Below are positions 1 through 64,000 of a stretch of 64,000 bases of DNA, piece after piece; within the stretch, counting starts at the first letter, position 1, and every line of letters starts with the position of its first letter. This DNA comes from Cladocopium goreaui. Lineage: Eukaryota; Sar; Dinophyceae; Suessiales; Symbiodiniaceae. A model generated the notes under the pieces. It was given only the letters and a program-made list of their open reading frames with translations. It was not told the DNA's origin and did not search any database. Made by a program: the position numbers and the translations under genes. The stretch spans positions 113,794-177,793 of the forward strand of contig CAMXCT020001105.1 in the NCBI GenBank assembly GCA_947184155.2, read 5' to 3'.

Positions 1-56
1 CAGCCTAGCGGAATCCACGATGCCGTAGCAGCGGCCGTCACACTGTCCGGGGACAC
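1..56 (-). CDS. alginate lyase exon 6, cut by the window edge
   Basis: It continues in phase from exon 5 as GVPGQCDGRCYGIVDSARL, corresponding to the family's YAQG-P-GR-G-I-DT-RL block. It is open to base 1. Confidence 0.75.
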   Translation of the reverse strand, partial: MSPDSVTAAATASWIPLG

Positions 57-3000
57 CTGGACTATGCAGCTTCTAACCGCCGCTTGAAATGATTTGGCGC
101 CAAGATGTGAGGTTGAATGGCATCTTTTTTTGGAAGAAAATATGATCCCAACTAGACAATGAATAGACCAACCGACTAACCCGTGTGAATCTTGTCCCTG
201 CCAGTGCAGCCTTTTTTTTCCGCACCAGCGCATGGAAGAAAGTATCATGTCCATGCTGAAAATGCTGTCGCATGCCCGGAGACCTTGGCCCAAACCTCCT
301 GGTTGCCATGGTCCCACCGCCGCCCCGTGCCTTGGGCATAGGTCAAATGAGGATTCATCCTCTTTGCAGGGTCCAGAAACCAGGTGCGCAGCAGTTTGGT
401 GGCGTGCTCAGCATAGTCCTCGCGGCCCCTGAAGAACCAAGCGTAGCACAGCGGGATTACCTGAGAATGTCGGCTCGGCGGGAGAAGCGCTGGCACAAAT
501 TACTGGGTATTAAGCAGTACGCACAATGCTCTAAGCTAAGAACTCCTGGGTGGCTGTGTGAATGTATTTTGCTTTGGAAGCTCATCCGTTATTCAAAGGA
601 AGCTGGGAGAAAAACTGCCCCAAACTTTTGAGCCAGTGGGTGAAAAACAGATGGTTTGCTGGCAGCAAGGACAAAACCCATGGCAGCAAGAATGAGCTAT
701 CATTTCATCTATTCTATACTGACTTTGGGCTTTGGCCATGAACATGGGCCAATGGCCCTTGAATACCTCTTCGGTAGTTGGCCCCTGGCTTCCTGCATGG
801 TCCTAGAAAAATCGCTGCTGACCAAAGGGCTGCTTTCTGCATAGCGGCGAAACGGCCTGTGGCTGAGTTGAGCAGGGCCCATCGCTACACAGCAAGTTTA
901 GGATCATTGTTGGATCTTTCGCCTAATCGCGCGCGGACCGGATTTTTTTTCGCGAGCGGTGAAGCCATCTCGAAGCAGCATGATGCATTGTCGTTTATCA
1001 GTTTAGAAAGATTACTACATTGCCAGCACCGCAGCGTCGTCAACTTTTTCGTAGGGGTCCATTTCCATTCGCATCCGCTGAAGGTTCACGTGTGTTGCCC
1101 ATGTCATCCAACATGCTGGAGAAGGTTGTCGGTGTTTGTCAGAACGCAGAGACTTGACCGTGGCACCTTGATTCAAACGTATCGTCTTTCATGCAATGCC
1201 ACTGCCAAAGCTCTGACGGACTGCAAAGTTTGCGGGTGCTCTGGACCCAACCTCTTTTTCCTGACCTCTAAAACTTTGCGGTACAAGTCTATTGCTTCGG
1301 GGAGATTGCCCATGTCCGCCAGCGTGCTAGCCAAGTTGTTGATCGCGCTCAAAGTAGCGGGGTCGTCAACGCCGAGGCTGCTTTCTTTCACTTCCACGAC
1401 CTGACGATTCAACTCAGCCGCTTCAGTGCTGCGGCCAGTCCCAGTCAAAGTGAGCGCCAAAACCGCCATGGCCGCCGCCGTATCTGGATGTTGCAAGCCC
1501 AGAATCTTTACCCTGGCTGCTAGTAGTTTGCGGCACGATTCCACAAATTCACCTGGCGTTTCCCCCCTTTTGTTAATCATGTCACACAGTATTGACTCAA
1601 GCCGCTGGAGGGATTTGCGGGTTCTTGGATGTTGAGGACCCAAGTGCCTTTCCCTGGCTTCCAAAGCGCGCCTTTGCAGTTCCACAGCTTCGCGCAGCCC
1701 ACCTTTAACATGTAATGCCGCTGCCAAATGGCTGACAGACTGCAAAGTCTGAGGATGCTCAGGGCCCAATGTCTTTTCTCTTGCCTCCAAAGCGGTGCGG
1801 TGCAAGTCCGTCGCTTCACCAAGGTTGCCCATGTCTGCCAAGGCAGTAGCCAAGTTAGTGATTGTATGCAAAGTAGCAGGATGACTGGTACCCAACCACC
1901 TTTCTTGGAAGCTTAAAACTTGACGATACAACTCAGCAGCTTCAGCGTCACTGCTAGGATTGTTCATGCCAAAAAGGGTGACAGCCAACTCACCCATGGA
2001 GGAGACGGTCTCTTTGTGTTCAGGACCAAGTGCCTTCGTCCTCGCATCAAGGACTCGTCGATGCAGCTTCTCAGCTTCACAAAAGTTGCCCAGATCGAAC
2101 AAGATTTTGGCCAGCATGCTCTGGCATGTCAAAGCTTCAGCGGTCTCAGGACCATGTCTTGATTCACAAAGTGCCAGTATTTCTTGTGCCAAAGGCAATG
2201 CCTCTTGAGAGAAGCCACGCGCTCGCAGTACCCAGGCGAGCCTGGACTTGGCGTCCAAGTCCGCAGGTGCGAAGCACGCGCGGCGGCGCAGGGTTTCCAG
2301 CAATTGTCCACGTGCATCTTGAACGCTATCTTCACCAGAGACTTGGAGCACTGCGCTGCAGCAAGGAAGCTTTCCCGGCTCCTTCAAGAGCCTGTTCCCA
2401 ACCGATTCCTTCCCGGCTGCCTCCATGTCTGGAAGTGCTTTAATTGACACATCAAAGGCGTTGACCGGATCGATGAGGATGGGGACACAAAAGGCCCCCC
2501 TCGTATATGCTGGAACTTTCTGTGGATCTTCACTATCTTCGTCTTTCTGCATCATGTTGCGGAAGTGGTTGTTTAGCAGCTCACGACTTTGCCAATGGTC
2601 GGGAGGAAAGCAGACAATATAGATGCCCTTGTCCCACCAGGTATTGGCGTTTGGCCCTTCCGTTCTTACAGATGCCCAAATCTCAGCTGCCTCCTTGTTT
2701 GGGTGCGTGATGTTTCGGAATCCAGGCTCACTCGTGTAGTGGAAAAAAACTTGCCCATCCTGACCCGAAGACAAGTCAATGGCATCACGCCACACCTGAA
2801 TTTCAGTGGGTCTATGCATCCATGTCCAATCTTCAGCATCACCAAAAACAAAATAGTCAGAATGGCAAAACTCACCTCCTGCGCGGTAGTGTGTCTCGAA
2901 GTATTCCTTCAAGTCATTGGTCCTTGCGGTGTTGTCCCTTTTCTGTCCTTTCGGCACGACGGCCGACATGGCATGTGTTGGCTCAAATAGAAGGTCTAAA

Positions 3001-5576
3001 AACTGCTTCACGCTGATCTGGGGCTCTTGGCCCTGCAGCAGTGCACGTGCTTCCTGCTCTGTGCCACCAATAATCTGCAGAAAGTGGGCCCAGCATTCCC
3101 GTGGGAGACCGTTGCGTTGAACCAACAAGCCCTGCAAGATGCTTTCCACCTCGCAGCGCGAGTCTTCCATGCTTAGCAAGGGACAGTTGCAGGTCGCCTG
3201 ATCCCTAAAACATGGCGGAGGGGGTGAAACTGCAGCATGGCCATTCAGCTCATGTGGGTATGACTCAAGAAGATTCCTGTAGTCCGCAAGCTTGGGTGGC
3301 TCAGTGTTGAAGATACAAAAACTTGGGGTGAAGGTCTGCAGTTGCTTTGCATGTTATAGGATCATGTCTGTCTGTGCTGCTGCGGAAGTTCTGATGAATT
3401 GCTTAAATTCATTCCCTGCAAGCCTGTTTGACTTATATGATGAAGATCCAGAAGCTAGGCGGACTTGTTACTACACAAGAACTTACACAAGACTCAGTCG
3501 GTTTGTGCCTGCACCAGGAAAAGACAATAAATGTGCATCCAGAGATACAAGTTCATGGGTGCTGTTTGAACGTGGCACCAAAGACCGTCAACCTTTCTCA
3601 GTGTGCAAAACATTACGATGCTTCAAATTAAGTTTCGGTTCCTGCGCTCCGTTTGGGCAACAAACAAAGGCTACAACTGAGTGCAGCCCCATCCCCCTAG
3701 CATTGATTACACCAATAAGGGATTTAAGATGAACCGATCCGTCTAATACTAGCTTGAAATGCCCAGGGACTGACTGTATCAGGGGCCGGGGTTAAAGACT
3801 TCTGGCAACGAATTGATCAATCCCCGCCAATCCCCGCCCAAAAAACCGGGCTCAGGCCTGAGTCTCCGATCTTCCCACGTTCCGGATTCTTGTGTCCATC
3901 CTTTCGGATGTACGGCAAGCCATCGGGCTTGCTAGGATCTGGCCACCAGTAGGGCCCCACACTGCCTTTCAGGATGCGGAAGCTGCTTGGGACATGATGT
4001 GAGTGGTTGGGAGCCAAGGCATCCAATGACATCTTCGTGTAGTTTGGTATGTGCTTAAAGCTTCGTTTTCTGAATCCACGTAAATACCAACCAATCAACG
4101 AACTACGGCAGCAGAATTGACCAATGTCCCGGATGAAGTGTGAAAAATCTTGACGGCAGTTCCACTGCACAAGTCACCATGCAGGTGCAAAACACAAAGC
4201 AAGAGTCACCTGTAACGCTTCTTTGCACGCAGTTCGAACATGAACGCGCACCTTCTGCACACAGAATCTACTTAATCTACTTTCCACCTCTACTTTCCAC
4301 CAACGGCATGCTGTTTGCGAGATTTGGTAATGCCAAGTTGAATGTGAGGTTGATTGAGTGTGAGGTCGGGCGCATTTGAAGATGAATGAACGTGAAGTGG
4401 CCCTGAGCTTGAACGGCCGTGAGATTGAGTGACTGCGCGGTTGAATGAATGCGAAGTTGCATGAATGTGAAAATGATGTTGTCCGCAAGTGGGAAGGTCT
4501 CTGTCAAAAGACCAACGTGGAACCCCGACTCTAGCATTGGCTCGCTCATGGGATTTTCACTCTGAATCTGATCCTCCAAATCCGTTGGAACCCCTTGCTT
4601 CTGTGGCAGTCCCCATACCTCCAGCTCCTGGCGCTAATGTTTCCGGCTTTCTTGGGTTCACCGCTGCGACTTTCTGAGAAACAAACATTTATCCCTGTCA
4701 AAAAAACAACACTTTTGCAAACAGAATGACAATGTCTGATCAACGGTCAATATTTTCAGTGGCTTAGACAATTGACGAATCGCACCCCCTATTCTTCAAT
4801 GGCCACAATGCAAATAAAGCTGCAATCCCGTGCAGCCCATCAACCAGCTATTTTCACAAGATATCCCCTTGCTGGCCATGTATGAGGTTTCCATTTTGCA
4901 ACAATGCAATTCCTATGATGTAGCCCAAGGGGCAGTAGTCGTGCAGGTTGCCACTGGGCGGCGGGCTCTTCTTCGCCGTCACCGAGAACGGTCCGGCGCT
5001 CAGCTTTTCGTCGGCATCTTTCAGCAGCCGCGCCAACGGAGCCTCCAAGGACTTGTCGCCTGATGGGCGCTGTGATTCTGTGGGGAAAGGAGTTGCAACT
5101 GGATAACCTGCCAAAAAAGACCACCAACATCGAGCGAATATACGCAAAGCATTAGGTAAACCATCTAACAGAATCTAACATCACTGATCTTGGAGATTTC
5201 AGGCAATAAACTGTGGAATGTGAGGTCATGGCTCACCTTGCGCTGTGGAAGGGGGAAACAATCAAGTGGAAAACTCAGGGCATGGGGATATTAGCACCAC
5301 AAGAAGGCATGCAAATTGCAAAATCACTTTCTTGTTGAAATGAACCGCGCAGTCTTGTCGAAATTTGAAGACGCCACAGCCACATGCAGATTCTACACCA
5401 TACATCCACCATGTGAAATCCTATCTTTTTTCGTCGTGCAGTCGCCAGCCAGCCATTTTGACCCACCGCGTGCAATTTCTGCCTGCTCTTAGCCGGCGGC
5501 GGCTCTCCAGCAATGCAGCGCCATCCAAGAGGAACACCCGTGGTGGGGTGTCATGGTCACTGGATGAGGCGGCCAT
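1..5576 (-). CDS. alginate lyase family protein, six exons, 3' end outside window
   Basis: The predicted protein matches the alginate lyase fold (PF05426), a polysaccharide lyase that cuts mannuronate-type polymers by beta-elimination. Exons are 5576-5483, 5107-4934, 3965-3879, 3415-3369, 460-331 and 56-1. Reading phase is continuous across all five junctions. Motifs in order are VFLLDGAALLE, LHDYCSVGPYWWPDPSKPDG (HDY and PYWWPDP are family signatures), RTWFLDPAKRMNPHLTYAQG and GRCYGIVDSARL. The start is the ATG at 5576, which opens MAASSSDHD; an upstream exon is possible. I see no obvious signal peptide. Intron donors are GC, GC, GT, GA and GC, all ending in AG. The fourth intron (461-3368) contains a separate TPR gene. 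The C-terminal half lies beyond base 1. Family assignment is strong; substrate is not determined. Confidence 0.8.
331..460 (-). CDS. alginate lyase exon 5
   Basis: It encodes YAWFFRGREDYAEHATKLLR followed by TWFLDPAKRMNPHLTYAQ, near-diagnostic for alginate lyases. The acceptor is ATTCTCAG and the donor GCACGG. Confidence 0.85.
1173..3170 (-). CDS. kinesin-light-chain-like TPR repeat protein, single exon
   Basis: This is an intronless frame of 665 residues from the ATG at 3170. Residues of about 250-660 are tetratricopeptide repeats of about 42 residues with the consensus LGPEHPQTLQSV, as in kinesin light chain and nephrocystin-3-like proteins. Such repeats bind partner proteins and are not catalytic. 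The first 240 residues hold a different region (FFHYTSEPGFRNI, WWDKGIYIVCFPPDHWQSR) that I cannot assign. The frame stays open upstream to a stop at about 3356 without another ATG. It could therefore start in an upstream exon after the acceptor-like ACTGCAG near 3336. It lies entirely inside intron 4 of the alginate lyase gene on the same strand. Lack of introns next to a finely split gene suggests retroposition (inference). Confidence 0.85.
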   Translation of the reverse strand: MEDSRCEVESILQGLLVQRNGLPRECWAHFLQIIGGTEQEARALLQGQEPQISVKQFLDLLFEPTHAMSAVVPKGQKRDNTARTNDLKEYFETHYRAGGEFCHSDYFVFGDAEDWTWMHRPTEIQVWRDAIDLSSGQDGQVFFHYTSEPGFRNITHPNKEAAEIWASVRTEGPNANTWWDKGIYIVCFPPDHWQSRELLNNHFRNMMQKDEDSEDPQKVPAYTRGAFCVPILIDPVNAFDVSIKALPDMEAAGKESVGNRLLKEPGKLPCCSAVLQVSGEDSVQDARGQLLETLRRRACFAPADLDAKSRLAWVLRARGFSQEALPLAQEILALCESRHGPETAEALTCQSMLAKILFDLGNFCEAEKLHRRVLDARTKALGPEHKETVSSMGELAVTLFGMNNPSSDAEAAELYRQVLSFQERWLGTSHPATLHTITNLATALADMGNLGEATDLHRTALEAREKTLGPEHPQTLQSVSHLAAALHVKGGLREAVELQRRALEARERHLGPQHPRTRKSLQRLESILCDMINKRGETPGEFVESCRKLLAARVKILGLQHPDTAAAMAVLALTLTGTGRSTEAAELNRQVVEVKESSLGVDDPATLSAINNLASTLADMGNLPEAIDLYRKVLEVRKKRLGPEHPQTLQSVRALAVALHERRYV
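3369..3415 (-). CDS. alginate lyase exon 4 (47 bp)
   Basis: The acceptor is GCTTGCAG and the exon encodes NEFKQFIRTSAAAQT. It bridges exons 3 and 5 in phase and gives AAAQTVIPLCYAWFF, which matches the family's helix before the YAW/YYF motif. The donor would be GACATG, a GA donor, so this exon is less certain than its neighbours. Confidence 0.6.
3879..3965 (-). CDS. alginate lyase exon 3
   Basis: It encodes SVGPYWWPDPSKPDGLPYIR and then KDGHKNPE, the best-conserved block of the family. The acceptor is CTGAAAG and the donor GTGGGA. The split cysteine codon with exon 2 restores HDYCSVGPYWW. Confidence 0.85.
4934..5107 (-). CDS. alginate lyase exon 2
   Basis: The acceptor is the TTGGCAG before 5107. 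The exon encodes ARLLKDADEKLSAGPFSVT and ends in PSGNLHDY, the conserved run before the PYWWPDP motif. The donor is GCCCCT. Confidence 0.8.
5483..5576 (-). CDS. alginate lyase exon 1
   Basis: This exon reads from ATG to a phase-1 end and contains VFLLDGAALLESRRRLRAG, the usual N-terminal strand and helix of the family. The donor is GCAGAA. It joins exon 2 through a split glycine codon. Confidence 0.7.
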
Positions 5577-5705
5577 GGTTGAGAACAGCTATGAACTGTG
5601 AAGTAAAACGGCTGGAAAGCTATGACACTTGTAGAGATAAGCCAAGCCAATGGGATAGCCTCATTTTAGGCACTAAGCAACATAAGTTTCTTACCATCCA
5701 CTTAC

Positions 5706-5755
5706 CAAGCCGATAATCCTCCAAGTAGAGGCGGGATGGTTTGGAAGCGATCAAG
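5706..5755 (-). CDS. possible exon, unassigned
   Basis: A 50-bp open stretch sits between an acceptor-like CTTTGCAG and a canonical GTAAGT donor and reads LIASKPSRLYLEDYRL. It could be an APC1 3' exon or an upstream alginate lyase exon. Its phase does not join cleanly to alginate lyase exon 1, and I cannot match it to the APC1 C-terminus. Confidence 0.3.
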
Positions 5756-6060
5756 CTGCAAAGCATTGAAATGGAAGTTTTGGGGGTTCCATCATATTGA
5801 GCGATGCTGATCATCCAAAACGGTGGGGGTACAGCAAGCTCCAGCAGCCAACAACAACCAAAGAGTATTCCAGAAGGATCCTAGCACACCACCTGCACAA
5901 TTTCATACTTGAAGCAATCATGGTCAAGTGTGTTTCTTTCTTTTAATGCTGTTTTCTCTTGAGAAACGCTCTGCAAAGCACGGCAAGACTTCTTTAACCA
6001 GAGGCCACATTCTTGCACAAAAAAAGCCGCACTGTCAGAAACACTCAGAAACTACTCTGC

Positions 6061-6092
6061 CTCGCTGCCAAGGCATAGAGATGGCGAAAGGC
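6061..6092 (-). CDS. APC1: last recognisable APC1 exon (32 bp)
   Basis: It encodes AFRHLYALAA, matching APC1 ALRHLYVLAAEPR. The acceptor is CCCTCGAG and the donor GCAGAG. No exon for the following conserved region was found downstream. Confidence 0.8.
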
Positions 6093-9000
6093 CTCGAGGG
6101 CTCATCTTGGAAGTGGCAGGACTATGGCAGATGAATTGAAGGACAGATTTCTTCGAAAAAAAACACAAATTGTGGGAGGTTTCTGTGGGTGACTTTATCA
6201 GTGAGGCCTCAACACCCCACCTGCAGGTGGCATCGATTGTCCACCAGGCCCATAGGAAAACGAGGAAACGAAGCCTCAGCTGACAAGAGCTGGCAGCTTG
6301 TAGGGAAATGATGCAACGATGCAACATTAAACATCTGAGTGATCTTGGATCAAGAATTAGAACTGCAACTTTGCAAGGGTGCAACTAGGACAGCCGCACT
6401 CTGGAAACATCTGGAAACTCTTCATAAATCTAATGCGCTTAAGGAATCCTAAGTCTCATCACAAGTATGCCATTGCACACCACCTCCCTCTGGGTACGCG
6501 GCCATCAACAGCGCGGCGATGGACAGGGGCTCCTGCGGTGATCTCCAACCATGTTTATGGCTGGTATAAACCATTAAAATAGAGCTGGTTTATGACATTG
6601 CTAACATGAAATAATTTAGAATCACTTGGACACTAGGGAAGATCTCCACGTCAATTCATCGAAAAATGACAGGAATCAGAAAGTCAAATTTAAGGGAATA
6701 TTTCTTCCAAGGACGTCCCTTTTAGTTTGTTGCTGTCAATGTCAAAACCAAACAAAATCCACACATACCTGATAATATTTCTCAAAGAGATTCGGAGCAA
6801 TCCCATCAATCTATGGCAACCCTCGAGGCAGAAAAAGTTAAATTCATCACTATTTTAGGATTGGACTTTACCAACTCTATCATTTTTGGGCAGCAATACT
6901 TAGAATATAAGCAATGGGTCTAAATCGAACTCATGGGTATTAGCTATACCATCTGGCTATTTAACATAGCCATGGAAAATCCCTTATAAATGGAGGTATT
7001 AATGGGAACATCATCTATAAATGGGCAATTTTCCATGGCTATCTTAAATAACCAGAGGGTAATTGATATTGTGGGTAGACTAGCCAAATGGGTTATCCTC
7101 CAGTAAACCAACACATCGATGTTTACCATGGGCTATGGGCAGTTCGATGATTTACCGTTTTTTAACATGCTGATTTTCCATAGCTATGTCAATGTACAAC
7201 AGGGCATTTCCCATTCAATCACCATTTCAGACCATTTCCAATCCCACAAAAATCCCATTCAAACACCATTTTTGTTGATCAACAAATCACCCAAAAATGG
7301 GGGTACCCATTCATAAATGACTGACTTTGTGGGGTAACCCCGGTAACCCCCCCTTTTTACGAAAGCTCCGGGTGATCTTCTTCCCATCCATTGCGCCTGG
7401 TCAAAGGTGTATCGGCCTCCTCCCAGACAGACCCAGCCAATGGCCATGTGGGTGGCCATGTGCACGCCGTAACCTGCGGTCGCTCCAGCGTAGCGTGGCT
7501 TTCCAATGACAAAGGTTGCGGTAGATGATAAGAAGGGGATTCATGATGAATGATATCCAATATTCACTAGATTAATTTAGTGACGAATTCAGAATTCTAG
7601 AATAGTACTTTCCGATTTTCCGTATTTGAAAGTTGAATTGTAAGATCAATTGAAGCGACGACAGAAACTGTTCCCCCTTTTTGAAATGGCCCAACAATAA
7701 TGCCACATTCATCGGTTCAGCAAACCATTCAGAAGTCGAGATCTTAGGCTGCCAGCCTTGTTTTGGGAACCATGTTCAACCAAAAAGTCTCAATCCTAAA
7801 AGGATACACTCGTCCTGCCATCCCCAACAGGAAAAGTGTCAGCTAGATGAATCTGGATGATGTAGTCCCCACTACTCAAGCTTAACCCATGACCGCAAAA
7901 ACATTTCGAACCCGTCCGTTGACCACGTCGACCAGCAACAAAATCTTCGCCTGTGTCCAGGGAGGTCTTCTTCCTCAAACTTCTGAGCGTTCGGAGTGCT
8001 GCCAAATCACCTGCCACGACGGCCGTGGACGGGTTGTGGAGGAACTCATTTTCCACCTGGTCATCAAACATGGCTGGGAAACTCATTTCAAAATGCGCAT
8101 TTAAAACGGACAAGAGCATGGAACTAAATTGGGGATTTCGCAGCACGCCATATTTGATTACCAGAAGGTAACCAGCTATTACATAGCCATAGAAATAACC
8201 CCAACTGCGACCCCAAGTAATATTGTTGGTTAGATAAGCTATATATATATAATATATATATCATATATCCCAGTAATATCCCCACTAAATGGTTATAGTC
8301 CCCTCATTTTCAAGTACCACACCAGCAAACATGATTGAACAACTAGATGATTTTCCCAGTATCTTCTCATTACACACCCATGAAAATCATGGGAAGTTAT
8401 CCTATTAGAATCCCATCATTTTGCAACTTTTTGCTGGTTAAATCCACATCGAATCCCCATTTTTGGATGGTAAAATCAGCACTTTTTCATGGGGATTTTA
8501 CCATCCTGCGATGAAAACAAAACATCCGCGCCTGTACCTGCCATGACCATGCCCAGGGCTAAGGCGATGGTGGATTGACATGTCTCCAGGGTGATGGCAT
8601 CCACATCATCTGCGGGCAGAGTCAAGCCCTGGTTTCTTTTTGGGGATGGGGATACCATATGGAAATACAATAGGATATTGGGATCCCAATAGGATATTGG
8701 AATAGAAACCATTGGGATTCCAATATCTGCATCATATTCCAATAGGATATTTCTTTTGGGATGGGGATAGAATATTGATAATATTGGAATATGGGATACC
8801 AAATGATACCTATGATGGGGACTGGCCAGATGGATATCATCAACACATGGATTTAGCCTCTGGTCATTTTACGTGGCTTGAATACCACCATTTTGAAAAT
8901 CCTAAATCATCATAAATCATCGAACTAAACTGGCCATTTCCCATGGCGATTCTAAAAGCAGCAGGGTCAGGGAAAATCAGCAAACATTACGGGGATATCA

Positions 9001-12000
9001 TCAACAAATATGACCAATGGATTGGGGGTAAAGCCGGTAAATTCTAACTTCAACCAACTCTGGGAAACATGAATTTGGGTCAAGAGTTGGTAAAGCATCA
9101 CATGGGGAGTTCGACAAGATGCTTGGCAGTGATGCCCCTAGTGGTTGGGTGATCTTCGAATATGATGGGTTTTGGTCCAAACCCTGTTCCTCAGTGAACG
9201 GCGTCCAACCAGCCGCAAGTGGATCTTCTTCTCTCAATGGTCTTGATCCATCCCTACCGAACTATCCATCGAGGTTGGGTACACTTCTTCCAGAAGTTCT
9301 CCACCCATATTGTAACCAAGAGGTGAGCCTCGAAACATGTTAGTTACCCTCTGGCAAAATAAGATAGCTATCGAACATCGCCATTTTCAATAGGTAAATC
9401 ACAATTTTTTATCGAACGAAATGGGCCTTTCAAGGCTTTGCTCGTCCCCACCTGGCGTGGGTTTGGAGGCCATCAATGCCACGTGCGCATCCGAGCGAAC
9501 GGCATCTCTGAAGCCCAGCAACCTGGCAGGGAGATGCGATGCTCATGCTTCACTACAGTGACTAACCCCAAAGATGCCAGTAAAAGTTGGACACCTGGAA
9601 AATATGAGGGCAAAAAAACATTGAACTACCATCCTTTTTGTAGCACTTTTGGGCATCCTTTTTGGGGGTTGCTATACTGGCAATCTGATGTGCGGCGAAA
9701 CGATGATGATTTTCAGGCCTGGCAATCAACAACTCCTTCACGGCTTCATTGGAGGAGCCCGCAAAGCGCAAACCCAACGCCAAGCAGGCACCTGCCGGAG
9801 ATTGTGGTGAGCATGGAGTTCTGAGGTGGATAAAAACTCGATAGTTCAAAATCAAAGTGACAGTTGTACATATCTGATGATATCTCCATGATATATTACC
9901 ACTATTGTTGGTTTATACGCCCCATTTTTGTTGGCTAAATCCCATGAAATCCGTACCCCATGTGGCTGGAGATTAGCGCCTGCAGCCAAATTCGCCTGGC
10001 CGATGTGCAATCCTTTCTGACCCGAGTCCTGGGGTCCTGGGGTCCTGGGGTCCTGGATACTTCACCGGATGAAATCCTGAACCACCTGGGATGGTTGAAA
10101 GCCTATAGATAATGGATATGGGATGTTTGCCATCTATCAACTGGTGGATCAACCGCAACCATCCAAATCCTATGCAGAAAGCACCAACTCCTGCCTTGGT
10201 TTGTGTGACCAGCAGCCAATCAATGTCCGCCTCAATTTCTCTGTTGGGAGAACTCATGGATTCATTGTGGAGCCCATGGTTTGGGATTGACATTTTCAGA
10301 TCTCGCGGAGTTGAGGTCCAGCTCCACTTGTGGACAGCTTGGAGAGGAAGGCCGGAGTTTGCCTCTCGAGAAACTCGAGGGTTTCCAAGATAGAATGGCT
10401 TTGAGATCTCTCTTAACCTGGTGTTGGTGATAAACTTGTAGATGCAAAGCAGAACCAAACAGGGCAGCCTGTCCACCCATTCGTTGGTGGGTTCGATTTG
10501 GTCCCACCTTAGCCGGTGGTGTTGGAAACACCACCTTAGCCCATTTGCTTTGCCTCAAAGGGATCATCAAATTATAGCATTTCTAGTGGGCTTAATATGG
10601 GTTAATTAATACGAAGGAGGTAAACCCTATGATCAACCATTCCAATTTCACCAGAAATGGGTGGGATTCAAACCCTCGAAAACTAGAGGTTTATGGCATT
10701 GGGTAAACACCACGTTACAGTCTCAGGCTACGAATCAAGGAATCGAGGGAGCCCAAGTGGCAGAATGAGACTCTTTGCCACGATGCGCAGCAAGGCGAAA
10801 TCAGGGCCTGGGCTCAGCATCGGCAGAATGGCCGAAATCAACGCCATCTGTTTCCAGTGGAACCGAGATCAGAAAACTCACATCTTCAGACCAAAAAAAA
10901 ACATCAACATGAACCAGTCCCGAGTAAACATTGAGGCCCCCCACGCAGTTGCTCCAGGTGGAACCTTGGATGTTGGGCTCCAGAAAAGTTTGTGAATTCA
11001 AGGATTGCCACCTTGGCGTTTTCTCAAACCCATTTTCAATCTTTTCAGTCTTTTTCTTGGCCAAATAATTTGTGATCCAAGATTTTCTGTATATCTGGAT
11101 ATTCTGATCCAAATACACAGATTTTCCTTCAAAAACTGGCAAAAGAAATCAGTCCCTCACAGATTTACAGTTGCGCCCCCGGCAAATTCTGTGGGATGGC
11201 TACCCGCGATGCCACAGCTTCGCAGTTGGTACCTGGTCGAGGAAAACTTGGAGGATTTGCCATTCGATGTCAAACTGAACTTGCGACTTGAAATTTCAAA
11301 GACTCCCAAATCACTTCGACAGAGAACACTGTATATCATTGTATATCATTGTATATCATTGTGCCATTTCACCACATCAATCTCCCATCAATATCCCTTT
11401 ATTCACATCATAAAATGCATTGTTCCCGCTGGGAATTCCCATGAACCATCCCGGGCACGCAGGAAGACCAAGGCCAAAGCGATGCAGCCCGCTGGTGCGG
11501 TGACGCAGGTGTTGATGCCCTGCGAATGGAGGGCGGCAAGGGAAGATTCATCTGCCATCTTTCCACTGATCGAAATTCATGAAAATCTAAAACATGGTTT
11601 TTCATCTAAATGGGGAGTTTGTATCCATACTGGATTCGAATCTATCATGCTAGGCATCTTCCGCATTTCCGGCAGAAAATTCTAGACAATTCCCAGTTTC
11701 TTTTTCGCAGATACTTCTCAACCAGGGCCCTGGATAAATGGCTGGACGCGGTTGGAATGCAGTCCTCGGGCTCCCAGAGTTGACACGTGCTCTCCTGGCT
11801 CCACATGACAGATTTTTGTGATATGGGGTCTGGACATAGGATACCATCAAATGGCTACTTTGATAGGAATCATATGGAATGATGATACATCATCAATTTT
11901 AGGTTATCCCATTGACAAAACCATATGGATGTTCCTTCTCAGCCATGGCGAAATCCTCACTACACGGGGGTTTCCATAAATGGGGTACCAATAGCTGGAT

Positions 12001-15000
12001 GGTTTATAAGGGATTTTTCCCCATCTATAAATGGATGATGACTGGGGGTACCCCTATGACTTAGGAAACCCCTCTATATGGGTCACTTTCAGTAAACCAT
12101 GCGTCACTTGTTTCGCCTGTCGCTGGGTCTCTCTCGTTGCAACACCTGGCGTTCAGGGATTCATGGGACTTGGGGATCTTCACACCTTGTTGCTGAACAT
12201 TTTTTAAAGGTGGATTAAAAAGTGATTTCCATTGATTTCCGGTAGCTTTAAAGTTTATAAAGCCATGCTCCAAGATGTTACCAACTCGAGCGACCAGCTT
12301 GGAGAATCTGCACCTGGCAATGGCATCTCCGGCCCCCCCAAGATGTAGCCTGGAGGTTTGAGCGTGGGGAGATTGGGTGTCTACAACCAGAAAAACTGTT
12401 GGGGTCTGAAAATGGGATCTACCCCAAGGTGGCAACTACCAGTGGATGGAATGGTAGCCTGCCAAACAAAGCCACAAATGGGCTTGTCATTGATCGTCCA
12501 ATGAATTTGTTGGACCCGCTTGATCCCGCAGAAAAAAGTGTGGTTGCCCCTGCAGGTCTGATATCTTCCTAAAAGCGGGCAACCTGCTCCCGCGAACAGC
12601 TTCCCCGGCGCATCGTTGGATTTTCATCCGCAGCCGGGCTGCCCCACGCAGTAACCAGGTGTCCAACCTTGGCCCCTGGATTTCATCCCGAGGTATCCAG
12701 GGTTCTCAAGCCCCGGCCCCGTCTTCTAGGAATCATCCTTCTATATTAGTTGGTCATATACAGCTACACCACCATTTATATTCATTTAATGAGTATGGCC
12801 AGAAATCATTAAATATAAACCACTGCATATATCTTATGCATTTCATACCATATCTATCTATCTATCCATCCATCCATCTATATATCTATATCCATTCTAT
12901 CCATATCTACCCTAACTATTCATATCCAAACAATGATTAAATTCTTATCCATAATATCCATTCAGATCAGTATATACATGTACATATATATATATATGTA
13001 TATATATATATATTATATGTATATATATATATGTATATATATATATATGTATATATATATATGTGTATATATATATGTATATATATATTATACATATTAT
13101 ATTTATTTCATATCATATATCCTGAAATTCCTAGTAAATTCCGTGGTTTTTCTCCTCCATTTTTACCTTCCAAGGTGCTGCAGATCCGCCAAGCCAGGGG
13201 CATCGGAGCCCTGACCCAAACAGATGCAGCCCAAGGCGAAGCCTCCGGGGGGGTTCCTAAGAAAGTCATGGGGGTAGCCTCAGTCATCACCCAAGTTGAC
13301 CATTTGAGTAAAGCTATGGTGACTTGGGATCCCTCATTTTGTCAGAAAGCGCCATATCTGAATCGGATTGGATCATTGACATAGCCCGTGGAATGTCAAT
13401 AATTGACTCTGATATCCAAGAAATCACAGCTCCAATCATTGAAAATTGGATATCTATCTCAGATTGGATGACAAACAAATGGACTCGTGCGACATTGGGA
13501 CATTGAATCTTATCTTCTTACTATTGAGGAAAGAAAATCAATAGGATGCTAGGGAGTCGTCAAGGAGATTTAAGGACATTTAAGGCGATTTCCAGACATT
13601 GTTCCGATTGGGAATTGGGATATTCATCCCGAAACAGTTTAGATGATTGTTTTTGATGAAATAATTGGATTGATATCAATATTCCTAGATGCATTGGGAT
13701 CATGAGCCAAGTCAAACATCTCAGGGGCATGTTTATTGGGAATATTCTCAAAATATTTTCAATATTGTTGAATAGCACTCGGAATGTGTATGTACATATA
13801 TATATATATCTACATATATATATAGATACATATCAACTAACTATATAAATGGATCAGTATTCTATGGGATGCGATAGGGGGTACTTTACAGCTACAAGAA
13901 TTGCACAAGCGAAACCGAACGATGATAGCCACCACTGGAGTACTAACGGTGCGTATACCACCTGACGGAAAGGATTGAACGCGGGTCTGTCCGGTCAAAA
14001 ACCGAATTCCCACCACAGCCACCCATTTTGACTTGGCCAATGCAACAGCCCACCGCCTCCCTGGTTGAGATATGACCAGAATCTTTGTACATTAAATCCA
14101 CATGGAGCAGCGACCAAATCCTCAACGACTGATCCATCGCTGCCGCTTTGCGGCCAAGCATGATGATTTTCGCACATTAACCATGCAACAGCAGAGGCAA
14201 CAAAAACCAACGTGACCAAGCCTTCTTTGATTCCCTTGAACCAAAATCTGGATCTGAAACGACAAGAAAAACTGCTGACCTCAATCTGCCATTGCGTTTT
14301 CTTCAGTCATCTCCCCCATCACGTCTGCATCCGGCGGCTCAGCATCATCTGCCTGGCCCATCACCAGCACATGAGAATATGCAACGCGAATCAACTTAAA
14401 CTTGGAGATTTTCAAAACACTCAAAGTGTAACCATCAGCGAAGTCGTAAGATCGTCACCAACATGATTGCTGCCCCGCACATCTGGGGATGGATCAAACA
14501 AGTACCAATGGACGCATCAAATTCGTCAATTCTTCGGTCAAGTTAGATCGGCTATGTCCGCATTTGCGGCTTAAATGGCTTAAATCCCCCTCATCTCCGG
14601 TCAATTTCCCCAATCTTTGAAGTACCACATGTTAAAACTGCAGTTTTTAAAACCGATGGTGAGATATCCAATAAAACCCGGTTATACCATGATATATATT
14701 TCGAGCTAGGCCAATTCATCGCCTTTATATAACATCATAACCAATTTCAGTCAACAAAACCATGGCTTTTCCCAATGATTCACCAGAAACCTCGCCTCTG
14801 GCGGCCGAGGCCTTCCCGAGCGGTTCGCGGTTCACGTGAAACGAGTTGTGGTGCGGGAATTCGTGGAAGATTCTTTGCATATCTACATATATCATTACTA
14901 TAAATGAATATCAATGATATGGGAGAAACAAAAACAACTGGGAAAAATATCTATGAAGGTTCCATCCCCATTTTCAGTTTCCATGAAGTTCGATGATGCC

Positions 15001-17946
15001 ATAAACCTTCATTTGCTTCGATGATTTTCCAGCCACGTTTGGCTACAGACTAAAATGAAGTAGCCAACAGAAAGACTCTGCACAATTTAATGCAGGTCCC
15101 AAGGAAATCCACTGAACATGCTATCTTTCAACCCCCAACTCCACCTCTTTGTCTTTGGCAAGGGAGCCAGGCGCAATCGTTCGGGAAGCAGGCGATAAAT
15201 CACCTGGCGATTTGATAATCCCTTGGAAAATACTTGAAATACAGATGCTTAATGCTGGATAAGCATGTGGTCAAATCATAATCCAGGATGCTTATTACTG
15301 GAGACTTCATAATCCAGTGGATTCAACTGGTCACAAGGACGTTGTGTTACCATGAATTCTGATCATGCCCAATACATTGGTTAGTCAAATTCCCCAACGA
15401 ATCATCAACCAATCAACACGTATCATCTTGCTGGTTATGTATATTCCATCATATCGCCGTTATATTTATCATTCAATGCCCATAAAATAGTGATAATCAT
15501 CAACCAACCATACTTTCTCGATATTTATCAATTATATCCCCATATGCTTGATGGCTAAAATCTCATTGAAACTTCAAAGAAAAAATGCCGGGTCCCGATG
15601 GAACTCCCCATGGAACATAGATGCTATGACCCTCTGAGAGTGGATTTTCCCATATCCCATGAGTTTCCCATCTTTTTCCAGCTATAAACTCCCTTTTTCC
15701 CATGATTTTCCAATATTTTCCCATGATTTTTCCTTTTTTCTGGGATCTTCCCAGCTTTTTGGCCGCCCCGCCTCCTGTCCCTTCATCCGCAGCAACCACC
15801 GGGGAGGATCTACAGAGGTGTCCTGGTGGCTTAAAAATGGTGGATCTTTCCATGGCAAACTGTTAGTGATAACCAGAGGGTATATTAATCTATTTCACAT
15901 ATGGAAACCTATAGCTACTGGTTATAATTGATAATATGGGCTTACCAACCAGTAGCTATTACCAGATTACTATCCCATATATACCCGGCCTGGTAAACAT
16001 ACGAAAAACGATGGAAAGATCCACCATGCTATTAATAGGTAAATCAACTATTTCTATGGGCCATTTTCAATAGCTATGTAAACGTTTATCAGAGGGTAAG
16101 GCCAATTTTTCAGGGAATATCCCTAGAAAATCTGGCCAGAAATATGGTACAGTCCATTTTAGGATCCTAAAATTCGCATTGGACTGGGGGTACCCGCCAT
16201 GACTTAGGAAAGTACCAACGATGGGTGGTTTGATGGAAAATCCTATTGAGATGAATGATTTGGGGGTAGCCCTATGACTTAGGAAACCACCATATTATGG
16301 CATCATGATATGGTCATATTGGGATATACGTTCATATGGATAAAAACAACAATTCACTGACCTGAAAAGAGCTGTTATCATACGACCATTTAGAGATGAT
16401 TTTTCTTTTTCTTTCGAGAGCATTGGTGTCCATATTGGGCAGCGCTCAACATGAAACATATTTAGACATGATTGCCCATATATAAACCATCATTCCAGCG
16501 ACGCAACAGTGAGGTCACAAGTAAGACCCGAAAAAATAGACAAGTAATGTCCAGTAATTTATCACTATTTTAGTAGGTTTTACCAACTTCTATCTTTTTC
16601 GGGGTTGCTATAATTAACACCGATATGAAAGTAATATGATACTGAGAGGAAAGATCAAAAATGATATAGTACTGACATGACAGCGATATGTTTTAGAGGA
16701 TTTAAGCTAAGAGGGATATGATACCGATACGATACTGACATCATGAGATGAACATGATAGCGGAAAATCGAACAAGGGATTCCAATAGTTCTGGACATGG
16801 ACAATCTACCCTCTGGTTATGACATTCACAGTTCGCCATGGTATAGATGGCCTATAGAAATAGATGGTTTACCGAACTTAAAAATGGGTGGATCTTTCCA
16901 TGGCAAACTGTTACCCTCTGGTAATTTAACATAGCTATGGAAAATGGCCCATTTATAGAGGATTTACCTATGGAAATGGGGATTTTCCATAGCTATGTTA
17001 AATTACCAGAGAGTAAATAACCAGAGGGTAATAAAATCCCACCATTGAGTGCGATGATTCTCCCATGAAAAGCTCCGTGATTTTTTTGCTGGTTGCTGAC
17101 ATCATCTCAGATCATCGGGTCAACCATTAGTGGAACCATGGCAGTGGTCTGTGATAGCGCGAAAGTGGCAAATCAAAGATGATAAGCTTTGTCTTCTCAA
17201 AGTTCAGGAACCACAACCAAGTAAAAAAAAACTGGGCATGCTGTGTTTTATCAGGTCCACTACTTAGCTTCGAGCAACCTGGCTCCAAACAACCACAGCA
17301 AGCTCGCGCCGGGTTACCAATTGTAGCAGCCGACCAAACTGGCCATTCAGCTCTGCCTCTGCCGCAGCATAGCTTCTTGGTGAAATATTTAAGAATCTAA
17401 TAACAATGGAAACAATCGCCATGAAAGAGTGAATTAATGAGGATAAACATGAGGATGTATGATATACATCATATGATTGCGTATCCCTATTCTTTCATAT
17501 AATAACGGAGATAATGGGTGTATATATACATATATATATATATGTATCATCTATTTATATCATGGCATAACATAGGGATATCATAGTTGATACCAATATC
17601 CCACACTAGTAGCATTGGCGAAACATCTTGGTGATACCCCCGAAGATGTCCCGTTACCTCCCACCATCCCCATGATTTCCCCATAATTTGATGTGGTTGT
17701 ACAATAGTCTCCAAATTTTTCTCCAATACTTACAGTTAATTGCTATGATTAATTGTTTAGTTCACACATCAGTTATAGTGCCATACAGCTAATCAATTAT
17801 TAAATGTTGTGTAACAATAATAATTGATGATCAGTTGTTAATATCCCCAAGAGGTTATTTCTGTAGGATATTGGCGCAATCATTGGCCGCGCCTGCTGCA
17901 CCAAGCCACGAATCTTCACCCGTCGACCAGGACGCAAGGCCTCGGG
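6061..17946 (-). CDS. APC1: anaphase-promoting complex subunit 1 (APC1) homologue, many small exons
   Basis: APC1 is the largest scaffold of the anaphase-promoting complex, the nuclear ubiquitin ligase that drives exit from mitosis. Exons on the minus strand, read right to left, follow the order of the APC1 repeat domain: GGFALGCICLGQGSD, CVTAPAGCIALALVFL, DFALLRIVAKSLIL, AGACLALGLRFAGS, LETCQSTIALALGMVMAG, HMATHMAIGWVCLGGGRYTF, FPRFPMGLVDNRCHLQ and AFRHLYALAA. These align with well-known blocks such as AGACLSLGFRFAGS, HMALGLLFLGGGRY and DNRYHLQALRHLYVLAA. Most junctions agree in phase. The exons after ALRHLYVLAA (roughly the last 350 residues in animals) were not found, and the alginate lyase gene begins about 500 bp further on. 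The N-terminal part is also unidentified. It may be intact but diverged, or truncated. Confidence 0.8.
6221..6274 (-). CDS. APC1: APC1 exon
   Basis: It encodes ASFPRFPMGLVDNRCHLQ, matching APC1 YPHFPAHSTDNRYHLQ. The acceptor is CAGCTGAG and the donor GTGGGG. Confidence 0.85.
6503..6532 (-). CDS. APC1: APC1 micro-exon (30 bp)
   Basis: It encodes EPLSIAALLM, aligned to APC1 NSSIAALLC. The acceptor is CACCGCAG and the donor GCCGCG. Phase 0 at both ends gives RYTFDQ-EPLSIAALLM-ASFPRFP. Confidence 0.8.
6947..7061. mobile_element. family A palindromic element, subtype GGTTAT-like
   Basis: It runs from TACCATCTGG to CCAGAGGGTA with ATAGCCATGGAAAAT and its reverse inside. It lies in the APC1 intron between 7397 and 6532. 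A degenerate second copy follows at about 7094-7209. Confidence 0.8.
7397..7473 (-). CDS. APC1: APC1 exon with the HMA-GGGRY signature
   Basis: It encodes YGVHMATHMAIGWVCLGGGR and YTFDQ, the most recognisable APC1 block (HMALGLLFLGGGRYSL). The acceptor is GACCGCAG and the donor GCGCAA. Confidence 0.9.
7951..8010 (-). CDS. APC1: APC1 exon
   Basis: It encodes DLAALRTLRSLRKKTSLDT, in phase with both neighbours, at the place of APC1 NLKVLQLCRFLHMKTGG. The acceptor is GTGGCAG and the donor GCGAAG. Confidence 0.75.
8538..8609 (-). CDS. APC1: APC1 exon
   Basis: It encodes DAITLETCQSTIALALGMVM then A, matching APC1 NLETCLSVVLLSLAMVMAGSG. The donor is GTACAG and the acceptor is GCCCGCAG, or an earlier CCAG. 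Confidence 0.85.
9719..9791 (-). CDS. APC1: APC1 exon
   Basis: It encodes ACLALGLRFAGSSNEAVKEL, a close match to APC1 ACLSLGFRFAGSENLSAF. The acceptor is CTCCGGCAG. The donor is probably GCCTGA, but phase to the next exon is not settled. Confidence 0.85.
10024..10056. repeat. 8-bp tandem repeat TCCTGGGG, four copies
   Basis: Short GC-rich tandem in an otherwise AT-rich APC1 intron. Confidence 0.9.
10191..10240 (-). CDS. APC1: APC1 exon with a GA donor
   Basis: It encodes EIEADIDWLLVTQTKA. Using the donor GAGTTG, the next exon continues as GACLALGLRFAGS in phase. Together they rebuild the APC1 AGACLSLG motif, which supports a GA-AG intron here. Confidence 0.65.
10762..10847 (-). CDS. APC1: APC1 exon
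   Basis: It encodes LPMLSPGPDFALLRIVAKSL and IL, matching APC1 FVKPEFLLLRTLARCLIL. The acceptor is TGGAAACAG and the donor GCCACT. Confidence 0.75.
11204..11217 (-). CDS. APC1: possible 14-bp APC1 micro-exon
   Basis: Fourteen bases between GCGAAG and a GTAGCC donor would add AVASR in phase, where animal APC1 has RSIADWL. It is too short to trust without transcripts. Confidence 0.25.
11329..11361. repeat. 11-bp tandem TGTATATCATT, three copies
   Basis: Perfect short tandem in an APC1 intron. Confidence 0.9.
11447..11519 (-). CDS. APC1: APC1 exon
   Basis: It encodes GINTCVTAPAGCIALALVFL followed by RARD, matching APC1 TINVDVTCPGATLALAMIYL. The acceptor is ATTCGCAG and the donor GTTCAT. Confidence 0.8.
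11966..12073. mobile_element. family I palindrome
   Basis: GGGGGTTTCCATAAATGGGG to CTATGACTTAGGAAACCCC. Related partial copies with GACTTAGGAAA are at 16186-16220 and 16255-16290. Confidence 0.7.
12108..12145 (-). CDS. APC1: APC1 micro-exon (38 bp)
   Basis: It reads VATRETQRQAKQ, a charged linker at the place where animal APC1 has a variable basic loop. The acceptor is GAACGCCAG and the donor GTGACG. Phase fits both neighbours. Confidence 0.4.
12282..12313 (-). CDS. APC1: APC1 micro-exon (32 bp)
   Basis: It adds CRFSKLVARV after ADL, in phase with both neighbours, with acceptor ATTGCCAG and donor GTAACA. The sequence itself is poorly conserved. Confidence 0.45.
12976..13106. repeat. TA/GTATATAT microsatellite
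   Basis: About 130 bp of alternating TATATATA and GTATATAT tracts. It is preceded at 12865-12900 by TCTA/TCCA tetranucleotides. Confidence 0.95.
13182..13256 (-). CDS. APC1: APC1 exon, repeat-domain helix
   Basis: It encodes NPPGGFALGCICLGQGSDAP then GLADL, matching APC1 LAAGLALGMVCLGHGSNLIGMSDL. The acceptor is TTTCTTAG and the donor GCAGCA. Confidence 0.75.
14102..14145 (-). CDS. APC1: APC1 exon
   Basis: It encodes AAMDQSLRIWSLLH, matching the APC1 run AAKLGTMDMSITRLLSIH at the start of the repeat domain. The donor is GTGGAT. Neighbouring exons between here and 13256 were not resolved. Confidence 0.5.
14310..14395 (-). CDS. possible acidic linker exon
   Basis: After an acceptor-like ATGGGCCAG the minus strand reads ADDAEPPDADVMGEMTEENA before a stop. 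It may be a low-complexity APC1 insert. There is no homology evidence. Confidence 0.2.
14770..14870 (-). CDS. possible exon, unassigned
   Basis: A local rise in GC and an open minus-strand frame (FHEFPHHNSFHVNREPLGKA) stand out from AT-rich surroundings inside the APC1 interval. It does not clearly match APC1 SWASFHNGVAAGL. A second similar patch lies at 15755-15830. Confidence 0.2.
15982..16098. mobile_element. family A element with the variant left end CCCGGCCTGG
   Basis: The left end is TACCCGGCCTGGTAAAC; the right end is TATCAGAGGGTA. The internal WGGAAAGATCCACCATGC segment is shared with the copies at 31463 and 32811. Confidence 0.85.
16807..17030. mobile_element. family A element (GGTTAT subtype) interrupted by another family A copy
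   Basis: The outer copy starts TACCCTCTGGTTATGAC and ends AATAACCAGAGGGTA. The inner copy (16912-17015) splits it after CAAACTG. Removing the inner copy with one TA restores CAAACTGTTAAATAACC, the sequence of uninterrupted copies. Confidence 0.9.
16912..17015. mobile_element. nested family A element (GGTAAT subtype)
   Basis: This 104-bp palindrome with TACCCTCTGGTAATT and ATTACCAGAGAGTA ends sits inside the outer copy, flanked by TA on both sides. Confidence 0.9.
17279..17356 (-). CDS. APC1: APC1 exon (tentative)
   Basis: These 26 codons include NGQFGRLLQLVTRRELAV, which resembles APC1 EEQQNRLLQLCQRTMALPV. The acceptor is GGCAGAG and the donor GTTGCT, in phase with the preceding exon. Confidence 0.5.
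17893..17946 (-). CDS. APC1: APC1 exon (tentative)
   Basis: It reads PEALRPGRRVKIRGLVQQ between GTGTAG and a GCGCGG donor. It resembles the APC1 segment LRSSRPVRIRVVQ that precedes NRLLQL. The LRPG-RV motif also occurs in Hint-type domains of VWA proteins, so the assignment is open. Confidence 0.45.
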
Positions 17947-18280
17947 CTACACGGCGAGTTTTTGAAAGGAGCCCTGCCTGCAATGGATGGGTAATTCCCA
18001 ATGCCATCTTTACCAGCCATTTTTTGGACCAGAAACCACCGACATGGGGGTAAAATGGTGGGACATCATGGGATATGCGGATAACATCTGAAATATGGAT
18101 TGTTAAGGGAAAATTGTCAGGAAACCATGGTGAAAAACCCATCAACCAAAGGAATTTTCCTGCAGAATCTCTCTCGGATCCAAGGATTTTTTGTGATATA
18201 CAACAGATCTTTTTATGCGGATATAATGGGATCTATAAGAAGCCAAAATGATATGAGCGCCTGAAAATGGGATTGCATAC

Positions 18281-18426
18281 CTTCGAATTGCCATTGTTTG
18301 GGTTGGCACCCAATGCAGCCGCAACTTTTGGTCCAGCCATTTCAACAGCAGTTCTTCGCCCGTTTTTCTCGGGCAAGCAGCTGGTGAGCTCCTCATATTC
18401 TGCACGAAAAAGCTCTGGCTTCATAT
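18281..18426 (-). CDS. probable exon, 48 codons, unassigned
   Basis: It lies between an acceptor-like CACCACCAG and a GTATGC donor and reads MKPELFRAEYEELTSCLPEK and onward to NPNNGNSK. It joins the exon at 17893-17946 in phase. It could be an upstream APC1 exon or a 3' exon of the VWA gene; I cannot decide. Confidence 0.4.
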
Positions 18427-18840
18427 CTGGTGGTGATGCCACACCACAACAAACAGCTGTTAGTTGGGGTGCTGTTTTTGAAAGTTTTCCCAGTTCGTGC
18501 TTGGAACATTGAAGAACTATATAAACAAACCCATCACCAACCAGATTCACAAAGGGATCACAGCCTGCCTTCGCTTTGCTCCAGGTGGCACCCGTTTCAA
18601 CAAATTCGGAACTGCAGCGATCGCTGTGTCAGATGATCATCATTGCAGGTATGCTGGGAGTTTGATTCCCAAGTCTTCGAGCCCCCATTTTATGAATTGT
18701 ATTTCAACATCAAATACCATCTGATAATCAATACCCTCTGATTTCATCAAACATGGCAATGGACAATTCACCATGTATAGCGGATCCCATGAAAAGCTCC
18801 ATTGATAGAGAGTTATAGTGGCTCATCAATTAGCCGATGC

Positions 18841-18944
18841 TACCCTCTGGTAAACTAACATAACTATGGAAAATCACCATTTTTAATGGGAAAATCCACT
18901 ATAAATGGCCATTTTCAATCGCTACGTTAAATTACCAGAGGGTA
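18841..18944. mobile_element. family A element, 104 bp
   Basis: Near-perfect ends TACCCTCTGGTAAAC and AATTACCAGAGGGTA. A half copy precedes it at about 18731-18780. Confidence 0.9.
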
Positions 18945-19646
18945 TATTAAACCATGACCGTTCAAGGAATGGTGCACACTTTTCAGGATCTTAGATCCTG
19001 ACCGTTCCAGTTTGGGGTATGCTGTATGGCTATGGGGCACGGGGGCCCGCGGCAAACATCAAAGTAGCTGGGATTTATGTATGTGAATCCCCTCCAACTA
19101 TGGTATAATCACTCGCTTCATCTGTACAAAAATCCCAAAGTTCATCAGCAGTTTCCAAACATCATACGGTTGGGGTTATATACCGCATGTCTATTCAAAT
19201 CGCATGATTTTTGGGTCGTTACCTGAATCAATCCAACAAGAATGATTAAATTCCAGGATTCCATAAACTGAACTATTTACATCTTGGTGGATTAATTGGT
19301 GAACTCAAGATTAGTTCATAAACATTGATCCATTGGTTGAATTAACCATTAGTCAAACACCATTATTTTTGTTGGTGGTTGACTAAATTCATCTATAATC
19401 TATAAAACATGGTTAGTAAAATTAATCATCAGTTAACCATTAGTTAACTGAAATAGTTTAAGTAAAACCGTTAAGTTAACTGAGATACTATAACTAGTTC
19501 AAGAAATTATATATAACTAGTTATATTAAATTGTTCATTGTTAATAACTGAGTAAATTGTTAATTGTTAAGATAACTAGTTCTATAACTAGTTAAACCAC
19601 ATTTTTTCCATGAAACAAATGACGTCCGGTCGATCCTTCATCCGGC

Positions 19647-19687
19647 ACTGGCGTCATTGTACATGGCCATGCTCCGCACCGGCGGGG
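19647..19687 (-). CDS. VWA gene exon (41 bp)
   Basis: It encodes PPVRSMAMYNDAS, joining in phase to give EPTRTAPPPVRSMAMY. The acceptor is CCTACTCAG. The donor is GC (GCCGGA), or GA one codon later. This is the last exon I can place in the gene. Confidence 0.65.
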
Positions 19688-22600
19688 CTGAGTAGGTATA
19701 GCCGCGGACGTTGCTCCTGCGCAACACAAAGATGACTGGTGGACCGGTGAAACAGCCGTTTGGATTTGATGTGTTATTTATTGGTGCGGCCGGTGCGGCC
19801 CCCCACTGTTGGTTTAGTTGGTTGAAAAAAACCTTTTCTATGTAAACAATAGTTATAAAGCCCATAGAAACCACAGTTATTGGACTTATAAACCAAATTA
19901 ACTCTCTACACACCCCACTTTGCGGCTTCAAACCATAAGGGCCTGATGCACGGGGAACCATTGAGATCAGGTGGACCTTGTCAAGAAAAAAGGCACTGAA
20001 AATCATCAGCCCATGAAACATGGCCATGGAAAAATCTCAGGTTTATTGGTTGGACTATTGAAATATACTGAAGTGTATGCTGAAGAAAATGTATCGCTTG
20101 ATTGTGTAAGAACTCTTAGTACCTGTAGTCTTGGTTTTTGAGACTATCTGAGTGGCTGGTTGATGGATATCTTTGCGGTGACGATAGCAGGTAGTAAACA
20201 ATAATCTTGGTACCTGATAGTAAATATACAACAATAAGCATCCCCAGCAAGAGGTGTCTTGCTAATCAATAGTAAACAATGATCCAATGAACATCAATAA
20301 TAAGAAATGACCATGATTGTTTGAGTGACAACAATCCATAATCATGATAGTAAATAACTATAGTTGATTACCATTGTTGATCATTGACTATTGATGATTA
20401 TTGATAACCACTATCAATTATTACCAAATACATGGCCAATCGGCCAGATACCCTGCAAAAAATGACAAAAAAAACTTAGCTGGTTAGTGAGTAGATCATC
20501 CCATTGATACCCATCCAGTCGATTGACCTAGATACGATTATTGATTATTGACGACAATTGATGATTATTGATTACCAGAAAATTGGTTACAAATTGCTCA
20601 AAAACGCCCATGAAAAGTAGTTCGATATATCACCTATAAACCATAGTTCTTGATAACCAATAATTACCTATAAGCACTATTAGTTATTTCCAATTAGTTA
20701 GAAATCATAGATATATCACCTATAACCACTGTCAATTAATGATGATTATTATCTATAACCATTAGTTCTTACCTATAACCATTAGTTATTGATGATTATC
20801 ACCTATAACCACTATCAATTATTACCACTATTAGATTCTCCCCCATCCACCACCGACGTTTGAAAAACTCGTGGTTTCACGGGCTGTCCTGGTGGGCTCC
20901 GGTGGAGGCAGCCTGAAAGCTCCCCATGGAATGCCAGAGCCGAATGCCATGGAATCCCATTGTTTTACTATAGTTATTGAATGGGAATATCAAAATTTGG
21001 GAATAACTATAATTACAAGTTACTATAATTATGTTAAGTTACAAAAAAAGATGTGTTTTTGATAATTATCAAAATTATGAATGACAAACATGGAATTCCA
21101 TAAGGGAATGATTCAAGAGCACTTGAGAACCAATCTCGGAGTCCAAACCAGTGCAGGTATGACTCAACCCGTGCTGGATTTTTGACGGTCGTCATGCCTA
21201 GCTAATCCCAATCAATGTATCCAGAATATCCAGTTGGTTAGATAATTTAGGTATGTGTTATACCCCAATTAATCCAGATATCGGTACGTGTCAAGATCCG
21301 TATATTCACACTTAACAATTGTTGCTTTTACCCCATAAACCCAAGTTCCATTTATGCCCCCAATGATTGGGAGGTTTACACCTTATCTATCCTCCCATTA
21401 ATATATCATAAATTAACATATTCTTGGTATGCATACACATATACATATCCGAACTTCTAGATATTTATGTGTTGGGACTATTTATATCCGGGCTTTACAG
21501 TTTTTAAAAACCATGAACCATCCATTCACCACCCGGCTGGTCACTGATCCCGGCTGAGCGGCTGATTGAACTTCTCATCTGCCTCATCTCGCAAAGCCTG
21601 GCTGTGAAGTTGCTTGGTGGCTCGAAAGCCTGCCATTTTGATCTTTTTGCTTTTATGGGATTTAACCTACCAAATTTGGGACATCACATTTTACCAAATT
21701 TATATATATATATATACATATGCATATATATATATACATATGGGTACCATCAAAGAAATATCTACATAGACATAGAAAAACAACCATTGGTAGATCATTT
21801 TACTCCGGTACCCATGGATTCTCATGTAATTTTTCTAAAGCTAATCTGGGATCAACTTGGAATGGGGATGATCATAGGAAGATCATCGCAAACCTGACCC
21901 ATCAAACAATGAAAGGATATGTGGCAATATTTATGGACAGAAAAATCCAAGCTAATCTAATCGTGAACAAAACATAACTGTTCCCTCTCTCTGGTTCACA
22001 GTAGCTTGACATGAACCTTCAAACGCCCTTCTGACCCTCTTGGATATCTTCTTCTAAAGCAAGATGGCAATATAACATCCACTGATATTGCTCCACTGGT
22101 ATTGGTCAACATTTTTTAGACACCAAAGACAACGAGTTGTTAATATTCTCAGTGCCTTCCCATGTTTTGGGTGTCCTTTCTAGCCTTGCCTTTCCCCAAT
22201 CCTACGTTGCGTAATCAAACCTCCCTATATTTCGGTGATTCAACTCCCATATGTTTCCTTCGTTCACATCACATGCGGTTGATTTCCTTTTTTCACTTTG
22301 GCTTCCTCAATTTTTCTGGATTTGCTTCAGGAACTCCCCAAAAAATCCCTATAGATAGCATCCTGTTGACATGAAAGAGAACATAATACTAATTATTACT
22401 CATTATATATTATATCATTAATTAATTAACATTATATATTAATATTAACATTATATATATGATATATTATTATATTATATCTATGTCATCAATGTTTCAT
22501 TAACATTCCCTATGGATTCCCCAGTCGTCGTGGATTTCCCGGAAACTTTTTACCTCCAGGTTTCACCCCATCTCAGGTCTGCGGAGCACCTGAAACATCT

Positions 22601-25600
22601 CCCCACCATAGTGCTGCACCCCTGGGTCCTGTTCCAAGAGAAAGCACATACCCTCTGGTAATTTAACATAGCTATTGAAAATGACCATTTATAGTGGATT
22701 TTCCCATTGAAAATGGTGATTTTCCATAGTTATGTTAGTTTACCAGAGGGTAACGTAAGACTCACCAAGTAACAACCGGAGTTTTTGAGAACGTGAGATA
22801 TCACTGGACGTTCGTGGGGTTGTACCCACTGGGAGCTTGAGAGCTGCTCGGAATTAATGTTCCCAACTTGGCACTAGTAGGACTCTACATTTTTACCATG
22901 CTCAAATGATGGTTGAGATCCATTTGTCCGGTAAACATGCTATATCTTAACCAGTCTCAATCCAAAAAATATCCTTGGAAAAAGGTTTCTTTGACTCAAA
23001 GGTCTCCATGACTCATTTCCATGAAACCATTTTCCACTGTGATTCCAAACAGTTGGTTTATCCAGTCACATCAACGGAATTTTGTTCCCAGCAACCTGAC
23101 CAGTTGCAACCACCATTTCGCAGCTGTTGCCTTGAAGTTGTTGCACATCTGTCTTCGATGGGCAAACATCAAGGATGGCAGGTAGTGTCGACCCCATTTC
23201 GTGAACCTTGGATGGAGCCAAGGGGAATGGGGGCCATGTGTCCATGTGCAAATACATGCCGCAACACTCCTGCACCTGAGTTATCACTTGTTGAGATTCT
23301 AGAAAGTTTTCTCATCCCAATTTACATATATAATTATGTATATATATATATATTGATACATGGCGAGTATCATCAAAATGATTTGCTGCCACCATGATCA
23401 GTTCTTGGTGTGGCTAGGTGTGGCTAGGTTTGGCTATTGAATACAAATCCACACAACTCAACCAAAAATTAAGACACGCCTGCATTATCCAATTTACGTT
23501 GACGGTAACTGACCCCAACAATCTACTGCTCGTTGGTGCGAATCATCCCAAATGCTTCGATTGTCCATCCAAAATATATGGTCAAGTGCAGTGACTTGAT
23601 TCTCCCAACCAATTTTAAGAACCCTGCGTTGGGGGTAGCTCTTGTATCGCCCATGCCACAAAAAACATCCGTTTTTTTGGTATTTTTTCATGTGAGTCCC
23701 CCAAATTTCGATTGGAATTTCGGTAGCATCAAAACACCGTTGGTTCTTGGCTGATCTGGGGACCATGATCTCAAATAAGCTGGGAAAAAATGACAGCACC
23801 AACAAGTTAGTTTCTTCTGGATTATCACTCCCAAATATGGGTGTATATCCCAAAATCACATTATTGGTTATATAAATGTATATCCCACTATGCACTGTCA
23901 TACCCTCAATAAATGTTTGGCTTTAGACACTCCGGCCCCATCAATAAGCCATTCGTATAACCCATATATATATGTATATATATATATATATTGTACCTAT
24001 AAATAACTAACTAACAAAATGAATAAACAACTAAACAAATGGATAAATCAATCAACAAATCAATAAATCAATGCAAAAACATCCCATCATGTCCCTTTAT
24101 ACGCCCATCAATGCTTGGTTTTAACCCCCCCGGACGCTTTGGTCGTTGTCAGCCCGATGGACGCAGCGAGCTCCACGGCGTCAATGGCTTCACCCTGCAG
24201 ATCCTGCAGCAGATGGAGGATGAACCTTGGCGGTCGCAGAAGGGTTGGATATCAGACATTGGGAGAATCATTGGGAGAATCATGAAACTTTATTGGGATA
24301 ATACTGGGGATAATAATGAACATATAATAATAATAATGATGGGATACATTCTGGTAATTTAACATGGCCATGGAAATTCACCATTTTTAAGTTCGGTAAA
24401 CCATCTATTCCTATGGGCCATTTTCCATAGCTATGTTAGTTTACCAGAGGGTAATCATGAAATTTTATTGGGAGAATAATGGGGATAATCATCATGGGAT
24501 ATTTCATGGGATGCCAATGATAAATTATGAAATTATATTGGGATAATAATGATAGGATAATCATGAGATTATTTACTGAACTTATCCCAATTATCGCATT
24601 GGGATAAAGGATTGGGGGAACATTGGGAAATTCATAGGATAATTATGGATAATTGGGATAGCAATGGGATATGTGTGGGCAAGTGAAATTGCAGAAATAC
24701 ACCGGAATTTTTGCGGATATTTGGAAAGTAAGGGCTTAAGTGCTTAAGATGGGATATATATATATATATCACTTATATAAGTGATATATATATATGTATA
24801 TATATGTATATATATATATCATGGGTACATCATGGCAGCATGAGGATACTTAAACACAATACTTGGAGGAGTGATAAGCCACCTCCAAGTGGAGACTTCA
24901 TGGCACAATGAGACATTGGGCGTTTGGATTAAACTGTTGAATTCCTGTGATCTTTTTGAAATTGGAGAAATGGATATCATTGATACCGTTTGTGCTGCCC
25001 CACAGAGTGTCAGGCTTTAATTCAAGTCTAACTCTACATAGCACGCACGACACACACACACACAGTTCATTGCATCACCTTAGGACACAAAACACTGCGT
25101 CGTATTGACCACGGTTAGTTGACATCGGGATGATCTTCAATGAGAGCACAACTATGGACATGGAGCTACATGGGTAAGCACCCGTTCTGGGGAAAAAATT
25201 ACAACGGCAGTGAAGGGAAGGCGATTTCGGGAGAGTTACCCCCAATCCTAAGCATCATACAGCATTGAGCAAGATTCAAAACACAGGTTGGTTGATTATC
25301 ATCATCTGGTTGATTATCATCCATAAAAAGTCATCATCTATTCATCTGGGATTATAATATCTGGTAGATTAAGGATATTGTCATCCATGAACTGGGAATG
25401 CCTTTGACCAACCGCTATATGGGAATGACAGAGAGTTCTGAACATACGGTACCCAAAATTTGCTGCTTCATCGTTTTCCTGTTCAACAGCCATGTCGAGG
25501 TACCCCCCAGACCTTCAGACCCTAGCTCATGGTTCTACATCCCAGTGCATCCCCATGAAACATTGCCATAACCATAACATACCTCCACGACATTTCTACC

Positions 25601-28600
25601 ATCATTCGTTTCTTTTTTCTCAGATGCCTAAGAAAAACCCTCTGGTGATCATGGCTATGGCCTTGGAATATCAGTGCGTTTTTATGGGGGCTTTCCTAGC
25701 CAGGCATTTTTGACCACCGGTAGGCTGAAATTCCATGATTATCCCATCATCTACCCAGTATTACATGAAGATATCCCATTGTGATATCCCCATATCCCCA
25801 GAAAACTTGGGGGTGCAGTTTGGTCAAATTTTTGTCGGATATACTTCAAACCAGTTTACTGTGGCCTCATATCCCATCTTATGGAGGTCATTATCCCATA
25901 GTTACCATCTGGTTATTTAACTTTTTTCATGGAAAATCCCAACCATAAATGGAGGTTTCTAGCTGGGAAAATCATCTATTTCTATGGGCCATGGCTTAAC
26001 CATGGCGAACTGTCAGTCATAACCAGAGGGTATAGCCACTAGTAGCCCCAGCTCCTGCACCCCCAAGTATAACCCCATTGGTTCCCCATGGCCAGTGGCG
26101 GATCTTGATCATAGCCATCCTCCAAAGACTTCTGTTCTCGGCAATTCGAGAACAGGTGTCATGAAACAGCCGGGACGTCCCCCGGAGAATTTGACCGGAA
26201 ATTCAACGGGAAATACTCCCTGAGGGTAGAGCCTACATGTCCTGTAACATTCCCTTGAAAACAAGTCTGGGAGTTGAGCAATAATAACTGTTCGACGGAG
26301 CGACCCATGAATCTGGTTTGACAGAACGACCACTGAAATTTTGATGCGAGCGATCCAAAGTATTCTTAATATTCCAATCAAAAATCCCAACACTGGAGTA
26401 TTTTTTTAAGAACACAAATTTCTGGAATGCCTAAACTCCACACTTACTGTTCAAAATGATGTCATTGTGGTTTCCAACCATGGGGTTATTTGGTCAAGAT
26501 CATCATCCATTTCACCAAGTCGTCCGCCCATCTATTTAGATATGTGACATACCCAAATCTATCCAATTCTGGTTTATATTTGAACATACCCATTTGAAAA
26601 TCTTATAAAAACACATGTTTCAAAGTCTTCAACATATATCCGTACACCCGATAACCATAGTAAAACCAATCATCTGGGTACATTATAATATTTCACTAAC
26701 TTGAATCTTGCGGCCATAAAAGGGGATGATTTCCCATATATTAACCATGCTTCCCTGGGTTCGGTCGCAGTGAGGAACCATTTGGGATGGTTACCCTCAT
26801 CTTAGCTCCGAAGTCGTGGCACTTCAGGTCGTTGTACAACTCGTTGTCTTCCGATCTTTTTATGGCTTCCCCGATTGTCCCATTGAACATCATTATTGTT
26901 GCTTGAATCCCCGAAGACTTTCTCCATTTCATCATTTTGCTGGGTAATTCGAATGTTTAGTACTACTTCCTGGTTCATCCCACGACTCGAAATAGGTGGT
27001 TGGTGTTTCCTTTGGCTTCAAATCCAATTAGAAAGGGGATAGCCCACTTAGCGGACTTATCCATCAGGGTTATTAACCACGTACTTTCAATCGAATGATC
27101 CTCCAAGGAAACCATCATCATGCCAAACTATTCCATACTCCCAGAATTATCTTCATTATAGACCCATAAGATCTGGCCAAATTACTTTAATTCTTACCTC
27201 GTCTCCCTCGTGTCTTAATTTGTTCCCCATGATTACTGTCCTCGTTCGTTAATTTGCAGGTGCAAATTAAGGCTTTACCTCGTTAATTCGAAGGAAGAAA
27301 GTAGCTTGTGGGCCTTCTTTCCAGGGTCCAACCCCAAGGAAAAAAAAACTTTTCAGCTTCCGAAAAGTTTTTTTCCACGATCCACGGTCTCTTGCAGGGA
27401 TTTTTAAATCTGACTCTGATCGGTCTTTGCGCTTCTTGCGCTTGGGTGGTGACATCTCGGACATTATCGCAGAGATGCAATGCTCTTCTGGAGCAACTCT
27501 GAATCCTACTGCTTCTGCAGCCGTCAACCCACGAAGCGGGCCTCTGGCGATAGAAAATAAAACTTTTTGGGGCCTGAAAAGTTTTTTTCCTTCCTTGCCT
27601 GCTGACCGGCCTCTAGCGATAGAAAATAAAACTTTTTGGGGCCTGAAAAGTTTTTTTTCCTTCCTTGCCTGCTGACCGGCCTCTGGCGATAGAAAATAAA
27701 ACTTTTTGGGGCCTGAAAAGTTTTTTTTCCTTCCTTGCCTGCTGACCGGCCTCTGGCGATAGAAAATAAAACTTTTTGGGGCCTGAAAAGTTTTTTTTCC
27801 TTCCTTGCCTGCTGACCGGCCTCTGGCGATAGAAAATAAAACTTTTTGGGGCCTGAAAAGTTTTTTCCTTCCTTGCCTGCTGACCGGCCTCTGGCGATAG
27901 AAAATAAAACTTTTTGGGGCCTGAAAAGTTTTTTTCCTTCCTTGCCTTCTGACCGGCCTGGCGATAGAAAATAAAACTTTTTGGGGCCTGAAAAGTTTTT
28001 TTTTTCCTTCCTTGCCTGCTGACCGGCCTCTGGCCCCCAAAAAAGTTTTTCTAGCCAAGCCCAAGCATGCAACAGAACCAATGCAAGGCTACCTCGTCGA
28101 GGTCGGCTAATTCTGATGAGCAAATTAAGGGCTGACCTCGCTAATTCCTGCAACCTGCCTCGTTGCCTCGGCTGTCCTCGCTATAATTTGTGCAGATAAG
28201 ATGATACCAACTATACCAATAGCATCATCATTCACTAGGGTTTATGGGGATATAGCTCTGGTTCACTGGGGGCTGACGCTGTAACTCTGGTGCTAGGCAC
28301 GAATGGTGCTGGAGAGGTCTGAGAGCAGTTTCAACTGGGCGGCGAAAATTGTTTCCGGGTATCCATACACAAATGGATATCCAATGTTAATATGTGTATA
28401 TATATATATAGACATATTTATTTAAGACATATGTGTGTGTATATATATAATTATATGTATATATGTATATCTCCTGACCCATTCGGTAAAAACAATCTGC
28501 CATTTCCAAGGCAGAACATCATTGCTTATGGTTCATCTAATCCTAACAGAACTCAAGAACTGTGAGTGTATGGCTACAATCCAGCTTCCTTTCATGCTTA

Positions 28601-31600
28601 ACCCAACCATGGTCTTGTTTCCAACAGGTAGATCTTCTTCCAATCTGTTAGAGCATGGAGTCTCAAGATTTTCGGCCGTGACCAACAACATTTTGTCTGG
28701 AAGTACTCAACAACCACAGGAATACCGGCTTAAGAGTAAACCACACCTGATCTCCCGTTCTGCTGCATGTGTTGGTTAATCCTCAAGATTGGTGTTAAAT
28801 CGCATTCAATCGCACTAAATCAGGGCTCTTGAAGTCCTTCTGTGTGGTGAAAACAACTTTTCACCATGAATTGACCATACATGAGTTCACCAAGGTGCAC
28901 ATGTCTTAGTTCGGTGAATCGGATAGACGACAAATTCACTGATCTTCGTCAACCGATGTCAATTTCCGAGTGCAAATGGGCTGACCTGAAAGGATTTACC
29001 AACCAGATCATAATTTTTTTCCCATCTAGACGGTCATATACTATGTTGGGGCATAGATATATCTTCCATTCTTTAGACAAACCCAGGTCCATCCCCACAT
29101 TCTTTGGTTATACATCCCATTATATCCCACAATACCATCATAGAATTGTTGCGTCTAAACTCATCATACCAAAATTTGGTACAAAAAATCAGCGAATCAC
29201 TAATTTTCAATGGTCAAATCATCTTAAACCGATTTAAGCGCCACTCTTTGATGCTTAAATCGGGTTGTTTTTTCTCTTAAATAGCAATGACCCTTCCATC
29301 AAATACCACATTAGAAGCCAATACGCTCTGTCATCCTTTGATACTGGTTGGGAACGAGATTCCACGTTTCCATAAGTTTTGGTTGAGAAAATACTTGATT
29401 CTTAAAATCCCCACTTTTTGTACTTGATGCATTCGCCAGTGTGTAACCACTAGTGACATCCCAGGTAAACCGCCAGTAAATAATTTTCAAATAATTGTGA
29501 AATCACCATCAAATACTCATCCGTTCCGAATCAAAACACCATTTTTGCTGGGTAAATCTCTATGATATCCTCATGAAAGAACTTTGCTGAGAAAGGTCCC
29601 AATCGTTAAATCACCATTAAATCATTATAATAGTTGGTTGATAGGTTTCCCCAATATTGGTTATAAATATAATCACCAATCAACAGTCATTTATTAGTTA
29701 TATCATACCATATGCCCAGATTTCTATTGCTAAAAACATGTTAAGACCTATATTTCATGCCCTTTCTCCCCATTAAAATCCACCAACCAACATATCAACT
29801 CACTCAACTCATCAGGGCGCTGATTCGCTCTCGTTTATCGAGAGGACCTGCCGGTGGAATGGAAACTGTTGGGATATACTTTTTGGTGATATAACTAGGG
29901 ATAATAACTAAGAACCATAGGGACATCATGGTGATATATGATGGGATAATACCTAAGAACCATGATTTCACGGATTAGTTTTTGGGTCGATCTGAAGTTC
30001 CGAAACAACGTGTCCATCCATTGCAATTTCGGGGTGCCATATTTTGGACAGAATGGATATTCTTCATCCAAAATGGCAATACTGGGCAACAACAGTACTA
30101 TTTTGTATTATGATGATTTCAGCTTTGCAATCCACTTTGATTTTGTAGGATTGATGCTCATTCATCCCCGTTTCTAGATGTGGAATTTCTATATGAAATG
30201 GTTGGTTATTTCTAGTGTCTATATATATATATGAAACGGTTGGTTATTATACAGTATATATATATATCCCTTAGAACTCCATTCAGTAGCATCCCAATAA
30301 ACTGGTTGGCTTTGGACCTCCATTTTCTACATCACTCTCTGGGTTTCTCCTCCACAAAGTTACAGTATAGTATCGTTTGTAGATGAGTGATCATCATGAA
30401 TGAGCTGGGGATCCCTTCTGAATAAAAACTAACAATTTTTGAGGGATTTTCCAATAGGTTTTTGAAATGCTCATCCAGATTTGCTGAAGATGGTATAATC
30501 CTGCACCAGTTGATAGCTGGTTTATTCCATATTTATAAGGCTTTCAAACATCCTTTTGGTGGTGCAGGATTTCGCTATTCCTATGATTACCCAAGGTATA
30601 TCCCAATACAGTAAATCACCATTAGAAAATTACCCCGTAAGATCCTCATTTTTGTTGCAGTATTCCGATATCCGTTTATATATACCCTTCCATGTTATAT
30701 CAAACATGGCTGGAAAAAAAACATCGTGAACATATTTTCAAGGATTTTCCCATGTTTTTCCCATGTTTTTCCCATGTTTTTCCTATGATTTTCCCATGAT
30801 TTTCCCATGATTTTCCCATGATATCCCTCTAAAGTCCCATAAAATCCCAAAAAATCTCCAAATCCGCCTGCTCCAGAAGATCCGCAAAGCGCGAGCGCCA
30901 GAGCTGCAAGGATACCTCAATCGGAAAGACTTTATATACATAATTTATAATATTATTGTTATGAATTATTAGTATAATTATAACTATTGTATTTTTACCA
31001 TTATTATTATTATTCTTATTATTGACATTATTCCATGATGTATACATATATGTCTAATGTATATATATATATTATACACACGCGTATATGCATCATGTTG
31101 AACTATATATTATATTGTATTGTATCTACTGAGATATACAGCAAGAATGACATCAGTCCCGATCCCATTGATGTGACAGTCCAACACACCAGTGATATGA
31201 TCGACCCAACAGGAATGATACTATGGTAGGCAAATCATCACCATGGTAGTAGGATTTTACTTTTCTATTTTTTTTGGGTTGCTATATCAATCTATATCAT
31301 AAGCCATAAATTGATCCACCAAAAAACATATTTGCGTTTGGCGGTCTTAAGGGTATCACCCCTGTACGGGCTTGGCGCTGTGTCAACATTTTGGAACCCC
31401 AAAAGCCTATGATTCGGAAACTCACTTTCCTAACCAAAAAATCATCACATGTTGTATCCCATGTGCCCTCTGGTAAACGTTTACATAACGAACTGGAAAG
31501 ATCCACCATGCTATTCATGGGTAAATCCACTATAAATTGGCCATTGGGGACTCACGGGATCAGCGGCGCCTGCAAGCCGTTTTTTTTTGAACGAGGTGAG

Positions 31601-34600
31601 GCCCCCAAGGTTAGTGATGTGCGTTGATTTAGCCATCGAAACTAGAGTTAGAAGTGACTTAACTATGGTTTATGGTAGATATAACTCTACTATATATAAC
31701 TCTACCATAGTTGCATCCCCCTCATAAACCCAACAGTTCACCGTAAGTTTTGTGCGTCCAGTCATGGTCCGAACACAGCGGCACCTCACTGATACTGGTG
31801 GCGTCTGTTACGAGGCCCTGACAGGATGGCAGAGGATGGCGGAGCAGCGACAGATTTTTTCGGAGCTGGAGAAAATCACCATTTTTTGGGGCTTTTCTGG
31901 GCTTGAAATTCTGATCATCCATCTTTTTGGATGTGATCCGCCACTGTGTCTTGAGATTCCCACTTCGGTGATGATAATCATCCAATTTCTTTAAGGACAG
32001 TATAATCTATGATTATAACCATCAAGAAAGGGGGGGGGCGATGTTTTCGCCACTCTGATTGGTCCCAGCTGGCCATATCCCAAGTGCGTTTGTTCACTAC
32101 TGCATCACCTCCAGTGGCGGACCTCGTCTACGTCATCTCTATGTACACTATATATATATATATCTATACAGTCTATACATGTTGGGTATATTGGAGAACG
32201 ACGTGCCAATATCTTTGCCTCTTCAGCCAATCTTTTATTATACCCGCCCCGGCGTAAGTGTTGTTTGTGTCTGTTGTTGTTGAGCTGCGACTTGCGAGGG
32301 TCTGCATGATGCCCCTGTTGAAGCCTGTCATCTGCCACAATCCCTCTCTGAGGACCACAAGAAGGGAGTGTCGCCTTCAGACTGTGCAAGGTATAGTTCA
32401 ATGTCAAAGGTTCCAGAGGATGAGGTCCTTGGAATGTTTTTCAGGGAGTTTGAAGCATGCGTCCAAAAACCTTCATGGCCGAAGCACAGCCCAGGGGATT
32501 CTGCGACAACAGTGTACCTTGTCTTCCGAAGTGTCTGGTGCGTTCTCTACTGATCTTGAAAAGCCAAAAGACAGGTGATGCCAACGAAATCAGATCAAAA
32601 AGGCACAGGAATCACGCACAAAAATCCGTCTCCAAAGCACTTCAAAGCTACCACCGGCCTAAATAAGGTTACACCCACCCACCGCAACATTTATCCAACC
32701 AACCATCATTTATGAATGATATTCCCATTTTCAGTGGTTGAATCTCATAAGCCCTCTGGCAATCAAACATGGCTGGAAACTGCAACATTTACGGATGATT
32801 TTCCCAGCTTTACCCTCGTAAACGTTTACATAACTATGGAAAGATCCACCATGCTATTCATGGGTAAATCCACTAGTTCGACTGGGCCATTTTCCAGTTC
32901 GCAAACTGTAAACGTTTACCAGGGGGTAAGCCTTCAGTGCGGGGATTTTCCCGCCGTTTCGGTGTCGCCTCCTGCAGAGGCGTCTCACGCTCTTCTCCAT
33001 CCGCCATGGTATAGGTGGCTTTGGCAGAGAGGTACGCATCCTGCGAGGCCCCCTGTGACGGACATAGTTTGGGTTGAGGGGGAGATAGCTACAGCTGGTG
33101 GGTTTGTAAATGGAGAAACTGGGGTCATTTCGCCGGCTATGCTTTGTTCTCTTGTGAAACACGGCTCCTTCTTGATGCAGTTGGAGGTTTTTAAGTGGGT
33201 ATAATCGTGGCTATAACCCTGATCAGATTGGATGTAGCTATTGCAGTCCGGGTCCATTTTACAGTCATTTCCATTTGGAAAATGGTGATAAACCATGGGA
33301 GATTTTGGGGTTCCAGACTATCAGACAATCCCTTCATGGCATTTGGGTTTTGCCGGGTGCTTGATGGGAGATTCCTTCATCGAAATGAAATCAAAGCATT
33401 CACCATTTTTGCATCATGGATCTTCTACCGTGTGGATATCCAGTTGCTTAGGTCGTACATCAAAAAATGGGTGTGGAGTATGGAGTGTCTCTGCACTGGA
33501 AAACTATTCTGGTATGGAGTGTGCCGAAAAACCTCAACGCAACGTCCCTGATCTATGGCCAGATTTCCCAAGATGATTAGTTGGTTCCTGGTAGAAATAC
33601 AGGTGATATCCCAACTTTGCCCAGCCAATTCTGGTGAATTTGCCCACCCAAATGGGTGGCATCATCAACTTTCAATCGTCAACTACCAATAAAGGTGGGA
33701 TGTAGTACATGTAGTACATCAACTAATGTTTGATGATGAACATACTACTACTACTACTACTACTACTACTCCTGGCTAACATCACCAACTACCAAGGGTA
33801 TTTTCAATGGCACAAACACATCCCTGACACCCTTCTGGCCTCACCACCAGCCGACATGCGCAGCACTATGTCCTGACAGTCAAACGACACCATTTTTTTT
33901 GGTGGAAGATTTAGTGATTGTTTAGCCACCAAAAATTGGGATCTATCCAACTAAAGGTGAACTGTAAAACATTGTAAAACACATGGTTAATCTGATCTTT
34001 CTTACTCAAATGGAGGTGTTCAACCATGTTCAACCAACAAGAATGGGATTTTGATCCAGCAGGTTTTCAACTGCAATAATTGTGATGCTTCACCACTTTT
34101 CAAATCAATGATGGTGGAAACGCATCAGCAGCTGGTCACCAAGCCCCAATGTATGTCAGTTAGCAGCGTCACCCCAGACAGGATCAGAAATAAGAAGTAG
34201 TTGAAGCCACCAACAACCAAACAGCTTGCTTTAAAACGGAGGAATCTCTCAGAATCACATACCATGAAATGGATGATAAATTCAAAAATACCAGAACATG
34301 TGTGGGTCCATTGTTGTTCGATTTTGGATTACCAAAGTCATTTTATTCTATCCACAAGTGCATCATTTCAGGGGCATCGTTTCTGTAAGATCATAAGTAA
34401 GCAACATATTCTTTGATATATGTATATAGTAAGCCGCAGAAAGATAGAAAAGTAATTTATCCCTATTAAAGGGGATAAATTACTTTTCTATCTTTTCGGG
34501 GGTTATTATAGATTGATCTTCCTGCTGTTGTTTCTGTATCCCATTTAAGGTATCACCAATCACTTCGTGGCTCAACAAGGTTCCAATTTTGACCCGCCTT

Positions 34601-37600
34601 GCTCTGGCCATACTGCACGGTGGGAAGATCCAAGCGCTTGCAGCCATTACCAGCATCCTCAACCTTCAAACCTCCCAGGACTGGCGTTCTTTTGTTTCGG
34701 ATGTACTTACGGGAATTCATGGAGTTTTTGCTCTTTTTGGGCCCGGAAGAGTGTGAAACAATCTATGGCAATGGGCACGGTGGTTTTTGGCAGATCAGTA
34801 ATGAACAAGTCTAAGGAAAGACAGAAACTTTTCATCAGTGGTTACCGGAAGGTGGGCCTCCAAAACGAGGCCCACCCCTTATTTAAAATCATTCAAAATA
34901 GTAGCCCTTGTTGATAGGGTTGACATTCGTCCTCTCCAGCAGTACCAAATCGTTGTAGCTTCCTGCCCCCATCTCGAACAAAGTAAGAAAAGTCAACAGA
35001 GCACCCCTAGCAAAGGCAGCGCTTGGTTGTCTTCAAAATCTCAAATTGGGGCAGTCCGAAAATAGGGTACGCACCCCAGTATGGTCTTTTACTAGAGAAC
35101 ATGATCTGGTTGGTGGTTTCAACCCTCCTGAACAATTTGAAAGTCAGTTGGGATGATTATTCCCAATATATGGAAAGTCATAAAATTCATGTTCCAAACC
35201 ATCAACCAGATGATGATCGACCATGAAATTTTGGGGCCCATTCTCACACAAACCCAATGGCCCACTGGCGGTGCCTCCATAAACTTCGTGGATCTCACCT
35301 GGAGAAGATCATCCCGGCTGGGAGATGGGCACCCAGCTGCCGGGGTGATTTCTCGATGGTCATCCCATGGTAATTTTCGCTGATCTCAAACACCGTAGTT
35401 TCCGGAGCACCTTCATTTCAGGCTCGGGGAATCAAACATAGCAATAGAACATCTTCCATTTGTGAATTTTCCCAATTGAAGGCTCCATTCTGGGTAAAAA
35501 TTATGATATTTCACTAACCTGAATTAAGGCCATATTGGGATGATTTCCCTTACTAACCAGGATTCCAGTGAGGTCGCAGTGAGGTCGTTATAATTTACCC
35601 AGATTTATAGATGTTTTTCACATTTCAATGCCCTTTTGATCGGTGATGAATTCCCTTTCACTCCCTTGGTTCGGCGCTGGCCCGCTTTTTGCCTCCTTCG
35701 GGATCCAGCACCAGCATGGCGGAGAGCGACATGGTGGTCAAGATGTTGCCTGGGAGAAGTGGCGTTAGGCCTGGAGCAATGATGGTTGATGATTGGTGAT
35801 GATGGATGATGACTGATTGATGCTGGCTGAAGGTTGATGATTGATGATGATTGATGATCATTATGAGATAATTTTGGGATAAACATGGGAGAATCATTGG
35901 ATAATCTGGTATGACTTATGGTTTACTTGGAGGATGAAACCACAGTCCACAAGTGGCTAGTAACCACAGTTAGTGAAAACTATATGATCCATTGATAAAT
36001 GGGGATATCATGGGATATAATGGGATATGCAAACCAATGATATGATGGGATATAGGTGTGTCTGCAAAATGGTGTATTTCCTCCACTTTTTTCTTATGGG
36101 GAACATGTGGAAAAATAACGATACACATCCATAAACCATGGATTTTATCGGGGTTTTCCATGTTCAGAGAAACCCCCCAATCGGGATGATCCTCCCAGTT
36201 CAAGATGTGGATCTGCAAAGGTTTTTACGTTTTTTTTTGGGTGCATCGGTATAGCCAAAAAATATTTGTGGCCAGTAAAAGATACCCTCTGGTAAACTAA
36301 CATAACTATATGGAAAATCACTATTTTTTATGGATAACTCCACTATAAATGGCCAGTTTTAATGGCTATGTTTACCAGAGGGTAAGGAACATGATGGTCG
36401 AACAGCGGATTTTGGGGACTCATTTTTTTGCCAATGAAAAGGTCTGAGCTTCCCAAGAGCTTGGCGATTGGATTCGCATCATATCCTGTCATGTGGGGTG
36501 AGGCCCTCAAAGCCGACAGTCAGTCCAAGCGCTCTCGAAAGTTTCCCTTGACAAGGATTTAGAATTCATGAATAATGGTTGATACCCAAATTTCTAGCAA
36601 ACTATAAACTCCCTTGAATAATATAAACAACGAAGTTTTACACCCTGCATTACATGCTGATCGTTCTTCATCTTGTACCACCACATTTTTTGCTTCATGG
36701 CACCATTGGTAATCTGACAATTTGCTATGGAAAAGCATGATTTTTCACAGGTACCCTCTGCTAACCTGGTAATTTAATCATGGAACTAAATGGGCCATGG
36801 CTTCCAGTTCGCAAACTGTTCGTCATGACCAGAGGGCAACTATGATTTTGAGGTATTGTAACTATGATTAGATGGCGAATAAACCGACTTAGTTATGGAA
36901 AATCGCAATTTTTCACCGGAAAAACATCGGTAACTAATGTCCCAAGCTGCTGATGTAGTTCACGAAGATAGTTCCAACAAATCCCGCATCGGGAATGAAG
37001 GAGTAGACGCCGAAGCCACCGTGTGCCATGTCCACTAACAACTTGCTGTCCTTGGGACATGGTGCTGTTCGGAAAGCGGAAGAAAACATGGTTGATTTAT
37101 GGTAATCCCCAAAAAGACGCTGAAAAGTCATGTATCACGATTCTAGTAGGATTTTAATGTGGTGCCTGATCGAAAAAAAAAAGTTGGTTTATGTCTCTGA
37201 TCCCAAGGGATAAATATTAATGGGATATTAACATATATTAACCATAATAGGAAGTATAGTAGAGAATAGTGGTATGATGGTCATAACCACATCCCCCGTT
37301 CATATCAAACACACCCCCAAGATATGGTTTAATAGGGGATGAGTCCACATATTTGGGGCCATTAGATGGGAGTGTTTGATATTAGATGGGATTCTTTGAC
37401 TGAGGTTGATACACCAATTTTCAGAAAGTCCATGTCATCCAGATTACAACCCCCAACTTTTTTTCGTGATTTTTCGAAGTGGAAATGCTGATTTTGGAAT
37501 CGGCACTAACCCAGCAATTTTGCTGGTTGACATTGTGGTGTCGTCCCCAAAAAGATAAACACTGATGGGATGAGCCGTGGCCCAAAACGAATCCGTTGAT

Positions 37601-40600
37601 CATGATTTTCGTTTGAAACGATCGATGGCCACTTGGTCCGATATGCCACACCGGTCAGCATATCCCAGCAAAAACCCACGAGAAACCCCCATTTATCAAT
37701 GGAGTGATATATAGTTTTCACTAACTATGGTTCTTTACCATTTGTCATTATATTATATCCCCATTTGTCATTGAATCGATCTAAATCCCCATGAAATGAC
37801 GCGAGTTTCCCCTCGTCATCGCGAGTTTTTATGTGGTCACCTCTCCTTTTTTGGAGCGTGCAGCCCTTCCATAAGACACGCGGTTTCGTCCGTTTATTGG
37901 ATGATACTGGCTTCTTTGCATGGATATAGTATGATGTAGTGCTTATGTCATGGATATCCTGAGATATAACATCTTGCAACTAATGGATATAACCTTGGGC
38001 CACCCAGAAAACCTCTAGTAATCCCAAATCTTCCACCATATTTTTGAAAAAATCCAACGGTGAAATATGAGTGAAACAGACCAAATCAGGCAATTTACAA
38101 CTAAAGTGGGCACTGTGGTAACCATCATTTTACATCATTGATCCACTCTATCCCCTTGTATCCATTTATCAACTTGAAGCTTGACACCTCCACAAAGTGG
38201 ATTCGGCCGCCCAAGGGTCGATGTTGTAGCCAAAGCCGAAAGTACTCACCTCAGCGGAATGGGAAAATGGAGGAAAAGCCTACCCTTTGGTTGTTTAGAA
38301 TGGGATTATACTGGGGAACCAGCATTTTATTCAGGGTTATTGTGGGGTATAACTATGATTAGATGGTTAATGGGTATTATAACTACGTATGATAACTATG
38401 ATAAGATTAGATGGATATTATGGCTATCATGAGGATATAACATCAACAAATAATGCTCTCTCTCTTGTGATTTAGCAGTTTGCTGGATGCAAAATAGCAG
38501 TGATTTTATCAACGATAAATCATCATAGATCATCGAACTAAATGGGCCATTTCCCATAATTATGTTAAATAACCAGAGGGCAACTATGGTTTTGAGGGTA
38601 TACGATGATTAGATGGCTAATAAAGTAACTTTTTCATTGCATCAGGCTATGGCTGCTATCGATTTACGATACCTGGGATGCAGCGGAAAATGAAACATGG
38701 GAGGACAATCACCCTGTGATATGGCCAAAAAGCCAGGGCTTTTCCGTCAAAAACCCAGGGGATCTTCATCCACAGACCACCGGCCATGCGGAGATCATCA
38801 ACTGGAGGTGTTTTTCGTTGGGAAATTCACCACGAAATGGGGGATTTTGATGGGGAGAGCAGTACCCTCTGGTAAACTAACATAGCTATTGAAAATTGCC
38901 ATAGAAATAGTGGATTTACCCATTAAAAATGGTGATTTTCCATAGCTATGTTAAATTACCAGAGGGTATCTGCATTGCAAAACGAAGTTGCAACGCACCC
39001 AAGGCTTCTCCAATTCGAATACTTGGAGATCGAGAATTCCGCAGTCAAATCAGCATTAGCCAGTTCTCCGTCTATAAAGGATGCTAACCCACTATCTATG
39101 AGTCACCTCAGGCAATCATGGCGTGCTGGAAAATCCCACATTCATAGAGGATTGGTTTGTTGGGGAAAATCTTAACCGGAAACATAGGGCTTTCCGGTTA
39201 ACATTTTCCCATCATCCAATTCTATGACACATTCAGTTCGATGATTTTCCCATGCAGCCAATATTCAGGGGATTTCCAATTGCTATGTTCTGGGATTCCT
39301 TTCCATGATTTTCGTCACCTCGACACTAATGCATAGTCGCCCTGCAAAAAAAGGCAACCCTTCGCAGGATATGGCGAACAATCCCAGAACGGATATGCGT
39401 TAATCACCATGTAGATTTTTGGGTGTGGGCAAACAGCACGAGTTTTGATGGCCTGACATAGTCTTTTGTGTAGACATTTCCGTTTTTGATGGTCAGATCC
39501 CGTTTTTTGGGCACATCTACCCATGCTTGATGTTTTTCATGACTCTGATTTCGTGGGTAGCTTAGATCTTCTTGATCTGCAGTACATTTTGTTGAGATCG
39601 GAAAATCGTCCAATATTTCATGGCGACGCAATCCACTACACTGCTGGGATTCACTATGGCAATCCACTACTCTGCTAGGATTTATCCGATTTTTCGATGT
39701 TTTCTGGGTTGCTATAATTGCTATATTTCCCAATGATCCTTGATTCATCATTTTCCCGAACTTGCAATTTTGGTGGTATACCCCAGTTTCAGGATGTTTC
39801 AGGTAGCCCATCACCCATCTGTGCACCAAATGACTGTACAAGGCAGTCTTTCTTCTGCACCCTTGGCATTCATCATCCGAGGAAGCACCTGCAGGTGCCA
39901 AGGCTCCAAAATCGAAATTCAGCATGGCTTTTCTTCCCATCTACTTGCAACTCATTCGCAGAGGCGAAGAACACTCTTGACAATGATGTCTGTGAACATG
40001 TGCTTTCAACTTCTGACCGACATGCACATTTTACTCAGACATGAGCATCTTGCATGCCCTTAAAAAATCCGAAAAGGTAGTTTCGCTGACCCTGCTGAAA
40101 AAAGCATCCTATTTTTCAAGAAAATGTTCTCGCTTTACCAACATGCAGCCCCCATGCCATTAGCCCAGGTTTTGTTCTGAGCCGTTGAATCTTCCAATTT
40201 TCGGTTCAACGGCTACTGTGCATGAAGAAGAAATCCTGCACCAGTTGGTAGATGGGCAGTTTGTCCCACTATGATCCCATGGAATTTACAGTGTTTCATA
40301 GGAATCCCAATAGTTACCCTGTCTGGCTCGCAACCATCCACAACTCAATGGGAATTCCAGGATCCTAAAATGGAGGCAAGTTAGTACCATATTTCTGGCC
40401 ATTTTTTTGGGGATATCTGAAATTGAGCCCTAAAAATAGGCCTCAAAAAGATGTGAGGTAACTGCAATCAATCGGTTCCTACAGGATGGTGCCCCATAGA
40501 TAGCTAAGTTGGTTTATAAACACCATTAACTAGTTCGTTATATCTGCCATAAACCATAGTGAAATGGGAGTTATTTGCGCCAACTTAGCTATCTTGGGGG

Positions 40601-41301
40601 CACCACATTATATGGCCATTGCACAGTATTTTCATGGCCTGATCCCTCCGATTTGACAAATTTGACAAACTGCGCCTCGTTCCGCTCGGCCGTCTGTCCA
40701 TCCGTGAGCAGAATCAGATGGGCCAGGCGTTTCTGACCTGATTTCTGGGGGGGTTACCACCTGGTCAACGTTTACAGACGTAGCGAACGGGAAAATCAGC
40801 ATTGTTAGTGGATTTAAAAGGGGGAAACAACCATAAATGGCGATTTTCTATAGCTATGTGAGTTGACCAGAGGGTAAGGAAGCCTATACGGCCTATACGT
40901 GAGGTTGCTATGAATCATCCACATTGAAGAACCTATGAATGGACACGCTACTGCAAATCCACCATGGCAATGGACTACTTTTTTGGGGTACTGAACGCTA
41001 TTTACATCTATTTACAATAAAGTTTACCAGCTATTTGGATGTTCACCCGGGTATCCTTTTGTTTACTTGACCCTTGGCGCCGAGGAGCTTCCGTCGCCCT
41101 GACCTTGTCGGCACACTCTCAGCCCTGCGCTGCAGTTGATAGGTGGTTCAACCATCCGTCTGGTGGAGTTCGTTGCATGGCCAGCCGTTTTCATTCATCA
41201 TGGGACACATATGGATTTTTCACCAACAGTAGAGACTTCACCACTGAATACTGGCTACGGGTGTGTCTGAAGATCGGGGAAGCTGCACACGCATTCCCGT
41301 A

Positions 41302-41332
<31 letters not shown>

Positions 41333-44300
41333 ATGTGTATATATATATATATAGGAAAACTTCTTTGGGGGCGCAGTTGAGGTTACAAACGGGTTTTTTG
41401 GTTACCCCCTATGAGTTGGGACCGAAGACGATGGATCCAAATCAGGGGAATCTCCCCATCTCCAGAATTTTGGGGGTGTAAAGTTTAAGATCATCCCAGA
41501 AATTCCATGAGAAAATCCATTCTTGATAGTCTTGGTATATGAAAGCCATATTTTGGGAATGGCTTATGAACCAATGAATCCATTGAATTTGCCACACATA
41601 TTGGGGATGGGTCAAAACCAGCCCAGTTCACATCGCTGGAAAACTGCTGGTTGGTGGTATACCTACCCCTCTGAAAAATGATGGAGTTCGTCAGTTGGGA
41701 TGATGACATTCCCAATATGATGGGAAAGACATAATTCATTCATGTTCCAAAGCACCAACCAGCTATGGTCTATAGGTTGTATTAATCCATAGTTAATATG
41801 GCTTACCAACCAGTAGCTATTACCAGATTATATACTATTATCCCATATATACCCTCTGGTAAACATACAAAAAACCATGGAAGGTCGCCATTTTCAATGG
41901 GTAAATCCACTATTTCTATGGCCATTTTCCAGTTCGAAATAAATAACAGTCATTACCAGGCCGGGTAACTTTCATGTTTTGACCATGGCGCTGCCATTTA
42001 TAATAGCTATTGAACATCACTCCCAGATGGCCAACAAATTTCGGTCGGCTTAAGCCGCCCCCAACCGGCGGCTCGCCTTCTGCTAAGCCGTTCCAGATAT
42101 TGGTGGCGCCACCTGAGGCCGAAATGTGGCACCAGGATGGAAGGTCCATGGCTTCTAGAGATTTTTCATGATCTTTTTGGGTAGTATATTTGATCATAAT
42201 CTCATGGTGAATCTGAAAAATTCACCTATAAGTATCTGTAAGTCAGATTCTGGAGTGTTGTAGTGGTTGGCATGGCTCCCAAGTATGTTAAGCCCAAAGA
42301 ATCAGCAACAAACGGGCTCAATAGTCAGGCGCTGCTCACTTTGTCGGATACATTCGGAAAATGGAGACCCGGCGACATATTTATTGGTTCGGTTTTTTTC
42401 AGCTACACGAACAGAACAGTGTTTTTTTTTTTTTCCGGGCCAACAAGTTGTGATTTCTCCTGGTGAAATTGGAACCCATTGGAACCCCCAGTGGTGACTT
42501 CTCCCACATCTTCACCATTCACCGCAGCGCCAAAGGGCGTGTGTTCACGTCCTTCAACTTATCCTGCGGTCGCAGAGATATTTTGAGTGAAACCATGGCA
42601 TTTTTAAAGCACTTTTATATGAGTGAAATTTTTCCACATCTTGAAGACATGTGGGGGTAAATAGCTTTTGAATCGTGGAGTATGAACAAATGGAAATATG
42701 ATCTTGAAAGAAGACCCTTTGACCCTTTTCTATAAACCATCGCCAAGGTTGGATACTCCTGAAACAGAAGTCACTTTCTGGTGGAATTGAACTATTCCTC
42801 CATGACCCTCCCAGTAGCATGGGCAAATATTGACACTTAGTTTACACAGGATATCCAGTTTACTTCAGTAGGTTTATACCCTAATCAGTATATATATATT
42901 TACACATGTATATATATATATTTACACATGTATATATATATATAAATTATATATATATATATATATGCACGCTCCATATGTTCACTATTCATCATCATCT
43001 CCAGCTAGCTGACCCAGCCAGCTCACCTAGTGGTTAGCTGTAGTTGGCCTGCGGTGCGTAGACGGCCGTGTGTTTTTGTAGTTTTTTGTACATTTTTGCG
43101 GGGTGGGGCTAATAACGTCATGTGCTTTGCGTTCTTACACGGATGCCGCGCTACTGTACGTTCTTTATCGTTCTCTTGCAGTTCCAGAGATGCGTCATGC
43201 CATGGAGCACATCTTCATATGGGTTGGGGTGGGGTTTTACATGGTTTCACTACGCACCGTTGGCTAGGTAGTAATGGTTTGTTTTTGTTTCTGAAGAGTT
43301 TGGTTCTTGTTCATAGGTTGCTTTAATTCCCGTAGAAAGATATATGCTACGCTACATCGTGTTCTCTTGTACTTAACATACTCAACATATATGCTATGCT
43401 ACATCATGTTCTCTTGTACTTAACATACTTAACATACATGCTTTGGCCAAATTTGAAAGACTTTCTGCCAAAGCCAATGTGCCTTAAGTATAAAGAGAAA
43501 GGGCACAGTAAGATGCACCCCAGTGTTCCTGACTATATATATATGTATGTGGTGTTGGAGACAAAGTCTCGGAACAACAACACCAAAGAAATTTCTAGCA
43601 AAGCTCGAAGAACTGCTGTGACCAACGCCATGAAGAAACGTCATGCGGCACCGAAGTAGTTGCGTCAAATCCCAAAGCACTGAAAATTAACACCTCGTTG
43701 TGGTAAAACATGGTAAAACTACATGTTTTGCAACTTTAGCCTGTAATAACCACAGTCAAAGCAAGAAAAAATGGATGCATGTGAAGACCCCTGTAACGTT
43801 GTACTTCAGTGCTGAAGTACATTGAAACTCACAAAATGCCACGGCCGTCCATGCACCTTTGTCCCTGTAGTTATATAGATATCCCCCACATTCCATGGTT
43901 GAAAAGTTAGAAAAGTTCATTGAAAGTGCCATAATTCAAGGTATTTCCCACATTTTTGACCATACAACTGTTCATTTTGGCTGCCCCAGCGTCCTCACAT
44001 TTCTGCCGCCCTTCCGTCGTCATCTCTGTGAGTTCCCAGCAGGTTTCGGCCTCGCTGCGGCAACCGCCACTCCAGGGGATGATGAGATCATGACGGATGG
44101 GACAAGGATGGGATATATCACGACTGGTGTCTCGTTGCTTGTTGAGAGTGGGATAAATCTAATCCCAACTCTATTTTAGGCAAAAAGTGTATGAATGTAG
44201 TTTAATCCCTCCAGATTTTCATGGTTTCTGAAACAAAGCCACAACACTATCAACACAGCATGTCATGGTATTTGAAGGGACCACATATGTGGCTAACTGA

Positions 44301-47300
44301 TTTGCAGGGAAGCAAATCAGTAACCTCTGGTTTTATCATGGGGTGTCAATGCTTCTTGTGGCTTCTAATGAGGGGCTTGAATGGGGTGCGCTCTGGTAAA
44401 CTAACAGTTTGCTATTGAAAATGGCCATTGAAATAGTGGATTTATCCATTAAAAATGGTGGATCTTTCCATAATTACGTGAACGTTTACCAGAGGGTAAT
44501 ACACTACTTCTGGGACAAGGGATTTGAACATGAGGGATGCTCAGGGCCCATGAGTGGCATCATGACCAACCGAAGCTGCCTGAAATGTACAGAACACCCA
44601 TGGTTTAGCAGCTTAGCATTCAGCCTCATGGAAAAATCAATGGATTGGTTTAAGGGAAAATTTACAGGAAAGCCCCATATTTAGTGGGAAAATCTATGGT
44701 TTCCGGTTAAGATTTTCCCTTAAACCAATCCATTGAAAAAACATCCGACCCAGAAAAGCCAAAAAACAAATTGATCCATTTTCAGCACTGATCTCTTCAT
44801 TCGGGGGCCCTGTTCTCTATGGCAAAGCTTCGTTGGGCTTCGCGACTTCACCGGACAAGGCACGAAACTATCGAAGAGGACCAAGGCCAATCGATCTTGG
44901 TCTTGCAATGCATGCATGACCTGAGCAAAACATGTCAGCCATTGGAACATCCCGTTGTTTTTGCTTGGTGAAACATGGGATTTAATGATTTACTTGTGTG
45001 AAAATTATGAAAATTCGCAGGCCAGTCTGGGGATGAGTAGTTTTTTAGCGACTACAACCAGAACCCACTGTTTTTTCTTCGAACTGTCAATAGGGATTTA
45101 CCAAATGTGGTCTTGTGTCGTACAATGCTGTGAAGACCGTCAAAAGAGCATACGGTAACTACATTTAAATATACGGACTTTTAAATATATGAACTGGTAT
45201 TTCATACTACCTCCGGGGCCTCGCGGTCTGGCCCGCCCTCCACATATTTAAATGTCGTTACCGTACAGATTCCGAAAGATTACGAGACCATCGGCAAAAG
45301 GATAAATTATCACCACTGATAATAACAAAGGGATGGAATCCTGCAACCTTTGGGAACATGACCAACTGTGCTGTTATTTTTATCCTCATCATATCCCATG
45401 ATTTTTTCCATATCAATCCCCATGTTTTGCTGATATCCCACTATCATCCCTTGTATCTTCGACGTCGTCCCAGGAACCGTTTTCACGCCATGCTTTGCCA
45501 CGTCCAGCAGATTCAAACCACCACTTCCTGGAGCAGAGCACAAGGTCTAGCCTGAGGACTTCAACTAACCAAAATGGGGACATTTGAGAATGTAACATTA
45601 TAAACCATGATTATGCAAGATGGCCAAACCAAATCACAAGGTCTTGATGTCCGAAACATGCAAACACTTTGTACGAGGCAAAGCATTTTGGGCGAACCAC
45701 GGTATCTAAGCCCCTTCAAACGATGATTAGCGGCTGCCTCCACCATTTCTGTAACTAGCTTATGTCCCTTGGTGGCGTCCCTGTGAACCAGGAAAATATC
45801 TGGGGGTTTCCTAAAATGGGGGTACCCCAATAGCTGGATGCTTTATAATAGAAATACCCAATCTAAAATGGATGATTGGGGTACTCCCATTTCAGGAACC
45901 CCCCTTCCATTAGCAAAACTGCCAGAGAGGTCTCCATAGATTCCACACTTCTCTGGGTTGTTCGTGTATCGATCCAAGATGTGTATACCAAACATACTTC
46001 TTATAGTAGTTGGCACATAAACAGGAATGGACTTGGATCTTGTTCAGTCCCGATTAAAACCAATACACCAGGTAGGCTAAGAACACGCATTTCATTCCCA
46101 AGCAACAACAGGGTTGCTCCCAAAAACCTGAGATACAAGGGAAATGCGCTTTTCTATCGAGGCAAAAGATGGTAAAAGGATCCCGTGGCCACCCTTGTGG
46201 CTATCACCTACGATACGCTTGGAGAAAAACCCTCAACACCATCTTTCAGTCCTTCAGAGCTCTGGATTTTGGCCTCTGATCGGAGCAAGTCTTTCCAAGA
46301 AACATCAATGGGTAGCGGGGAACGGGATTATTTGGGGGAGAAGAATCTGGAATAAATGATCCAAAAAGAAATGGATTAGGTGAGATGGCAAAGTGGTCCA
46401 GTGAAATGCGGGGAATGAACCCAGTCAAATGGTGGTCATTTCATGGGTGGTCAAAAACCGGGCCTGAAAAATGATGGAAAAACCCACAGATTGAAGCCTA
46501 TGATCCTGTACAGGATTGGTTTATAAAAAACCCATCGAAATATAGTTATTTGCGTATCATACACGTCTATTATAGTTATTGGCACCAACTTAGCTAACGA
46601 ACTGGGGCCCCATCAAGAATGTCCTGTTGGTCAAAATAGGGGGCCGGGAGCTGGTATACCATCTATCATCATTTACTTGTTGTTAACATCTATCAACTCC
46701 CTATATCATTGCTGGTATACCCCCATGAAAAATCATTTGCCCCTATACACATCATCTATATGGCAGTGTGTCAAAACCTTGTACCCCTGTAGTTCACATC
46801 AAAATAGCTGGGTTAAAATGGATGTGAATAACCCCCTAAAAATATGGTATTTTCATAGGTATTGATCCATACCCATATCATCTATACCATCTTTGGGTAA
46901 AGAATCCCCTCTATCAACATCCACAGGGACCACCCTGATCAGCTGCCTCCATACTCATGGATCCCGAGATGTCCAGGACGCAAATGATGTCCACCGGGAC
47001 ACGTTCCCCCTGCGCTTGGAGGCGTGGGTTTCTTGCTTTGTTGGGGAACAAAATACACCGGAAAACCCCAAGAAACCAATGGGAACATCGATGGTTTCCG
47101 GTGAAGATTTTCCCCAAGAAACCAATCCATCGCAACATCTGCAGTTTTCCTCGGAAGATCACTTGCTGAACTATGATTTCAATTGTGATGTGATCTTTAT
47201 CAGCTGACTTTGGATCATTAAAACAATTTTGTCCACTAGATTTCTTCTGCCAAGGCACACTGGCGAATCTAAGAGATCCTAAACAAAAAAGAGTTGGGTA

Positions 47301-47446
47301 CTAATGATACCTGCATTTATTCACACAATCAAACTTTATCAAATTTAGCTCGATATTACACAAAACCTTATTGATGGAAGAATGAGTTGAGGTGCTGCAC
47401 CACAGTTTGCTAAGTTGGTTTGTAAATCCATCCAACTATAATGTAT

Positions 47447-47477
<31 letters not shown>

Positions 47478-48909
47478 GTATGTATATATATATATATAAT
47501 AGAGAGATACATCAATGATACATCTTCCATAAACCCAACAGTTCACCTATTGAACTAAGCCAAATTAGCAAACGAACTGCGAACGGGTGGGGTCCATACG
47601 AAATCACCACAATCTCTTGTTGCTGGTATGCTGATATCCAATATCACCCTTTAAGGAATATCTTATATAGAATCATTTGTTGGTTGGTGATTTTAATCAT
47701 TTGGGCAGCCAAAACCTTCTAGCACTTGTAAACATCGAAATGGTAAGGAAATGGATGTCCATTCCCTTTTGCATTGGGGATCTCTACTTGGAAATGCAGT
47801 TCCAGTTATAAGTGGGGATATTTCACCATAGTTCCCGGGGGGGCCCCTATCCCAATATGTGGGCTTTTTTAACCATGGATCTACCCACTTCTGACCCCAG
47901 CTGCAGCCCCAGTTCATAGATGATGAGAATGCCCAATATATCAATATCAATACCCGGCCTGGTAAACGTTAACAAAAAACTATGGAACATCACCATGCTA
48001 TTCATGGGTAAATCCACTATAAATTGTTATTTTCAATAGCTATGTAAACGTTTACCAGAGGGTATATCAATATCAATATATCGATATATCAATATCAATA
48101 TCAATATATCGATGAATATATATATATATGTATATATATATATGTATCCTTTACATCAAGGATAGTCTAATCCCCCAACGAATCATCAACCCTGCCAGGG
48201 CTTTTTCGAACACGGTGCGACGTGCGACGCCTCAGGGAACTCCGGCATTCGCATCTGGATCAGGACATCCACCTCCTCCCCAGGGACCTCGTGGAGTGAA
48301 CTCAGGTGACTTCACATGATTTATGAGATTTTCATGGGGTTTTCATGAATTTTAATGGGGTTTTAATGACATGAAATATATAGAAGGCACAAATCATGCT
48401 TCAACTTAATGGGGTTTTAATTAATGTTAATGAGATTTTCATGAGATTTGATGATATAAAACTGGTACATCAATGGATCAGTCTGAAAGCATAACAAATT
48501 GGGATTCAATGGGAGATTTTTTTGAACCAAAAGGCCACTAGGAGGCTCCATGGAGCCTAATCCACACGGGCTTCCGCCTTGCCCAAGACGCCCCGTCGTA
48601 CTCTACTTTTGAGTCACAATGCACAAGCTCCAGGTCATATATGGTCATATATGGCTATGGGTCAAAACCTTGTACCCCTGGTGAACATCCAAATAGCTGG
48701 GTTAAAATGGATGTCCATTCCCCTAAAAATGGTATTTTCATAGGTATTGATCCATAGCCATATATGGTCATCATATCCCCACCTTTTGAGTCCACTTTCT
48801 CATCATTTCCCCAGCGAGTTGCCACCGGTCTCGCCGCGCAGATTCTCAACATGGGCTCCGTCAGCGACGGTGCAGGTGGCTGTTCCGGCGGTGGAGGGGG
48901 TGGCGGAAC
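19647..48909 (-). CDS. von Willebrand factor A domain protein spread over about 20 micro-exons
   Basis: Read right to left on the minus strand, the exons form one VWA-type protein: VDIICVLDISGSMS, GGLNLLDVAKHGVKT, VMHALQDQDRLALVLFDSF, ETCWELTEMTTEGRQK, GATNIWNGLAEG, LAHLILLTDGQTAERN, STFGFGYNI, DSKLLVDMAHGGFGVYSFIP, LDLPTVQYGQSK and, near the end, DPGVQHYGGEMFQ-ALRDEADEKFNQ-LPPPEPTRTA. The metal-ion-dependent adhesion site is complete (DxSxS, the Thr of GATN, the Asp of LLTDG), so the domain could bind a divalent cation and a ligand. VWA proteins of this shape are common in dinoflagellates (recalled, not checked). Coding sequence is only about 1 kb of 29 kb. At least one micro-exon between 42112 and 43999 and one between 38249 and 40667 are missing from my model. 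The 3' end is not fixed. Confidence 0.8.
20881..20912 (-). CDS. VWA gene exon (32 bp)
   Basis: It encodes LPPPEPTRTA after the split Gln codon, completing RDEADEKFNQLPPPEPT. The acceptor is GCTTTCAG and the donor GTGAAA. Confidence 0.85.
21563..21597 (-). CDS. VWA gene exon (35 bp)
   Basis: It encodes ALRDEADEKFN and two bases of Gln, in phase with both neighbours. The acceptor is ACAGCCAG and the donor GCCGCT. Confidence 0.85.
22590..22628 (-). CDS. VWA gene exon (39 bp)
   Basis: It encodes DPGVQHYGGEMFQ, a highly characteristic C-terminal motif of dinoflagellate VWA proteins (recalled). The acceptor is TTGGAACAG and the donor GTGCTC. A family A repeat begins 20 bp upstream of the acceptor. 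Confidence 0.85.
22649..22752. mobile_element. family A element next to a VWA exon
   Basis: A 104-bp element whose inner edge is 20 bp from the acceptor of the exon at 22590-22628, so it forms the 3' end of that intron. Confidence 0.9.
24168..24203 (-). CDS. VWA gene exon
   Basis: It encodes DLQGEAIDAVEL, placed where relatives have a DL-GQV helix. The acceptor is CTGCTGCAG. The donor is GTGGAG (9 codons) or GCTGCG (12 codons). Confidence 0.5.
24345..24453. mobile_element. family A element
   Basis: The left end is degenerate (TACATTCTGG) and the right end intact. It lies in a region of GGGATAAT-type local repeats. Confidence 0.8.
24754..24822. repeat. TA microsatellite with an internal palindrome
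   Basis: GATATATATATATATATCAC followed by ACTTATATAAGTGATATATA makes a large self-complementary AT tract. Confidence 0.9.
25903..26032. mobile_element. family A element, GGTTAT subtype
   Basis: From TACCATCTGGTTATTT to ATAACCAGAGGGTA, 130 bp, with a diverged centre. Confidence 0.8.
27541..28036. repeat. 70-bp minisatellite, about seven copies
   Basis: The unit of 67-70 bp contains GGCGATAGAAAATAAAACTT and CCTTCCTTGCCTGCTGACCG. Copies start near 27546, 27615, 27685, 27755, 27825, 27893 and 27960 and differ mainly in T-run length. The minus-strand ORFs of over 200 codons here come only from the repeat. The flanks carry TAATT-ACCTCG motifs on both sides (about 27240-27295 and 28090-28145). Confidence 0.95.
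28302..28347 (-). CDS. possible VWA gene exon
   Basis: Between CCGCCCAG and a GTGCCT donor the frame LKLLSDLSSTI would fit the helical stretch before DLQGE. Support is weak and phase is unverified. Confidence 0.25.
29809..29847 (-). CDS. possible VWA gene exon (39 bp)
   Basis: It reads PLDKRERISALM between ACCGGCAG and a GTTGAG donor. It would extend the helical region, but phase to the previous exon is not continuous. Confidence 0.35.
30744..30826. repeat. 11-bp tandem TTTTCCCATGA/TTTTTCCCATG
   Basis: About seven units that shift from TTTCCCATGTT to TTTCCCATGAT part-way. The VWA exon at 30868 follows. Confidence 0.9.
30868..30915 (-). CDS. VWA gene exon (48 bp)
   Basis: It encodes VSLQLWRSRFADLLEQ, a helix at the place where relatives have a LRF/LAFVD helix. 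The acceptor is CGATTGAG and the donor GCGGAT. Confidence 0.6.
31463..31545. mobile_element. truncated family A element
   Basis: The left half is present (TGCCCTCTGGTAAACG and GGTAAATCCACTATAAAT); the right arm is missing after about 31545. Confidence 0.7.
32283..32553 (+). pseudogene. opposite-strand open reading frame inside a VWA intron, unidentified
   Basis: A plus-strand frame without an early ATG reads VPEDEVLGMFFREFEACVQK and PSWPKHSPGDSATTVYL before its stop. Composition looks coding and GC is higher than the surrounding intron. It may be a gene fragment inserted in the intron. Confidence 0.3.
32811..32928. mobile_element. family A element next to a VWA exon
   Basis: Ends TACCCTCGTAAACG and CGTTTACCAGGGGGTA. 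It begins 40 bp beyond the donor of the exon at 32969-33040. A separate half element with GCCCTCTGGCAATC lies at 32752. Confidence 0.85.
32969..33040 (-). CDS. VWA gene exon
   Basis: It encodes DAYLSAKATYTMADGEERET and PLQE, a beta-rich segment. The acceptor is CCTCGCAG and the donor is probably GCGACA. Confidence 0.65.
33745..33774. repeat. (ACT)n microsatellite
   Basis: Nine to ten ACT units in a VWA intron. Confidence 0.95.
34441..34497. mobile_element. family G hairpin, almost perfect
   Basis: Arms of 25 bp (AAAGATAGAAAAGTAATTTA... and its complement) around a 5-6 bp loop. Diverged relatives with TCTATCTTTTTCGGGGTTGC occur at 16530-16615 and in part at 31255-31285 and 39680-39720. Confidence 0.85.
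34598..34636 (-). CDS. VWA gene exon (39 bp)
   Basis: It encodes RLDLPTVQYGQSK, the LQYGQS strand motif seen after the VWA domain in this family. The acceptor is GGCTGCAAG and the donor GCGGGT. One exon is probably missing upstream (35285-35345 is a candidate). Confidence 0.65.
35105..35210. mobile_element. family D palindromic element
   Basis: From TCTGGTTGGTGGTTTCAACC to GTTCCAAACCATCAACCAGA, about 106 bp with the centre GTCAGTTGGGATGATTATTC. Confidence 0.8.
35491..35601. mobile_element. family E palindromic element
   Basis: Ends TGGGTAAAAATTATGATATT and CGTTATAATTTACCCA. It shares CACTAACCTGAATTAAGGCC and GGTCGCAGTGAGGTC with 58671 and, partly, with 26675-26780. Confidence 0.75.
35696..35749 (-). 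CDS. VWA gene exon
   Basis: It encodes NILTTMSLSAMLVLDPE after the split Ser. The acceptor is TCTCCCAG. The 3' edge could be GA (GAGGCA) or a nearby GC. Confidence 0.75.
36283..36384. mobile_element. family A element, 102 bp
   Basis: Ends TACCCTCTGGTAAAC and GTTTACCAGAGGGTA, inside the VWA intron below the exon at 36951. Confidence 0.9.
36752..36838. mobile_element. family A element, shortened
   Basis: An 87-bp relic from TACCCTCTGC to ACCAGAGGGCA with the internal CCAGTTCGCAAACTG segment. Confidence 0.7.
36951..37050 (-). CDS. VWA gene exon (100 bp)
   Basis: It encodes DSKLLVDMAHGGFGVYSFIP then DAGFVGTIFVNYI, the end of the VWA domain. The acceptor is GTCCCAAG and the donor GCAGCT, with a split Ser codon into SNILTT. 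Confidence 0.9.
38220..38249 (-). CDS. VWA gene exon (30 bp), GA donor
   Basis: It encodes VSTFGFGYNI. Joining at GACCCT to the next exon gives STFGFGYNIDSKLL, the expected last strand and helix of this VWA type. Confidence 0.75.
38863..38968. mobile_element. family A element, 106 bp
   Basis: Near-perfect arms, TACCCTCTGGTAAACTAAC against GTTAAATTACCAGAGGGTA. Confidence 0.9.
40361..40476. mobile_element. family F element
   Basis: It shares GGATCCTAAAAT, CCATATTTCTGGCCAT and CAATCAATCGGTTCCT with 49837-49947. An inverted partial copy (GGCCAGAAATATGGTAC) is at 16125-16175. It abuts the family B copy at 40481. Confidence 0.7.
40481..40606. mobile_element. family B palindromic element
   Basis: From ACAGGATGGTGCCCCA to GGGGGCACCAC, with TAGCTAAGTTGGTTTATAAA and CCAACTTAGCTA arms and the centre TAACTAGTTCGTTATA. 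Confidence 0.8.
40667..40737 (-). CDS. VWA gene exon with the MIDAS aspartate
   Basis: It encodes QKRLAHLILLTDGQTAERNE and AQF. The Asp of LLTDG is the third metal-binding element. The acceptor is AAATCAG. The donor (GTCAAA) is a guess. Confidence 0.85.
40755..40876. mobile_element. family A element
   Basis: Diverged ends TACCACCTGGTCAACG and GTTGACCAGAGGGTA that changed together (GTCAAC/GTTGAC), which keeps the arms paired. It starts 17 bp outside the exon at 40667-40737. Confidence 0.85.
41104..41124 (-). CDS. VWA gene micro-exon (21 bp)
   Basis: Between GCAGCGCAG and a GTCAGG donor it adds LRVCRQ with split Gly codons at both ends. The result, NGLAEGLRVCRQGQKRLAHL, has the right length and phase for the helix between the Thr loop and the next strand. 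Confidence 0.6.
41646..41763. mobile_element. family D palindromic element
   Basis: From GCTGGTTGGTGG to CACCAACCAGC with the shared CAGTTGGGATGATGACATTC core. Confidence 0.8.
41850..41968. mobile_element. family A element with the variant right end CCAGGCCGGGTA
   Basis: The left end is standard. The right end is TTACCAGGCCGGGTA, the mirror of the variant left end at 15982 and 47951. Confidence 0.85.
42077..42112 (-). CDS. VWA gene exon with the MIDAS threonine (36 bp)
   Basis: It encodes GATNIWNGLAEG. The Thr of GATN is the second metal-binding element. The acceptor is GCCTCAG and the donor GCGAGC. Confidence 0.85.
42463..42660 (+). pseudogene. opposite-strand coding-like patch, unidentified
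   Basis: The plus strand reads MKLEPIGTPSGDFSHIFTIH with the GC of a coding piece. Another frame ending KARRTAVTNAMKKRHAAPK lies at 43396-43659. I recognise neither. They may be fragments of one inserted gene. Confidence 0.2.
42889..42966. repeat. TA microsatellite with TTTACACATG units
   Basis: Three TATATATA blocks separated by two TTTACACATG units. Confidence 0.9.
43344..43440. repeat. tandem duplication of about 49 bp
   Basis: Two copies containing TGTTCTCTTGTACTTAACAT. They lie between the plus-strand coding-like patches at 42463 and 43396. Confidence 0.85.
43999..44050 (-). CDS. VWA gene exon (52 bp)
   Basis: It encodes AETCWELTEMTTEGRQK, which follows DSF in phase. The acceptor is GCAGCGAG and the donor GTGAGG. 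The helix leading to the Thr loop is missing between this exon and the next. Confidence 0.7.
44387..44498. mobile_element. family A element
   Basis: The left end is decayed (TGCGCTCTGGTAAAC); the right end is intact after ACGTGAACGTTTACC. Confidence 0.85.
44637..44736. mobile_element. family H palindrome
   Basis: Perfect 24-bp arms beginning TCAATGGATTGGTTTAAGGG. The inner TTTCCGGTTAAGATTTTCCC is shared with 39128-39210 and 47057-47130. Confidence 0.85.
44864..44920 (-). CDS. VWA gene exon (57 bp)
   Basis: It encodes VMHALQDQDRLALVLFDSF, the usual L-x-DRL-x-hydrophobic strand of the VWA fold. The acceptor is TTGCTCAG and the donor GTGCCT. Confidence 0.85.
45478..45527 (-). CDS. VWA gene exon (50 bp)
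   Basis: It encodes SGGLNLLDVAKHGVKT, the helix after the MIDAS loop. The acceptor is TGCTCCAG and the donor GTTCCT. Phase matches both neighbours. Confidence 0.85.
45801..45904. mobile_element. family I palindrome
   Basis: GGGGGTTTCCTAAAATGGGG to CCCATTTCAGGAACCCCC around AATAGCTGGATGCTTTATAA. Confidence 0.8.
46504..46627. mobile_element. family B element, diverged
   Basis: It shares CAGGATTGGTTTATAA and CCAACTTAGCTAACGAACTG with the other copies, but its arms pair less well. Confidence 0.6.
46757..46881. mobile_element. family C palindromic element
   Basis: It contains GTCAAAACCTTGTACCCCTG, AAAATAGCTGGGTTAAAATG and TTCATAGGTATTGATCCATA. It is almost the same as the copy at 48635. Confidence 0.75.
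46934..47009 (-). CDS. VWA gene exon with MIDAS DxSxS
   Basis: It encodes GERVPVDIICVLDISGSMSM and EAADQ. The DISGS pattern is the first metal-binding element of the VWA fold. The acceptor is AAGCGCAG and the donor GTGGTC. Confidence 0.9.
47391..47595. mobile_element. family B element with a TA microsatellite in its loop
   Basis: The arms GTTTGCTAAGTTGGTTTGTA and TTAGCAAACGAACTGCGAAC are separated by an expanded (TA)n tract at about 47446-47502. Confidence 0.6.
47951..48064. mobile_element. family A element with the variant left end, inserted in a TATCAA repeat
   Basis: TACCCGGCCTGGTAAACG to CGTTTACCAGAGGGTA. Both flanks are ATATCAATATC-type simple repeat, so the insertion split that repeat. 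Confidence 0.9.
48231..48287 (-). CDS. VWA gene exon
   Basis: It encodes VPGEEVDVLIQMRMPEFPE, a beta-strand-like segment at the place where relatives have a VLVSVKAP strand before the VWA core. The acceptor is TCCACGAG and the donor GCGTCG, in phase with the next exon. Confidence 0.55.
48635..48770. mobile_element. family C palindromic element
   Basis: Terminal arms TATATGGCTATGGGTCAAAA and TTGATCCATAGCCATATATG. A partial third copy lies at 49052-49130. Confidence 0.8.
48851..48909 (-). CDS. possible proline-rich 5' exon of the VWA gene
   Basis: After the acceptor-like GTTCCCCAG the frame reads VPPPPPPPEQPPAPSLTEP and could end at a GTTGAG donor. It may be an N-terminal linker. Phase to the next exon does not fit without another exon. 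Confidence 0.3.
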
Positions 48910-48928
48910 CTGGGGAACGAGGGGCCAG

Positions 48929-49049
48929 GGCCCTCTGGTTATGACTGTTACATAGCCATGGTATAGATGGCCCATAGATAGCTAGATGGTTTACCTGTTT
49001 TTTTAGCATGTTGATTTTCCATGGCAACCCGTTAAATAACCAGATGGTA
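48929..49049. mobile_element. family A element, GGTTAT subtype, next to a proline-rich exon
   Basis: From GGCCCTCTGGTTATGAC to ATAACCAGATGGTA. It lies 19 bp outside the possible exon at 48851-48909. Confidence 0.8.
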
Positions 49050-49426
49050 ACATCAAAATAACTGGGATGTATGGATGTTCATTCCTTCATCCCACAAATT
49101 CTATAGCTTTTGATCCATAGCCATATAAAATGAGGATACGGAGGATCATCTTCACCAATGGGCTTAACATCAAAGATGGGGATGCAACTGACATGAAATG
49201 GTGAATGGTTTTCATAACTAGTATGATTAATACAAAGTGGTGCCCTAGTTTGTTAGGGACTTAAAAGGTAACAGTGGCTTTAAGCAAGAAAAGCACGGTG
49301 GTATATCTCTGGAAACCAACTAAGAAATATCAGGTGTTTCACCAGGTTCTTAGTTGCTTTCTGACTACGCAAAATGACTAGGGTTTTTGAAATATACATA
49401 TCCGGAGATAGACGAATAATATGTAT

Positions 49427-49529
49427 ACCCTCTGGTAATTTAACATAACTATGGAAAATCACCATTTTTCATGGGAAAATCCACTATAAATGGCCATTTT
49501 CAATAGCTATGTTAAATTACCAGAGGGTA
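49427..49529. mobile_element. family A element, 103 bp
   Basis: Near-perfect, TACCCTCTGGTAATTTAAC against GTTAAATTACCAGAGGGTA. Confidence 0.9.
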
Positions 49530-49656
49530 CCTATTTCCAATGAATAGATATTCCCAACAGTGACTGTTGGGTTTCAATCTATGGGGAGCCTTGACACTTG
49601 CTGTTGGGTTGCAGCTGGGTGAACTATGCTGGGAAAAAAAGGCTGGACAAATAATT

Positions 49657-49767
49657 TACCGTCTGGTTATGACTAACATAGCCATGGAAAATCACCATTT
49701 TTAATAGGTAAAGCATCTATCAATGGGCCATCTATACCATGGCAAACTGTTAAATAACGAGAGGGTA
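49657..49767. mobile_element. family A element, GGTTAT subtype
   Basis: It contains the uninterrupted CAAACTGTTAAATAAC segment that serves as the empty-site reference for the nested copy at 16912. Confidence 0.85.
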
Positions 49768-49836
49768 TAGCCATGAACATATCCCTATCATTGGAGATTT
49801 TTGGATAGAAAATTCGATCAATGGGAGATTTGCAGG

Positions 49837-49947
49837 ATCCTAAAATAGAGGTACTTTACCATATTTCTGGCCATATTTTGGGGGTATATCCCCTTACATA
49901 GGCCTTATATATGGTAGGTACCTCCAATCAATCGGTTCCTGAGTCAT
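49837..49947. mobile_element. family F element
   Basis: GGATCCTAAAATAGAGGTAC to CAATCAATCGGTTCCTGA, collinear with 40361-40476. Confidence 0.7.
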
Positions 49948-50015
49948 GGCCATTGATTCTATGATATTCATTGAAATCGCGGAGATGACGGATCTTTTCA
50001 ATCGATATGGATATT

Positions 50016-50139
50016 TACCCTGTGGTTATTTAACGTAGCCATAGAACATGATCGTTATTGATAGGTAAACCATTGGTAAACCATCTATTTCAATGGGCCA
50101 TTTATTTTCCATGGCTATGTAACAAAGAACCACATGGTA
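50016..50139. mobile_element. family A element, GGTTAT subtype
   Basis: TACCCTGTGGTTATTT to GAACCACATGGTA. The paired change CTG to GTG on the left and CAC on the right keeps complementarity. Confidence 0.8.
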
Positions 50140-50173
50140 CCATGAACATTTTATAAGATTTTGATGGTGTTAT

Positions 50174-50278
50174 TACCCTCCAGTAAATTAACATAAACCC
50201 TGGTAGATAGGGGCTGGAAGATTAGTTTCCTCTAAAAATTGGTGATTTTCAGGGTCTATGTTAATTTACCAGAGGGTA
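50174..50278. mobile_element. family A element with an unusual centre
   Basis: Ends TACCCTCCAGTAAATT and AATTTACCAGAGGGTA, but the inner arms read ACATAAACCCTG and CAGGGTCTATGT, unlike other copies. Confidence 0.85.
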
Positions 50279-50695
50279 AGACTACTGTGCCCAAATAACT
50301 GGGATTGGATGGGATGATGACAACAATCCAATTACCCGATCTGAAAATAACATGTCTGGGCGAAAATGAATAGATCCACTACATTGATATTTAGTTGTCC
50401 TATAGCTATATAGCTACTAGTTATATCCCGACTATATCGCCATTCTTGTTGCTCAAACATCACCAATTGTTGTTCAAACAGTACCATTCCTGCCATCCCA
50501 CTCCAATTTCCCGCAACCCAACCCAACACGACAACGAGCGACAACATCATTGGGTTGAAATCTCTCATGAATCCGCTCCTTGGTTTTCGCTGGTAGCGGT
50601 GACCCCGGTTGTTATTTGTTGTTTGTCGCTTTCCAAAATGGCCATGGACTCTGTCAGATACCCAGAAAAAGACCAAAATTTGAGCTAGTTCTTAT

Positions 50696-50716
50696 TAATA
50701 TATATATATATATATT

Positions 50717-50751
<35 letters not shown>

Positions 50752-50752
50752 T
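50696..50752. repeat. compound (TA)n (GATA)n microsatellite
   Basis: About 20 bp of TA followed by eight GATA-type units, 230 bp before satellite array 1. Confidence 0.95.
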
Positions 50753-50980
50753 ATCTGAATATGTTTGTATACATCCCCGTGTATAGCAAGCGATTGATCA
50801 GCACTAGAGTTCCCATTCCCAGCAACAACCACGCGAAATTGATGCTTGTCTAAAACCCCATCGTAAATGGGTTGACCCATCATACCATTGATGTTTTCAT
50901 TAATTGTTGGCTATCTCCCATAATATCTCCACTTTGGCTGTTTCAACCACTCATGATCGCCATATCGTCTGGGCCAGCGG

Positions 50981-51379
50981 CGGCTCAGCGGATCAGCGGA
51001 TCAGCGGATCAGCGGACCAGCGGACCAGCGGACCAGCGGATCAGCGGATCAGCGGATCAGCGGACCAGCGGACCAGCGGACCAGCGGATCAGCGGATCAG
51101 CGGACCAGCGGACCAGCGGATCAGCGGATCAGCGGATCAGCGGACCAGCGGACCAGCGGACCAGCGGATCAGCGGATCAGCGGATCAGCGGACCAGCGGA
51201 CCAGCGGATCAGCGGATCAGCGGATCAGCGGATCAGCGGATCAGCGGACCAGCGGATCAGCGGATCAGCGGACCAGCGGATCAGCGGATCAGCGGATCAG
51301 CGGACCAGCGGACCAGCGGATCAGCGGACCAGCGGATCAGTGGATCAGCGGATCAGCGCACCAGCGGATCAGCGGATCA
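50981..51379. repeat. 8-bp satellite array 1, unit CGGAYCAG
   Basis: About 50 head-to-tail units with almost no change except one C/T position. The two forms come in runs (three T, three C, three T, three C at the start), giving a 48-bp higher-order pattern. Rare other changes include CAGTGG near 51336. All plus-strand frames read through it, so the long ORFs here are artefacts. Confidence 0.95.
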
Positions 51380-51396
51380 AAGCAAAGTTCTAGAAC

Positions 51397-51830
51397 GTAC
51401 TTTTCAACCTGTCTATACCTACAAAGGCAATCTTGCTCAGTGACCTTTGCCTGCCAGGAAAAGGTCTCTCCTGCAAGCACCTTCTGTACAAGTAGCATGC
51501 CTTCCGCTTTCACAAGGCCGCCGCCCCTGCTCCGGGTTTTGTGGTGTCAGTGGTGGTTTTGCAGCTTGATTTCTGACACTTGCACCACGTGACATGACCA
51601 GCGATCACGGACGTACTTTTCAACTTTTCAACATGTATATATCGGCAATCTTGCTCAGTGACCTTTGCCTGCCATGAAAAGGTGTCTCCTGCAAGCACCT
51701 TCTGTACACGTAGAATGCCTTCCGCTTTGACAAGGCCGCCGCCCCTGCTCCGGGTTTTGTGGTGTCAGTGGTGGTTTTGCAGCTTGATTTCTGACACTTG
51801 CACCACGTGACATGACCAGTGATCACGGAA
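51397..51830. repeat. 216-bp tandem duplication at the left edge of the cassette
   Basis: Two copies (51397-51612 and 51613-about 51830) start with GTACTTTTCAAC and include TGCACCACGTGACATGACC. They differ at scattered bases only. Their position between satellite array 1 and the first ORF suggests a subterminal or promoter repeat of the element. Confidence 0.85.
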
Positions 51831-51855
51831 AGAGTTCGCAGCTTGTGCCCCTGCT

Positions 51856-52229
51856 GTGCCTTTATTTTCAAACAGGAGAGAGAACCATGACCATGCGCAA
51901 ACGTATCACACTAAGACAGTCCATACATTTCGCCGCAAGGCTGAGAAGAGCAACCAGAACAAACCACGCAACTGCAGAGCCCAAGACCTTCTCTCCCGCC
52001 TGCGACTCTTCCTTTTCATGGCGCACGGGTTTAGCCAAGCTCTGATTGCTGAAGCCATACGAAATGCAGACCCGGCTGCGCAGATTTCAGATGGTTTGGT
52101 TGTGCATCTGGCAGCTGAGCTGCAACCTCTCTTCTCGACCAGAGTTGCTGCCTACGGTAGAGAAACTTGTGCCCAAGAGTTGCTCCCCTTGCCTCGGAGC
52201 TGTTCTGCGTGCAAAACCCGGCTAGCTGA
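51856..52229 (+). CDS. KDZ transposase, N-terminal part
   Basis: The frame from the ATG at 51856 encodes a basic N-terminus and RSCSACKTRLAEC, apparently the first half of a Cys-rich zinc-binding region. The reading frame then shifts to that of 52230, where FCHACGSDRPL continues the Cys pattern. A short indel or a very small intron near 52215-52230 would explain it. Confidence 0.55.
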
Positions 52230-52919
52230 ATGCAGAGGTTCTGCCACGCCTGCGGCAGTGATAGACCTTTGTGGAGTCCACTGCATGTTCCACTGCGGTG
52301 TAGAAAGCCTTCATGCCCGGATTTTGGGGTGCTTCTTTGGTACAACTACTGCGTACGCAAAGGCAAGCATGTGTTCCAGGGAGAGCTGCCACTCTTGCAA
52401 TGTTTCATGCTATCCTCGAGCTTTGGTTTTAGTATCCCTTGGCTGCGCCAGTTCCACCTGCGTTTGGTGCGTCAGCACGCATCATTCACGAGTGAAGCCG
52501 ACGTACTGACGGCGCAAGCTGCCACCAATTCGCAGCTGCATCGTCTCCCCACTTCACGCTTGCGGCTGCTGATCAGCCAGGGATGGTTCACCTGGCGCTT
52601 GCTGACGCGTGGGCTTGAAGCCGGCTTGGATTTGTCTGTGGTAGATTTTCAATCTCCCATGGAGGACACGGCGTGCAGGTTCTTGGGTCCATTGCAAGCA
52701 GCATTCAGCCGGAAGGCCGTGGAAGGTGCTCAGCGTGCCAAAATGCGGTGCGATGTTATTGTTTTAGATGGCAATGCAAAGAACCGGAGGGCAGTCTGCG
52801 CCGCTGCGCTGGCGGGATGTTCTTACTCTCCAACCCTCCGCAGAACTTTGCGCCACACCTGCACAAAAACGCCTGCTTTCAAGCATTGCTTTTGCTTGCA
52901 CCATTGTGAAGCTCCTGGC
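52230..52919 (+). CDS. KDZ transposase, zinc-binding and first catalytic region
   Basis: The frame reads FCHACGSDRPLWSPLHVPLR, then CRKPSCPDFGVLLWYNYC, then CDVIVLDGNAKNRRAVCAAA and CFCLHHCEAPG. The V-LDGN-K motif is the first acidic site of KDZ transposases. The C-x-C-x2-HC cluster is their insert. I place a GC-AG intron at 52920-53061 (GCAGAT to TTTGCAG), which restores the frame into the next part. Confidence 0.75.
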
Positions 52920-53061
52920 GCAGATCGTTCTCACACAGTGTCTTGGCTCGAATCCTCAAACATTTTCAGTTTTGTTTGCCTTCTCCTTCCGTGGGCTACT
53001 TTTTTGAATTAAAACCCCAGGGCTTCAGCGTCGGTGCTTGGGTCTGTGCTCGCGTTTGCAG

Positions 53062-53934
53062 GATGTTGAGATTCTACAACACAAGTCTATCAATGATGGG
53101 CAGCAACTGATGGTTTTGCTCCAGGAAACGACCGAACCTCGCAGGGAGGCTTGGGTCTTGGATTCCGCCGTGCCAGACACTGTCTTGAGCAAGTACTTGC
53201 GGCAAGTTGGGGCGGAGAAGCTGAAACTTCGCAAGCGTACTCATGAACCCCAACCTTCAGACACTGCAGGGCCTTCTCCCGCACCGCCGCTGTTGCAGGC
53301 GCAGGTTGAACCCGTGGCAGAGCTTGAGCAATGTTCAGATCCAGCGGATTTAGCGTCTGTTGCATGTTCAACGCACAAGGAAAGCAGTACTGCCCAGAGG
53401 CAACTTGCCAAGTCAGCGGGCATGCTTTGCGTATGCTTGTCCGAGGGCCTTATTTTGCACATGCAAGAGATTTATGGCTGCGAGTCTCTGAGCCAGCGCT
53501 ACTTCTGCATCGCTGCTGTCAAAGCTTTGCTGCCGACCCTGACGACAGTGGTGCACGATGATGCGTGCCACTTGCACAAGTATTGCGCGCGTCGAGCAGC
53601 GCACTCTCAAGCTGCGGCGCAGTTGTCGCCACCTCACATGACCTTTGTCTGCGACAAGTTCCACATGGCAGGCCACACGGATGCTTGGTGCAAGCAAACA
53701 TGTGACCCGGAGCTCCCGTCCAACTCCGCTCTTCTCGCTGGTGTCAGGACTTCAGTTTGCGAGTTCACCTTCACATGGCTCAGCAAATACAAGCACCAAA
53801 CCAAGCACATGAACGAATACGGTTTTCAGTTCTTCTTGCTCGACATGGCGTGGAGCCACAATGAAATCATTTTGCAGGGAGGCTACAGGCCGGAGGAGGT
53901 AGCTGGCTCTTTGGATGCTGAGGATGTTGCGTAG
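53062..53934 (+). CDS. KDZ transposase, catalytic and C-terminal region
   Basis: Motifs in order are AKSAGMLCVCLSEGLI, ESLSQRYFCIAAVKALL, VVHDDACHLHKYC, FVCDKFHMAGHTDAWCKQTC and VCEFTFTWLSKYKHQTKHMN. These match the KDZ blocks SAGI-C-CG, DDACHLHKY, DKFH-GH--WC---C-P and E--F-WLS-Y. The KDZ family (Kyakuja-Dileera-Zisupton) cuts and pastes DNA with an RNase H-like fold. All expected acidic residues appear present, so this part could be functional. Confidence 0.85.
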   Translation, partial: DVEILQHKSINDGQQLMVLLQETTEPRREAWVLDSAVPDTVLSKYLRQVGAEKLKLRKRTHEPQPSDTAGPSPAPPLLQAQVEPVAELEQCSDPADLASVACSTHKESSTAQRQLAKSAGMLCVCLSEGLILHMQEIYGCESLSQRYFCIAAVKALLPTLTTVVHDDACHLHKYCARRAAHSQAAAQLSPPHMTFVCDKFHMAGHTDAWCKQTCDPELPSNSALLAGVRTSVCEFTFTWLSKYKHQTKHMNEYGFQFFLLDMAWSHNEIILQGGYRPEEVAGSLDAEDVA

Positions 53935-54126
53935 CAAGCCAAAAATGTTCGGACGCTTAGGGTTTGAAGTTTGGGAGCGCCATAGGTACGTAGCTCTTTT
54001 TTCGAACGGGCTGTGGTGCTTGTAACATGTGACCATCTTTTGCTAGATCAGGTTGATTTTAGAATTCTTGTGCGGCTTTAGGTAGCCCGGTTCAAATTTG
54101 GTAGTTCGCAGCTTCTCGTGCGGAGC

Positions 54127-54667
54127 CATGTCCGGGGCTCCTGACGATGGGCAGTACGTGCCCGCCATGAAGCTGATGTGGGATGAGGGGGACAGACGTT
54201 TTGACCCCAAGTATGTCCTTGGAGAAGCCGGCCACCAGTTTTGCCAAAGCTATTCTGTCAGAGCTGCGCATCCTGAATTTCCTTACGCTTTGCATTGTCT
54301 TTCTTTGATGTGTGCTTTGGCGAATGGCGCGCGGTTCGCCATCTTTGCCACAGCACCGTCGCCTCTGACTTTGGTAGCGGTCAATGTCAACTATGCCCAG
54401 ACCAGAAAGTCTTCCATGACTGGACACGCAGAGGCTTTGGGGCAAGAGTTGGACACAGTCATCTTGGAGAATGCGATGTCCAAGCTGCAGCAGGAAAGCT
54501 TTGAGGAGGGAGCGGCTCAAGTCCTGAGGCGGGGCTTTTCAAAGTCCAATTGCCCCCCGCTGACCATGTGTGAACAGTTTCCTAACCTTGTGTTAAATTT
54601 TCATGTGTTTCTAAATCTTTGCCAGGAACCAAAAGACACAAGTGACCCCGCTGCTGCAGGTATTTGA
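54127..54667 (+). CDS. unidentified cassette protein, part 1
   Basis: From the ATG at 54127 the frame encodes 180 residues including VNVNYAQTRKSSMTGHAEAL. That segment resembles the P-loop-like GxRKSS region of DUF3987-type proteins, a weak similarity seen by eye. Introns probably interrupt the end (acceptor TTTGCCAG at 54626, donor GTATTT after 54659). Confidence 0.4.
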
Positions 54668-55224
54668 AGCCAAGAATCGCTTCTGCGACTGTTGCCAGCG
54701 CCACACCGGAAGAATGGTTTCACCGTTGCTCTGCTGACTGGAACCAAGTCCGCAACGCAGACAAGCTGCCAGGAGATTGGTCTGGGCGTTGCTGGTACGG
54801 CTTGCTAGGCAACTTTGATGAAGCCTACGACTTCTTGCTGAGCCTTGGCCTGTTGTCCGACTCAAATGCAACAACGAGAGAGAAATCAAAAAGCAAAGTC
54901 GACCCGTACCAGAGCGCGTTCAACAAGCTCTTGCAATTTGGGTCTAGTGCTCGTGCCACCAAGACGGCAGGGAGCTACGGTGAGAACCCTGGTAAAACCA
55001 TAAGCTTGGGCATCACTTGCAACATGCACCCGGCCTTCTACATCCCAATGGAGCGGGGCGAGCTTGGAAGCCACGCAGCCTCCACCAAGGAAAGGTTCCT
55101 CATCTCCACTGGCCGCCCTGTTCAACCACATGAGGACATCCCCGCAGACTTTTGCTTGCCGGAAGGACGGGGTCGATTCTTGCACTGTTACATGCTGGAT
55201 ATAGCGCTCACTTCTCGGTATTAA
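54664..55224 (+). CDS. unidentified cassette protein, part 2
   Basis: The frame includes ATPEEWFHRCSADWNQVRN, DEAYDFLLSLGLLSD and MHPAFYIPMERGELGSHAAS with a GRFLHCYMLDI end. It looks conserved and coding, and probably continues part 1. The similarity to DUF3987-like proteins is only an impression. Confidence 0.45.
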   Translation: MKPRIASATVASATPEEWFHRCSADWNQVRNADKLPGDWSGRCWYGLLGNFDEAYDFLLSLGLLSDSNATTREKSKSKVDPYQSAFNKLLQFGSSARATKTAGSYGENPGKTISLGITCNMHPAFYIPMERGELGSHAASTKERFLISTGRPVQPHEDIPADFCLPEGRGRFLHCYMLDIALTSRY

Positions 55225-55332
55225 GGCATGTAAAGCACAAACACTGTCATGAATTCAAGTTCTGAGCCTGTCAGTCTTTGTGGATTTTCTGAGTTGAGAC
55301 GCGTGCAGGAGTCTCGCCATACAGGTGGGTCC

Positions 55333-56000
55333 CCCTCACTCCTGAGATTGCAGACCTCATTGGGGTTGCTAAAGAAGCAACATCGCCAGACGCAGCTGCC
55401 CAAGAATGGGCAGAAGCTGGGCTTGAAGACGAAGCCGCGGCCCAACTCACCCAGAATGCTGCCGGTGAGTATGTGCCGTCGGAAGACGGCTACCTTGTCA
55501 GGCTCTTAGATGACAAGCTGACCCGCATCCGCTTCAGGCGATCAGAGGCAGCCCCAAACGGCTTTGAAGCAGAGTGGAGGGTAGCGAACCGAAACTTTGC
55601 AATCCCGGAGGTGTGCCGTTTGAGAAATTGCATTGCTAGGGTGGCCACCTATTTCGCAGCGCCACACCAAGTTATCACTTTGACTTCGGAGGCTGAGTCA
55701 TGGCATCTGTCTTACCAGGGAGCAATGAATGTCCAAAGCCACGTGGTTCGTGATACTGGAGACATCCAAGCTGGGGCTCGCTTCGGGGCGGCGCCTTGGC
55801 AAGTAGGGGTTTTAGCTGCTTTGCTCCTGGTCTTCGAAATCTTTGTCGGCGCCCACTCCCCTGCAGCGCTGGAGGGGCGAGCTTTGCAGGTTACACCCGG
55901 GCACTTGCAGCGGGCGTACGCCTTGCTTCAATTGGCTCCTTGGCCGCGTTATTTTGAGTGTTCTGAACGTCACCTTGTTCCCCATGTTCCATCCAGCCTG
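55333..56000 (+). CDS. unidentified cassette protein, part 3
   Basis: The frame starts after an acceptor-like CATACAG and reads PLTPEIADLIGVAKEATSPD, then EYVPSEDGYLVRLLDDKLTR and a final GHLQRAYALLQLAPWPRYF. It probably follows part 2 after an intron at about 55220-55326. Confidence 0.45.
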
Positions 56001-56021
56001 ACGTATTGTCGCAGACCAGGT

Positions 56022-56749
56022 GCAGCGTCTGAAGCACATTGCCCTTGGAGATACAGCAGCCAGCCCAGACCTACCGCCGCCGCAGGAAGACGTCCGTGCG
56101 GATGATTTGGGCGCCTTGCGCATCCCCTATGTGCCTGAAGACTTTGCTTCGACCCAAGCTGGCGCAGGTATTCCAGAGGTGGGCGATGACGAAGAAGGTG
56201 ACGAGGCTGCAGAGGAGTCGCCGGAGGAACATGTGCCAGAACTGCCAGCACCAGTGGGCAATCCAGGACTGCCGGAGCCAGAACCTTGCGCAGCCGTGAA
56301 ACCTTTGACCCTGCAGGATGTTCGAGCCAGTGATTTTGGGTTTGGAGACAATGGTGTCACTGTCCAGCCTGACGGCTTGCATAGCCGGAATTTCACCGAT
56401 AGAACTGTTTTGAAGCAGACCCTTCTTGCTGGCAAACCGAAGATCACTAGGAAAGAGGCTTGTGACAAGATGCGCTCTGAACGAGGGCAAGGACGCAAAG
56501 CGCTTCCCAAAGAAAAATGGGTTGCTGTCATGAGGGCTGCAGCTTCCCAATTTCCCGACTTGCTCCGCCTTGACGGAGAGATTTTTGTGTTTGAAAATGA
56601 TTCCCGACACTGCAGCAGGCAAGGTCGCGTACCACAACGACCTCATGAGAGCTTGCCGTCTAAGCCTGCGGGAGTTGATTGCTGCTATGGACAAAGCAGC
56701 TGAGAAGAAGGAAGAGCGCCGTGCAAAGCGAGCCAGGGTGGATGACTGA
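56022..56749 (+). CDS. unidentified cassette protein, acidic C-terminal part
   Basis: The acidic, Pro-rich segment (ASPDLPPPQEDVRADDLG, DDEEGDEAAEESPEE) is followed by RNFTDRTVLKQTLLAGKPKI. After a frame change near 56610 it ends in a basic coiled-coil-like tail, LRELIAAMDKAAEKKEERR, with a stop at 56747. The frame change fits a small intron. Confidence 0.45.
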
Positions 56750-57312
56750 GGCAAGCTGCTTGGGCGCATTGATCCCGTGTAGGATGGTGCCAGCTGCCAA
56801 CAGAAGTCGGGTTTAAAAGAGCGGCTGCCTGCAGCTGACAACTGGCCCCTGTTCTGTTGTCATCCATCTTCACAAGACAGGTTGAGACCCAGCCCTTTCA
56901 GATTTTCCATGCAATGCATCTTCCCTGCCTGCTTTGTCTAGGCATTTCTTCGCCATCCAGCCCTCCTTCTTCTTGTGCATCTTGGTGGCACAAGACTTGG
57001 GCGGAAAGCCTTGCAGGAAGGGTTGGCCAAGAAGGGCGCACACAATCGCTCGTGCTGCATACTTCCTGCTTCATGCTTTTGGCTTGACTACTAGCCTGTA
57101 ACCTGATATTATCTAAGGTGCGAGACTTGCGCAAGGACAACGGGGGAACCGACTTACGACTTGTGGTTGGGATCTCCCATTTCAGGGGCCATGGTCGATA
57201 GCAATGGGAAAACGTGGTTGAAGCTGCGGATTGTTTTGATGACAAGCGGCCTCAGTGCGCTGTTAAGTCTCGATCAGCGGGTCAGCTGAACAGCACAGGG
57301 GAGCGGATCAGC

Positions 57313-57759
57313 TGATCAGCGGATCAGCGGACCAGCGGATCAGCGGACCAGCGGATCAGCGGACCAGCGGATCAGCGGATCAGCGGACCAGCGGACCAGC
57401 GGATCAGCGGACCAGCGGATCAGCGGATCAGCGGACCAGCGGACCACCGGATCAGCGGATCAGCGGATCAGCGGACCAGCGGACCAGCGGACCAGCGGAC
57501 CAGCGGACCAGCGGACCAGCGGACCAGCGGATCAGCGGACCAGCGGACCAGCGGATCAGCGGACCAGCGGACCAGCGGATCAGCGGATCAGCGGACCAGC
57601 GGACCAGCGGATCAGCGGATCAGCGGACCAGCGGACCAGCGGATCAGCGGACCAGCGGACCAGCGGACCAGCGGACCAGCGGATCAGCGGACCAGCGGAC
57701 CAGCGGACCAGCGGATCAGCGGACCAGCGGATCAGCGGACCAGCGGACCAGCGGATCAG
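57313..57759. repeat. 8-bp satellite array 2, unit CGGAYCAG
   Basis: About 56 units in the same orientation as array 1, with a higher share of the C form and a run of seven C units near 57473-57528. Degenerate units (GTCAGCTGAACAGC) precede it from about 57270. It ends 12 bp from the stop codon of the minus-strand ORF at 57772. Confidence 0.95.
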
Positions 57760-57771
57760 ACAGCCCCACGA

Positions 57772-58289
57772 TCATAAGTCGACTGGGCTTGTGTTCGCGA
57801 TCTTGTCGCGCAATTCCTTAACCGTGATCTCCTTGGTGATCATGCTGTTCTGCCCGGTGTAGTGGTCTTTGAGGGTATCCCAAAATTCATCTATTCTAAT
57901 CGCGCACTCGAAGGTGCACAAGAGCTGCATGATGCTTTGCTCATCTGGATTTCTGGCGGCCCCTTCCACCAACTTTGATAGTCGGGCCCCTTTGTCAATG
58001 AAGCTAGTGACGGACATCTTCAACTCGTTCTCGTTGGTCACTTTTGACATCATTTTCATGAGCAACCTGACTGCATGAGTCACAAATGTTCTGCCACTTC
58101 TGTCCATGACAAATGCTAAGGCCACAACGACAGGAGGAGATATCTTCACTCGATTCATCCATTCGTCAATGTCCTTGTCCTTGCAACCCCTGAAGTTCGT
58201 CTCATCGTAGGTGGAGAATGGAGCAGGAAGGTTGTGCTCTTGGTTCTTCTCCTTGATGAGGGACAAAGTTGATTTCAGTGAGCCAATAC
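57772..58289 (-). CDS. terminal exon of an unidentified gene
   Basis: A 172-codon open frame runs from the acceptor-like GTTGAAG at 58290 to a TGA at 57772. It reads GIGSLKSTLSLIKEKNQEHN, VVVALAFVMDRSGRTFVTHA and FECAIRIDEFWDTLKDHY. It is largely helical with no motif I recognise. A possible first exon with ATG (MACSEISALE then GTAAAA) lies at 58875-58904. Confidence 0.55.
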
Positions 58290-58670
58290 CTTCAACATCT
58301 GTTTATATCCTATTTGCAGCAACTTTTCTATCAAACACTCCATGAGTACACATCATTGATGGGTTTTGAACACACTCCAAAAACTGTTGGTTGGTATCCT
58401 CATAAAAGAATTACTTAACCTCCAAATATTTTCTCGTTTCAATACATTTTTTTATGCTTCACACTTTATTTTTTCATGGTCAAATCCCCATTAGATAATT
58501 CATAAGTCCCATTATACCCAACAAGATCCCTAGAAGACCTCATACAGTCTAATAGATTGTGAATTAATCCCCGTTCATCACTATACCCATCACTAATAGC
58601 AATTTATATCCTAATTACTTGTCACTTCATCCCAATTATTGGTGAATCTCCAGTGTTGGTTATATCAATC

Positions 58671-58775
58671 TGGGTAAATTATAATATTTCACCAACCTGA
58701 ATTAAGGCCATTTAGGGATGATTTCCCTTATTAACCATGATTTCCAGTGAGGTCGCAGTGAGGTCATTATAATTT
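58671..58775. mobile_element. family E palindromic element
   Basis: TGGGTAAATTATAATATTTC to GTGAGGTCATTATAATTTTC, about 90 percent like 35491 by eye. Confidence 0.75.
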
Positions 58776-59126
58776 TCAATGGTTTTTGGGCCAATTTGGA
58801 ATGGTTACCCTCTGGCAATCAAACGAATGCTGGAAAATCCCTCGATTTTAGATTCTTTTCCCAACTTTTTTTACCTCCAGTGCGGAAATTTCCGAGCACG
58901 CCATCTTCGATTATTGGAGAATTTTCCGTTACAGTACACCGTTATTTTATGGATATATCCTGACTGTAATCCCATGTTTGATGACACCAAAGGGCTATCC
59001 TTCCATATTCTCGTAGCTAACCACCATTTCCAATGACTAAGTGGTGAAACAAACCTCCATTCTCCATGGTTGAGGTTCAACCTCCATTTTCAATGTTAAA
59101 ACATGATAAACCACAGCAATTTGGAG

Positions 59127-59231
59127 GCTTCCTAAAATAGGGGTACCACTAAATCATCCATTTATAGTCTATAGGATTTTCCAGCCAATAAACCATCCAG
59201 CTATTGGGGATATCCACCATTTTAGGAAATC
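59127..59231. mobile_element. family I palindrome
   Basis: CTTCCTAAAATAGGGGTACC to CCACCATTTTAGGAAATC, with CCAGCTATTGGGG inside. Confidence 0.75.
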
Positions 59232-59334
59232 ACCCATGATGGGATTTTCCATTATAAACCATACATTTTCTAGGAAACCTCCAATTTGGTAAACCAACAA
59301 ACTCCCCAGCTTCGTCAAAACTTTCCCCAATCGC

Positions 59335-59418
59335 CCCATCTGTTCCCAAGCATCCCATGCATCTGAGGGCAAGGTCTTGATGTGCTTCGCCGGCCTTGGT
59401 GAAGTTGAAACGGGCTTT
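59335..59418 (-). CDS. exon of an unidentified gene
   Basis: These 28 codons between GCATTCAG and a GCGATT donor read KARFNFTKAGEAHQDLALRC and MGCLGTDG. They are phase 0 at both ends and clearly coding in composition. The family was not recognised. Confidence 0.55.
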
Positions 59419-59978
59419 CTGAATGCGAAAAAAAGGGAGGGATGATGATATAGGGTAAATGGGTAATATATAGGGTAAAAACAGTGGTATATTTTAATAA
59501 TGGTGATTTATATATAGCTGAAAAAAAACATGGGGGTTTGAGAGAGTTGCCTAAAAATCGTCCTTTTTTGCCTTCATGAATGTCGAAAATCACTTTTTGA
59601 AAGAATCCATCAACAAAACATAATGGCTTTAACATATTTGAACCCAGGAATAACTGCGACAACAATGGGTCAAAGGGAACCAATACATCTTTAAGCAAGG
59701 AAAACGGGCAAGTAAGTCAAATTTGTAGCTGGCCATGGGTGATGACTCGCAATGGAGAATAGCCGTTCACCCAACATTCACTATGCACTTTATTCATCCA
59801 ATACCAGTCAGTTGGTTATAGGTTATACCATGTTATACCCCAATTGTAGGGATGTTTATATCTTGCCAATCGTGAAAATCGTTGTGCATCGTGAAAATCA
59901 CCATCTAAAATTCATCGTCCCCATAAACACCTTTCGAGCACTTCAGATGTGCAGGTCCAGGGATAGTCTTTCTGAGGA

Positions 59979-60092
59979 TACCCTCTGGTAAACTCACGGT
60001 TTACTATGGAAAATCACAATTTTTAATGGGTCAATTCACTATTTCGACTGGGCCATTTTCAATAGCAAACTGTTAATGTTTACCAGAGGGTA
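59979..60092. mobile_element. family A element
   Basis: TACCCTCTGGTAAACTCAC to ATGTTTACCAGAGGGTA, in the right-hand gene region, showing that the family is present on both sides of the KDZ cassette. Confidence 0.9.
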
Positions 60093-60310
60093 CACTTCAG
60101 CCTGGGAGTTGCAATTTCGCTAGCTAGCCTCCATTCTTGTCGCGAATGAAGCCCATCTCACTTTGCTTTGCGACGCCCAAAGCTTTTCTTTGATTCACCT
60201 CCACATTCTTGGGACGCCCAAAGGACATAAGTCAGAATTCTGTTTTGCGTATACCAACTTGATTGGTTTGTCCGAAAAGTGGGCTATAAAAAACCCCAAA
60301 ATACCTCCAC

Positions 60311-60355
60311 CCGCCATCGGCGATGGGACGGTAGTTCCATGGAGAACTCGCTGTC
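60311..60355 (-). CDS. exon of an unidentified gene (45 bp)
   Basis: It reads DSEFSMELPSHRRWR between GGCTGCAG and a GTGGAG donor, in phase 0 at both ends. It could join 59335-59418. Confidence 0.4.
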
Positions 60356-60436
60356 CTGCAGCCACGAAAAGGGGGCCACATAACTGGGGACATGGAGAAA
60401 CGAAAATGGGGATTTCCTACAAGGTGGTGGAAAATA

Positions 60437-60548
60437 GTTAGCTTAAGTTGGTGCAAATAACTCCCATTAACTATGGTTTATGGCAGATATAACGAACTAG
60501 TTAATGGGGTTTATAAACCCACTTATAACTGGGGGGCACCATCCTGTA
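60437..60548. mobile_element. family B element
   Basis: From TTAGCTTAAGTTGGTG to GGGGGGCACCATCCTGTA. The left end has lost the CAGGATGG block. Confidence 0.7.
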
Positions 60549-60740
60549 AAATACACCAGTTATCCATGCCATTTATCGATAAAATGGTCCATGAAAAAAA
60601 CCAACCAAAGTTCGCTTGGGGATATCCAGCATTTTAGGAAACCTTGGTATATATTGAAGCATCCGATTGTTGGTCAGGCTACAGGTCACCCCCGGTAGGA
60701 CTCAATGGATGTTCAATCCGCAAGGGGGGTGTACTTTTAT

Positions 60741-60894
60741 ACAGGATGGGGCCCCAATTCGATAGCGTTCAGTTGCCTAAAATAAGTGGCTGAATTCGAT
60801 TGGGTTTATGGTAGATATAACGAACTAGTATTCATGGGGGTTATTTCATGGTTTATAAACCAACGTTCACATCACTGGGGGGCCCCATCCTGTA
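60741..60894. mobile_element. family B element, best-preserved ends
   Basis: A 154-bp element bounded by ACAGGATGGGGCCCC and GGGGCCCCATCCTGTA, with GCGTTCAGTTGCCTAAAA on the left inner arm. Confidence 0.85.
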
Positions 60895-60942
60895 GGCTTT
60901 CATTCCCAAAATACCAGAAACACTGCGGAGGCAGCCACACGC

Positions 60943-60972
60943 CTGCTGAGCGCAGCTTGGATGTTGTGATGG
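60943..60972 (-). CDS. possible micro-exon (30 bp)
   Basis: Between CTGCACAG and a GCGTGT donor it reads ITTSKLRSA. Support is limited to splice signals and local GC. Confidence 0.25.
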
Positions 60973-61257
60973 CTGTGCAGTTCTGTAATGGCCTGTAGTG
61001 CTTTGGATAAGTCTATGTAGCTTTAGGGCAAAATTCATAAGAAGTCTGGTGCTTTTTAACTGTCTTGCCTGTATATACTCAGTTGACTCGGGCGTGATAT
61101 CATTTGACATGTTCGAGTCTAAATGGTGATGCAACCAGCTGACGAGCTGGTAAAGCTTCTCAGACAAACGGAAGCGACAACACCGGAGCGGTGGGAAGAA
61201 GAGTTGAAAGCACATAGCCAATGAGGTTTTTTTCCTTTTCAGCTTTTTCTTGATCCG

Positions 61258-61291
61258 AAAATGGCATCGTGGACTCGAAGATGCCCAAACC
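61258..61291 (-). CDS. possible exon
   Basis: After the acceptor-like CCAGCGCAG the frame reads GLGIFESTMPFS, with an open continuation DQEKAEKEKN. The 3' edge is unknown. Confidence 0.35.
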
Positions 61292-61806
61292 CTGCGCTGG
61301 ACATCGAAGGGGCCATCTACAAGAAACCATCATCTTTATCCCCAAGAAGGGTGCCCTTTTCAAAGTGGTGCTTGGTGGTTTCTGTTCATCCAGTCAACTA
61401 CATACAATTGTATATACTGTATATATATATTAATACATGTGCATATAGATGCATAGGTGTATATGTATATCAAAAGATGCATATGTGTATGCATATGTAT
61501 ATGTCCCTCCGGGGCGGACGTTCTCCCAAGTTAAATTGGCGGATAATTTACTTTGGGATTTTAAGGTTGTATTGGGGTCTACTTAAAGTTGGTTTAGATG
61601 TTCTTTAGGGTTGGTTCAAGGTTTATTTAAGGTTTGTTTAGTTAATGCTTGGTGCTATTTAAAAACATAGGGCTGCTTTAGGGCTTATTCACAGTTGTTT
61701 TAAGGTTTCTTTAGGCTTGGCTGATTTTCGGGTTCAAGGTTTTACGGTTTAAAACCGGTCAAGTTCACGACGAAAAAAACACTGCAAATGATGGAGACAG
61801 GATGCT

Positions 61807-61942
61807 TACAGGATGCTGCCCCCCAGTGATGTGAACGTTGGTTTGTAAACCCCTTAACTAGTTCGTTATATCTACCATAAACCATAGTTAAGTCACTTTT
61901 TTTTTAGGCAACTGAACGCTAAGTATCGGCCCCGTCCTGTAA
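61807..61942. mobile_element. family B element, opposite orientation to 60741
   Basis: From TACAGGATGCTGCCCCCC to GGCCCCGTCCTGTA. It carries TTTAGGCAACTGAACGCTA, the reverse of the 60741 arm. Confidence 0.85.
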
Positions 61943-62006
61943 GATGTGGTCCAACAGCTGATGTTGGCACTGTCTTAGGTGCAAACATGCCATGAGATGC
62001 AGGTAA

Positions 62007-62113
62007 TACCCTCTGGTAAACTAACATAGCTATGGAAAATGGCCATGTATAGTGAGTTTTCCCATTAAACATGGTGATTATCCATAGTTATTATTTTAGT
62101 TTACCAGAGGGTA
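62007..62113. mobile_element. family A element, 107 bp
   Basis: TACCCTCTGGTAAACTAAC to TTAGTTTACCAGAGGGTA, near-perfect arms. Confidence 0.9.
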
Positions 62114-62221
62114 TAATGTCTTTCAGCCGGACGATTTCATCCATCAAATTGCGAGGCCAAACCACACAGCAGATTGCGGTCTCGCATGTAATTCTGTGGA
62201 TTTCGGGAAACGTCAGCCCCG

Positions 62222-62399
62222 TATATGTATATCTATATGAGTAGACGTATCTGTATATGAACAAATGTATATGTATATGGATAGATGCAAATGTATATGT
62301 ATATGTATATCTATATGTATATGTATATGTATATGAATAGATGCAAATGTATATGTATAAGTATTTGTATATGTGAATGCAACTGTATATTATATTATG
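62222..62399. repeat. imperfect GTATAT repeat region
   Basis: Repeated ATGTATATGTATAT with two GAATAGATGCAAATGTATAT units. Confidence 0.9.
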
Positions 62400-62613
62400 T
62401 ACATAATATATTCACAAAATGGTGATAATTTGGTTCCAACTATGGATATGTCTACAAGATACAGTTCAATTATACCTTCTTTATCAACGAACGTAGCTGA
62501 CACAATGTTTGATCTCATCATAGACCTTGAAGGTATCCCAACAAAATTGGCCTCATGGATAGGGGTTTAAGCGTGTGTCAAAGGGGTATACCACCAAACC
62601 ACCAAATAACAAT

Positions 62614-62708
62614 CTAGTTGGTGATTTCAACCCCTCTGAAAAATATTAGTCAGTTGGGATTACTATTCTCAATATATGGAAAAAACATGTTCCAAACCAC
62701 CAACCAGC
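62614..62708. mobile_element. family D palindromic element
   Basis: From CTAGTTGGTGATTTCAACCC to CCAAACCACCAACCAGC with the GTCAGTTGGGATTACTATTC core. Confidence 0.8.
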
Positions 62709-62761
62709 AATTTCAATGGAGAGCATGATGATAAGCGCTTGTAGCTTTGTCCCAACATTTC

Positions 62762-62900
62762 TAGACACCGCCTGTGGGGTCTTCTTTTTTCAGCACCGTT
62801 TTTCCGGTTTCAGCTTCAGTGGAGTTCAGCATTTTTTCGAAAAGCTTCACTGTACAGATCTTGAAACAAAGCGATAGCGTGCCACACCGTTTGGGATGAC
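62762..62900 (-). CDS. possible exon, unidentified
   Basis: The minus strand reads VWHAIALFQDLYSEAFRKNA ELH in one frame and LNSTEAETGKTVLKKEDPTG in another, overlapping. At least one looks coding. Boundaries are not resolved. Confidence 0.3.
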
Positions 62901-63583
62901 AAAACCTCTTTGGTACCCGAAGTGACCATCCAAAACCCCGCGTGATGGCAAGCCCCAGGATGCTTTCTGGCGTGATGGCAATCATAGGACAACTTGGGTG
63001 AAAATTTCACCACTCAGATGGGTTCAACCCCCTGTTTCTCTAGGATTTTTCATCCCAATTTATGGAACATGTTCTATTAAATACAATTGTTTGATGGTAA
63101 TTTCGATATTTTGACATCTTGGTGCACAATTTCTTCAGTTGCAGATGAAAATCCCACCTTATCATGTCATCAAATTTCAATCTTATGAATGAAGGAAAAC
63201 ACATGTCCCAAATTGTCCCAACTTACGGATTGTTTTCGAACTTTGGACTGGATATTCTACCAGCCGTCCATATAAAAATATGAAACCAGTTAGATAGATT
63301 GTATGAGTTAGATTAAGGGATTATTATCAACTTCCCAGGCACAACAGAAATGAGTCATATGATCACCCCCAGCGATTCAACATAGCCCTGTTGATGGGTT
63401 GATCCCCGAGGTTTTACAATCTTCACTGGTTTATTTTGATTAGTATACCAGAATATATAAGCCATAAGGGGATACCATGGGATACCTGTTTCCCAAGCAC
63501 TTAGGATGGGGCTACTTTTCATGCTTCCCGTTCTTTTTGGTTCTAGTAAAACAACCTGAAGTAGGTCCCAGCAAGGTGTACAC

Positions 63584-63630
63584 GTGTGCATTAACCAGCG
63601 CCACAGTCATCAGGAGGTTAACACCTCGAC
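63584..63630 (-). CDS. exon of an unidentified gene (47 bp)
   Basis: It reads RGVNLLMTVALVNAH between TGACACAG and a GTGTAC donor, hydrophobic and possibly part of a membrane helix. There is no family match. Confidence 0.35.
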
Positions 63631-64000
63631 CTGTGTCAAGATCCGGGACCCAAAGAAAGTAGAGCAACAGCAATAATGGAGTAATGGGATATAAGGTATC
63701 CCCTACTGATAACTGGGGTATAGAATCATTGTTGGAGAGTAAGGTAATCTGGATCATATCTGGATAATCCGTTAGTGGTGCTATTACTGTGCTAATTACT
63801 GTTCCCCCTACGGTCCCAAATGTGTGAACCCCCCTACTGAATCATGGTTTCTTGGGGCTGTTTACTATTAGGTGAAATGAATAAACACAGACTATGGTAG
63901 CAGTAATGATTGATAATCATGATGATGAACGAATGAGAAAACATGTAATAGTGATAAACAATAACAACAATGATAAACATAATATTTCAATAGAATTCAG

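Follow-up and report, generated by a model that had tools for sequence, protein, structure and literature searches.

A probable KDZ-superfamily transposon of Cladocopium goreaui with same-direction arrays of an 8-bp repeat near its two termini

In a 64,000-nucleotide stretch of Cladocopium goreaui DNA (the window), a transposase gene lies between two arrays of the 8-bp repeat CGGAYCAG. This raised the question of whether the arrays belonged to a transposon as subterminal repeats or represented a satellite that the transposon targets, two possibilities that had both been put forward in a sequence-only reading of the locus. The features of the locus, all on the + strand, are listed here.

50948-57780, +, whole KDZ-type element (6833 bp), its termini placed by conservation across related ORFs
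50948-50959, +, left terminus CACTCATGATCG, pairing with the right terminus as an inverted repeat
50980-51379, +, left array, ~50 CGGAYCAG units (8 bp), 93% matches (Tandem Repeats Finder)
51426-51829, +, direct duplication inside the left end, 218 bp, 1.9 copies, 96% (Tandem Repeats Finder)
51856-52277, +, 5' part of the transposase gene, in a different frame (manual reading)
52230-52940, +, upstream transposase exon with the VPLRCRKPSC cysteines and DVIVLDGNAKNRR; 3' end a putative splice site
53059-53934, +, main exon of the KDZ transposase with HDDACH and CEFTFTW (Pfam match, relatives)
54128-54560, +, second gene, exon A, with the loop-like motif NVNYAQTRKSS (alignment; 3' end putative)
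54660-55217, +, second gene, exon B, with the ATPEEWFHRC, NFDEAYDFL, PMERGE and RPVQPH blocks (ends putative)
55310-55970, +, second gene, exon C, resembling P0161 and P0159 (manual reading; ends putative)
56008-56749, +, 3' part of the second gene, a relative of P0114, with a frame change near 56596 (manual reading)
57302-57759, +, right array, ~57 CGGAYCAG units (57.2 copies), 92% matches (Tandem Repeats Finder)
57769-57780, +, right terminus CGATCATAAGTC (conservation across ORFs; inverted-repeat comparison)

Together these features very probably make up a cut-and-paste transposon of the KDZ superfamily, with short imperfect termini, subterminal 8-bp arrays running in the same direction, a transposase and a second gene. 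Exact matches to CGGAYCAG numbered 101 in the window against 2.43 expected (sd 1.69), all of them on the + strand and within the two arrays, so that repeat and motif counts bore out the description of two equally oriented arrays bracketing a KDZ transposase. The genes had also been said to sit exactly between the arrays; the arrays do flank them, but the element also takes in the 32 bp before the left array (50948-50979) and the 21 bp after the right one (57760-57780). GC content was 0.557 within 50948-57780 versus 0.41-0.42 on both sides. The unit patterns of the two arrays had a longest common run of 11, which was reached by 26% of 300 shuffles, indicating no excess over chance.

The ORF at 53038-53934 matched the Pfam KDZ family PF18758 (E 1e-9, 38.9 bits, cut-off 26.6), in agreement with the earlier call of a KDZ transposase. 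The V-LDGN-K motif reported with that call was real but was located in the upstream exon (ORF 52230-53012). The HDDACH and CEFTFTW blocks, which we take to be catalytic residues, were conserved among the transposase relatives, of which 53 were found, one of them (P0004, 72%) named as Durusdinium trenchii. As to an N-terminal CxC-type cysteine cluster, a further trait of KDZ transposons, no Pfam family was matched by the upstream ORFs of the window at E values up to 1, and a match of the relative P0010 to CxC5 (PF18718; E 0.00016, 22.2 bits) lay under the cut-off of 26.9. Compared with its relatives, the window copy contained frame shifts near 52277 and near 56596 by manual reading; it may therefore be inactive, or these may be sequencing errors.

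By manual reading, the array formed one open peptide cycle, identical in all three + frames, which made an ORF running across it usable in protein searches. The ORF spanning the left array was searched against a protein database, in which the 7989 candidates that had most words in common with it were scored, and 103 ORFs were obtained; relatives without arrays would escape, because the search favoured array-containing ORFs. Termini outside the window were identified in back-translated protein fragments by fixed patterns. A common left terminus before the array (at 50948 in the window; CACTCATGATC with at most one base different) was present in 26/103 ORFs, 23 of them fully compatible with CACTCATGATC and three (P0077, P0078 and P0098) differing at one base. 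A common right terminus after the array was present in 25/103 ORFs, all compatible with CATAAGT (window 57779); the next base could be judged at 10 right ends and was C in four, possibly C in four and not C in two (one locus). At least one terminus was thus found in 46 of the 103 ORFs and both in five, while the sequence beyond the common termini varied between loci. Variant right ends (P0070, P0092, P0135 and P0141) and ORFs starting inside a terminus (e.g. P0073 and P0099) were kept outside these counts, which include pairs that are non-independent, with common flanks by manual reading (P0072/P0079, P0078/P0098, P0077/P0126, P0082/P0085, P0125/P0140 and P0133/P0136). The other 57 ORFs had no counted terminus; four of them had a variant one, and several were bacterial-looking and unrelated. 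As a group they speak neither for nor against arrays that exist independently of mobile elements. Five ORFs (P0054, P0055, P0056, P0058 and P0061) contained the inner left flank of the window copy (SSRTYF...) and the common terminus, followed by differing outer sequence, and their arrays varied in size from 9 to 14 counted peptide units; one inner flank with differing outer sequence makes these five ORFs candidate evidence that the element is mobile.

With a common terminus flanking the array in 46 of 103 ORFs and a change of outer sequence beyond it, comparison of the ORFs gave good support to the proposal that the arrays are subterminal repeats belonging to the element. In the viral and genome contigs searched, no exact match to the right terminus was found and no transposase relative was confirmed. 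The single viral match to the 8-bp pattern (contig L001) was a run of few units in other surroundings and was judged unrelated by manual reading.

Inverted ends outside the arrays, proposed earlier as a check, were found. The two termini of the window copy paired as inverted repeats at 10/12 and 15/24 positions, values reached by 45 and 133, respectively, of 400,000 random position pairs; in a free search near both edges, 8 of 179,775 position pairs matched this inverted-repeat quality. At the inner edges of the arrays, no inverted repeats exceeded those of shuffles. Terminal inverted repeats, a trait of the KDZ superfamily, were thus present in a short and imperfect form (~12 bp plus a GTCTG block), spanning only ~24-28 bp and external to the arrays.

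The flanks of the five two-ended ORFs were compared after back-translation at 8 lengths and 2 offsets (16 combinations), and for right ends in the HKS frame AAGT was taken to be followed by C. When the right end was placed one base past AAGT and 8 bp were compared, P0078, P0098 and P0109 were compatible with a duplication at 8/8 positions; they represent two loci, because P0078 and P0098 have flanks in common. Mismatched left and right ends were compatible with an 8-bp duplication in 2.0% of 645 pairs. P0077/P0126 (one locus) were compatible at 6/8 positions, or at 4/8 by manual reading of two frames. At 9 bp and the other offset, P0078 and P0109 were compatible also, P0098 not; the start codon of P0098, read with P0078, favours 8 over 9 bp. 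A target duplication around the window copy, which the sequence-only reading had suggested looking for, did not appear, its flanks GTTTCAAC and GACTGGGC agreeing at 3/8 positions. From these comparisons, it is supported but not proven that the KDZ transposase joins the short termini and inserts the element with an 8-bp target duplication.

The five ORFs with both termini (P0077, P0078, P0098, P0109 and P0126) consisted of terminus, array, terminus and little else, over ~189-519 nt, and by manual reading represented three loci. A little sequence other than the array was present in P0078, and part of the array was inverted in P0126; P0078 was ~519 nt and P0098 ~285 nt long. Arrays without a transposase, which had been named in advance as evidence against a link between the two, do therefore occur, but those visible whole bear the termini of the element and so look like non-autonomous copies. 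Since these small copies are mostly ends and repeats, the element may spread the 8-letter repeat through genomes.

Relatives of the second gene numbered 37, two of them named as Prorocentrum cordatum, and the NVNYxQTRKSS and DEAYD blocks were visible in their alignment. Along with D. trenchii among the transposase relatives, P. cordatum points to a dinoflagellate as the likeliest host. The gene had nothing above cut-off in Pfam, NCBIfam, PHROGs or PDB sequences; the best Pfam match, seen in 1/25 relatives, was SpoIVA_C (E 0.0045, 17.5 bits versus 25). Confidence was low for two structure models (mean pLDDT 56.7 and 55.6), and nothing reached E ≤0.001 when the first of them was searched with Foldseek. 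None of the searches supported a presumed resemblance of this gene to DUF3987 ATPases. Contig sizes were then compared among the rows for which they were known (51 KDZ, 100 array and 36 second-gene). KDZ and second-gene matches lay on equal-sized contigs in 4/1836 pairs (10003, 22307, 281615 and 594071), eight more pairs being unequal but within 1%, and a pair in EukProt had the adjacent gene names s5105_g2 and s5105_g3. Array and second-gene matches lay on equal-sized contigs in 2/3600 pairs (77230 and 548342), with 11 more within 1%, and by manual reading P0114 combines an array ORF with sequence related to the C-terminal part of the second gene. None of the 5100 pairs of KDZ and array matches had equal-sized contigs; the transposase is therefore tied to the arrays only in the window and via the second gene. 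On these sequence comparisons, a transposase and second gene travelling as a pair are supported, though not proven.

No such arrays in KDZ elements were described in the titles and abstract openings of the open-access literature, among the matches listed. In the excerpted text on KDZ1, KDZ2 and KDZ3 of Cryptococcus neoformans, these elements have a CxC1 domain, inverted repeats of 241, 139 and 169 bp, respectively, and target duplications of 4-8 bp (8 bp for KDZ1), and the word "tandem" is absent (PMC12810828). They resemble the window element in having a KDZ transposase and terminal inverted repeats, and the 8-bp duplication of KDZ1 is of the size compatible with two loci of related elements here, but they differ in that their inverted repeats are 139-241 bp long, compared with the short imperfect ones found here. 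Zisupton, Dileera and Kyakuja have the transposase superfamily in common with the window element; according to the excerpts on them, which do not contain the word "subterminal", 8-bp duplications occur in Zisupton and one Dileera lineage, the Zisupton of nematodes shows inverted repeats but yielded no duplication, and Kyakuja has 7-bp duplications and CA..TG ends and, unlike the window element, no terminal inverted repeats (PMC12730594, PMC9297572). Closer in end structure are the Drosophila foldback elements, which like the window element have tandem repeats near their ends; as excerpted, these internal repeats give the Galileo transposase additional sites, and in Tetris they seed satellite arrays (PMC4079207). 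In Tetris (unit ~220 bp) and Galileo, the repeats sit inside long inverted repeats, so that the two ends mirror each other, whereas the window element has 8-bp arrays in the same direction, with a short inverted repeat external to them, and a KDZ transposase. A foldback identity was rejected, the arrays being same-direction at both ends and the inverted repeat ~24-28 bp. Among algae, the excerpt on giant elements of Ectocarpus describes KDZ elements and does not mention arrays; they generally exceed 10 kb, with KDZ reaching 30.3 kb, compared with 6833 bp here, and the giant families often include additional genes, as well as pseudogenised transposases whose elements are presumed there to be moved in trans (PMC12477816).

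We propose that the arrays, beside the short imperfect terminal repeats, would offer multivalent docking to the transposase or its partner. The subterminal motifs of plant Ac and En/Spm are one analogy. The additional transposase sites of Galileo are another, and would make the arrays likely docking platforms (PMC4079207). Because both arrays run in one direction, a recombination event joining them would remove the intervening genes and yield an element of terminus, array and terminus, and we infer that the five small ORFs look like products of such recombination; these array-only elements would then be moved in trans.

Insertion of the element into an existing CGGAYCAG satellite by target preference, splitting the array, would agree with the likeness of the two arrays in unit and orientation. 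This is nevertheless highly improbable, and the targeting of a satellite suggested earlier is contradicted, because the common terminus is external to each array and is followed by differing, unrelated sequence. The inverted repeat, moreover, joins the outer edges and not the inner ones, and the 8-bp duplications that fit two loci lie outside the arrays. A different explanation keeps the arrays in the element but makes them passive, the result of replication slippage of a short subterminal repeat, and we regard it as a serious possibility, though one falling short of an even chance. It is favoured by the variation in array size, seen even between the flank-sharing P0078 and P0098, and by unit patterns alike no more than chance in the window; against it, arrays recur at termini with several internal flanks, which indirectly suggests retention, in a search biased to array carriers.

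Assembly is error-prone across long arrays of near-identical units, and the window copy is without a target duplication. Both points favour a partly chimeric assembly, in which halves of two copies were joined within the arrays; we consider this rather unlikely, and the anatomy of the ends, which rests on other copies, would stand regardless. A more far-reaching reading, to which we give less than an even chance, is that of a two-protein dinoflagellate KDZ system, made up of the transposase and an undescribed partner with the loop motif NVNYxQTRKSS, that would use direct arrays as a recognition platform and, through recombination between them, continually generate array-only, non-autonomous units that spread the 8-bp satellite. 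If this were true, KDZ elements would gain an end architecture not described in the literature searched, the origin of one dispersed short satellite would be explained, and direct subterminal arrays would provide a route from an autonomous element to many small ones. The second gene, travelling with the transposase in dinoflagellates, would be a candidate transposition partner.

A dense MITE-like host repeat with ends TTACCCTCTGGTAA was also observed, with 42 end matches (≤2 mismatches) in the window. Inside the element there were 0 versus ~5 expected, for which the chance is ~0.007 assuming independent ends, an optimistic value because these ends come partly in pairs. A MITE-free element is consistent with its later arrival in the host DNA.

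The KDZ-type transposon ends on its right at 57769-57780, and the end of a 176-aa open frame on the opposite strand falls inside this terminus, as would be seen had the transposon inserted into, or next to, a coding region of the host. This frame and other features of the window are as follows.

1173-3353, minus strand: 726-aa open frame with tetratricopeptide repeats
18840-18945, 22648-22753, 49425-49530 and 62006-62114: example copies of a MITE-like repeat, located by end matches to TTACCCTCTGGTAA
27539-28034: tandem repeat of a 70-bp unit, 7 copies, 96% matches
57772-58302, minus strand: 176-aa open frame, no family above the cut-off

At the locus encoding the database proteins P0077 and P0126, CCACTCATGG, resembling a second left terminus, apparently opened the flank immediately past the right terminus (our own reading of two frames), as if two elements were abutting.

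Runs of a DQRTSGPA-like peptide were seen within otherwise normal genes in P0083, P0108, P0132, P0142 and P0156, proteins whose bacterial look was judged by given name, Pfam domain or our own reading. Judged from these peptides, their genes look as though each had undergone its own expansion of a similar 8-bp repeat.

The MITE-like repeat was short (~105 bp) and palindromic, with TTACCCTCTGGTAA ends. These ends were very dense, with 42 matches against 0.47 expected (up to two mismatches, whole window), and inverted pairs of them were found.
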